DNA of 42,785 nucleotides from Candidatus Eiseniibacteriota bacterium (GTDB lineage: Bacteria; Eisenbacteria; RBG-16-71-46). The position numbers were made by a program, and so were the translations under genes. The DNA lies in assembly GCA_025360715.1 (NCBI GenBank), contig JANYBS010000035.1:1-42785 (forward strand), in the 5' to 3' direction. Shown here in pieces: positions 1-42,785 of the stretch. Below the pieces are notes generated by a model. The model searched no databases. It worked only from the letters and a program-made list of their open reading frames with translations, and was not told the DNA's origin. Within the stretch, counting starts at the first letter, position 1. Every line of letters begins with the position of its first letter.

Positions 1-27
1 GCGGGTCCGGCGGCTTCTTTTCAGCCG

Positions 28-57
28 TTGACACCCGATTGAGCGGGCGCGGATACT
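28..57 (+). promoter_or_regulatory. sigma70-type promoter of the zinc-ribbon/cold-shock gene
   Basis: A perfect TTGACA (28-33) is followed after 18 bp by GATACT (52-57), which matches four of six consensus bases. The predicted start near 64 leaves a leader of about 200 nt before the ATG at 262, comparable to the long leaders of known cold-shock mRNAs. Seen by eye; no transcription data. Confidence 0.55.
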
Positions 58-152
58 TGAATCGTTGCACGGTCCCAGTGGGTCTCTCTCGTCGAGTTCA
101 TGGTACGCCAGTGACTGCGGGTTTCCGGTTGTCGGCTTCAACGGTCCCTTCG

Positions 153-213
153 CCCCAGAGCCTCGTCGCCTGAGTCGCCTCAGCAGGTGCGCCTGCTGGG
201 GCATTGTGTTTTT
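153..213 (+). promoter_or_regulatory. leader hairpins resembling an attenuator or small-RNA terminator
   Basis: Bases 177-187 and 192-202 form an 11-bp stem (one G-T pair) with a four-base loop, followed by a T-rich run ending in five T at 209-213, the form of an intrinsic terminator. A competing 5-bp hairpin, 170-174 with 179-183, shares bases with it, and CCCAG at 154-158 could also pair with CTGGG at 196-200. Mutually exclusive structures between promoter and start codon suggest attenuation or temperature control. Alternatively, promoter plus terminator define a short RNA of about 150 nt. Confidence 0.45.
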
Positions 214-261
214 GGCCCACCTCTTCATTACCGTTCGCTCATCGGGAGGCGCGCGGAGATC

Positions 262-981
262 ATGGCTACCGGGGAAGATATGAGCATCACCTGCGTGGAT
301 TGTGGAGAGCAATTCCTCTTCACGGCAGGGGAGCAGGATTTCTATCGCGAGCGTGGCCTGACGAATGCGCCCACCCGGTGCAAGCGTTGCCGCGACGCCC
401 GCAAGAATCAGCGCGGAGATCACGGGGGAGGTGGCGGCATGCAGGGATCCGGTAAGCCGATGTTCGCAGCGGTGTGCTCGAACTGTGGCAAGGACACGAC
501 GGTTCCGTTCCAGCCCACGTCGGGCCGGCCGGTGCTGTGCCGCGATTGCTTCGGCGCGTCACGTGGCGATAGCGGCGGCGGCAGTAGCGGTGGCCGCAGC
601 CATGGTGGCGGCGGCTACGGTGGCGGCGGTGGCGGCGACCGCGGCTACGGTGGCGGTGGCGGCGGCGGTTATGGCGGTGGCGGTGGCTACGGTGGCGGCG
701 GTGGGCGCTCGAGCGGCGGTGGTGGTGGTGGCGGTGGTGCTCGTTCGCGCCCCAGCCAGCCCACGGGCCCGTCCGAAGGTCACATGAGCGGCGTCGTGAA
801 GTGGTTCAATGACGCCAAGGGCTTTGGATTCATCGCGGCCGAATCGGGCGAGGATGTGTTCGTGCACTTCTCGGCGATCTCGGGCGACGGCTTCCGTTCG
901 CTTGCCGAAGGCGACCAGGTCGAGTTCGATGTCGTCTCGGGTGCCAAGGGCAAACAGGCCGCGAACGTCACACGACGCTGA
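262..981 (+). CDS. zinc-ribbon / Gly-rich / cold-shock domain fusion protein
   Basis: A predicted RNA- or ssDNA-binding protein of 239 residues in three parts. Residues 11-43 hold a CxxC...CxxC zinc ribbon (Cys11, 14, 40, 43). Residues 72-96 are a second CxxC-x17-CxxC module. Residues about 100-170 are almost pure Gly with Tyr, Arg and Ser, like RGG/GY-rich low-complexity RNA-binding tails. Residues 175-239 are a complete cold-shock domain with RNP1 (KGFGFI) and RNP2 (VFVHF). The ATG at 262 follows a GGAG at good distance; the upstream open frame has no domain. An internal ATG at 784 with AAGG just before it could give a stand-alone 65-residue cold-shock protein. Function as an RNA chaperone is inferred from the domains. 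Confidence 0.88.
571..753 (+). repeat. low-complexity Gly-codon tract
   Basis: Irregular tandem GGC/GGT codons with interspersed TAC encode the glycine/tyrosine-rich linker of the cold-shock fusion protein. Such tracts change length easily, so linker length may vary between strains. Confidence 0.8.
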
Positions 982-1011
982 AGCGCTCTGCTGAAAGTGC
1001 CGAAAACCATG

Positions 1012-1062
1012 CCGGGCTTCCGCAAACGGGCCATCAGGTCCGATAGATTTGCGGAAGCCCGG
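1012..1062. terminator. long perfect hairpin after the cold-shock fusion gene
   Basis: Bases 1012-1026 and 1048-1062 are a perfect 15-bp inverted repeat. The 21-nt loop contains a further 5-bp stem (GGGCC with GGTCC). It begins 30 nt after the stop at 981 and ends 21 nt before the next start. There is no T-run, so it may be a factor-assisted terminator, an mRNA-stabilising element or a processing site. Confidence 0.5.
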
Positions 1063-1083
1063 ATGTCTACCTAGGGACAGGGA

Positions 1084-2742
1084 GTGCCATTGAACGAGAG
1101 TGTGCGCGTTTTCACGGCGTTGAGTGAAGAGTTCGTCGAACTCTTCATGAAACACCATCCGGTCGCCGCGACTGGCGCTGGGATCCACGACTATGACCAC
1201 CTCATGCCCGACGATTCACCCGAAGGGCTCAAGGAGCGTGCGTCGTGGCTGCGAGACCTGGAGCAGCGCTTGGTTGCGTCGGTGCCATGGGACGAGTTGC
1301 CCGTCGAGACGCGCGTCGATTTCGCGCTACTGCGCTCACGCATCAGTGCGCTTCGTGCCGATATCGAAGAGATCAAGATCCCGCAGAAGACGCCGGCGCT
1401 GTTCCTGCGTCGATCGTTCCTTGCGATACATCTGCTGCTGGCGCGCACGTTCGCGCCGCTCGACGAACGCAAGGAGGCCGTGGTCGCTCGGCTCATGGCG
1501 ATCCCCGACTATCTCGACGGCGCACGGCCGAACCTTCGCGAGATCCCCGACGTCCTGCTCGAAGACGCGCTCGAGATCGCCGCGCAAGGGCCGGGCTTCG
1601 TCGACGAAGTCGTGCGCACGCTCCTGCGGCACTTTCCGGGCGAAGCCGAACGTCTGGAGCACGCGGGCAGCCGCGCTCGAACGGGCTTCCTGCGCTTTCA
1701 CGATTTTCTGGACCGCGAGATGCGCGCGACCAGTACCGGCACGTTCGCGATCGGCGAGCGCTGGATGAACTACAAGCTCGAACGCGAGCACCTGCTGCCG
1801 TGGACGTGTGCGCAGATCGAGCAGATCGGGCGCGACCAGTTGGCGTTCACACACTCGCTGCTCGAACAAGAGGCCAATCGGCTCGATCCCACTCGCACGT
1901 GGCGCGAACACTACGAAGAAGGCCGCCAGCGTCACCCCGAGGCGCACTGGCTGAGTGAGGCGTATCTGGGCGAGATGGAGCGCGCCAAGGCGTTCATCGC
2001 GGACAAGAAGCTCATGCCGCTGCCGCTCGGCGAGAAGCTCGAGATCGTCGATACGCCCATGTTCCAGCGCGCGACCACGCCGTGGACGAGCTACCAGTCG
2101 CCAGCGCCGTTCGACACCGAGCAGACGGGCTTCTTCTGCGTGACACCCGTCGATCTGCGCCGCAGCAAGGAAGAGCAGGCGTTGCAACTCGCGGGTCACT
2201 GCCTGCCGCTGCTGCCGGTGACGGTCATCCATGAGGTCTGGCCGGGTCACCATCTACAGCGCTGTTTCGCGAACCGCGCCGCCACACGCCTGCGCCGCAT
2301 CACGGTGAGCGACCTGTTCCTCGAAGGCTGGGCGCTCTATTGCGAAGAGTTCATGTTCGAGCAGGGGTTCTTTCGCACCGACCCGCTCACCCGGCTCTTC
2401 CAGCTGCGTCATCAGCTCTGGCGAGCGTGCCGCATGATCCTGGACGCCGGCCTGCACTCGGGCCGTGTCACGATCGATGAAGGCGTGCAGATGCTCATCG
2501 ACGAAGCCGGGCTCGAACCGGCCGCGGCGCGCGCCGAGGTGCGCCGCGCCTGCACGCAGCCTACGCATCTGTTGGGCGGGCTCGCGGGTAAGTTGCAGAT
2601 CCTGGAGCTGCGCGATGACGTGCAGGCTCGAATGGGCGCACGCTTCTCGATCCACGATTTCCACGCGGCGCTGCTCGAGGCCGGCACGCTGCCGCCGGCG
2701 CTCGTGCGTGAGGAGATCGGCGTGAAACTGGCGATCCCATGA
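1084..2742 (+). CDS. DUF885 family metallopeptidase-like protein
   Basis: A 552-residue member of the DUF885 family (PF05960), thought to be zinc carboxypeptidase-like; substrates of most members are unknown. The family motif HExxPGHxxQ is present at residues 383-392 (His383, Glu384, His389), and the downstream EGWALYCEE segment supplies the usual acidic residues. Length is typical. No signal peptide is visible, so it is probably cytoplasmic. The GTG start at 1084 has AGGGA upstream; a TTG at 1090 with GGGAG before it is equally possible and removes two residues. The stop overlaps the next ATG (ATGA), so the two genes are translationally coupled. Confidence 0.88.
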   Translation: MPLNESVRVFTALSEEFVELFMKHHPVAATGAGIHDYDHLMPDDSPEGLKERASWLRDLEQRLVASVPWDELPVETRVDFALLRSRISALRADIEEIKIPQKTPALFLRRSFLAIHLLLARTFAPLDERKEAVVARLMAIPDYLDGARPNLREIPDVLLEDALEIAAQGPGFVDEVVRTLLRHFPGEAERLEHAGSRARTGFLRFHDFLDREMRATSTGTFAIGERWMNYKLEREHLLPWTCAQIEQIGRDQLAFTHSLLEQEANRLDPTRTWREHYEEGRQRHPEAHWLSEAYLGEMERAKAFIADKKLMPLPLGEKLEIVDTPMFQRATTPWTSYQSPAPFDTEQTGFFCVTPVDLRRSKEEQALQLAGHCLPLLPVTVIHEVWPGHHLQRCFANRAATRLRRITVSDLFLEGWALYCEEFMFEQGFFRTDPLTRLFQLRHQLWRACRMILDAGLHSGRVTIDEGVQMLIDEAGLEPAAARAEVRRACTQPTHLLGGLAGKLQILELRDDVQARMGARFSIHDFHAALLEAGTLPPALVREEIGVKLAIP

Positions 2743-3629
2743 AGCGCATCGCCCATGGCCTCATGCTCGCGATGTTCGCAGCAGTCCTGCTGCCGCAAGC
2801 GGCACATGCGGTCACGCCGGGCGCCCAGCACAAGCTCGATCCCAAGCGTACCGGGCTCGCCTACGAGGACGTGGCGTTTCCCTCTGCGGGCGACAGCGTG
2901 AAACTGCACGGCTGGTGGTTCGATAGCGGCGCCAAAGCGCCGGTGATCGTCCTTTGCCCGCACGGCAGCGGCACCATGGCCGACCTGCTGCCGTCGGTGC
3001 GCGAGTTCGCGCAGCGCGGCTATTCGGTCATGACGTATGACCTGCGCGAGTTCGGCCCGGGCGGCCCGGGCGCACAGGATTCGCTCACCAACCTCATCTT
3101 CGCCTCACGCTGGGTCGACGACACACAGGGCGCATTCGCCTATGCACGCGCGCGCGCCACGGGGCGCTTCGTCTTCGGCTGGGGCCAGGATCTGGGCAGT
3201 GCGCTGGTCGTGGCCACGGGTGCGCGCGACCATACATTGGTCGACGCGATCGTCTGCGAGGGCCTCTTCCGAACCGTGCAGGAGCAGTTGCTTTGGAACG
3301 GCACGGCGCAGTTGCCCGATGTGGCGCGCCGGCACCGCATCCTGGTCGACGGCCCCGACGAACCGCTCTCGGCCGTCCAGCGCCTGTATGTGCCGCTCAT
3401 GGTGGTGATCGCCATGAAAGATGATGTGACGCCGCCCAAGGTCACGCGTCAGGTTGCGACGCACAGTCTCACGCGTATCGACCGCTACGAGCTGCCTGCT
3501 GCGGCGCACCTGGGTGCCGAGTTGCAGCCCGGCTATTTCGACCGGGTTGCGGGCTGGTTCAAGGAGATCGCGGCGCTGTTGCCGCCGCCGGCCGCTCCTG
3601 CGCCGCCGCCGGAGCCTGCCAAGCCGTAG
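2739..3629 (+). CDS. exported alpha/beta hydrolase-fold protein with Asp at the nucleophile elbow
   Basis: A 296-residue protein with an N-terminal signal peptide (residues 1-24, ending AAHA) and an alpha/beta hydrolase core: an oxyanion-type CPHGSG segment near residue 75, a nucleophile elbow GQDLG with Asp151 where serine hydrolases have Ser, an acid loop (MKDD) near residue 228 and an AAHLG segment near residue 253 that may carry the catalytic His. The C-terminus is Pro/Ala-rich. An Asp nucleophile is known in haloalkane dehalogenases and epoxide hydrolases, but overall resemblance is to dienelactone-hydrolase-like proteins, so the substrate is open. It starts inside the stop of the DUF885 gene and ends before a bidirectional terminator. 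Confidence 0.8.
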   Translation: MKRIAHGLMLAMFAAVLLPQAAHAVTPGAQHKLDPKRTGLAYEDVAFPSAGDSVKLHGWWFDSGAKAPVIVLCPHGSGTMADLLPSVREFAQRGYSVMTYDLREFGPGGPGAQDSLTNLIFASRWVDDTQGAFAYARARATGRFVFGWGQDLGSALVVATGARDHTLVDAIVCEGLFRTVQEQLLWNGTAQLPDVARRHRILVDGPDEPLSAVQRLYVPLMVVIAMKDDVTPPKVTRQVATHSLTRIDRYELPAAAHLGAELQPGYFDRVAGWFKEIAALLPPPAAPAPPPEPAKP

Positions 3630-3646
3630 CGTTTGAGCCGAACGTG

Positions 3647-3680
3647 AAAGGCCCGCACCGATGCACCGGTGCGGGCCTTT
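3647..3680. terminator. bidirectional intrinsic terminator
   Basis: A perfect 14-bp inverted repeat (3647-3660 with 3667-3680) with a six-base loop. One arm starts AAA and the other ends TTT, so it can stop transcription from both sides. It lies between convergent genes ending at 3629 (plus) and 3710 (minus). Confidence 0.85.
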
Positions 3681-3709
3681 CGCATGTTGCGGTTTTCGAG
3701 TTCAGCGCA

Positions 3710-5101
3710 TCACTGTTTCCACGGGAAGAGCATGCGGAACCCATCCTGCAGGTTGTTCACCAGCATCGGCTCCGTCAGCCCGTCATCGCGCGTCACCGGG
3801 TGCGCCGACGACGCGGTGTTCGTGGCGTACGAGGCCACGTTCACGTGCTGCAGGCTGGCCCCGAAGCGGGCATTCAATGCATCGATCAGGGCGTTGGCGG
3901 CCACTGCGTGCGCCACGTCGCTGGGATGCACACCGTCGAGCGTGAACAGCCCGCCCGTCACGAAGGCACTGGTGTAGTGCGTCGCGCCGACCTGGATGCC
4001 GTTCACGGCGGCATCGGCCAACAGGCCATTCAGGTCCACCTTGGCGATCCACGGACGCGTCGCCACAGAATCGATCGCCGCGTTCATATTCGAGATCGTC
4101 GTGGCGATCGCGCTTTGCTCGGACACTGAAAGCACCACGGCGCCAGGCAGGGGATTGCCAGTGCCGGGAGCCAGCGGATTCACATAGTTATAGGCGCCCA
4201 CCGGGATGCCGTCGCCTGCCGCCAGCAGGGGGCCGGCCGTGAGCAGGACCAGATCGCCTGCGGCAAGGTCGGCGTTGCCGGGGCCCTTGAGCGCCACCGG
4301 CAGGCCCGTGCTCAGGCTGACCGTGTACGGCTTGAACGTGGTGCAGAACGGGATGCTCGTCACGTTCGGCACGTTCCACAGCGCCAGTTTGGCCGTGGGT
4401 GCGAACGTGTGGATGAAGTTCATGCTGCCGGTCAGCAGTGCCGCGTAGGTCGCCGATGGGAACAGCAGCGCGGTGGTGCCCGCGGTGGCGGAGCCGAGCA
4501 CCTCGTTGCTGCCGTACTCGAACGAGATCAGCGTGGGGTCGAGCGAGACGACCTGCTGCGCGATCGTGCCACGGCCACGCTGGATCAGGTTGAACATCGT
4601 GAAGTCCGAGCGGCCGATGCCCGCGGGCGGGCCCACGGTCGCGTGATAGTTCGTGCTGTCAACGAAGTCCACCGCCAGCGCGCCCGGGATCCCCATGTTG
4701 TTGTAGGCGAAGTTCTGCGAGAAGTTCGCTGGCGCGCCCTGCGTCTGGCCCGCGCTGCTGATGATGAGCGGGCTCAGGGACTGGATACGCGTGAGCGCGG
4801 GGATGCCGTCATGATTCACGGCCGGGAACGTGAAGCTGCCCTGGCCATTCGTCAGCACGCTCTTGCCGATCGCCTGCGCGAAGATCGCCGGGAACGAATG
4901 GGTCTGGTGGCGATCCACAAGGCCGCCCGACTGCCAGCCCGCCGAGATGCTCGTGCCGGCGGCGACAAACGTCGTCACATCGAGCGAGCCGTTGCCGCCC
5001 GTTGGCGCCGTGATGCTCGTGATCTTGTCGCACGGCCCCTGGCAGCCCGCGAGGAATGCCGCGAGCGCGAGGACCATGCCGATTCGGATGCGCTTCATCA
5101 T
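3710..5101 (-). CDS. SGNH/GDSL-family lipoprotein hydrolase
   Basis: A secreted lipoprotein of 463 residues. The N-terminus is basic then hydrophobic, ending in a lipobox (FLAGC). SGNH-hydrolase blocks are recognisable: block I as AAGTSISAGW (Ser nucleophile), a block III-like YGSNEVLG, and block V as DGVHPSD near the C-terminus with the Asp/His pair. The family cleaves esters of lipids or polysaccharides; with the FadL channel gene directly upstream, release of fatty acids outside the cell is a reasonable inference. The ATG at 5101 has GGGGAG ten bases before it. A GTG at 5125 overlapping the fadL stop would add eight residues and lacks a clear ribosome site. Confidence 0.82.
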   Translation of the reverse strand: MMKRIRIGMVLALAAFLAGCQGPCDKITSITAPTGGNGSLDVTTFVAAGTSISAGWQSGGLVDRHQTHSFPAIFAQAIGKSVLTNGQGSFTFPAVNHDGIPALTRIQSLSPLIISSAGQTQGAPANFSQNFAYNNMGIPGALAVDFVDSTNYHATVGPPAGIGRSDFTMFNLIQRGRGTIAQQVVSLDPTLISFEYGSNEVLGSATAGTTALLFPSATYAALLTGSMNFIHTFAPTAKLALWNVPNVTSIPFCTTFKPYTVSLSTGLPVALKGPGNADLAAGDLVLLTAGPLLAAGDGIPVGAYNYVNPLAPGTGNPLPGAVVLSVSEQSAIATTISNMNAAIDSVATRPWIAKVDLNGLLADAAVNGIQVGATHYTSAFVTGGLFTLDGVHPSDVAHAVAANALIDALNARFGASLQHVNVASYATNTASSAHPVTRDDGLTEPMLVNNLQDGFRMLFPWKQ

Positions 5102-5121
5102 GGTGTGTGTTCTCCCCGTGC

Positions 5122-6420
5122 TCACCAGTGGTAGGCCAAGCCGGCGCCAGCGGCGTTGATGTAGGACTTATAAGTGCCGTCGTAGTGATCGCGGTTCTTG
5201 CCTTCCGTGCTGCGGTCCTCCACGAACAGCGCCATTTCATACATGTCGAGTGTCCAGCGCTTCTGTGCGCCCAGGTTCCAGCCCAGGCCAAGCGTGGCGC
5301 CGTGGCGGTTCGCATCGGGTAGCAGCGGCGTCACGCTCTGCGTGGGCGCGGCGGCTTCGTCGAAGTAGTAGCCGAAGCGGTAGGTGTACTTCGGCATGCG
5401 GTGCTCGGCGCCGACGCTCACACGGAAGCAGTCCTTGTAGTCCTCGACGATGTCCGTGTTGAGCGAGGTCTGCGAGGGGAACGTGAGTGCGAGTTTGTCG
5501 AAGGCGGACCACTGCGTCCACCCGAAGTCGGCCTCCCACGTCCAGCTGGGATCCGGGCTCCATGCGGCGCCCGCGCTCCACATGGCCGGGAAGTGCAGCG
5601 TGGTCGTGGCGCCCTGGTTCGCCGGTAAACCAGCTTTGACCGCGGCGTCGAACGACGCATCGCCAGTGGGGATCTGCGTGAAGGTGGCTTTGCCCTTGTC
5701 GACCTTCACATCGACCTTGCTGCGGTAGTACGCGCCGAACTTCCATGCGGGGTCCGGCTTCCACGAGATCGCGGCATTCATGCCGTAGCCGGGCGTGAGA
5801 TCCGACTTGAGCTTGGCGTTGGCTACGTTCGCCGTGGCGCCGCCGCCGCCGGGCACGACCTGCGTGATGGTGTTGTTGAGCTCGACCGACGCGAAGAGCG
5901 CGTCGAAGCCGGCACCCACGCTGAACGTGGGCGCCATCTGCCACGCCAGGCTCAGGTTGGCGTTGATCGTGCTCAGGTTCGCCTTGGTCACGCGCGTGCG
6001 GCCCGTGAACGTGGATGGGTTCTGCCAGTCCACACCCAGGCCGAAGGGCGCATTCACGCCCACGCCGTAAGCCCATTTCTTGTTGAGATGGTTGGTCCAG
6101 TACACGGTCGGCGGGAAGAAGTTGCCGTTCTTCATGGACTCGGTCACGCCATACCCCGGCGAGGGCCCGACGCCTGCGAAGCTCACACGCGTCGACAGCC
6201 ACGTGCCGCCCACGTATAGACTGCGGCCCTCGAGCGACGGCAGCACGGCAGGATTGTAGAACTCGGCGGCGGGGTCATGGATCGACGCGGTGATCGCGCC
6301 GGCCATGCCGAGCGCAGAGGCGCCCTGTTCGTAGACGCCGTAGCCGGCCGCATGGGCGAGCGCTGGCAGGAACAAGGCAGCCGCACAGGCGGCTGCGAGT
6401 GCGAAGCGATGCAGTCTCAT
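5122..6420 (-). CDS. fadL: OmpP1/FadL/TodX family outer-membrane channel
   Basis: A 432-residue outer-membrane beta-barrel protein predicted to take up long-chain fatty acids or other hydrophobic compounds. It has a signal peptide (about residues 1-24, ending AHA). The family N-terminal hatch follows: YGVYEQGASALGMAGA, then the DPAAEFYNPA segment (usual form DPSAxxxNPA). The C-terminal strand ends in aromatic Trp (AYHW), typical of barrels recognised by the BAM machinery. GGAAGGGAAG precedes the ATG. The gene lies 51 bp after the acyl-CoA ligase gene and directly before the SGNH lipoprotein gene, on the same strand. Confidence 0.92.
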   Translation of the reverse strand: MRLHRFALAAACAAALFLPALAHAAGYGVYEQGASALGMAGAITASIHDPAAEFYNPAVLPSLEGRSLYVGGTWLSTRVSFAGVGPSPGYGVTESMKNGNFFPPTVYWTNHLNKKWAYGVGVNAPFGLGVDWQNPSTFTGRTRVTKANLSTINANLSLAWQMAPTFSVGAGFDALFASVELNNTITQVVPGGGGATANVANAKLKSDLTPGYGMNAAISWKPDPAWKFGAYYRSKVDVKVDKGKATFTQIPTGDASFDAAVKAGLPANQGATTTLHFPAMWSAGAAWSPDPSWTWEADFGWTQWSAFDKLALTFPSQTSLNTDIVEDYKDCFRVSVGAEHRMPKYTYRFGYYFDEAAAPTQSVTPLLPDANRHGATLGLGWNLGAQKRWTLDMYEMALFVEDRSTEGKNRDHYDGTYKSYINAAGAGLAYHW

Positions 6421-6471
6421 GTCTTCCCTTCCGATGAGGTGGTACGGATCAACGTGCCCTCGTGCGGGGCT

Positions 6472-8262
6472 TCAGCCTGCGGCGTAGAGCGTCTCGATCT
6501 GACTGGCGAACGTCTGGGTGACGATGCGGCGGCGCACCTTGAGCGTGGGCGTGAGTTCCCCGGCCTCGGGGCTCAGGTCGCGTTCCAGGAGCGCGAACTT
6601 CTTGATCTTCTCGAATGGCGCAAGGTCGGCGTTGAGCTTGTCGATCTCGTTCTGGTAGATCGTGCGGACCTCGGCCTGCCGCAGGAGGCTGGCGCGGTCG
6701 TGGTGCGCCCAGCCGCGCGCTTTGGCCTCGGCTTCGAGCACCACGAAGTTGGGCACGAGCAGGCACACGCAGTAGGGACGCTGATCGCCAAGCATGACGG
6801 CCTCGGAGATGTACTTGCTCGTCTTGAGTTTTCCTTCGAGCGGCTGCGGCGCGACCTTCTTGCCGCCGGCGGTCACGAGCAGGTCCTTGAGGCGGTCGGT
6901 GATCACCAGGAACTGGTCGGCGTCCAGATGCCCCACGTCGCCGGTGTGGAACCAGCCGTCTTGGATGGCCCCCTGCGTGGCCTCGTCGTTGCGGAAATAG
7001 CCCAGCATCACGTGCGGCCCACGCGTGAGGATCTCGCCGTTCTCGGCGATACGGACTTCCACGCCCGGGACCGCCGGGCCCACGGAGCCCGGCCGTTCGC
7101 GGCCCGGGACGTTCAGGCAGATGACCGGCGAGGTCTCGGTCAGGCCGTAGCCTTCGATCACCGGGATGCCCACCGCGAAGAAGAACTCCATGACTTTGGG
7201 CCCCAGTGGCGCGCCGCCCGAGATGCAGAAGCGCAAGCACCCGCCCACGCGCTCGCGGACCTTGGCGCCGACGAGTCTGTCGGCGATGCCCGCCTGCAGC
7301 GCCAGCAGCGCGCCGGGCTTGCGGCCGGCGAAGCGTTCGCGCGCCACGGCGATGCCGGTGCGCAGCCCCCAGAAGAAGATGTTCTTGGCGATAGCCGGCT
7401 GCGCGAGCGCGTTGTCCATGACGCGCGCGTAGACCTTTTCATAGAAGCGCGGCACACCGGTGAGCACCGTGGGATGCACCTCGGTGGCGTCGGCGGCGAC
7501 GGTGTCCAGACTTTGCGCGTACGCGATGGTCGCGCCAGCCGCGAGCATGGCGTACAGGCCGCCCATGCGTTCGAAGATATGGCACAGCGGCAGGAACGAC
7601 AGGCAGGTGTCGGCGGGGCTCAAGCTCACGACCTTGAGACAGGCTTCCACATTCGAGCTGATATTCGCGTGCGCGAGCATCGCGCCCTTGGGTTCGCCCG
7701 TGGTGCCCGACGTATAGATGATCGTCGCCAGCGCGCTTGCGTCGACCGCGTCGGCATGGCGACGGAAGGCCTGCGGATCGGCCGCAAGCACTTTGCCGCC
7801 TTCTTCGAGCACCGCAGCCATGGCGCGCGCGTGACCACCCACGGGCGGCGCAGGATCCATCGCGATGATCGCCACGAGCGAAGGGAGCGAGGCTGCCACG
7901 TGCTGGAGCTTGTCCAACTGCGCCGCGCTCGAGACGATCGCGACTTTGGCGTCGGAGTTCTGCAGGATGTACTGGCACTGCTGCGCGGTCAGCGTGGGGT
8001 AGATCGGCACGGTCACCGCGCCCAGTCCGAGGATGGCAAGGTCGCTCACGGGCCACTCGTAGCGGTTCTCCGAGAGCAGCGCGACCCGGTCGCCGCTTCG
8101 TACGCCCATGGCGGCCAAGCCCAGCGCGAGCCGGCTCACGTCATGCAGCGCGCGGTCCGCGGGAATGGACTCCCAACCGACTTGTGTCTTGCGCATGAAC
8201 AACGCGGGTTTCCGGCATGCCTCGACAGTGTCGAGGAAGATGCGGATCAACGACTTCGGCAT
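6472..8262 (-). CDS. long-chain acyl-CoA synthetase (AMP-forming)
   Basis: A 596-residue adenylate-forming enzyme that activates fatty acids with ATP and CoA. Visible motifs: phosphate-binding loop YTSGTTGEPKGAML, the GYGLTETSP motif, the hinge region WFHTGDVGHLD followed by DRLKDLLVTAGGKK, and a C-terminal segment with the usual basic residues. Family resemblance is to FAA1/FadD-like long-chain ligases. The ATG at 8262 is preceded by GGAGG; the open frame continues upstream without domain content. It probably heads a minus-strand operon with fadL and the SGNH lipoprotein. Genes for the later oxidation steps start divergently 220 bp away. Confidence 0.92.
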   Translation of the reverse strand: MPKSLIRIFLDTVEACRKPALFMRKTQVGWESIPADRALHDVSRLALGLAAMGVRSGDRVALLSENRYEWPVSDLAILGLGAVTVPIYPTLTAQQCQYILQNSDAKVAIVSSAAQLDKLQHVAASLPSLVAIIAMDPAPPVGGHARAMAAVLEEGGKVLAADPQAFRRHADAVDASALATIIYTSGTTGEPKGAMLAHANISSNVEACLKVVSLSPADTCLSFLPLCHIFERMGGLYAMLAAGATIAYAQSLDTVAADATEVHPTVLTGVPRFYEKVYARVMDNALAQPAIAKNIFFWGLRTGIAVARERFAGRKPGALLALQAGIADRLVGAKVRERVGGCLRFCISGGAPLGPKVMEFFFAVGIPVIEGYGLTETSPVICLNVPGRERPGSVGPAVPGVEVRIAENGEILTRGPHVMLGYFRNDEATQGAIQDGWFHTGDVGHLDADQFLVITDRLKDLLVTAGGKKVAPQPLEGKLKTSKYISEAVMLGDQRPYCVCLLVPNFVVLEAEAKARGWAHHDRASLLRQAEVRTIYQNEIDKLNADLAPFEKIKKFALLERDLSPEAGELTPTLKVRRRIVTQTFASQIETLYAAG

Positions 8263-8404
8263 GATGCCTCCGGCCATCCTTGGCCTTCCCGCCCGTGGGG
8301 ATGCGGGCGAACACCTGATTCGTAGCACCATTGACGAAGCTGCCACAAGTGGGGATTCGGCGACCCCGGGCGGGTCAACAAGCCGGCGGTCTATTCCGCT
8401 GCCA

Positions 8405-8433
8405 TTGACACTCCCGCATCCGGGACGCATCTT
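8405..8433 (+). promoter_or_regulatory. possible promoter of the TPR-thiolase-FadJ operon
   Basis: A perfect TTGACA (8405-8410) lies in the 220-bp gap between divergent genes. The best -10 match 17 bp on is CATCTT (8428-8433), only three of six, so this is weak. The gap also holds TTGACG at 8331-8336 without a good -10. I found no convincing operator palindrome. Confidence 0.28.
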
Positions 8434-8482
8434 CGGCTGGTCTGGGCTCAGCGCACGACGCGCCGCTCGTCATGGAGGATCC

Positions 8483-9295
8483 ATGCTCCGCGAAACCGCC
8501 GCAGGATGCGTGCGCGACGCGCTCCGCATCGCCGCTTCAGCCGCCGTCTGCCTGATGCTCTCGGCGGCCTGGGCGGCAGGCACTCACGCCCGCACCGCCG
8601 AGGAAGCCCTGGCCGAGGGCGACGCCGCCTACGCCCAGGTCCACCTTGCTGACGCTCGCGTCAGCTATCAGGCCGCCGTCGCGGCGGCGCCCACCCGTCT
8701 GACCGCGCTCTGCCGATTGGTGCGCGCCGAGTCCGAGCTGGGTGAGACGCAGTCGGGCGACGAACAGCGCCGCACCTGGGCGGCGGCCGTGGAGCATGCG
8801 CGCGCCGCGGTGAAGCTGGCGCCGGATTCCAGCGCCTCGCACGTATGGCTCGCCGCGGCGCTCGGCCGCCAGGCGTTGCGCGAGGGACCCAAGGCCAAAT
8901 TGGCGCTGTCGCGCGAGATCAAATCCGAGGCCGACCGGGCGCTGGCGCTCGATGCCGACAACGCACGGGCTTGGCACGTTCTGGCGGTATGGAACGTGAA
9001 GGTCTCGAGCCTGAGCATGCTCGAACGCATGGCGGCCAACGCCGTGCTGGGCGGTGTGCCCAAGGGTGCGTCGTTCGAGAACGCCGAGCGGGCATTCCAG
9101 AAGGCGATCGCACTCGAGCCCGCGTACGTGCATCACCGGCTGGAGTACGCGCGCATGCTCAAGGACCAGAAGCGCGGTGCCGACGCGCGGCGCGAGTTCG
9201 AAAAGGCCATCGCGTTGCCCGCCACCAGCGACGCGCTCGATGCGCGCTACCAGGCCGAGGCGCGCGAGCTGCTCAAGAAGCTACCCAAGTCATGA
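8483..9295 (+). CDS. exported tetratricopeptide-repeat protein
   Basis: A 270-residue protein with an N-terminal hydrophobic signal segment (about residues 14-32) followed by helical repeats of TPR type (for instance AEGDAAYAQVHLADARVSYQAAV and the later ENAERAFQKAIALEP and ADARREFEKAIALP repeats). No enzyme motif is visible. It probably acts as a periplasmic or membrane-associated scaffold. The ATG at 8483 follows GGAGG by four bases; the longer frame upstream crosses the intergenic region. It is the first gene of a plus-strand operon with thiolase and FadJ, with seven bases to the next start. Its role in fatty-acid use is suggested only by position. Confidence 0.75.
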   Translation: MLRETAAGCVRDALRIAASAAVCLMLSAAWAAGTHARTAEEALAEGDAAYAQVHLADARVSYQAAVAAAPTRLTALCRLVRAESELGETQSGDEQRRTWAAAVEHARAAVKLAPDSSASHVWLAAALGRQALREGPKAKLALSREIKSEADRALALDADNARAWHVLAVWNVKVSSLSMLERMAANAVLGGVPKGASFENAERAFQKAIALEPAYVHHRLEYARMLKDQKRGADARREFEKAIALPATSDALDARYQAEARELLKKLPKS

Positions 9296-9302
9296 GTCGC
9301 GC

Positions 9303-10586
9303 ATGAGCGCGACCAGCGGCTGGATCCTTTCGGGCGTCCGCACGCCGTTCGTCAAAGCCGGCAGCACGTTTCGCAGGACGCCCTCGTACGAGCTGGGCCG
9401 CATCGCGGCGGGCGAGGCGATCGCGCGCGCCGACCTGGATCCCGCGCGGCTCGATGAAGTGATCTTCGGCCACTGCGCGATGCCCGCCGAGGCCGCCAAC
9501 AGCTCGCGCATCGTCGCGCTGCGCGCCGGCGTGCCCGAGCACGTGCCGGCGTTCACGGTGCATCGCAATTGCGCCTCGGGCATGGAAGCGGTCGCGAGCG
9601 CGCTCTATCGCATCCACGCGGGCGACGCGAAGCTGGTCCTGGCGGGCGGCATGGAATCGATGAGCCAGGTGCCGCTGCAGTACACGTTTGAATACGCGGA
9701 ATGGCTCGAAGGGCTGATGCGCGCCAAGACACCGGTGGCGAAGCTCGCCGCGCTCACGCGCTTCAAGCCGGCCATGCTGACGCCGCGCATCGCGATCGCC
9801 GAAGGGCTCACGGACCTCGTCTGCGGGCTCAATATGGGGCAGACCGCCGAGGTGCTGGCGCGCGAGTTCAAGATCACGCGCGAGCAGCAGGACGCGTTCG
9901 CGCTGCGCAGCCATACGCTGGCCATTGCCGCGCGCGAGAAGTTGCGCGAGGAGATCGTGCCGGTCTTCGCGGCGCCCAGGTATGAAGCCGTGCGCGACGA
10001 TATCGGCCCTCGCGAGGGCCAGACGATCGTGGCGCTCGCCAAGCTCAAGCCCTACTTCGACCGCAAGAACGGCACCGTCACGGTCGGCAATGCCTGCCAG
10101 ATCACCGACGGCGCCGCGGCGTTGCTGATTGCCGATGACGCGACTGCCACGGCATGGCCCACTCCGCCGCTGGGGCGGATCCGTGCATTCGCGTTCGCCG
10201 GGCTCCCACCTTCGCGCATGGGACTGGGGCCGGTCTTCGCGGCGCATCTCGCACTGCAGCGCGCGGGGCTCACCATGGCCGACATGGACCTGATCGAGAT
10301 CAATGAAGCCTTCGCCGCACAGGTGCTTGCGTGTGTCGAGGCGGCCAAGAGCACGGTGTTCGCCAAGCGCGAGCTGGGGCGCGACACCGCGCTTGGCGAG
10401 ATCGCGCTCGAGAAGCTCAACGTGAACGGCGGCGCCATCGCGCTCGGGCACCCGGTGGGTACGAGCGGCGCGCGGCTGTTGCTCGCGCTGCTGCACGAGC
10501 TGCGCCGCCGCGACCTCAAGCGCGGCCTCGCCGCGCTCTGCGTAGGCGGCGGCCAGGGCGCGGCATTCGTACTGGAGCGTGCGTGA
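9303..10586 (+). CDS. thiolase (acetyl-CoA C-acyltransferase)
   Basis: A 427-residue thiolase catalysing CoA-dependent cleavage of 3-ketoacyl-CoA, or the reverse condensation. All catalytic elements are present: Cys90 in NCASGMEA, the NEAFA motif, His383 in GGAIALGHPVG, and Cys413 in CVGGGQG. The size and the adjacent FadJ-like gene point to beta-oxidation (FadA/FadI role) more than to acetoacetyl-CoA synthesis. The ATG at 9303 lies seven bases after the TPR gene; its stop TGA overlaps the next ATG by one base (TGATG), so thiolase and hydratase/dehydrogenase are translationally coupled. Confidence 0.93.
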   Translation: MSATSGWILSGVRTPFVKAGSTFRRTPSYELGRIAAGEAIARADLDPARLDEVIFGHCAMPAEAANSSRIVALRAGVPEHVPAFTVHRNCASGMEAVASALYRIHAGDAKLVLAGGMESMSQVPLQYTFEYAEWLEGLMRAKTPVAKLAALTRFKPAMLTPRIAIAEGLTDLVCGLNMGQTAEVLAREFKITREQQDAFALRSHTLAIAAREKLREEIVPVFAAPRYEAVRDDIGPREGQTIVALAKLKPYFDRKNGTVTVGNACQITDGAAALLIADDATATAWPTPPLGRIRAFAFAGLPPSRMGLGPVFAAHLALQRAGLTMADMDLIEINEAFAAQVLACVEAAKSTVFAKRELGRDTALGEIALEKLNVNGGAIALGHPVGTSGARLLLALLHELRRRDLKRGLAALCVGGGQGAAFVLERA

Positions 10587-12739
10587 TGGCGCCGGGCGTG
10601 TTCCGGATCGAGCCGGCTTCCGCGGGCGTGGTGCACTTGGTCATGGAGGACCCGGCGCGCAAACTCAACGTGCTGGATGAGGCTGCGATCGCTTCGCTGG
10701 AGGACGCGCTCACGACGCTCGAAGCACAGCGCGGCGAGCTCAAGGGCGTGATCCTGCGCAGCGGCAAGAAGGGCTCGTATATCGCGGGCGCCGACATCAC
10801 CCAGATCGGCGCGCTCACGGAGCTGGCAGCCATCCATACGCTGGTACGCCGCGGCCAGAGCGCGTTCCAGCGTCTCGCCACGCTCGGCGTGCCCACCGTC
10901 GCCGCGATCGATGGCGTGTGCTTGGGGGGCGGGCTCGAGATCTCGCTCGCTTGCGACTCGCGCGTGGCGGCCGAGGAGAAGCAGACCAGCATCGGCCTGC
11001 CCGAGACCATGCTCGGCATCTTCCCTGGCTTCGGTGGCACCACGCGCCTGCCGCGGCTGATCGGCTATCGCAATGCGCTCGACCTCATCTTGAGCGCGCG
11101 CAACCTCGACGCGAAGCGCGCCGAGAAGATGGGCGTGATCGCCAAGGCCGCGCCGTCCGCGTGGCTCATCGAGGCCGCCGAGAAGCGCTTGGCCGAGATC
11201 GCGCGGCGCCCCGCCGGCGCGCGCGCGGATCGCTACCGCCCGAAGGCCGCGCTCGACCACGCGCTCGAGGGCAACCCCCTCGGCCGCGCGTTCCTGTTCC
11301 GTCAGGCGCGCGCGAGCGTGATGGCGCGGACGTCCGGACACTATCCCGCGCCACTCGCAGCGATCGATTGCCTGCAGCGCTGTGTGGGGCTGGCCGTCGA
11401 AGACGCGCTCGTGGTCGAGGCCGAACGCGTCTCGCCCATGGTCGCGAGCGACGTGTGCAAGAACCTGGTCCGCATCTTCTTCCTGAGCGAGGCCGCCAAG
11501 CGCGCGGAAGTGGTTCCGGGCAGCCCTTTGGCGCCGCAGGCCGTGCGCGGCATGATGCTGGCGGGCGCCGGCGTGATGGGCGGCGGCATCGCCGAGTTGG
11601 CGAGCCGCTACGGTATCGACGTGCGCCTGCGCGATGTGCGCCCCGAGTCGCTGCAGACTGGACTGGCCACCGTGCGCCGGGTTCTGGATGAGCGCGGCCG
11701 CAAGAAGCGCACGCCGGCGCGCGAGAAGGACGGGCAGATGGCCCACATCCTGCCCACGCTCGAGCTCACCGGCATGGCGCGGGTGGACCTGGCGCTCGAG
11801 GCGGTGGTCGAGGACCTCGACGTGAAACGCCGCGTGTTCGCCGAGATCGAGGTGCGTATCCGGCAGGACGCGTTGCTGGCGTCGAACACGTCGTCGCTCA
11901 GCATCGACGCATTGGCAGACGGCCTGCGGCACCCCGAGCGCTTCGTGGGTTTCCACTTCTTCAACCCCGTGCACAAGATGCCGCTCGTCGAGGTGATTCG
12001 CGGTGCCCGCACCGGCGACCAGGCGCTGATCAACGCCGTGGCGTTGGCGCGCAAGCTGGGCAAGACACCGGTGGTGGTCAAGGATTCGCCTGGATTCCTG
12101 GTGAACCGGGTGCTCATGCCGTACCTGCGCGAGGCGATGCACCTGCTCGAAGAAGGCTACGCTGTGACCGACATCGATGCGTCCATGCGGCGTTTCGGCA
12201 TGCCCATGGGGCCGTTTGAAGTGATCGACGAAGTGGGGCTCGACGTGGGCATGAAGGTTGCCGCCGTGCTCGCGAAAGCCTTCCCCGAGCGCATGCAAAA
12301 CGCGCCGCTGCTGGAGAAACTGGTGGCCGCGGGGCGTCTGGGCAAGAAGAACGGCTTGGGCTTCTATCGCCATCAGGGCAAGAAGCGCCGGGTCGACGAC
12401 AGCGTGCGCGTGCTGCTGGGTCTGCCCGCGGCGCGCAAGCCGCAGGTGCTGGACACGCTCGCCGAGCGCATGGTGATGGCGATGGTCAACGAGACCGCGC
12501 GCTGCGTGGAAGAGGGCCTGGTGAGCGGCGCGGGCCAGGCGGATCTGGGGCTCATCTTCGGCGCAGGCTTCCCGCCGTTCCGCGGCGGCCCGCTGCGGCA
12601 CGCCGACGCGGTGGGGTTGGCGTTCGTGGTGCAGCGGCTGCAGTCCCTGCGAGCGGAGAAAGGCCCGCGTTTCGAGCCCTGCGCGCTGCTGGTGGCCAAG
12701 GCCGCGGCGGGAGAGCGGTTCACTGCGCTCGTGGGCTGA
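10586..12739 (+). CDS. fadJ: bifunctional enoyl-CoA hydratase / 3-hydroxyacyl-CoA dehydrogenase
   Basis: A 717-residue multifunctional beta-oxidation enzyme of FadB/FadJ type. Residues 1 to about 190 form a crotonase domain with the oxyanion segment IAGADI and the two catalytic glutamates in GGGLEIS and LPETMLG. From about residue 318 a 3-hydroxyacyl-CoA dehydrogenase follows: the NAD-binding GAGVMGGGIA, the SNTSSLSI segment, the catalytic His in GFHFFNP, and the C-terminal domain signature DSPGFLVNRVLMPYL. It converts enoyl-CoA to 3-ketoacyl-CoA, which the upstream thiolase cleaves. FadB and FadJ cannot be separated by motif alone, so the symbol is tentative. GGAG lies 8 bases before the ATG, inside the thiolase gene. 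Confidence 0.92.
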   Translation: MAPGVFRIEPASAGVVHLVMEDPARKLNVLDEAAIASLEDALTTLEAQRGELKGVILRSGKKGSYIAGADITQIGALTELAAIHTLVRRGQSAFQRLATLGVPTVAAIDGVCLGGGLEISLACDSRVAAEEKQTSIGLPETMLGIFPGFGGTTRLPRLIGYRNALDLILSARNLDAKRAEKMGVIAKAAPSAWLIEAAEKRLAEIARRPAGARADRYRPKAALDHALEGNPLGRAFLFRQARASVMARTSGHYPAPLAAIDCLQRCVGLAVEDALVVEAERVSPMVASDVCKNLVRIFFLSEAAKRAEVVPGSPLAPQAVRGMMLAGAGVMGGGIAELASRYGIDVRLRDVRPESLQTGLATVRRVLDERGRKKRTPAREKDGQMAHILPTLELTGMARVDLALEAVVEDLDVKRRVFAEIEVRIRQDALLASNTSSLSIDALADGLRHPERFVGFHFFNPVHKMPLVEVIRGARTGDQALINAVALARKLGKTPVVVKDSPGFLVNRVLMPYLREAMHLLEEGYAVTDIDASMRRFGMPMGPFEVIDEVGLDVGMKVAAVLAKAFPERMQNAPLLEKLVAAGRLGKKNGLGFYRHQGKKRRVDDSVRVLLGLPAARKPQVLDTLAERMVMAMVNETARCVEEGLVSGAGQADLGLIFGAGFPPFRGGPLRHADAVGLAFVVQRLQSLRAEKGPRFEPCALLVAKAAAGERFTALVG

Positions 12740-12821
12740 AAATTGAGGCAAGCGCCCCTGCAGGCCTGGCGTCGAGAAGCCTTTGCGGTGACCTTGCAAC
12801 TTATCGGGGTGCTCAGGCGTC

Positions 12822-13021
12822 TATACTGGTGGGACCTGAGTGGGACGGGGCACAAAGAACCGATACCAGTCGGTCTTCCAGAGCGCAGAGAAGCATGGGC
12901 GACACGCAGTGCAGCACGCGAAGAGTTGGCAAGGCTCTTCGCCGGACAAACGAGACGCGGCGGTCTGCACCTCCCTGCAGGCCGCCGCGAGTCCGTTTGA
13001 TGACGTGGCCTCCGGCCACGT
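12822..13021 (+). ncRNA. candidate structured small RNA between fadJ and htrA
   Basis: This part of a 366-bp gap has no credible gene but strong folding potential. TATACT at 12822-12827 is a good -10, though no well-placed -35 is seen (TTGCAA at 12794 is 22 bp away). Downstream are: a 5-bp hairpin (ACCGA/TCGGT, 12858-12873); an 8-bp hairpin GCGAAGAG/CTCTTCGC near 12918-12942; a 14-bp stem (12956-12969 with 12976-12989, one G-T pair) extended by CAAACG (12947-12952) with CGTTTG (12994-12999); and an 8-bp stem with a TCC loop (13003-13021). It does not look like tmRNA, RNase P or SRP RNA. Some hairpins could simply be terminators for the convergent neighbours. Confidence 0.3.
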
Positions 13022-13105
13022 GCGCCGGGTCTGGGCGTTTCCACGCGCTACCGCCGGGACGGCAGGAGTCGAGAAGTGCCGCTGCCGCCGTGGCGAAGGC
13101 GCGCG

Positions 13106-14134
13106 CTATCGCTGCGGGCTCGTTCCCGGTGTCACCTCGACCGCGTGGAGTTCGCTCGCGCGCAGGTACTCGAGCGATGACTTCTGGCCCACGCGTTCGC
13201 CCGTGAGCAGGCGGTGCAGGTCGTCGACGCCTGCGATGGCGTGGCCGTCCAGGCTCACCAGGGCGTCGCCCTCGCGCAGGCCCATGTGCTCGGCCGGGCT
13301 GCCGGACTCGACCGAGAGCACCAGAACGCCGCTCTCGTGTGACAGGCCGAAGCGCCGCACCAGATGCCGCCGCAGCCGCGCGTTCTGGCCGGCGACGCCC
13401 AGATAGCCCCTCGTGATGCGGCCCTCGCGGATCAGGCTCGAGGCCACGAACTTGGCCAGGTCGATCGCGATCGCGAAGCAGATGCCCTGCGCGGGCAGGA
13501 TCATCGCGGTGTTCACGCCGATCACCTCGCCGCGCGAGTTCACCAGTGGCCCGCCCGAGTTGCCCGGGTTGAGCGCTGCGTCCGTCTGCAGCACGTCGTC
13601 GATCAAGCGCCCCGATTGCGCCCGCAGCGAGCGGCCCAGCGCGCTCACGACGCCCGCGGTGACCGTGGCGTGAAAGCCCAGCGGGCTACCGATGGCGATC
13701 GCCACCTGGCCCACGCGCAGGCTCGCGGAGTTTCCGAGCGCCGCCGGCACCAAGCCATCCGCGGCCACGCGCACAACGGCCAGGTCGGTGTCGGGGTCAT
13801 CGCCCACGAGCGTCGCGGGCAGCTTGCGGCCGTCGGCAAGAGTCACGTGGACCGCGTTCGCGCCGTGAACGACGTGCGAGTTGGTGAGGATGAAGCCGTC
13901 GGGCGTGAAGACGAAGCCCGAGCCGCTGCCGCCTGCGTGGCGACCGCGCTGGCCGGGGATCGCGTGCTCGACCTCGATGCGCACCACGCTGGGCGCCGTC
14001 TTCTCGGCCGCGCCGGCGACGGCCTCGGAATATGCATCGAGCAGCATGCCATCGGAAGGCGGCGCGGGCGTGGCATCGGGCGTGAGTTCGCGAGCTTCGC
14101 CGCCGCCAGCGATCAAGTGGAATCGGGGCTGCAT
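13106..14134 (-). CDS. HtrA/Deg-family serine protease without signal peptide
   Basis: A 342-residue trypsin-like protease followed by a PDZ domain. The catalytic triad is intact: His87 in TNSHVV, Asp117 in DTDLAVV, Ser193 in GNSGGPLV. Residues about 245-335 form the PDZ domain (YLGVAGQNARLR, later MGLREGDALVSLDG). An excellent AAGGAGG precedes the ATG at 14134; the 26-codon upstream extension has no such site. From this start there is no signal peptide or membrane anchor, unlike periplasmic DegP/DegQ and anchored DegS, so the protein is predicted cytoplasmic. It lies downstream of ftsH but is separated by 260 bp with hairpins. Confidence 0.9.
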   Translation of the reverse strand: MQPRFHLIAGGGEARELTPDATPAPPSDGMLLDAYSEAVAGAAEKTAPSVVRIEVEHAIPGQRGRHAGGSGSGFVFTPDGFILTNSHVVHGANAVHVTLADGRKLPATLVGDDPDTDLAVVRVAADGLVPAALGNSASLRVGQVAIAIGSPLGFHATVTAGVVSALGRSLRAQSGRLIDDVLQTDAALNPGNSGGPLVNSRGEVIGVNTAMILPAQGICFAIAIDLAKFVASSLIREGRITRGYLGVAGQNARLRRHLVRRFGLSHESGVLVLSVESGSPAEHMGLREGDALVSLDGHAIAGVDDLHRLLTGERVGQKSSLEYLRASELHAVEVTPGTSPQR

Positions 14135-14287
14135 GAGGTGCCTCCTTCGGGAGGCTGTCGCCGCCCGGTGGGGTATCGCCGCGCGAGTCGTCTCGGCGCG
14201 GGGTTGGAGCACGCCCGAGGCAGCCGCCGCGTGCGTCCGGCGAGTTCACGCCAGCTGTCCGGAGGGTCATGTGATGTCCCGACCGCT

Positions 14288-14364
14288 GCCCGAGGTGCGC
14301 GCTCGGGCGCAGGAGCGGTGTCGGTGAATGACGAGCGCCCGGCCGCTGGAGGCGACCGGGCGCT
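14288..14364 (-). terminator. hairpins downstream of ftsH
   Basis: Two inverted repeats lie in the 259-bp gap between ftsH and htrA: a 9-bp stem (14334-14342 with 14356-14364, 13-nt loop) and a 7-bp stem (14288-14294 with 14302-14308). Neither has a T-run on the minus strand, so termination is plausible but not textbook. Nothing else is recognisable in the gap. Confidence 0.45.
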
Positions 14365-14393
14365 TGGCTTGAGCGGGATGTCAGCGGTGCTGC

Positions 14394-17933
<3,540 letters not shown>

Positions 17934-17936
17934 GGC

Positions 17937-18491
17937 TCAAGCCTCCTCGAGAACGCCCACGTAGGGCAGATTTCGATACTTCTCGTCGGCATCCATTCCG
18001 TAGCCGATCACGAACTCCGCACCGATGCTCCAGCCCCGGTAGTCGATCGGGACGGGGATCCTGCGACACGGAGCCTTGTCGAGAAGCGTCGCTACTTTGA
18101 TGCTCTTTGCACCGCGGGATTCCAGGAGATCCAGGATGAAGCGGACGCTCAGGCCGGAATCCACGACTCCTTCACAAAGTACGACCGTTCGATCCGTGAT
18201 GTCGGACCTCAGGTCCATGATCAACTTCACATTTCCGCTCGAGTGCGTCCCCGAGCCGTAGGACGCCACGGCCAGGAAGTCCATCTCGAGGTCCGGCAAC
18301 GGTGTGGCACGAGCCAGGTCGCACTGGAACATGCAGGCGCCCTTGAGCACGCCCACGTACAGCGGGCGCTGGCCCTGCAGGTCACGGGCGAGTTCGAGTC
18401 CCATCTCGCGCACGCGAGTGGCGATCTGGTCGGCGGAGTACAGCACTCGCAGCTTCGACTCGGTCTGGACAGCGGGTCGCAAGTCGCTCAT
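17937..18491 (-). CDS. hpt: hypoxanthine phosphoribosyltransferase
   Basis: A 184-residue purine salvage enzyme that makes IMP or GMP from hypoxanthine or guanine and PRPP. Family features: YVGVLKGACMF near residue 45, a flexible loop segment ASYGSGTHSSG (76-86), the PRPP-binding region VLCEGVVDSGLS (104-115), a base-binding LLDKAPCRR (136-144) and the C-terminal FVIGYGMDADEKYRNLPYVGVL. In the PRPP motif the usual Glu-Asp pair is Glu107-Gly108, an unusual change. Its ATG overlaps the tilS stop by four bases and ftsH follows four bases after its stop. The tilS-hpt-ftsH order is conserved in many bacteria. Confidence 0.93.
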   Translation of the reverse strand: MSDLRPAVQTESKLRVLYSADQIATRVREMGLELARDLQGQRPLYVGVLKGACMFQCDLARATPLPDLEMDFLAVASYGSGTHSSGNVKLIMDLRSDITDRTVVLCEGVVDSGLSVRFILDLLESRGAKSIKVATLLDKAPCRRIPVPIDYRGWSIGAEFVIGYGMDADEKYRNLPYVGVLEEA

Positions 18492-19702
18492 GAAACTCCA
18501 CTCCGGACGCTTCGGGCGCGCGTCCGTCTCGGGGTCCGGCCGGTCTTCGCGCGGCTCGCGCGACGGCCTTGGGGGCCCGCGGAGCCTTCGCGCGGCACGG
18601 CCGCTCGCGGGCTCCGCAGTCTATCATCGGTCGGCTCGTTCAGCGGGTGCAGCGTCTTCGCCGTCCGTTGGCGCGTGATGGCGCCAGCGGGCGGCAGCAG
18701 GCTCAGGCGGTCGCGGCTCCAGCGCGCGGTCCAGCCTTGGGGTAATGCGACGACGGAGCCACCCCGGCGCGAGAGGACAAGCCTTTGCAGGGCATCGAGA
18801 TGCCGACGCGAAAGCCCGTTCCCGGCGGGCGCGTGGTGATCCCACAGCAACAGCAGGACGGAGCGCTGGATGGACTCAGGGTAGGCGGCGAGCGCCCGCG
18901 AATCAAGCGCGCGCGCGTCAGACGCGAGTGTGACACGTGCGAACGCGCCGCGCGTGCGCCGTGCGAGCATCGCCGCGGCCATGCGCAACTCACCGGCGGC
19001 CGCGCCTGCACGGCGCGCCAGGCTCGCGCGCGCTGCGGCGTCGGCGCTGCGGCCGGGCGCGAACGCCTCGAGCAACGCCGGCACCACGTCGAGCCGGATG
19101 CGGTTGCGCAAGAATGCGCGCGAAGCGTTGCTTGCGTCCTCGCGCCACGCGATGCGCGCCCGCGTCAGGTCGCGTTCCACATCGTGGCGCGTCGCCTGGA
19201 GCAGGGGCTTGATCCACACGCCATGGCGCGGCCGCATACCCGCGAGGCCTCGCACGCTCGCGCCGCGCGCCAAGCGCATCAGCACTGTCTCAAGCTGGTC
19301 GTCGGCGGTGTGCGCAGTCGCGACCGCCACGGCGCCCGCGCGGCGCATGGCCGCGCGCAGGAAGCGCCGCCGAAGCAGGCGCAGTCCGTGTTCTCCCGAC
19401 GTTCCGGCGGCCTTCATGCGTGCGCGGGTGTCCCAGCGCGCGGCGACCAGCGGCACGCGCAGCCGCTCGCAGAGGGCGCGCACGTGGGCGGCGTCCTTGC
19501 GCGAATCCTCTCGCAGGCCATGGTCCAGGTGCGCGGCGTGCAGGCGCAGATCGAACTCGCGAGCGAGCGAGGCGAGCGCGACCAGCAGCGCACACGAGTC
19601 GGCGCCGCCGCTGACCGCCACCAGCAACGTGGCGCCCGCGGGGCATCCGCATGGGCCGCGCAATGCGCGACGCAGGACCGGCTCGAGCCGACGCAGGCGC
19701 AT
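18488..19702 (-). CDS. tilS: tRNA(Ile)-lysidine synthetase
   Basis: A 404-residue N-type ATP pyrophosphatase that converts the wobble C of tRNA-Ile2 (anticodon CAU) to lysidine so that it reads AUA. The ATP-binding SGGADS motif is at residues 31-36, followed by HLDHGLREDS and by ATAHTADDQLETVLMRLARG, the family hallmark. The C-terminal part is Arg/Ala-rich. The open frame continues upstream to 19876, but that would read through the tRNA gene, so the ATG at 19702, downstream of the tRNA, is taken as the start; its ribosome site (GCGGGG) is weak. It probably depends on the promoter upstream of the tRNA. Confidence 0.92.
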   Translation of the reverse strand: MRLRRLEPVLRRALRGPCGCPAGATLLVAVSGGADSCALLVALASLAREFDLRLHAAHLDHGLREDSRKDAAHVRALCERLRVPLVAARWDTRARMKAAGTSGEHGLRLLRRRFLRAAMRRAGAVAVATAHTADDQLETVLMRLARGASVRGLAGMRPRHGVWIKPLLQATRHDVERDLTRARIAWREDASNASRAFLRNRIRLDVVPALLEAFAPGRSADAAARASLARRAGAAAGELRMAAAMLARRTRGAFARVTLASDARALDSRALAAYPESIQRSVLLLLWDHHAPAGNGLSRRHLDALQRLVLSRRGGSVVALPQGWTARWSRDRLSLLPPAGAITRQRTAKTLHPLNEPTDDRLRSPRAAVPREGSAGPQGRRASRAKTGRTPRRTRARSVRSGVS

Positions 19703-19749
19703 GGTGCCCCGCTGCGGGAATGCGCGCGGCACAAACGCCGGCGCGAAGA

Positions 19750-19824
19750 TGGTGCCAGGGGGGAGAGTTGAACTCCCGACCAAGGGCTTATGAGTCCCCT
19801 GCTCTACCACTGAGCTACCCTGGC
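19750..19824 (-). tRNA. tRNA with anticodon CAU (Met elongator or Ile2)
   Basis: A complete 75-nt cloverleaf with encoded CCA. The acceptor stem GCCAGGG/CCCTGGC is perfect, D stem GCTC/GAGC, T stem GGGAG/CTCCC, anticodon loop CTCATAA, giving CAU. The bottom pair of the anticodon stem is A31-G39, a mismatch where A-U is usual. CAU tRNAs can be initiator Met, elongator Met or lysidine-modified Ile2. The perfect 1-72 pair argues against initiator. Sequence feel is close to both elongator Met and Ile2, and position next to tilS, whose substrate is Ile2, keeps that option open. Confidence 0.93.
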
Positions 19825-19923
19825 GGAATGCGAAGGTGTGAGCGGCCGGTTCTGCGCGTGAAAGGCGTCGCGGCAAGGACTTAGCGGCGAACGACAGCCT
19901 GTGCGCACCGAGCGGAAGCGGGG

Positions 19924-19952
19924 AAATTAGGGAACGTACCGGGGGCTGTCAA
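19924..19952 (-). promoter_or_regulatory. promoter of the tRNA-tilS-hpt-ftsH unit
   Basis: On the minus strand a perfect TTGACA (19952-19947) is followed after exactly 17 bp by TAATTT (19929-19924). The predicted start is near 19917, giving a leader of about 90 nt before the mature tRNA. It sits in the short gap after the nuclease gene, separating that operon from tilS. Confidence 0.55.
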
Positions 19953-19973
19953 GCAAGCGGCCCGCGCGGGGCC

Positions 19974-21461
19974 TCAAAGCGCTCCGGGCGTCCGCTCGGG
20001 CTCGTGTTCGCGTAGCCACTTCCATATGGCGCGCATCGCCCAGAGGTCGTCGGCGTTGTACTCGGCCACGGCGGCGAGCAGGCGGTCGCGCTCGGCCGAG
20101 TCGGCGCTTCGCCGCGCGTGGTGATATTGCGCGACCGACCATTCCGAGCCCGCCTCGGGATTGCGCCACTCGAAGCCCATCCACGGCGCCACGTGCTTGA
20201 CCGAATAGCTGCGAAGCGGCAACCGCACGCAGCGGTCGAGCACGCGCTTGAGGTCGAAGAGCACCGCCTTCATGCGCGCGACGAACCCATCGGGCGACCC
20301 GTAGCGGGCGTGGTAGCGGTCGATCCACAGCACTTCGTAGGTGTCCCAGTGCATCCAGCGCGCATTCGGGTGTGCGTTCAGGATCTCGCTCGCGCGTCCA
20401 ACGAAGCGCTCCCATGCCTCGCGGTCGCCGCCGGGTTCGAATGAAGCGAACAAGCTCTCCACGTGCGGCGCGTTCACGCCATCCTCGAGCGCGATGCCCC
20501 AGAGATAGATCGGGACCTCGGCGTGCAAACCACGCGAATCGCCTTCGAGGTCGAACCACACGATCGGCGGCGCGGGTAGGCGCGCCGGCTCGATCCACGC
20601 CGCCGCGCCGTCGCGCCACGCTTGCGCCGCGAGCTTCGCACGGTGCGCCGTAGCGCCGGAGAGAATGGCTTTGAGCCTTGACAGTGGCACGGCCGCAAGC
20701 TGCGTCACGTCACGCACGCCCATCGCATGCAGCTCGGGTACGTGCCGGGCCTGCACCTCGGGGATGATCTCGATGCGCCGCTGCGCGACCGCGCGCTCCC
20801 AGCAATGCGAATAATAGCTACACGTACTGCACTTGGAATGGCCGAGCAAGACATCGGGCTCTTCGAGCTTTTCGAGCGTGCTCGATGCCAGATGCAGGAT
20901 GCGCTGATACGTCTCTTCGCTCGCCGGCTGCATCACCACGGTACGGCTGTTGCCATCGACGATCTCGTAGCGGATCGGCTCGATCCCCAGGCTCTCGCGC
21001 AATATCGCGCCGTAGTGCGCCAGCTGCAACGCGAAGTCGGGCCGCGACTCGGGCCGGTGTGCGAGTTTGGCTTCGAGCACTACAAGGCCATCGCCTTCCC
21101 AATAGAGAAAATCGGGAACGCCCGAACGCAGGCCGTCGGCCGAGAGCAATGCCGGCTGATAGATCGCCTTGCGCGTGGTGCGCAGCAACTCGGCTGTGCG
21201 TTCGGCGGCAGCCGTGTGCGAATGACCGTACTGCCAGACCGGGCCTTCGATCTCGGCGAAACGCGAGGCCACGCTCTTCTCGTGCGCTTGCCCGACTTCG
21301 CGTAACACGAGATCGTGCTCGCTCGGCGCGCTCGCCTCTTCGCGCACGTGTTGGCGCAGCCACAGGCGGCGCGGGCAACCGTCCGCGTGGGTGAGCGTCT
21401 GGGCGCTCAGGCGGTACGGTCTGCGCACCTCGGCGGATCCGGGGGAATCCGAAGCGCTCAT
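19974..21461 (-). CDS. TM0106-family RecB/Cas4-like nuclease with RNase H-like C-terminal domain
   Basis: A 495-residue predicted nuclease. The N-terminal half resembles RecB/Cas4-type PD-(D/E)xK enzymes: a lone Cys in DGCPRRLWL, a metal-site pattern SGVPDFL ... VVLEAKL near residues 110-130, then a Cys cluster KCSTCSYYSHC near residue 210, as in Fe-S-containing Cas4/AddB-like folds. The C-terminal half resembles the DnaQ/RNase H-like exonuclease domain of this family: WFDLEGDSRG, HWDTYE and YNADDLWAMRAIW carry the expected acidic residues. No CRISPR array or cas gene is nearby, so a repair or RNA/DNA processing role is more likely; it is not biochemically defined. Start chosen at 21461, 25 bp after cdaA. 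Confidence 0.8.
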   Translation of the reverse strand: MSASDSPGSAEVRRPYRLSAQTLTHADGCPRRLWLRQHVREEASAPSEHDLVLREVGQAHEKSVASRFAEIEGPVWQYGHSHTAAAERTAELLRTTRKAIYQPALLSADGLRSGVPDFLYWEGDGLVVLEAKLAHRPESRPDFALQLAHYGAILRESLGIEPIRYEIVDGNSRTVVMQPASEETYQRILHLASSTLEKLEEPDVLLGHSKCSTCSYYSHCWERAVAQRRIEIIPEVQARHVPELHAMGVRDVTQLAAVPLSRLKAILSGATAHRAKLAAQAWRDGAAAWIEPARLPAPPIVWFDLEGDSRGLHAEVPIYLWGIALEDGVNAPHVESLFASFEPGGDREAWERFVGRASEILNAHPNARWMHWDTYEVLWIDRYHARYGSPDGFVARMKAVLFDLKRVLDRCVRLPLRSYSVKHVAPWMGFEWRNPEAGSEWSVAQYHHARRSADSAERDRLLAAVAEYNADDLWAMRAIWKWLREHEPERTPGAL

Positions 21462-21486
21462 GCGGCTTTCATCTCGCGGTCCGCCA

Positions 21487-22308
21487 TCAGCCGGCGGGAT
21501 GCTCTGCGCCCACATCGGGCGCGGTCGGTAGAGTCGCTGGCGGTTGTTCGTCCTGCGGGCGGATGCGGAAGATGCGCGAGAGCTCGGAGCGCAACTGGCC
21601 TTCGTCCAGACGCGGGTACAGCACGCCGCGATAGGCGACCGAGATGCTGCCGGTCTGCTCGCTCACCACGATGATCGCGGCATCGGTCTCTTCGGACAGG
21701 CCCAGCGCCGCGCGATGACGCGTGCCGAGCGCGACCGCGGTGAGCGGATTGGACGACAGCGGCAGGATGCACGAGGCCGCCACGATCGCGTCCTCGCGCA
21801 AGATGACCGCGCCGTCGTGCAGCGGTGAGCCCGGGCTGAAGAGCGTCACCAGCAATTCGGCCGAGACTTTGGAATCGATACGCGTGCCGGTCTCGACGAA
21901 ATTGCGCAGCCCGATATTACGCTCCATCACGATGAGCGCGCCGTGACGGCGCTGCGCCAGGTTCTCGACCGAGCGGATCACCTCGCCCAGGACGCCGTAG
22001 TTCTCCCCGCGTAGAAAGGAGCGGAAGTAACGCGTGCGGCCGAACTGCGCGAGCGCGTGACGTAGCTCGGGCTGGAACAGGATGACGAATACGATCAGCC
22101 ATACCGTCTTGAGCGAATCCATGATCCAGCGCACCGCGAGCAGGTCGAAATAGCGCGCGATGAAGCCCACGACCACGATCACGAGCAGCCCGACGATCAT
22201 CTGCGCCGAACGCGTGCCCTTGACCAGCGACAGCAGCCGGTAGAAGAGCGCCGCGACGAGCAGGATATCGAGCGCATCGAGCAGCCAAAGATGGTGGACG
22301 GGCATCAT
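21487..22308 (-). CDS. cdaA: membrane diadenylate cyclase (c-di-AMP synthase)
   Basis: A 273-residue enzyme that makes cyclic di-AMP from two ATP. Three N-terminal transmembrane helices (about residues 9-27, 37-52, 65-80) match CdaA/DacA. The DAC domain follows with the catalytic DGA motif at 165-167 and the RHR motif at 197-199 (GTRHRAALG). The C-terminal tail is Pro/Ala-rich. c-di-AMP controls potassium and osmolyte balance and cell-wall homeostasis. Two ATGs in tandem (22308, 22305) are possible starts, both with a weak ribosome site. Placed after folP, as in several phyla. Confidence 0.95.
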   Translation of the reverse strand: MMPVHHLWLLDALDILLVAALFYRLLSLVKGTRSAQMIVGLLVIVVVGFIARYFDLLAVRWIMDSLKTVWLIVFVILFQPELRHALAQFGRTRYFRSFLRGENYGVLGEVIRSVENLAQRRHGALIVMERNIGLRNFVETGTRIDSKVSAELLVTLFSPGSPLHDGAVILREDAIVAASCILPLSSNPLTAVALGTRHRAALGLSEETDAAIIVVSEQTGSISVAYRGVLYPRLDEGQLRSELSRIFRIRPQDEQPPATLPTAPDVGAEHPAG

Positions 22309-22364
22309 GATGCGAAGACGGTAGCAGAAGGGCGCGAGAGGCGCCTATGCGAAGACGCGCGTGT

Positions 22365-23225
22365 TCAGCCCCTCACCGCCCGCGCCGCGTCGGCGACGCG
22401 CGCCACTCGCAGCGTCTGCGCCACGTCGTGCACGCGCAGGATGCGCGCGCCTTCGTAGGCCGCGATCGCCGCGGCGGCCAGGCTCGCGTCGACGCGTTGC
22501 TCGGGCGCCGACGTGGGCGCGGTGCCGGCGATGCGCGCGAGGAAGCTCTTGCGCGAGGCGCCCACCAGCACGGGGCGGCCGAGCGCAGCCAACGCGCGCG
22601 TGCCCGCCAGCAGTTGCAGGCTGTGCTCGGACGTCTTGCCGAAGCCGATGCCGGGGTCGAGCGCGATCGCCTCGTCGGCGACGCCCGCAGCGGTCGCCGC
22701 CTCACGCCGCGCCTGCAGGAACTCGCCGACTTCGCGCACCACGTCGTCGTAGCGCGGGTCCGCCTGCATGTCCTGCGGCGTGCCGCGCATATGCATGAGA
22801 ACCAGCGCGGCTCCGCTTCGCGCCACCACCCCGGTCATGGAGGGATCGCGCAGCGCCGAGGTGTCGTTGATCACGTGCGCGCCGAGTGCGAGCGCGGCCT
22901 CGGCGACGGCAGCGCTCGCCGTGTCGACGGACACCGCAGCCTCCGGCCACGTGTGCCAATCCCCCGCCAGCGCCTCGAGCACCGGCGCCAGCCGGCGGAT
23001 CTGTTCGTCTGCGGGCACGCTCTGCGAGCCCGGGCGCGTGCTCTCGGCGCCGATGTCGATCAGGTCGGCGCCTTCGTCCAGCAACTGCCGGCAGCGCGCG
23101 ATCGCCGCGCCGGGGTCCAGATACCTGCCACCGTCCGAGAACGAATCGGGCGTCACATTGACGATGCCCATCACCAGTGTGCGCGACTGCAGATCGAAGA
23201 CGCGGTCCCGGCAGCGCCAGATCAT
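22365..23225 (-). CDS. folP: dihydropteroate synthase
   Basis: A 286-residue TIM-barrel enzyme joining 4-aminobenzoate to dihydropterin pyrophosphate in folate synthesis; the sulfonamide target. Signature segments are intact: MGIVNVTPDSFSDGG (residues about 19-33), the DIGAESTRPG loop, VSVDT, INDTSA, LMHMRGTP, the DPGIGFGK segment and GASRKSFL, followed by the final RVHDV. Its ATG overlaps the stop of the DinB-like gene (ATGA), indicating translational coupling; cdaA follows after 56 bp. Confidence 0.95.
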   Translation of the reverse strand: MIWRCRDRVFDLQSRTLVMGIVNVTPDSFSDGGRYLDPGAAIARCRQLLDEGADLIDIGAESTRPGSQSVPADEQIRRLAPVLEALAGDWHTWPEAAVSVDTASAAVAEAALALGAHVINDTSALRDPSMTGVVARSGAALVLMHMRGTPQDMQADPRYDDVVREVGEFLQARREAATAAGVADEAIALDPGIGFGKTSEHSLQLLAGTRALAALGRPVLVGASRKSFLARIAGTAPTSAPEQRVDASLAAAAIAAYEGARILRVHDVAQTLRVARVADAARAVRG

Positions 23226-23698
23226 CGCGCGAGCGCCTCGCGCAGACGCCGGATCTGCCCGGCGTGGCCGTGCGCATGCGTGGCGTAGATCTCGAGCCAG
23301 CGTTCGGCGTGATAGCTGCCGGCCTCGGAATGCCAGCCGTGCTTACGCCAATCCTCTTCGCTCATGAGTTCGAGCAGCTGACAGGTGGCTTCGCGCGCGT
23401 AGCGAAAGAGCTCGAGCGCAGGCCCGATCGGCCGCTGCTCATAGTGCAGCTTGTTCGCCCACTCGTCCTGGTCGTAGCCCTGGATCACCGGGTGGGCCTC
23501 GACCAGGAGCTTGCGGATGCGCGTGGCGCTCTGGCCTTCGGAGTCCGCCAGGTGGTGCACGATCTGCGCGGCGCTCCACTTGCCAGCGATCGGGTGAGCG
23601 GTCAGTTGGTCCAAGGGGAAGCCGTCAAGGGCGGCGACGACTTCGGCGTAGCCGGCGCGGTAGGTCTCGATCAGGGTGCGGCGCTGCTCGGGAGTCAT
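23222..23698 (-). CDS. DinB/YfiT-like four-helix protein
   Basis: A 158-residue member of the DinB superfamily, four-helix bundles that often hold a metal through three His. Here His residues occur in QIVHHLADSE (about residue 49) and in THAHGHAGQI near the C-terminus, spaced as in metal-binding members. Known relatives include thiol transferases and uncharacterised hydrolases; the substrate cannot be inferred. The ATG at 23698 begins the family's N-terminal helix; codons upstream to 23776 have no similarity. It starts the minus-strand set DinB-folP-cdaA-nuclease. Confidence 0.8.
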   Translation of the reverse strand: MTPEQRRTLIETYRAGYAEVVAALDGFPLDQLTAHPIAGKWSAAQIVHHLADSEGQSATRIRKLLVEAHPVIQGYDQDEWANKLHYEQRPIGPALELFRYAREATCQLLELMSEEDWRKHGWHSEAGSYHAERWLEIYATHAHGHAGQIRRLREALAR

Positions 23699-23838
23699 CC
23701 GAGTGGCCTTTCCGCGCGTCCCGATGTCGGCCGAGGTTGCCTGAAGGGCGTCCAGAGGGCTGCGCCGGTCGCGCAAATGTCGTGTCCGCTGCGGGATGCG
23801 GGGCGCATGGACGGCCGCTGAGGGCCACCACGGCTCCG

Positions 23839-23867
23839 TTGACCTGTTGGTTGGCGGATGATACCAC
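23839..23867 (+). promoter_or_regulatory. possible ompA promoter
   Basis: TTGACC (23839-23844) with TACCAC (23862-23867) after 17 bp, in the 290-bp gap between the divergent DinB-like and ompA genes. The -10 matches only three of six positions. The rest of the gap shows no other structure. Confidence 0.3.
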
Positions 23868-23988
23868 TCGTCCGTCTCGACACCTCATTTCGGGCTGTTC
23901 CCGGCCTTCACCGGGCACACGCGGGCCGCAAGAGTTCCGCTTCGCCCAAGCATCTGTACACCCGTACCGGGTTGGAGGTTCTTCTCGC

Positions 23989-25464
23989 ATGTCCTGGTGG
24001 AAGCGTTCGCTGTCCCTTGTCGCGCTGGCCGCGTTCTTCGCCGCCCCTGCGCATGCCCAGCTCGGCGGGCACCCGTACGAATTGTCGGCTGGCGCCGGCA
24101 TCAACAGCTTCGACGCACGTGACTTCATCCAGGACAGCCCCGTGTACATGGGCGCGCTCGGTTGGCGCCATTCGCCCGGCATGTCGTTCGAGCTCTCCGC
24201 GCTCGGCGCTCCGACCAAGCTCGATCGCCCAGGCGACCTCGACCACAAGTGGTCGTATGTCTCGCTCGATGCGCGCTGGAACCTGCGCGACGCCTCCGAG
24301 AAGGCGGTGCCCTACCTGATCACCGGCATGGGCTACGGCCGCGCGCAGGACCCTGTGGGTGGGCTGGTCAAGAAGGGCGCCCCCAGCATCGGCGCCGGTT
24401 TCCTCTACAGCCTCATGGGCTCGCAGCGCACGTACCTGCGGCTTCAGGTGCGCGACGTCATGTTCCGCGAGCATGCCGCGACCGAGTTCAGCCACCACAT
24501 CGCCGCGAGCGCAGGCTTGCAGTGGGCGTGGGGCGGCAAGGCCAAGGACCAGGACCTCGACGGTGTGCGCAACTGGCTCGACAAGTGCCCGAACACGCCG
24601 ATCGGCGCCAAGGTCGACGCGACCGGCTGCCCGATCGACAGTGACGGCGACGGCGTGTACGACGGCATCGACAAGTGCCCGAACACGCCCAAGGGCGCCA
24701 AGATCGACAAGTACGGCTGCCCGATCGACAGCGACGGTGACGGCGTGCCGGACGGCATCGACAAGTGCGACAACACGCCCAAGGGCGCCAAGGTCGATGC
24801 GACCGGTTGCCCGATCGATTCCGATGGCGACGGCGTCTACGACGGCTTGGACAAGTGCGAGAACACGCCCAAGGGCGCGGTGGTCGACAAGGACGGCTGC
24901 CCGGTCGATACCGACGGCGATGGTGTGCCCGATGGCTTGGACCAGTGCCCGAATACGCCTGCCGGCCTCAAGGTCGATCCCTCGGGCTGCCCGATCGAGG
25001 TGAGCGAGCGCGAGACGCAGTTGCTCGACACAGGCACGATCCGCATCCAGAACATCAACTTCGACGTGAACAAGGCCAGCATCAAGGACTCGACCAGCTT
25101 CGCGATCCTCGATGACGTGGCGAAGATCCTGCTGCAATACCCGGCGCTCACGCTCGAGATCGGTGGCCACACCGACAACAGCGGGGTGAAGGCCAAGAAC
25201 ATGACGCTGTCCGAGGCTCGCGCGAAGACGGTGCTCGGCTACCTCATGCAGAAGTACCCGACGCTCGATGCGACGCACTTCACGGTCAAGGGCTACGGAC
25301 CCACGCTGCCGATCGCGCCGAACACCTCGGTGCTCGGCAAGGCGAAGAATCGGCGCGTGGAGTTCAAGGTCACCAACACCGACGTGCTCAAGATCGAACG
25401 CGAGAAGCGCCACTTCGTGCGGAAGGGCGAAGCCGTGCCGCCGGCCGATCCGAACAAGAAGTAG
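23989..25464 (+). CDS. OmpA-family protein with thrombospondin type 3 repeats
   Basis: A 491-residue outer-membrane protein. A signal peptide (residues 1-24, ending AHAQ) precedes a beta-barrel region of about 170 residues. Then come four and two-thirds copies of a 30-residue calcium-binding repeat (DxDGDGVxDGxDKCxNTPxGAxVDxxGCPID), and a C-terminal OmpA peptidoglycan-binding domain with NFDVNKASI, GHTDNSG and LSEARAKTVLGYL. It probably links outer membrane and cell wall, with a rigid calcium-loaded stalk. Start at 23989 follows GGAGG by ten bases. Followed by a hairpin at 25484-25517. Confidence 0.93.
   Translation: MSWWKRSLSLVALAAFFAAPAHAQLGGHPYELSAGAGINSFDARDFIQDSPVYMGALGWRHSPGMSFELSALGAPTKLDRPGDLDHKWSYVSLDARWNLRDASEKAVPYLITGMGYGRAQDPVGGLVKKGAPSIGAGFLYSLMGSQRTYLRLQVRDVMFREHAATEFSHHIAASAGLQWAWGGKAKDQDLDGVRNWLDKCPNTPIGAKVDATGCPIDSDGDGVYDGIDKCPNTPKGAKIDKYGCPIDSDGDGVPDGIDKCDNTPKGAKVDATGCPIDSDGDGVYDGLDKCENTPKGAVVDKDGCPVDTDGDGVPDGLDQCPNTPAGLKVDPSGCPIEVSERETQLLDTGTIRIQNINFDVNKASIKDSTSFAILDDVAKILLQYPALTLEIGGHTDNSGVKAKNMTLSEARAKTVLGYLMQKYPTLDATHFTVKGYGPTLPIAPNTSVLGKAKNRRVEFKVTNTDVLKIEREKRHFVRKGEAVPPADPNKK
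24580..24999 (+). repeat. 90-bp tandem repeats encoding calcium-binding modules
   Basis: Repeat units start exactly every 90 bp at 24580, 24670, 24760, 24850 and 24940, the last being partial. Each encodes one thrombospondin type 3 module with Asp-rich DxDxDG loops and two Cys. The exact phasing makes copy number prone to change by slippage or recombination. Confidence 0.9.
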
Positions 25465-25483
25465 GCGTCGCATCAGGCAAAGC

Positions 25484-25517
25484 GAAGCGCCCAGGGCTCA
25501 CAGGTCCGGGGCGCTTC
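25484..25517. terminator. hairpin after ompA
   Basis: A 9-bp perfect stem (25484-25492 with 25509-25517) with a 16-nt loop, 20 bp after the ompA stop. It lacks a strong T-run but its position fits a terminator. Confidence 0.5.
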
Positions 25518-25675
25518 TGCATGACCGCGGCCAATGAGCTGGTCAGGTAGGGGAACTTCTCGCGGCGTGCCACCGGCAGCAGCCGCGACTTTACCAGGCA
25601 TTCCTTGCGGGGCTCGAGCGCGATGGTTGCTTCGCGGCGCGCAGGGGCCGCGCAGGACGTGCGCCTGCCGCGGGG

Positions 25676-25804
25676 GCGCGAGAGTGTCTCGGCTCCACCC
25701 TCACCCTTCTCCAAGTCGAGCAGGTACTGGTCGAAGCGTTCCAGTCCCTCGAAGCTCTCGATGAGCAGGTCCTGCATGAGCTGGCGCTGCAGATCCTCAT
25801 TCAT
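25676..25804 (-). pseudogene. remnant of a CheA-type histidine kinase N-terminus
   Basis: From the ATG at 25804 about 43 codons resemble the first two helices of a CheA phosphotransfer domain: MNEDL, then DLLIESFEGLERFDQYLLDLEKG and ETLSR. In intact CheA the next segment carries the phosphorylated His (HTIKG); here the similarity stops at about 25676, and the frame runs on as Arg/Pro-rich sequence without domain until 25388, antisense into ompA. No chemotaxis genes are nearby. Most likely a degraded or recombined end of a former cheA; a misassembly or a small novel protein is possible. The stretch 25518-25675 holds nothing recognisable. Confidence 0.5.
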
Positions 25805-25902
25805 CCCCATGTGCCGGAGTCCCTTCGGCTGGCGCAGGGCCCGCGAGGACGGTGAGCGCACGGGATCCCTGGGCGGAGACGACCTCACGCGTACGACATG
25901 AT

Positions 25903-27525
25903 TCACGTCTTCTGTTTCTTCTTTTCCGCCGCCGGGAAGAGCACATTGTTGAGGATCAATCGGTAGCCCGGTGAATGCGGATACTCGTCCAGCTTGGTCT
26001 CGGGATCGCCCACCATGTGCTGATAGTCCTCGGGATCGTGCCCGCCGAGGAACGTGAAAGTCCCGCGGCCGAACTCGCCGTGGATGTACTTCACTTCGTC
26101 GGTGCCCTCGACTTCGCCCAGCACCGTGACGTTGCTCTTGAGCTTCGAGCGATGGAAGCCCGTGCTCTGGCCCAGGAACTCCGGCACAGCGTTCACATGG
26201 TCCTGCGTGAGCATGGTCGGCACGGGGTCGTTCTTGGCGCTGAAGTCGAACAAAGTGAACACCGTGTTCGGACCGCGGATGTTGGCTTCCTGAGTCACGT
26301 CGATATCCGAGAACCGGTATGCGATCGGGTCCATCTCGATGTGGAAGTTCTCGAACGCCAGGCAGCGGCTGAAGTCCAACTTGCGCTGCGCGTCCGGATC
26401 CTCGGAATCACCGTCATAGATGACATCGGCGATGTCCACGCCCTGGGCGGCGAGCGCGATGTCGTAGGTGTCGGTCGCCGAACACATGCCGAACAGGAAG
26501 CCGCCGCGGCCCACGAAGTCCTTGATCGTGACCGCGACCGCCGCCTTGAGCTGCGTGACCTTGGCGAATCCCAGTCGCGTGGCCATCGCCTTTTGCACAG
26601 CCTCTTCCTCCTGGTACCACGGGAACGTGTGGTACGCGGCCCAGAAGCGCCCGTGCTGGCCAGTGAAGTCCTCGTGGTGCAGGTGCAACCAGTCATACTT
26701 GGCGAGGTCGCCCTTGATCACCTCTTCGTCCCAGATCTTCTCGTAGGGGATCTGCGCGTACTGAAGCGCCAACGTGACGGCGTCGTCCCACGGCGGCGTG
26801 TTGGGCGGGATGTACACCGCGACCTTGGGCGCCTTCTCGAGCCCCACGATCTCCATATTCTCGTCCTGGACGGTGGCGCGGATCTGCGCTTCAGCCGCGC
26901 CGCCACAGGGCTCGATCGAGACGCCGCGGATGTTCGCTTCGCGTTCCGTGGCCGGATCGTCGGGCAACAAGAAAGAGCCACCGCGATAGTTCAGGAGCCA
27001 CTCGGCCTTGGTGCCGTGGCCCAACACCCAGTAGGTGAGGCCATAGGCCTTGAGATGGTTCGCCTGATGGTCGTCCATGGGCACCAGGATCTTGGCGTGC
27101 GCGATCGTCGCGCTCGCGGCGAGCAATCCCAGCGCCAACGCGGCCGCCAGCGGCAGCATCTCGACGACCTCGGCGTAGGAATGCTTGTCGGCGCTGACCG
27201 AGGGCGCGGGGCCGGCGTGTGTCGTAGCGTCGGCCGGGTCCGCGTCCGCGACGCGCGCGGTCTCCACGCGCACGTCGGCTGCGGCGTGGCCGGTGGCCAC
27301 ATCATCGGGCGTCGTCGTCACGCCGCCAAAGCGAAACACTTTGACCTGCTTGCGCGCACCGGGCATGAACAACATCGCCACGCCGAGCGTGATCAGCGCG
27401 AGCGCGGCCATGACCACCACCCCGGCCACGGCGACCACGCCGCCGAGCACCGCGCCGACCGGGCCGAGCGGGCCCGAGGGCCTGCTCGCGCGTCCGAGAC
27501 CACCGCCATTCAGTGAGACACGCAT
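25903..27525 (-). CDS. membrane protein with amidotransferase-like core, function unknown
   Basis: A 540-residue protein of a family often mislabelled 'asparagine synthetase B' in Gemmatimonadota-like genomes; no asparagine synthetase motif is visible. Residues 21-54 form a long hydrophobic segment, then a charged linker, and residues 122-144 look like an internal signal peptide ending AHA before KILVPMDD. The rest includes PWDDAVTLALQYAQIPYEKIWDE and WLHLHHEDFTG, and a nucleophile-elbow-like GGFLFGMCSAT with Cys348, suggesting a class I glutamine amidotransferase-like (Rossmann) fold. The ATG at 27525 has AAGGA upstream; an internal ATG at 27159 with GAGG before it would give a conventional secreted form. 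Last gene of the DUF4159-DUF4175-TPR cluster. Confidence 0.72.
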   Translation of the reverse strand: MRVSLNGGGLGRASRPSGPLGPVGAVLGGVVAVAGVVVMAALALITLGVAMLFMPGARKQVKVFRFGGVTTTPDDVATGHAAADVRVETARVADADPADATTHAGPAPSVSADKHSYAEVVEMLPLAAALALGLLAASATIAHAKILVPMDDHQANHLKAYGLTYWVLGHGTKAEWLLNYRGGSFLLPDDPATEREANIRGVSIEPCGGAAEAQIRATVQDENMEIVGLEKAPKVAVYIPPNTPPWDDAVTLALQYAQIPYEKIWDEEVIKGDLAKYDWLHLHHEDFTGQHGRFWAAYHTFPWYQEEEAVQKAMATRLGFAKVTQLKAAVAVTIKDFVGRGGFLFGMCSATDTYDIALAAQGVDIADVIYDGDSEDPDAQRKLDFSRCLAFENFHIEMDPIAYRFSDIDVTQEANIRGPNTVFTLFDFSAKNDPVPTMLTQDHVNAVPEFLGQSTGFHRSKLKSNVTVLGEVEGTDEVKYIHGEFGRGTFTFLGGHDPEDYQHMVGDPETKLDEYPHSPGYRLILNNVLFPAAEKKKQKT

Positions 27526-27556
27526 CAGAGATCCTTCCGGGGAGCCATGCGGGACA

Positions 27557-29293
27557 CTACAACCGGAGTTCGCGGCGCAACCGCTCGACATGCCGGCGCA
27601 CTTCGGGCGCATTCCACGCGCGCGGGAAGCGCGCTAGGCATTCTTCGAACGCGGCCAGCGCCTGCTTGGGCTGCTGGAGCTGCAGATACGCTTCGCCGGT
27701 GCGCTGGCGCGCCACGGGCGCGAGGCGATCATCGGGAAGCGAGTCGTTCACCATCGCGAGCGGGATCAGCGCGGCCTTCCAGTCGCGCGCGTCGGCGCGC
27801 AGGTCGGCCAACTGCATCGCGATCGTCGCCGCGTAGTGCGAGCGCACGGGCGTGGCGCGGAAAAGCGAGTCGGCCACGCGAGTGGCCGACGCCGTGTCAC
27901 CCCGCCAGCGCTGCCACGCCAGTGTGGCGATGCCGCGCAGCTCCGGGGCGCCGGGCTGTTCTTCGAGCAAGTAGGTGCGTTCGAGCGCTGCGCCGGCATC
28001 GGGCGTTTCGGGATCCGCGGCGATGCGCTGATACGCGGCGAGCGCCGAATCGAAGTGCGCCGCGAAGAACTGCGCCTCGGCGAACGCGAATCGCGCGGGC
28101 GGCCAGCGTTGCGAGAGCGAGTCCAGCACGCCGAGCGCCCGCTCGGGCGGGCCCTCGCGCAGGCGGCCGAGCGCGGCCTCCTGCAACAGCTCGGGGCTGC
28201 GCGCGGCGGTCACGCCCAGCGCATCGATCAGGTGCCGTGCCTGGGCGGCGTGGCCGCTGGTGCGCAGCTCGCGCGCGAGTGCCAACGCCAGGTCCGGCGG
28301 GAAGTGCCCGGGCGGCAGGTCGCGCAAGGCCTGCTCCAGCGCGAGCGCGAGTGCCGAGCGCGCCGCCGCGTCGCTCGAGCCAGCGAAGCCCCACGCGCGT
28401 CGCGCGCTGGTGATGCGCGTGGGTTCCTCGAAGCGCGCATCGCCGGCCAGGCTCGCGAGCGCGGCGATGGCGGCGATGGAGTCCCGCGTCGCGCCCGTCG
28501 ACATGCACACCTCGGCGAAGAGCTGGCGCAGCGCAGGGCGCTGGTCGCGCGAGTCCGCGGATTCGAGCACGTGCACGGCCTCGGCGGGCTCGCCGGCGCG
28601 CGCGTACAGATGCGCGAGGCCGCGCGCCAGGTCGGTGCGTCGCGGATTCGCGAGCACGGCCGCGCGCAGCGCCTCGCGCGGCACGCGCGGATCCGGAAGC
28701 GCGGCGCGGCGAAGTGCCTGCATCGCCCAGTCGCCCATGGACGGCGCGGCGATCCACGTCTCGATCGCGGCCACCGACGCATCGCGCGCGCGCCCCAGAC
28801 GCTCGTAGGCGATCACATATTCATTGCTGCTCAGCAACGAGTCGCGCTGGATGCCGCGCTCACTGCGCAACAGCTCGGCCAGCGGCTGCCACGCCTCGCG
28901 CATCGCGTAGTCGCGCGCCATCTCGGCGATCACGTAGGGATGATGCGGCACCGCGCGTTGCAGCACGGCCAACGTGTCGAGCGCGCGCTCGGGCAGGCCG
29001 GAGTTGCGCAGGTCGGAGGCGTGGCGTAACTGCAGCGCCTGTGCCGGCTCCAGCGGCGGCACCGCGCGACGCGGCCGCACCCCCTCGAGCGTCTGCGCCG
29101 AGGAGAAGAACAGTGGCAGGTCGGCCTCGTTCACGCGCGTGCCGGGGATGAACCCTGGCAGCACCGTGCCCGTCTGGATCGGCGGATTCTCGGGTAGCTT
29201 GCGCGCTTGGGCGCGCGCGCGCGCCGGCGTGATCGCCGCCGCCAGCGCCAACAGCAGCATGGACGCACGCAGCGCGAGACCGCGCGGCATCAT
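27557..29293 (-). CDS. exported TPR-like repeat protein
   Basis: A 578-residue protein with a signal peptide (about residues 1-29, ending ARAQ) and Ala/Arg/Leu-rich helical repeats of tetratricopeptide type along most of its length, clearest at the C-terminus (RTGEAYLQLQQPKQALAAF). No catalytic motif. It is probably a periplasmic scaffold. Its ATG overlaps the stop of the DUF4175 gene by four bases (ATGA), so production is coupled to that protein; the amidotransferase-like gene follows 31 bp later. Confidence 0.78.
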   Translation of the reverse strand: MMPRGLALRASMLLLALAAAITPARARAQARKLPENPPIQTGTVLPGFIPGTRVNEADLPLFFSSAQTLEGVRPRRAVPPLEPAQALQLRHASDLRNSGLPERALDTLAVLQRAVPHHPYVIAEMARDYAMREAWQPLAELLRSERGIQRDSLLSSNEYVIAYERLGRARDASVAAIETWIAAPSMGDWAMQALRRAALPDPRVPREALRAAVLANPRRTDLARGLAHLYARAGEPAEAVHVLESADSRDQRPALRQLFAEVCMSTGATRDSIAAIAALASLAGDARFEEPTRITSARRAWGFAGSSDAAARSALALALEQALRDLPPGHFPPDLALALARELRTSGHAAQARHLIDALGVTAARSPELLQEAALGRLREGPPERALGVLDSLSQRWPPARFAFAEAQFFAAHFDSALAAYQRIAADPETPDAGAALERTYLLEEQPGAPELRGIATLAWQRWRGDTASATRVADSLFRATPVRSHYAATIAMQLADLRADARDWKAALIPLAMVNDSLPDDRLAPVARQRTGEAYLQLQQPKQALAAFEECLARFPRAWNAPEVRRHVERLRRELRL

Positions 29294-32200
29294 CGTGGGC
29301 TCCCGCCCAGCGCCTTGAGGTAGCGCTCGATCAGCGCGCGGTACTGCGCGGGGTAGCGATCGGCGGCAGCCTTGAGCAGGTCGAGCTTGAGCTTATCGGT
29401 GCTACGCAGCAGATCGGCCGAGAGCGGCGCCGGCGAGGCGTGCGCGATGTCCTGCGCCTGCTGGGCCTCGCGTTGCGGATCGAAGTCGCGACGGTTGACC
29501 GAGCGCTGGGCGTCGAGCATGCGCGAGAGGATGCGGTCCTGCTTGGACGTGAGCTCACCACTCATTTCACTCTGGCCAAGCTGTTCCTCCACATCCTTCA
29601 TCTCTTTTCGCGCTTGCTCCAAGCGGCCGAGCAGCGAGGGGCTCTTCTGTTCCTCGCGCTGGACTTGTTCCAACTGCTCACGGATGCGCTGCTGCTGGTC
29701 GGCCAGGCGGCGCATCTCGGCGCGGTCTCCGGCGCTGATGCGCAGCTGCTGCGAGAGTTTTTGTGCCAGTTCGCGCGTCTCGCGGTTGACCTGCGATTGC
29801 TGTTTGCCCATCTGGCCCATCTTCTGCGCGCCGCTCTTGCCGCTCTGGCCCTGGCCCGGCTTGTTGCACATGCTGGCTTCGGTCTCGCGCAGCGCATTGA
29901 CGGCGGCGTTCAGCTGAGCCGCCGCGCCCTGGCCGGACTGCTGGCCGCGCCCGCGGTTGCCCTGTGCCATCTCGCGGCCCGACTGCTGCAGGCCGTTCAT
30001 CGCTTTGCCCAGCGCCTGCGACACCTTGGGACTCATGAAAGGGGTCTGCTGCGAAAGCGCTGCGAGCGAATCCGCCACGCGCGCCACGCCGTCGGCGAGA
30101 TCCGTCTGGCGGTCCGCCTGCTCCTGGCCCGCCTTGGGATCCTGCGCGCTCTGCTGCGCCTGACGGCTGAGCGACACCAGATCCTGCGCCGAACGCCGCA
30201 CGGCGGCCAGATTCTGCGAGTCCTTCTGGCTCTGGTTCTGCTGGCTGCTGCGGCTCATCTGCTGCGCGGCCTGCTGCAGAGACTGGCTCGCCTGCTGGCC
30301 GGACTTGCTCGCTTCTTCGTTCTGGTCCTCCTCGCTCTGCTGCGCCGCCGCCTGCTGAGCGGGCTGCGCCTGCTGATCGAGCTTCTTGGCGGCGTCCTGC
30401 AGGTCCTTCTTGGCTTGTTCGTCCTCGGCGTCCTTGGCGGCGTCTTCGGCGTCCTTCGCCAGCTCCTGCGTCTTCTGTGCCAACTGGCGCTGCTCCTCGG
30501 CGCGCTTGGACTTCGCATCCTGCGAGTTCGAGGCGCTGGGGTCCTGCGGCGGCTGCGAGGGATCCGAAGGCTTGGAGGACGCGTTGGGCTTGGCTTGCTT
30601 GCCCTGCTTGCTCGGATCGTTGGGCTTGGCCTGCGACTTCGCGGCGTCCTCGTGCTTCTGGTTGAGCGCGTCCTGCTGCTGCTTGAGCTCATCGGCGCGC
30701 TGCGAGAGCGCGTCCATCTTCTCGTCCTGGCGCAGCTGCTTGAGCAGCGCGAGGCTACGTTCGAGGTTCTTGAGCAGATCCTTATTCTCTTCCGAGAGCT
30801 TCGGCAGGGCCTGTTCCATCTCGCGCTTGTCCATCTGCTTGAGCGCGTCTTGCATGCGCTTGAGCGCGTCCTTGAACTCCTGCGACTGGATCTTCTGGAG
30901 GAGCTCGCTCATCTCCTTGAGCTTCTGCTGCAGCTCTTCCCGGAACGCCTGGCGCTCGGCGGCGTCGCTGACGTGATCTTTCATCTGCTGCGCCGCGGCA
31001 TCGATCTGTTTCGAGAGGTCGTTCTGGCGCTCGAGCGTCTTGCGCATCTCCTCCGCGCGCTCGAATTGCTGCGAGGGTTGCGTGCTCTTTTGTTGCGGCT
31101 GCTGGCGCTGCAACTGTTCCAGGCTCTTCTGGACTTCTTTGGTCTGCTGCGCGACTTTCTCGAGGCTCTTGGTGACCGTCTCCTGCTTCTCGTCGAGCTT
31201 GTCGTACAGGTCGGCAAGACTCGGGAACCTCAGGTGGAACTCGGAGCTGGTCGCGCGATTCGGGCCGCCATTGGCGTCGTTGTCGCGGACTTCGAAGCGG
31301 AACGTGCCCGTCTCGCCGGGCAGCAGCGCGAGCGACGCAGCGTCCCACGCCGCCGTGACGCGCGCCTCGCGCGGGTTACCCGCAAAGCCCGCCAGCGGCA
31401 CGTTGCGCCAAGGCTGCGCGGCATCCTTGCGGTACTGAAGTTGCAATGCGCCCAGGCCCAGATCGTCCTGCACCAGCACATCGTAGGGCACCGCCTGGCC
31501 GGCGGGCACGTCTTGGTCGCCCGACGGCAGCGCGACGGTGATGACCGGTGGCGCATCGGGCAGCGCGCTGATGCGGTAGTGGAACACGCCTGCGCCATTC
31601 ACGCTCGTGGCGCGCAGTGCGTAAGGCGCATCGGCATCGATCGAAAGGTCGCCGCGCCAGCGCCGCGGCGTGATGGCGCTCCATGTGCTGCGCGAGCCGC
31701 CTTCGATCTGCGCTTCCAGACTCTCGAGGTCGCGATCGAAAGTGACCTCGACATGCGCACGCGAGCCCGCGAGCGCCGCAAGGTCGCCCGAGGTGGCCGC
31801 GCCCGTCTGCTCGGGCAGCCGCGCATAGGCCGGCGCGTGATACGTGACGTTGAAGCTCACGGGCTGCGGCTCGCCCGCCAGGCCGATGTGGTATCGCGGA
31901 CTGCGCGTGCGTTGCACGTTCACCGCATAGTCGCGCGCGCGCGTCACCGGTGGCAGGTCGAAGCGCCACAGGCGCACGCCGCCGCTCTCGCGCTCGAGCT
32001 GGGGGGCGGGCGCCGCGCCATCGCCCAGCAGCTGCGGCGCGGCCGAGGATCCGCTCACGCGCGCACGCACGGCGAGCGTGGCGCCCGGCGAGATCGTCAC
32101 GTTGCCCGGCTCGACCGTGAGCGCCACCGGCGGCGCCGCGGCGCCCGGATCCAGCAGCGTGTGCCACGAGCGCAGCGCCGCCTGGGGCAGCGTGAGCGCC

Positions 32201-32709
32201 AGCACCAGCACCACCGCGAGCGCGCCGCCGATACGCGCGAACGCCGCAGGTGCTTCCCGCTTGGGCCGCGCAGCCTCGATGCGCACTGCCGCGAGCTTCT
32301 GGGCCGCTTCCGCGCGGATCGCACCAGCGAGTTCGGCGGAAGTGTGCGAGTGGGTCTCGGGCGCCTGGCTGCGCTCGAGTTCGAGCGCATTGCGCAGCCA
32401 CGAGCGTAGCTCGGGGAAGTGCAGCTCGAGTCGTTCGAGCCACGCATCCCACGCCGGCATCGCCCGACCGAAGTCGCGCACCGCCAACGCCAGCGCCGCG
32501 AACACGACGAGCGTGAGCAGCACGAGCCGCGCCCACGCCGTGGCGGGCGTCGCGGGCAGCAGGATGCCGATGGCGATGGCGGCCGCGGTGGCCATGGCGG
32601 CGATCGCCGCCGCGCGCAACGCGTGACGCGCGATGAGCGCGCGGCGCACCGCGCCATGCTGACGCTGGAGTTGGGATCGAAGCAGAGTCTCGGGCGCGCT
32701 TGGAGTCAT
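29290..32709 (-). CDS. DUF4175 family membrane protein with long Gln-rich coiled coil
   Basis: A 1139-residue protein. Two hydrophobic helices near residues 28-72 and a third near 162-180 anchor it. Residues about 190-510 are beta-rich, Ig-like segments, probably periplasmic. From about 515 to the end it is dominated by Gln/Lys/Glu/Asp/Ala coiled-coil sequence with low-complexity stretches. This matches DUF4175, seen in envelope-related operons with DUF4159 and TPR proteins in several diderm phyla; molecular function is unknown. The open frame is intact. ATG at 32709 follows the DUF4159 stop by 22 bp; ribosome site weak. The Gln-rich region explains the large open frame on the opposite strand, which is not a gene. 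Confidence 0.85.
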   Translation of the reverse strand: MTPSAPETLLRSQLQRQHGAVRRALIARHALRAAAIAAMATAAAIAIGILLPATPATAWARLVLLTLVVFAALALAVRDFGRAMPAWDAWLERLELHFPELRSWLRNALELERSQAPETHSHTSAELAGAIRAEAAQKLAAVRIEAARPKREAPAAFARIGGALAVVLVLALTLPQAALRSWHTLLDPGAAAPPVALTVEPGNVTISPGATLAVRARVSGSSAAPQLLGDGAAPAPQLERESGGVRLWRFDLPPVTRARDYAVNVQRTRSPRYHIGLAGEPQPVSFNVTYHAPAYARLPEQTGAATSGDLAALAGSRAHVEVTFDRDLESLEAQIEGGSRSTWSAITPRRWRGDLSIDADAPYALRATSVNGAGVFHYRISALPDAPPVITVALPSGDQDVPAGQAVPYDVLVQDDLGLGALQLQYRKDAAQPWRNVPLAGFAGNPREARVTAAWDAASLALLPGETGTFRFEVRDNDANGGPNRATSSEFHLRFPSLADLYDKLDEKQETVTKSLEKVAQQTKEVQKSLEQLQRQQPQQKSTQPSQQFERAEEMRKTLERQNDLSKQIDAAAQQMKDHVSDAAERQAFREELQQKLKEMSELLQKIQSQEFKDALKRMQDALKQMDKREMEQALPKLSEENKDLLKNLERSLALLKQLRQDEKMDALSQRADELKQQQDALNQKHEDAAKSQAKPNDPSKQGKQAKPNASSKPSDPSQPPQDPSASNSQDAKSKRAEEQRQLAQKTQELAKDAEDAAKDAEDEQAKKDLQDAAKKLDQQAQPAQQAAAQQSEEDQNEEASKSGQQASQSLQQAAQQMSRSSQQNQSQKDSQNLAAVRRSAQDLVSLSRQAQQSAQDPKAGQEQADRQTDLADGVARVADSLAALSQQTPFMSPKVSQALGKAMNGLQQSGREMAQGNRGRGQQSGQGAAAQLNAAVNALRETEASMCNKPGQGQSGKSGAQKMGQMGKQQSQVNRETRELAQKLSQQLRISAGDRAEMRRLADQQQRIREQLEQVQREEQKSPSLLGRLEQARKEMKDVEEQLGQSEMSGELTSKQDRILSRMLDAQRSVNRRDFDPQREAQQAQDIAHASPAPLSADLLRSTDKLKLDLLKAAADRYPAQYRALIERYLKALGGSPR

Positions 32710-32731
32710 GTCTGGTGGATGCCCGGCCGGG

Positions 32732-33439
32732 TCAATGCGTGAGAGCGTGATGGACGATGTTCATGGCCATCTTGAGCGCCGCTTCGTGCTTCTCGGGTGG
32801 ATCGTGATGAATGGATTCGTCTTCGAGTCCGTCACCGATGTCGCAATCGAATGAGAAGAACACACAGAGTCTGCCATCGCGGACGATCCCGAATGCACGC
32901 GCCGGGCCGCCGTCGTGTTCGTGGATCTTGGGCAGGCCCGCCGGGAAGTCGTAAAGCTCGTGGAAGATGGAATGAGCGTAGGGCAACTCCACCAGTTCGG
33001 CGTCAGGGAACAGTGCTTTCATCTCGCGGCGGAACGAGGGCGCGATGCCATAGTCATCGTCCACCCAGAGGAAGCCGCCGGAATCCAGCCACTGGCGCAG
33101 GTTCACCCGCTCAGCGTCGGTGAACTTGATGTTCCCGTGACCGGCCGCGAACACGAACGGGTACTGGAAGAGGGCCGCCGACCCCGGCTGGACCACGGCC
33201 GCGTCGTCCGAGGCGACCGGAATGGTGGTCCGGGCCTTGAGTGCCGCGAGCAGGTTGCGCAGCGAGGTGGTGTCGCCATACCAGTCGCCGCCGCCGCCGT
33301 ATTTGAGCCGGGCGATGCCGAACGTGCGCGCTCCGGGCGGCGTGGTCTCGGCCGCGCCCGCGGGCGCGGCGGCGCCCAAGAGGAGCGTCAGGGCAAGGGC
33401 CAGAGAACAGGCCAAGGTCTGCGAGGCGAGCGGGCGCAT
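32732..33439 (-). CDS. DUF4159 domain protein, exported
   Basis: A 235-residue protein with signal peptide (about residues 1-29, ending AGAAE) and a DUF4159 domain (FGIARLKYGGGGDWYGD ... NLLAALKARTTIPV ... LFQYPFVFAAGHGNIKFTD, then LRQWLDSGGFLWVDDDYG and LPYAHSIFHELYDFPAGLPKIHEHDG). The domain has a flavodoxin/amidotransferase-like fold in family models; no catalytic Cys is seen. Elsewhere it accompanies MoxR, DUF58 and VWA (Bat-like) genes, which are absent here. The ATG at 33439 lies only 18 bp after a strong terminator hairpin of the preceding gene, with TACACT at 33451-33446 as a possible -10; start could be leaderless. Confidence 0.85.
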   Translation of the reverse strand: MRPLASQTLACSLALALTLLLGAAAPAGAAETTPPGARTFGIARLKYGGGGDWYGDTTSLRNLLAALKARTTIPVASDDAAVVQPGSAALFQYPFVFAAGHGNIKFTDAERVNLRQWLDSGGFLWVDDDYGIAPSFRREMKALFPDAELVELPYAHSIFHELYDFPAGLPKIHEHDGGPARAFGIVRDGRLCVFFSFDCDIGDGLEDESIHHDPPEKHEAALKMAMNIVHHALTH

Positions 33440-33457
33440 GGCATGAGTGTAACGAAA

Positions 33458-33485
33458 GAGGGAGGGGCGTGTGGGCCCCTCCCTC
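33458..33485 (-). terminator. intrinsic terminator after the secDF-lipoprotein operon
   Basis: A perfect 11-bp stem (33475-33485 with 33458-33468) and six-base loop, followed on the minus strand by TTTCGTTAC. It ends transcription of the lipoprotein gene and sits just before the DUF4159 start. Confidence 0.8.
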
Positions 33486-33518
33486 GACGAACGCACTGCC
33501 GGTTCGGACCGGCGGGGG

Positions 33519-34505
33519 TTACGGCTTCGCAGGAACGATCGCGACGTGACCCACCGCTGACAGCGTATAGGTGCCGTCCGTGAACGTGCCCGAGGCGCTG
33601 GGCAGGCGGAGCGTGTCACCCGGCATATAGGCGATCAGGCCGCCATTGGCGTCGACGGCCGAGACACGGACCAGGTACGTCTGGCCCATCAGGGTCGTAC
33701 GGCGCGTCAGGACGAGCGCGCCCGGGGCGCCGAGCTTGTATGAGACGACCGGACCCGCGGCGTTGGGCACGTAGCCGAGGAAGATGTCGCGCACCTTGTC
33801 GTTGAAGACCGGCGAGGGCGAGCCACCCCTGAGCTTGGCATCCGAGGTGATCGAGCTCGTGTACTGGTAGACGTGCACCCAGTAGCCCGCAGCCTCCGGC
33901 ACCTGCGACCACGCCATGGTAAAGAGTGAATCCGGCGGGTCCTTACGGATCGCCCACACGATCGAGCCGGCCGGCGAGCCCGTGACCTGGGCCAGGTTCG
34001 AGAGCGGCGATGTCGTCGTGGCCGTTCCGCCGACCAGGCCGCGGCCGACATACGTGGACGGCGAGTAGCTGGACGGCGAGGGGTCGTCGAGCGGGTAGAG
34101 TTCCCACTGCGACTCGGTCCACTTGCGCGGCGAGGTGAGCACGTGATCGAGGCGGTTGCGGAAGCCACCGTTCGCGTCGCGCGAGAACATCTGGTAGCCC
34201 GAAGCGGCGGTGCCATCGAACAGCTGCAGGCGCAGGCTGCCCGGCGTGGTGACGTCGATCTGCTGCTGGCCGACGTAGATGCGTTCGGATACGTCACCGA
34301 AAGCCGTGTCGCGATAGGTGAACACGGTGACCGGCGTCGCGCGCCAGCCGATCAGGCGGGAGTTCGCGTTCGGCGTACCCTCGACCTGCGTGTAGCCGGA
34401 GTCCGCGCTGGTGACCCGCTTGGAGCAGCCGGCGGTCACCGCCGCGGCAGCGACGAGCGCCAGGAGCGCCGTCGCCACGCGGGAGTTGAAGAAGGATCGC
34501 TTCAT
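33519..34505 (-). CDS. lipoprotein of unknown function
   Basis: A 328-residue protein with a lipoprotein signal: basic MKRSFFNSR, hydrophobic stretch, lipobox VTAGC near residue 27. The mature part is rich in Thr, Ser, Gly and aromatic residues, with a fibronectin-type-III-like segment (PEAAGYWVHVYQY ... TYLVRVSAVDANGG), suggesting beta-sandwich folding. No enzymatic motif. It follows secF by 13 bp and is followed by a terminator, so it is co-transcribed with secDF, an unusual partner. GAAAGG precedes the ATG. Confidence 0.75.
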   Translation of the reverse strand: MKRSFFNSRVATALLALVAAAAVTAGCSKRVTSADSGYTQVEGTPNANSRLIGWRATPVTVFTYRDTAFGDVSERIYVGQQQIDVTTPGSLRLQLFDGTAASGYQMFSRDANGGFRNRLDHVLTSPRKWTESQWELYPLDDPSPSSYSPSTYVGRGLVGGTATTTSPLSNLAQVTGSPAGSIVWAIRKDPPDSLFTMAWSQVPEAAGYWVHVYQYTSSITSDAKLRGGSPSPVFNDKVRDIFLGYVPNAAGPVVSYKLGAPGALVLTRRTTLMGQTYLVRVSAVDANGGLIAYMPGDTLRLPSASGTFTDGTYTLSAVGHVAIVPAKP

Positions 34506-34518
34506 CGTCTGCCTTTCG

Positions 34519-35430
34519 TCATTCCGCCGGGATGCCCTTGCGGCGATCCAGCGAGATCCAGATGTCGAGCGCCATGGCGCTGGCGACGTACACGGACGAG
34601 TAGGTTCCGAACACGGTGCCGACCAGCATCGCGAACGAGAAGTCGCGCAGGACCTCGCCGCCCCAGATGAAGAGAGCGAGGGCGGTAAGGAACACCGTGA
34701 AGGCGGTGATGACCGTACGCGAGAGCGTCTCGTTGACCGCGATGTCCATCACTCGCGAGTGGGTCTCCTTGCGGAGAGCCTTGTTGCGCTCGCGGATGCG
34801 GTCGAACACCACGATGGTGTCGTTGATCGAGTAGCCGGCGATGGTGAGTAGTGCGGCGATGACCGTGAGGGTGATCTCCCGCCCGGTGAAGCAGAGGAAC
34901 CCCAAGGTCACGATCACGTCGTGGAGCAGTGCCACGACGCCGCCGAGTGCGTATTTGAACTCATAACGCCAGCCCACGTAAAGCAGGATGATTCCCAGGC
35001 TGGATAGGATGGCCATGATGGCCTTATGCCGCAGGTCACCGCCGACCTTCGAGCCGACGGTCGACATGCCGCGGAGTTCGACCTTCGTGCCGCTCAACCG
35101 GCCTTCGATGGCCGCCTGGGCGCGCGGGAAGACGTCCTTGGAGGAGTCCTGCGTACGGATCAGGAACTCGTCCTTGGAGATCCCGGTCATCTGCTGGATC
35201 TCGGCGCCCTTGAAGCCGCCGCTATCGAGCGCTGAGCGCACCGCATCGGCCTGCTGGGCCGGCGCCGTGCGGATCTGGAGCAACGTGCCGCCGGTGAAGT
35301 CGACGCCGAGCTTGGGGCCCTTGGTGAACAGGAACGCCAGTGTCACCAGGATGATCGCGCCCGAGAAGAAGTACGCGATCCGCCGGTACTTCATGAAGGG
35401 GATGTTCGTCGCGTGAAGGATCTGCAACAT
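34519..35430 (-). CDS. secF: protein translocase subunit SecF
   Basis: A 303-residue inner-membrane protein that, with SecD, uses the proton gradient to help pull proteins across the membrane. It shows the N-terminal helix, the family segment LGVDFTGGTLLQI, a periplasmic domain, then a cluster of five helices with the conserved GYSINDTIVVFDRIRE segment and the SRTVITAFTVFLTALALFIWGG region. The ATG at 35430 follows GGAGAGG; a longer frame reaches into secD and lacks similarity. It starts 19 bp after the secD stop. Confidence 0.95.
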   Translation of the reverse strand: MLQILHATNIPFMKYRRIAYFFSGAIILVTLAFLFTKGPKLGVDFTGGTLLQIRTAPAQQADAVRSALDSGGFKGAEIQQMTGISKDEFLIRTQDSSKDVFPRAQAAIEGRLSGTKVELRGMSTVGSKVGGDLRHKAIMAILSSLGIILLYVGWRYEFKYALGGVVALLHDVIVTLGFLCFTGREITLTVIAALLTIAGYSINDTIVVFDRIRERNKALRKETHSRVMDIAVNETLSRTVITAFTVFLTALALFIWGGEVLRDFSFAMLVGTVFGTYSSVYVASAMALDIWISLDRRKGIPAE

Positions 35431-35449
35431 GGGTGGCCTCTCCGTCCGC

Positions 35450-37003
35450 TCAGATGCTGAGCCGCTCGACCTTGCCGCGGCTGAGCCAGTAGTCATAGAT
35501 CATGCGCGTGAAAAGCACCGCGGTGAACAGGTTGGCCACAAGACCGATGATCAGCGTCACCGCGAATCCCTTGATCGGGCCGGTTCCGAACTGGAACAGG
35601 AACAGACCGCTGATGATCTGTGTGGAGTGGGCGTCGAAGATGGTGCGGAACGCGCGGTCATAGCCGAGTTCCACCGCCTGACGCACCGTGCGGCCATTGC
35701 GGAGCTCTTCTCGGATGCGCTCGAAGATCAGCACGTTGGTGTCGACCGCCATACCGACCGTGAGGACGAGACCGGCGATACCCGGCAGCGTCAGGGTCGC
35801 GTGTACGCCTGCGAGCATCGCCACGACATAGATCGTGTTGAGCAGCATGGCGATGATGGCGATCAGGCCCGACAGCTGGTAATAGACGACCATGAAGCCG
35901 ACGACCATCGCGGTGCCGATCAGGCCCGCCATGACGCCGTCCTTGATGGAGTCACTGCCAAGCGACGGTCCGACCGTGCTCTCGTAGAGGATCTTGACCG
36001 GTGCGGGCAGGGCGCCGGCGCGCAGCACGATCGCCAGGTCCTTGGCCTCGTTCAGGTCGATGCTGCCGCCTGTGATCGAAGCGTCGCCGTTGGGGATCGA
36101 GCCGCGGATGAACGGCGCCGACTGCACGACGCCGTCGAGGACGATGGCGAGCTGCCGCCCCACGTTGGCGCCGGTGACGCGCGCGAAGTCCGCGCGGCCC
36201 TTGGGCGTCATCTTCATGGAGACGCCCCACGCCGCGGGGTTCGTCTGGTCCAGGCCCGAGAGCGCATCGGCGCTGGCGACCGAGCCACCCGTCATCTCGG
36301 GTTCCTTCTTGAGCACGTACAGGATGCGGCCCGTGATGCCCTGGCTGCTCACGTCGCCACTGCTCCACGTGAGCTGCGTGTCGCCCGGGATGATCGAGTC
36401 GATGCCCGGTGTGGCCAGCAGCTTCTGGACCGCGCCCATATCGTCCTTGCGCACGAAGCCCGCATCGAGCATGTGGCCGGTGAGCGGGGCCTTCTTGAAC
36501 GTGGTGTCGGCGCCGCCCGCACCCTTGGACGCCAGGTACAGGTCGAGTTTGTCGAAGGTGGCTTTGGTGTCCTCGTTGCTGCGCACCAACTTGAACTCGA
36601 GGAGCGCCGTCTTGCCGATCAGCTCGATCGCGCGCTGGCGATCGGTGAGTCCGGGCATCTGGATCGCGATGCGATCCTCGCCCTCGCGCTGGATGAGCGG
36701 TTCGGCGACGCCGAATTGGTCGACGCGATTGCGGATGATCTCCATCGCGCGTTCGGTCGCGTCCTTGGCTTCAGCGGCATTCAGCTTGGACTTGTCGACT
36801 TCGAGGAGCAGCTGCAGGCCGCCCTGAAGGTCGAGGCCGAGGTGGATGGCCTGCTTTCGCAGTGTGGTCAGGTCCGCAGGCGCCATCGCATCGCGCTGGG
36901 CCGGCGTCATCGAGTAGAAGCGGTAGGACGGGAAGAGGTACCAGCCGGCGAGCAGCGTCACCACCAGTACACCCACCAGTTTCCACTGGTCGGAGCGAGA
37001 CAT
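35450..37003 (-). CDS. secD: protein translocase subunit SecD
   Basis: A 517-residue partner of SecF. Features: N-terminal helix (VGVLVVTLLAGWYLF), the HLGLDLQGGLQLLLEV motif, a large periplasmic P1 domain, and the C-terminal helix bundle with GLVLTVGMAVDTNVLIFERIREE and the SGLFLFQFGTGPIKGFAVTLIIG region. The ATG at 37003 is preceded by GGGGG about seven bases upstream; codons up to 37066 overlap the promoter region and are excluded. No yajC is visible upstream. The operon secD-secF-lipoprotein is driven by the promoter at 37079-37108. Confidence 0.96.
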   Translation of the reverse strand: MSRSDQWKLVGVLVVTLLAGWYLFPSYRFYSMTPAQRDAMAPADLTTLRKQAIHLGLDLQGGLQLLLEVDKSKLNAAEAKDATERAMEIIRNRVDQFGVAEPLIQREGEDRIAIQMPGLTDRQRAIELIGKTALLEFKLVRSNEDTKATFDKLDLYLASKGAGGADTTFKKAPLTGHMLDAGFVRKDDMGAVQKLLATPGIDSIIPGDTQLTWSSGDVSSQGITGRILYVLKKEPEMTGGSVASADALSGLDQTNPAAWGVSMKMTPKGRADFARVTGANVGRQLAIVLDGVVQSAPFIRGSIPNGDASITGGSIDLNEAKDLAIVLRAGALPAPVKILYESTVGPSLGSDSIKDGVMAGLIGTAMVVGFMVVYYQLSGLIAIIAMLLNTIYVVAMLAGVHATLTLPGIAGLVLTVGMAVDTNVLIFERIREELRNGRTVRQAVELGYDRAFRTIFDAHSTQIISGLFLFQFGTGPIKGFAVTLIIGLVANLFTAVLFTRMIYDYWLSRGKVERLSI

Positions 37004-37078
37004 GGGAACCCCCAGACGGTCAACCGCCGGGAAGGCACGTTGTCCCTCCCGGCGCGCGCAGAACAAAATGAGGGCGGG

Positions 37079-37108
37079 AGTCTAAGGTGCGGGTCCGACA
37101 AGTGTCAA
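37079..37108 (-). promoter_or_regulatory. secDF operon promoter
   Basis: Minus-strand TTGACA (37108-37103) and TAGACT (37084-37079) with 18 bp between them. The predicted start, near 37072, lies about 70 nt before the secD ATG. Confidence 0.65.
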
Positions 37109-37479
37109 CGAAGTCATTGTGCGCGAAAGGAGTACCCGTCTGCGGCGGGCCATCGTGGCCTGACGGGATGGCAGGTTCGCGGCGGGTCTGGATGGTTGCC
37201 GGAACTTGCTGGGCATGCGGCCCATGGACCGGGACGGAAACCGGTTGGCGACCGGTCTCGGTGTTTGTCTTGGGGTAGCGAGGAGGGGTGTTGCGGAGGA
37301 TCGAAGCGGATGGTGAGGTGGGTTCCCGGTCGATGGGCCCGCGTCGACAAGGCAACGTCGGTGCCGTGGTCAGTCGACGATTCCATACAGGGTTGCGTCG
37401 CCGACGGCGTCGTATCCACGGCGCCGGCGTCGAGAAATCGACGCTCACGCGAGTGCGCCCCGAAGTTCGCCGGGAATCT
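37109..37479. other. gap between divergent promoters, no gene seen
   Basis: This 371-bp stretch between the secD promoter and the barrel-gene promoter holds no credible coding frame. The only structure I see is a hairpin of two ACCGGT palindromes (37240-37245 and 37251-37256) followed by a T-rich stretch on the plus strand. Its length would allow an undetected small RNA or regulator sites. Confidence 0.4.
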
Positions 37480-37509
37480 TGACTTGGGGCGCTGCACTGA
37501 CCTAGAGTG
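37480..37509 (+). promoter_or_regulatory. promoter of the outer-membrane barrel gene
   Basis: TTGACT (37480-37485) and TAGAGT (37504-37509) separated by 18 bp; start predicted near 37516, about 57 nt before the ATG. Its form closely resembles the divergent secD promoter. Confidence 0.55.
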
Positions 37510-37572
37510 CCGCGCCTACCGTACCGGGCCTACCGATTCACGCTTTCGGAATCCACGAGGAGTCTCCATCGC

Positions 37573-38325
37573 ATGAACACTCGCGTTCGCCTCGCGGGCG
37601 TCGCGGTCCTGTTGTCCCTCGCCTGCGCGTCGGTCGCCTTCGCGCAGCAGGCGGACTCCACCAAGTCTGCGCCCATGAATGGCGCGAAGCCCGGCCGCGG
37701 TTCCATCGGCGGCCAGCTCGGTGGTTCATGGATCCTCGCCGAGAAGGACTATTCCAAAGGTGCTCAGCCGCGGTTCTCCCTGAGCGGCCAGTACGGCTAC
37801 GTCATCAGCAACAAGTGGCGCTGGCAGGTGAGCCCGTTCTTCACCTGGAACGCCTACAGGGTCGGCGAGCGTATCCCGTTCCGCGATAGCAACTTCCCCG
37901 CGGACACGACCAAGGACCAGATCCTCACCCAGATCGTCGGCGGCAACGCCCAGCTGCAGTACCAGAAGATGCGCGGCAGCTGGCTCTGGCACTTCGGCTT
38001 CGGTCCCTCGCTCTATCGGGTGGTCGTACAGAACCATCGCAAGGTGCTCAAGGACCCGGTCTCGCGCAACCTGCACCAGGGCCAGTATCTGGGCGCCGCG
38101 GTCGAGGTGGGCGCCGAGCACTTCTTCAAGGAGCTGAACAACACGTCGCTCGAGTACACGCTCGGCTACCAGAACGTGTTCGCCAAGCGCGACGATCAGT
38201 TCCCCTCGGGTTTCAACGGCAACCTGTCGTTCCTCGAGGTCCGAGTGGGCGCGCACTACTACTTCGACTTCAAGACGAAGAAGCCCGACGACAAACCCGG
38301 TGCCAAGCCGAAGAAGAAGAGCTGA
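37573..38325 (+). CDS. outer-membrane beta-barrel protein, unknown role
   Basis: A 250-residue protein with a clear signal peptide (residues 1-24, ending AFAQ). The mature chain alternates polar and hydrophobic residues with many aromatic ones ([63 protein letters not shown]), as expected for an eight- to ten-stranded barrel. The barrel ends in YYFDF, and a short Lys/Pro-rich tail follows. No substrate can be named. GAGGAG lies ten bases before the ATG at 37573. Its own promoter and the terminator at 38332-38371 make it largely monocistronic. Confidence 0.8.
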
Positions 38326-38331
38326 CGCAAC

Positions 38332-38371
38332 GCCCGAAGCCGCAGCGCGACCCGCTGCGGCTTCGGGCTTT
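38332..38371 (+). terminator. intrinsic terminator
   Basis: A perfect 16-bp stem (38332-38347 with 38353-38368), five-base loop and trailing TTTA, directly after the barrel gene and only 17 bp before the guaB start. The guaB message must come from read-through or a promoter I cannot place. Confidence 0.85.
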
Positions 38372-38387
38372 ACGGGGGAGGAAGTCC

Positions 38388-39875
38388 ATGGACAAGCGTG
38401 TGCCGTGGTCCGAGAAGGTGGGCCCCGAAGCCCTCACGTTCGATGACGTCCTGCTCGTGCCGCGATATGCGGCGATGCACCCGCGCGACGTGCAGACGCG
38501 CTCGTGCTTCTCGCGCAACATCCCGATCAACATCCCCATCGTGAGCGCCGCCATGGACACGGTCACCGAGTCCGCGCTCGCGATCGCCCTGGCGCGCGAG
38601 GGCGGCATCGGCGTCATCCACAAGAATCTGTCGATCGCCGACCAGTGCGCGCAGGTCGATCGCGTGAAGCGCTCCGAGAGCGGCATGATCGTGGATCCCG
38701 TCACGCTCGGGCCGTCGGCCTCGCTCGCCGAGGCGCACAGCCTCATGGCGCGTTTCCATATCTCGGGCGTGCCGATCACCGAGGGTGGCAAGCTCGTCGG
38801 GATCCTCACGAACCGCGACCTGCGCTTCGAAGACGACCACACCAAGCGCGTCTCGGACGTGATGACCAGGGACGGCCTGGTCACCGCGCCGGTGGGCACC
38901 ACGCTGGTGCAGGCACGCGACATCCTGGCCAAGCACCGCATCGAGAAGCTGCCGGTCGTCGATGCGGCCGGCATGCTGCGCGGACTCATCACCGTCAAGG
39001 ACATCGAGAAGCGCATCAAGCACCCCGACGCCTGCAAGGACAGTCTGGGTCGCTTGCGCGTGGCCGCCGCAGTGGGCGCGGCCGGCGACTATCTGGAGCG
39101 TGCGGTCGAGCTGGTCAAGGTCGGCGTCGATGCGCTGGTGATCGACAGCGCGCACGGCCACTCGATCGGCGTGATCGAGGCCACGCAGGCGCTGCGCAGC
39201 GCGGTCAAGGGTGCGGACCTGGTCGTGGGCAACGTCGGCACTGCCGATGGTGCCAAGGCCGTCGCCGATGCAGGCGCCGACGCGGTCAAGGTCGGCATGG
39301 GCCCCGGCGCGATCTGCACCACGCGCGTCGTGACCGGCGCCGGGATGGCGCAGGTCACCGCCATCATGGAAGCCGCGCGCGCGCTCGAGGGCACCGATGT
39401 GCCGATCATCGCCGACGGCGGCATCAAGTACTCGGGCGATATCGTCAAAGCCATCGCCGCGGGCGGCTGGTCGGTCATGATCGGCGGGCTGTTCGCCGGC
39501 ACGGAAGAGAGTCCCGGCGAGACCGTGCTGCTCGAAGGCCGCCAGTACAAGGTCTACCGCGGCATGGGCTCACTCTCGGCGATGGCCGCTGCCAAGGGCA
39601 GCCGTGAGCGCTATTTCCAGGAGAACACGGACGAGCTGTCCAAACTAGTGCCCGAGGGCATCGAGGGCCGCGTGCCGTTCAAGGGCCCGCTCGCCACGAC
39701 CGTGTTCCAGATGCTCGGCGGCCTACGCGCCGGCATGGGCTATTGCGGCGTGCGCGATATCCAGGAGCTGCGCACGCACACACACTTCGCCCGCATCAGC
39801 TCGGCGGGCCTTCGCGAGAGCCATCCGCACGACGTGCGCATCACCAAGGAAGCGCCGAACTACGAGATGCGCTGA
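38388..39875 (+). CDS. guaB: inosine-5'-monophosphate dehydrogenase
   Basis: A 495-residue enzyme oxidising IMP to XMP with NAD, the committed step of guanine nucleotide synthesis. The N-terminal [12 protein letters not shown] segment, two CBS domains inserted at about residues 95-205 (for example [12 protein letters not shown] ... IEKLPVVD), the catalytic loop GPGAICTTR with Cys310, the [11 protein letters not shown] segment and the flap region [10 protein letters not shown] are all present. Length is standard. GGAGGAAG precedes the ATG. Together with hpt in this window it shows both de novo and salvage routes to guanine nucleotides. Confidence 0.97.
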
Positions 39876-39902
39876 AGCGCGCGCACAGCATCACCGCCCC
39901 TT

Positions 39903-39936
39903 TCGGCCACTCGAGCGCGACTCGGGTGGCCGATTT
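39903..39936 (+). terminator. intrinsic terminator after guaB
   Basis: A 13-bp stem with one G-T pair (39903-39915 with 39921-39933), five-base loop and three T. It closes the guaB transcript; the following 157 bp hold no gene and no clear promoter. Confidence 0.75.
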
Positions 39937-40093
39937 GCGTGCGATTCACGCTGCATCAAGGCAGCGGAACCCGTATGGTGCGCGCATATGTTCCGGCGGG
40001 TGCGGCCATGACCGCGCGCTCTCCGCAGCATCGTGCGAGTACCGATCCTTGCACCAGCGTCGTGGTCCCACTTCTCCTTGCCGGAGGAAGTCC

Positions 40094-40651
40094 ATGCGTT
40101 CGTTCGGGAGTCACCGCGGCAATCCCGCGCTTCGTTTCATGATCGAGCAGACCGCTCGCCGCCGCCTGTGGGCACAACTGGGCCCCGAGAGGCCGTCGCT
40201 CATCGATGCCGCTTCGGGCCATCACGCCGAACGCTGGTCGCGTCCGTTCTTCGAGCGCTTCCGCGCCATCGCTCGCAACCACTTCGCGCCCGTCGCCGAA
40301 CTGCCGGAAGGCGCGCTCGCGTATTTCGGCGCGCCGCACGCGCAGCTCTGGTCGCTCGTGTCCGAGCATGCGCTGGTGATCGCGCTCGACCACGAGGACT
40401 CGCGTGTGAAAGTCGCCGAGCGTGCGCGCCGCTGGCAGGCGTGCTTGAACACGCGCACCACGCCGGGGTTGGCCTCGGCGCACTGGGGGCATCCGGTGTA
40501 TGGCGCACGGCTCGATCCGCTCACCGGCGAGCTCGACGTGGTGTGGGCATTCCAAGGGGACTGGTGCGAGCTCGCCCTGGCGTCCGAGACGCCCGAGCGC
40601 AAGTGGGACACGCCGGATCATTGGCGCGCGGTGGCGGAGGAGCGCGCGTGA
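40094..40651 (+). CDS. conserved-looking hypothetical protein upstream of amtB
   Basis: A 185-residue soluble protein I do not recognise. It has a basic N-terminus, then a helical part (residues about 40-70), an alternating hydrophobic segment (LWSLVSEHALVIALDHED) and a Trp-rich C-terminal part (WGHPVYGARLDP, VVWAFQGDWCELAL). No signal peptide or membrane segment. The ATG at 40094 is preceded by GGAGGAAG, the same ribosome site as guaB. Its stop overlaps the GTG of amtB (GTGA), so it is translationally coupled to ammonium uptake and may take part in nitrogen metabolism. Confidence 0.7.
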   Translation: MRSFGSHRGNPALRFMIEQTARRRLWAQLGPERPSLIDAASGHHAERWSRPFFERFRAIARNHFAPVAELPEGALAYFGAPHAQLWSLVSEHALVIALDHEDSRVKVAERARRWQACLNTRTTPGLASAHWGHPVYGARLDPLTGELDVVWAFQGDWCELALASETPERKWDTPDHWRAVAEERA

Positions 40652-41907
40652 TCCACTTGCTCGCGGCGATCGTGCCACCCGTCCCGATCGATTCCGGCTC
40701 CACCGCGTGGATGCTCACAAGCTCCGCGCTCGTGCTGCTCATGGTGCCCGGGCTGGCGCTCTTCTATGGCGGCATGGTGCGCCGCAAGAACATCCTCACC
40801 ACGATGATGCACTCGTACGTCGCCATGGCGGTGATCGGCGTGCAGTGGGTCACGGTCGGCTACGCGATCGCGTTCGGCCAGTCGCACGGCGGCTGGTTCG
40901 GCTGGTCGTGGCCGGCGGTGGGCCTGCACGGCATCACCCCGGCCAGCATGTACGCCGACAAAGGCATCCCCGAGTTCGTCTTCATCATGTTCCAAGGCAA
41001 GTTTGCCATCATCACGCCGGCGCTCATCTCGGGCGCCGTGGCCGAGCGCATGAAGTTCAGCTCGTACGTGGTGTTCATATTGCTGTGGTCCACGTTCATC
41101 TACTGTCCGCTCGCGCACTGGGTGTGGGCCACGGGTGGCTGGCTGTTCAACTACGGCGTGCTCGACTACGCCGGCGGCACGGTGGTGCATATCTCCGCGG
41201 GAGTCTCTGCGCTGGTCCTCTCCTACATGCTCGGGCCGCGGCGCGATCACCCCGAGGGCACGCTGCTGCCGAACAATCTCGTGCTCACGTTGCTTGGCGC
41301 GGGCCTGCTGTGGTTCGGCTGGTTCGGCTTCAACGCTGGCAGCGCGGTGGGCATCGAGCACCCGGTCGCCGGCGCGTCGGCCGGTCTGGCGTTCGCGACC
41401 ACGCAGACCGCGGCAGCGACCGCAGCGCTCGTGTGGATGCTCATCGAGTGGCAGCACACGGGCAAGCCCACGAGCCTCGGCATGGCCTCGGGCATCGTGG
41501 CGGGCTTGGTCGCCATCACGCCGGCCGCGGGCCACGTGATGCCGCTGTCGGCGATGGTGATCGGCGCGGTCGCGTCGCTCGTGTGCTTCTACGCCGTGCG
41601 GCTCAAGTCGCGCCTGGGCTACGACGATTCGCTCGACGCTTTCGGTGTGCACGGCGTGGGTGGCATCTGGGGCGCCCTCGCCACGGGGTTGTTCGCGGTC
41701 ACGCCCGTCGCTGGCCTGTTCGCCGGCAATGCCGCGCAGTTCACCAAGCAAGCGGTGGGGGTAGGCGTCACGATCGCGTTCGCGGCGCTGGGCACGTGGG
41801 TGATCGCCGGTCTCGTCAAAGCCACGATGGGCCTGCGCGTGAGCGAGCAGCAGGAGCGCGACGGCCTTGACATCACCATCCATGGCGAACGCGGCTATCA
41901 CTTCTAG
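40648..41907 (+). CDS. amtB: ammonium transporter
   Basis: A 419-residue Amt-family channel with eleven predicted membrane helices. Conserved elements: ALFYGGMVRRKN near residue 38, GAVAERMKFSSYV, the LDYAGGTVVHISAG segment with the Asp and first pore His, WFGWFGFNAGSA, and the second pore His in FGVHGVGGIWGALATG. The short C-terminal tail (SEQQERDGLDITIHGERGYHF) carries the family's DGLD...HGE motif that contacts PII proteins. The GTG at 40648 overlaps the upstream stop and has GGAGGA at good distance. The PII gene follows after 15 bp. Confidence 0.96.
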   Translation: MIHLLAAIVPPVPIDSGSTAWMLTSSALVLLMVPGLALFYGGMVRRKNILTTMMHSYVAMAVIGVQWVTVGYAIAFGQSHGGWFGWSWPAVGLHGITPASMYADKGIPEFVFIMFQGKFAIITPALISGAVAERMKFSSYVVFILLWSTFIYCPLAHWVWATGGWLFNYGVLDYAGGTVVHISAGVSALVLSYMLGPRRDHPEGTLLPNNLVLTLLGAGLLWFGWFGFNAGSAVGIEHPVAGASAGLAFATTQTAAATAALVWMLIEWQHTGKPTSLGMASGIVAGLVAITPAAGHVMPLSAMVIGAVASLVCFYAVRLKSRLGYDDSLDAFGVHGVGGIWGALATGLFAVTPVAGLFAGNAAQFTKQAVGVGVTIAFAALGTWVIAGLVKATMGLRVSEQQERDGLDITIHGERGYHF

Positions 41908-41922
41908 AAAGGGACGGACGAC

Positions 41923-42279
41923 ATGAAACTCATCATCGCGGTCATCCGCCCGGAGAAGCTCGACGCCGTGCAGAGCGCGCTCCAAGGCGCGCTCGATGAA
42001 GGCGACGGCTATCGCGTGACGGTGCAGACCGTCGACGGCCATGGCCGCCAGGCCGGCGAGGTGGAGTACTTCCGCGGCCAGCCGGTGCGGCAGCGCTTGG
42101 TGCAGAAGACGCAGATCACCATCGGCGTGAACGACAAATACGTTGAGCCGGCGATCCAAGCGATACTGAGCGCCGCTAAGACCGACAAAGGCGAGATCGG
42201 CGACGGCAAGATCTTCGTGCTGCCGCTGGAGGAATGCATCCGCATCCGTACCGGCGAGCGGGGCGGCAGCGCGATCTAA
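41923..42279 (+). CDS. glnK: PII nitrogen regulatory protein, T-loop without the modified Tyr
   Basis: A 118-residue PII signalling protein that senses ATP/ADP and 2-oxoglutarate and gates AmtB. GRQAG (41-45), RG (51-52), IGDGKIFVLPLEECIRIRTGE (92-112) give the nucleotide-binding frame. It belongs to the subfamily with about four extra residues before the T-loop and two before IGDGKIFV. In the T-loop, Tyr51 of E. coli GlnB aligns with Val55 and Tyr46 with Phe50, so uridylylation at the standard site is impossible; Lys40 aligns with Ala. It follows amtB by 15 bp; the common order elsewhere is glnK-amtB. AAAGGGA precedes the ATG. Confidence 0.93.
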   Translation: MKLIIAVIRPEKLDAVQSALQGALDEGDGYRVTVQTVDGHGRQAGEVEYFRGQPVRQRLVQKTQITIGVNDKYVEPAIQAILSAAKTDKGEIGDGKIFVLPLEECIRIRTGERGGSAI

Positions 42280-42290
42280 GGTGCGGCGCC

Positions 42291-42785
42291 TCAGTGCTTG
42301 GGGAGTTCGAACCGGAACGCGGGGTTGAGCTGGCGGATCTCGCTCACCACGCGTTCGAGCGACTCTTCCGTCTGCGCTGTCGGCGCCGAGCGCCAGCTGC
42401 TGTAGAGCTCGAGTAGTTCGTCCTGCTTGACCTTGATGAGCTCCTGCTGCTGGTGCTCATCGATGGTGCGCTCCAGATGGTAGACCTCGCCTTGCGAGAA
42501 GCGCTTCATCAGGTCCAGGTACTCGCCGCGCATGTGCGAGAGGATCCGCAGGTATTTATCAAACCCCGTCGAGAGCTTCTCGAGCACCTCGGAGACGCCC
42601 GCATTCTTGCGGTGCATCTGCTGCGAGTACGTGTAGGCGAAGTGGTAGTAGGTCTTGCCGCGGCCGATGTAGGCCTCTTCGCTCGGCTGCAGCCGCGAGC
42701 GCGTGACGCCGGCGATCGTCGGTGAATCGAAGATGCCGATCGAGACCAGCAGGAAGTCGGCGTTGGTCTTGTAGATCTGGTACTT
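42291..42785 (-). CDS. unknown protein, 5' end beyond the window
   Basis: The open frame runs from the window edge (42785) to a stop at 42291, giving 164 residues of C-terminal sequence. It begins KYQIYKTNADFLLVSIGIFD, contains EEAYIGRGKTYYHFAYTYSQQ, and continues as a mostly helical, charged segment (SEVLEKLSTGFDKYLRILSHMRGEYLDLM, then Gln/Glu-rich) ending FRFELPKH. An internal ATG at 42617 is not a natural start because the frame continues upstream with the same character. I do not recognise the family. It converges on glnK with an 11-bp gap. Confidence 0.7.
   Translation of the reverse strand, partial: KYQIYKTNADFLLVSIGIFDSPTIAGVTRSRLQPSEEAYIGRGKTYYHFAYTYSQQMHRKNAGVSEVLEKLSTGFDKYLRILSHMRGEYLDLMKRFSQGEVYHLERTIDEHQQQELIKVKQDELLELYSSWRSAPTAQTEESLERVVSEIRQLNPAFRFELPKH

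What the first reader, a model, noticed from the sequence alone, without database searches (positions are those of the whole stretch)
25903..33439. Envelope cluster DUF4159-DUF4175-TPR-amidotransferase-like protein: possible undescribed system
Four tightly packed genes encode only exported or membrane proteins. The first and the last both have amidotransferase/flavodoxin-like cores, flanking a giant coiled-coil protein and a TPR scaffold. The MoxR/DUF58/VWA partners that often accompany DUF4159 and DUF4175 are absent here. A periplasmic assembly or envelope-stress machine is a reasonable guess; nothing here is characterised.
Basis: inference. Interest (0 to 1): 0.62.

Follow-up and report, generated by a model that had tools for sequence, protein, structure and literature searches.

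The report
Conserved MoxR-less bacterial envelope gene module
Four neighbouring genes for exported proteins of unknown function turn out to be an ancient set that many bacterial phyla keep, and lose, together, so they probably work as one machine in the cell envelope; one of the four belongs to a strongly conserved family absent from the protein-family libraries searched here.

Summary
The window is a Candidatus Eisenbacteria contig. A minus-strand run secD-secF-lipoprotein-DUF4159-DUF4175-TPR-G4 encodes exported or membrane proteins. DUF4159 and G4 both fold as class I amidotransferase-like domains (AlphaFold2 pLDDT about 86). G4 has no Pfam, NCBIfam or PDB sequence match, yet is 57-62% identical across FCB phyla, with an invariant Cys at the nucleophile-elbow position.

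G4 lies 4.2-5.7 kb from DUF4159 on the same strand in all 24 Eisenbacteria genomes that have both on one contig, and the block recurs in KSB1 and an unnamed lineage. In Bacteroidota G4 is unlinked, but the three genes share one distribution: 108 of 148 genomes have all three, 40 lack the set (one of these has only divergent copies of the DUF pair). On a ClpX tree this needs at least five joint losses.

MoxR/DUF58/VWA are absent because this is a separate DUF4159 subclass; MoxR-linked DUF4159/DUF4175 are paralogues found in the same KSB1 genomes. The host has its MoxR/Bat loci on other contigs.

Best reading: a MoxR-independent periplasmic assembly whose G4 subunit may be a Cys-dependent hydrolase or transferase. 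Module well supported; chemistry inferred.

The parts
32732..33439 (-). Class A DUF4159 protein, 235 aa, signal peptide plus amidotransferase-like fold; invariant GHG and K-x-HEH motifs, Asp-Asp at the nucleophile-elbow position
   Evidence: PF13709 E 5.5e-60; model pLDDT 86.6, best PDB match 4i66 then gamma-glutamyl hydrolase; motif table
29290..32709 (-). DUF4175-like protein, 1139 aa: three N-terminal TM segments, P/G-richer stretch about 190-490, long Q-rich helix-prone region about 490-1139
   Evidence: 10 of 14 aligned members hit PF13779; hydropathy; composition
27557..29293 (-). Exported TPR protein, 578 aa; overlaps the DUF4175 stop by 4 bp
   Evidence: TPR Pfam models; conserved position
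25903..27525 (-). G4: family without Pfam/NCBIfam model, amidotransferase-like fold; N-terminal TM extension in this clade, core from about 27099; invariant C226, H374, E377 (numbering from an ATG at 27159)
   Evidence: no Pfam/NCBIfam/PDB sequence match; 40-sequence alignment A1; model pLDDT 86.3; Foldseek 2gk3 E 1.4e-6; start
33519..34505 (-). Lipoprotein-like gene between secF and DUF4159, conserved in related Eisenbacteria; no Pfam family
34519..35496 (-). secF, upstream in the same run
   Evidence: PF02355 E 9e-63; conserved upstream in Eisenbacteria and Zixibacteria-type L113-L115
35450..37066 (-). secD, upstream in the same run
   Evidence: SecD P1 domains

Best explanation
The four genes encode one periplasmic assembly that does not use a MoxR ATPase. 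DUF4175 is anchored in the inner membrane by three TM segments and reaches into the periplasm with a beta-rich stretch and long helical arms; the exported TPR protein docks on it as a scaffold; class A DUF4159 and G4 are the two functional subunits, both with amidotransferase-like folds. G4 is most likely a Cys-His-Glu hydrolase or acyl/amide transferase acting on an envelope component (a peptide, isopeptide or lipoprotein), with DUF4159 as partner or ligand-binding subunit through its conserved Lys/His cluster. Shown: gene order, export signals, folds, invariant residues, linkage, joint distribution and joint loss. Inferred: physical complex, catalysis, substrate, any coupling to SecDF. I put the shared-module claim at about 0.85 and the specific Cys-enzyme mechanism at about 0.25.
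For: Linkage: all 24 Eisenbacteria genomes with both genes on one contig have them 4.2-5.7 kb apart on the same strand, with DUF4175 and TPR between them in the loci read; also KSB1 L015/L016/L042 and unnamed L018/L027/L049/L055. Co-distribution: of 148 Bacteroidota genomes, G4 in 108, DUF4159 in 109, DUF4175 in 109, sets identical except G154, which has only divergent DUF hits. Loss: at least 5 changes forced by well-supported branches of a ClpX tree, one clade rejected, p-AU 3.6e-30. In 32 G4-bearing genomes of several FCB phyla, 29 have DUF4159 and 30 have DUF4175. Folds. Cys226 between strand 221-225 and helix 227-237, with invariant H374-D-P-E377 after strand 366-371. DUF4159 class A-only invariants K171, H173, H175.
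Against: G4 is never adjacent to the pair in the Bacteroidota sampled. Two genomes, G052 and G056, have G4 but neither DUF protein, perhaps because the adjacent pair fell in one assembly gap. Five independent losses cannot reach p 0.05 by sign test (0.0625), and the tree rests on one gene. G4 Foldseek TM-scores are low (0.36), so the match is to the superfamily only. Triad geometry was not measured. Nothing tests a physical complex.
Confidence: 0.6

Rival explanations
1. G4 and DUF4159 are catalytically dead amidotransferase-fold proteins that bind a ligand (sugar or peptide), and the assembly is a structural or sensing scaffold, not an enzyme.
For: DUF4159 lacks the nucleophile Cys, with Asp-Asp at that position; top folds for G4 include trimerisation domains of GH42 enzymes and a levan utilisome chain; ThuA-like proteins match DUF4159.
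Against: G4 keeps an invariant Cys at the elbow and an invariant H-D-P-E after the next strand across 40 diverse sequences; class A DUF4159 keeps a dense His/Lys/Asp set.
Confidence: 0.35
2. It is a split MoxR/Bat system: the MoxR-DUF58-BatA/VWA genes on contig C22 work in trans with this DUF4159/DUF4175 pair.
For: The genome has a MoxR-DUF58-BatA/VWA locus without its own DUF4159; KSB1 has DUF4159-MoxR-DUF58-VWA-DUF4175 in one locus (L119).
Against: KSB1 genomes carry MoxR loci with their own class B copies and a separate class A cluster without MoxR; MoxR was found beside class A DUF4159 in none of the class A loci read.
Confidence: 0.12
3. The four genes are separate conserved envelope housekeeping genes that sit together by chance in some phyla and share a distribution only because all were lost in a few reduced or host-adapted lineages.
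For: G4 stands alone near housekeeping genes in Bacteroidota; the largest absent clade (25 of the 35 sampled) is one lineage, so losses are few.
Against: Order is kept in several phyla; the three distributions are identical in 147 of 148 genomes; losing genomes include large, nearly single-contig ones such as G080, G111 and G173 of 3.9-5.1 Mb.
Confidence: 0.12

Closest known systems
MoxR-DUF58-BatA/VWA (Bat aerotolerance-type) loci with DUF4159 and DUF4175
   Same: Share the DUF4159 and DUF4175 protein families; in KSB1 L119 all are in one locus.
   Different: No MoxR, DUF58 or VWA here; DUF4159 is a different subclass with GHG/K-x-HEH motifs that the MoxR-linked copies do not keep; G4 and TPR are added.
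Hoch_4089 (PDB 4i66), solved relative of DUF4159
   Same: Same fold, 27% identity, TM 0.70.
   Different: Lacks the GHG and K-x-HEH motifs of class A in the alignment.
Class I glutamine amidotransferase-like superfamily (gamma-glutamyl hydrolase, ThuA-like, 2gk3/3soz proteins)
   Same: Overall fold of both end genes; G4 has Cys at the elbow position and an H-x-x-E after the next strand.
   Different: No detectable sequence match to any solved member for G4; predicted exported; substrate unknown.
AdvA, Acinetobacter baumannii DUF4175 protein (PMC7481262)
   Same: Annotated with the DUF4175 name; cell-division/envelope protein.
   Different: A DUF4175 domain and two TM helices in a division protein; no evidence that it belongs to this module.

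Membership tests
DUF4159 (PF13709) | Score above the curated cut-off | tested here: met
   202.8 bits against 25.9
DUF4175 (PF13779) | Score above the curated cut-off | tested here: inconclusive
   Window protein no hit; 10 of 14 aligned members hit, best 1.5e-45
MoxR/Bat-type system | MoxR AAA+ ATPase gene in the locus | tested here: not met
   Own-genome copies lie on C151 and C22, not here; none beside class A DUF4159 in the relatives read
MoxR/Bat-type system | DUF58 and BatA/VWA genes in the locus | tested here: not met
   Found only on other contigs
Class I glutamine amidotransferase-like fold | Fold | tested here: met
   Foldseek: G4 to 2gk3 E 1.4e-6, prob 1.00 but TM only 0.36; DUF4159 to 4i66 E 9.6e-14, then gamma-glutamyl hydrolase
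Class I glutamine amidotransferase (active enzyme) | Cys nucleophile between strand and helix, with His and Glu | tested here: inconclusive
   G4: positions and invariance fit, distances not measured; DUF4159: Cys absent
Class I glutamine amidotransferase (active enzyme) | Glutaminase or amide hydrolysis activity | not testable with these tools
   Needs an enzyme assay

The most novel reading that the evidence does not exclude
G4 founds a new family of exported Cys-dependent amidotransferase-fold enzymes that, with class A DUF4159, DUF4175 and a TPR protein, forms an undescribed envelope-modifying machine ancestral to the FCB superphylum and lost as a unit several times.
Probability: 0.3. Interest if true: 0.75.

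Novelty: new variant of a known kind. Interest (0 to 1): 0.56.

Why it matters
It joins a strongly conserved family without a curated model to two domain families of unknown function, gives a clean set of genomes with and without the whole set, and separates these genes from the MoxR/Bat systems with which DUF4159 and DUF4175 are usually grouped. Culturable Bacteroidota (for example Mucilaginibacter and Daejeonella records) carry G4, and the DUF pair was found in the two such genomes searched, so the role of DUF4159 and DUF4175 becomes directly testable.

Tried and rejected
Sequence-level homology between G4 and DUF4159 was tested by profile comparison and not found beyond a 16-column stretch at 13% probability. 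Plasmid carriage of G4: no match. Literature on DUF4159, Hoch_4089 or a periplasmic 'asparagine synthetase B' (the name I recalled from memory for the Bacteroidota G4 relatives, not checked): no functional paper found. A conserved third partner near DUF4159 in Bacteroidota: only RNA-methyltransferase-like and other housekeeping-type neighbours. The HNH and aspartyl-protease-like small genes inside the KSB1 cluster are not conserved in the other loci examined. The first ClpX tree had two erratic long rows; rebuilt without them with the same result.

Full report
What is there. The window is one contig (G000:C177) of a Candidatus Eisenbacteria genome; the closest named relatives of its genes are Ca. 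Eisenbacteria records. From secF to G4 the gaps run from a 4-bp overlap to 79 bp. A convergent OmpA/thrombospondin-repeat gene (ORF 23737-25464, + strand) closes the run. Each of the four named proteins has a signal peptide or TM segment by hydropathy.

Names. DUF4159 is secure (PF13709, E 5.5e-60). G4 has no match in Pfam, NCBIfam or among solved structures by sequence, also with a 40-sequence profile against the PDB.

G4 in detail. A scan of genome contigs gave 332 stretches encoding relatives; the best 80 are 76-84% identical in Eisenbacteria and 57-62% in records of Ignavibacteria, KSB1, Zixibacteria, Cloacimonadota, Bacteroidota and WOR-3. Ninety columns are invariant in 40 diverse sequences, among them C226, H374, D375, P376, E377, H159, H161, H162 and D156. 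The AlphaFold2 model (pLDDT 86.3) places C226 between strand 221-225 and helix 227-237 and H374-E377 after strand 366-371, the layout of a class I amidotransferase elbow (family knowledge); Foldseek finds that superfamily (2gk3, E 1.4e-6, but TM-score 0.36). In many close Eisenbacteria relatives the gene carries an in-frame N-terminal extension with an extra TM segment and a conserved SYAEVVE stretch before what is elsewhere the signal peptide; the start at 27525 has a GGAAGG ribosome site.

DUF4159 in detail. The model (pLDDT 86.6) matches the solved DUF4159 relative Hoch_4089 (4i66, TM 0.70, 27% identity) and then, weakly, gamma-glutamyl hydrolase and ThuA-like proteins. It has Asp-Asp where amidotransferases carry Cys.

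Linkage. In the 47 Eisenbacteria genomes held, 41 have DUF4159 and 42 have G4; 38 have both, 24 of them on one contig, and in all 24 the two lie 4.2-5.7 kb apart on the same strand (counted). The other 14 are on different contigs of fragmented assemblies and say nothing either way. Loci read in full show DUF4175 and TPR in between. The same order is found in KSB1 (L015, L016, L042, with extra small genes) and in an unnamed lineage (L018, L027, L049, L055). Zixibacteria-type and WOR-3 loci keep DUF4159-DUF4175-TPR without G4 beside it; in seven of the former a TMEM260-like O-mannosyltransferase gene follows. In Bacteroidota DUF4159 and DUF4175 are directly adjacent in about 38 of 108 genomes (my count) and G4 is elsewhere.

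Co-distribution. In 148 Bacteroidota genomes drawn evenly, G4 is in 108, DUF4159 in 109 and DUF4175 in 109; the sets are identical but for G154, whose DUF4159 and DUF4175 hits are weak, divergent and near each other. To see whether the 40 absences are one event, I built a ClpX tree of 74 rows including 35 of the absent genomes: at least five changes are forced by well-supported branches, none of 200 bootstrap trees has a single change, and holding the absent genomes together is rejected with p-AU 3.6e-30. Five independent pairs all agree, but five cannot pass a sign test (p 0.0625). Of 32 further genomes chosen because they carry G4, 29 have DUF4159 and 30 have DUF4175; two (G052, G056) have neither.

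Why no MoxR. DUF4159 falls into two classes. Class A, the window's kind, is the one linked to DUF4175-TPR-(G4), and in no locus read does it lie beside MoxR. Class B lies with MoxR, and with DUF58 and BatA/VWA where the contig allows, in KSB1 and one Bacteroidota genome (L116, L117, L119, L123; L119 also with a DUF4175). The KSB1 genomes hold both classes. Class A keeps K171, H173 and H175 and a GHG motif in 17 of 17 sequences; class B does not keep them. The Eisenbacteria genome has a Bat operon on C151 and a MoxR-DUF58-BatA/VWA locus on C22.

How it may work. DUF4175 has three N-terminal TM segments, so its beta-rich and long helix-prone parts should face the periplasm (inference). With an exported TPR protein and two exported amidotransferase-fold proteins, a membrane-tethered periplasmic assembly is the simplest reading. 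G4's invariant Cys-His-Glu set suggests a hydrolase or transferase on an envelope peptide, isopeptide or lipoprotein; the SecDF neighbours would fit a role close to protein export, but are not always present. The complex, the chemistry and the substrate are inference. A non-catalytic binding role is the main rival.

Known or new. Each DUF is a listed domain of unknown function; the open literature searched has no paper naming DUF4159 and only an Acinetobacter division protein for DUF4175. The module is best filed as a new, MoxR-independent variant of DUF4159/DUF4175 systems, with one family, G4, that the curated libraries searched do not hold.

Noticed in passing
L105, L107, L109, L111, L112, L114, L115 (e.g. 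L105:15790-18564): In seven Zixibacteria-type loci a TMEM260-like protein O-mannosyltransferase gene (PF11028) lies just downstream of the TPR gene, hinting at a link with envelope glycosylation.
   Followed up: partly
L119, L123 (KSB1): Two DUF4159 copies in tandem beside MoxR in genomes that also have the class A cluster; in L119 the locus also holds DUF58, VWA and a DUF4175 of its own.
   Followed up: partly
L088 (G000:C151) and L089 (G000:C22): The host genome has two MoxR loci: a Bat operon, and a MoxR-DUF58-BatA/VWA locus whose VWA protein has a weak DUF4350 match in its C-terminal half.
   Followed up: partly
window 21487-22308 (-): CdaA-type diadenylate cyclase gene (c-di-AMP synthesis), next to a PD-(D/E)XK plus RNase H-like nuclease gene at 19974-21515.
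   Followed up: no
window 23737-25464 (+): OmpA-family protein with five thrombospondin type 3 repeats, convergent to the cluster and conserved there in close relatives.
   Followed up: no
G005 and G041: Two Eisenbacteria genomes over 90% complete miss DUF4159 (G005) or G4 (G041); other absences are in genomes under 90% complete. Real loss was not shown.
   Followed up: no
L014, L028: In Ignavibacteria-like genomes G4 follows a TPR gene and clpX, without the DUF pair beside it.
   Followed up: partly
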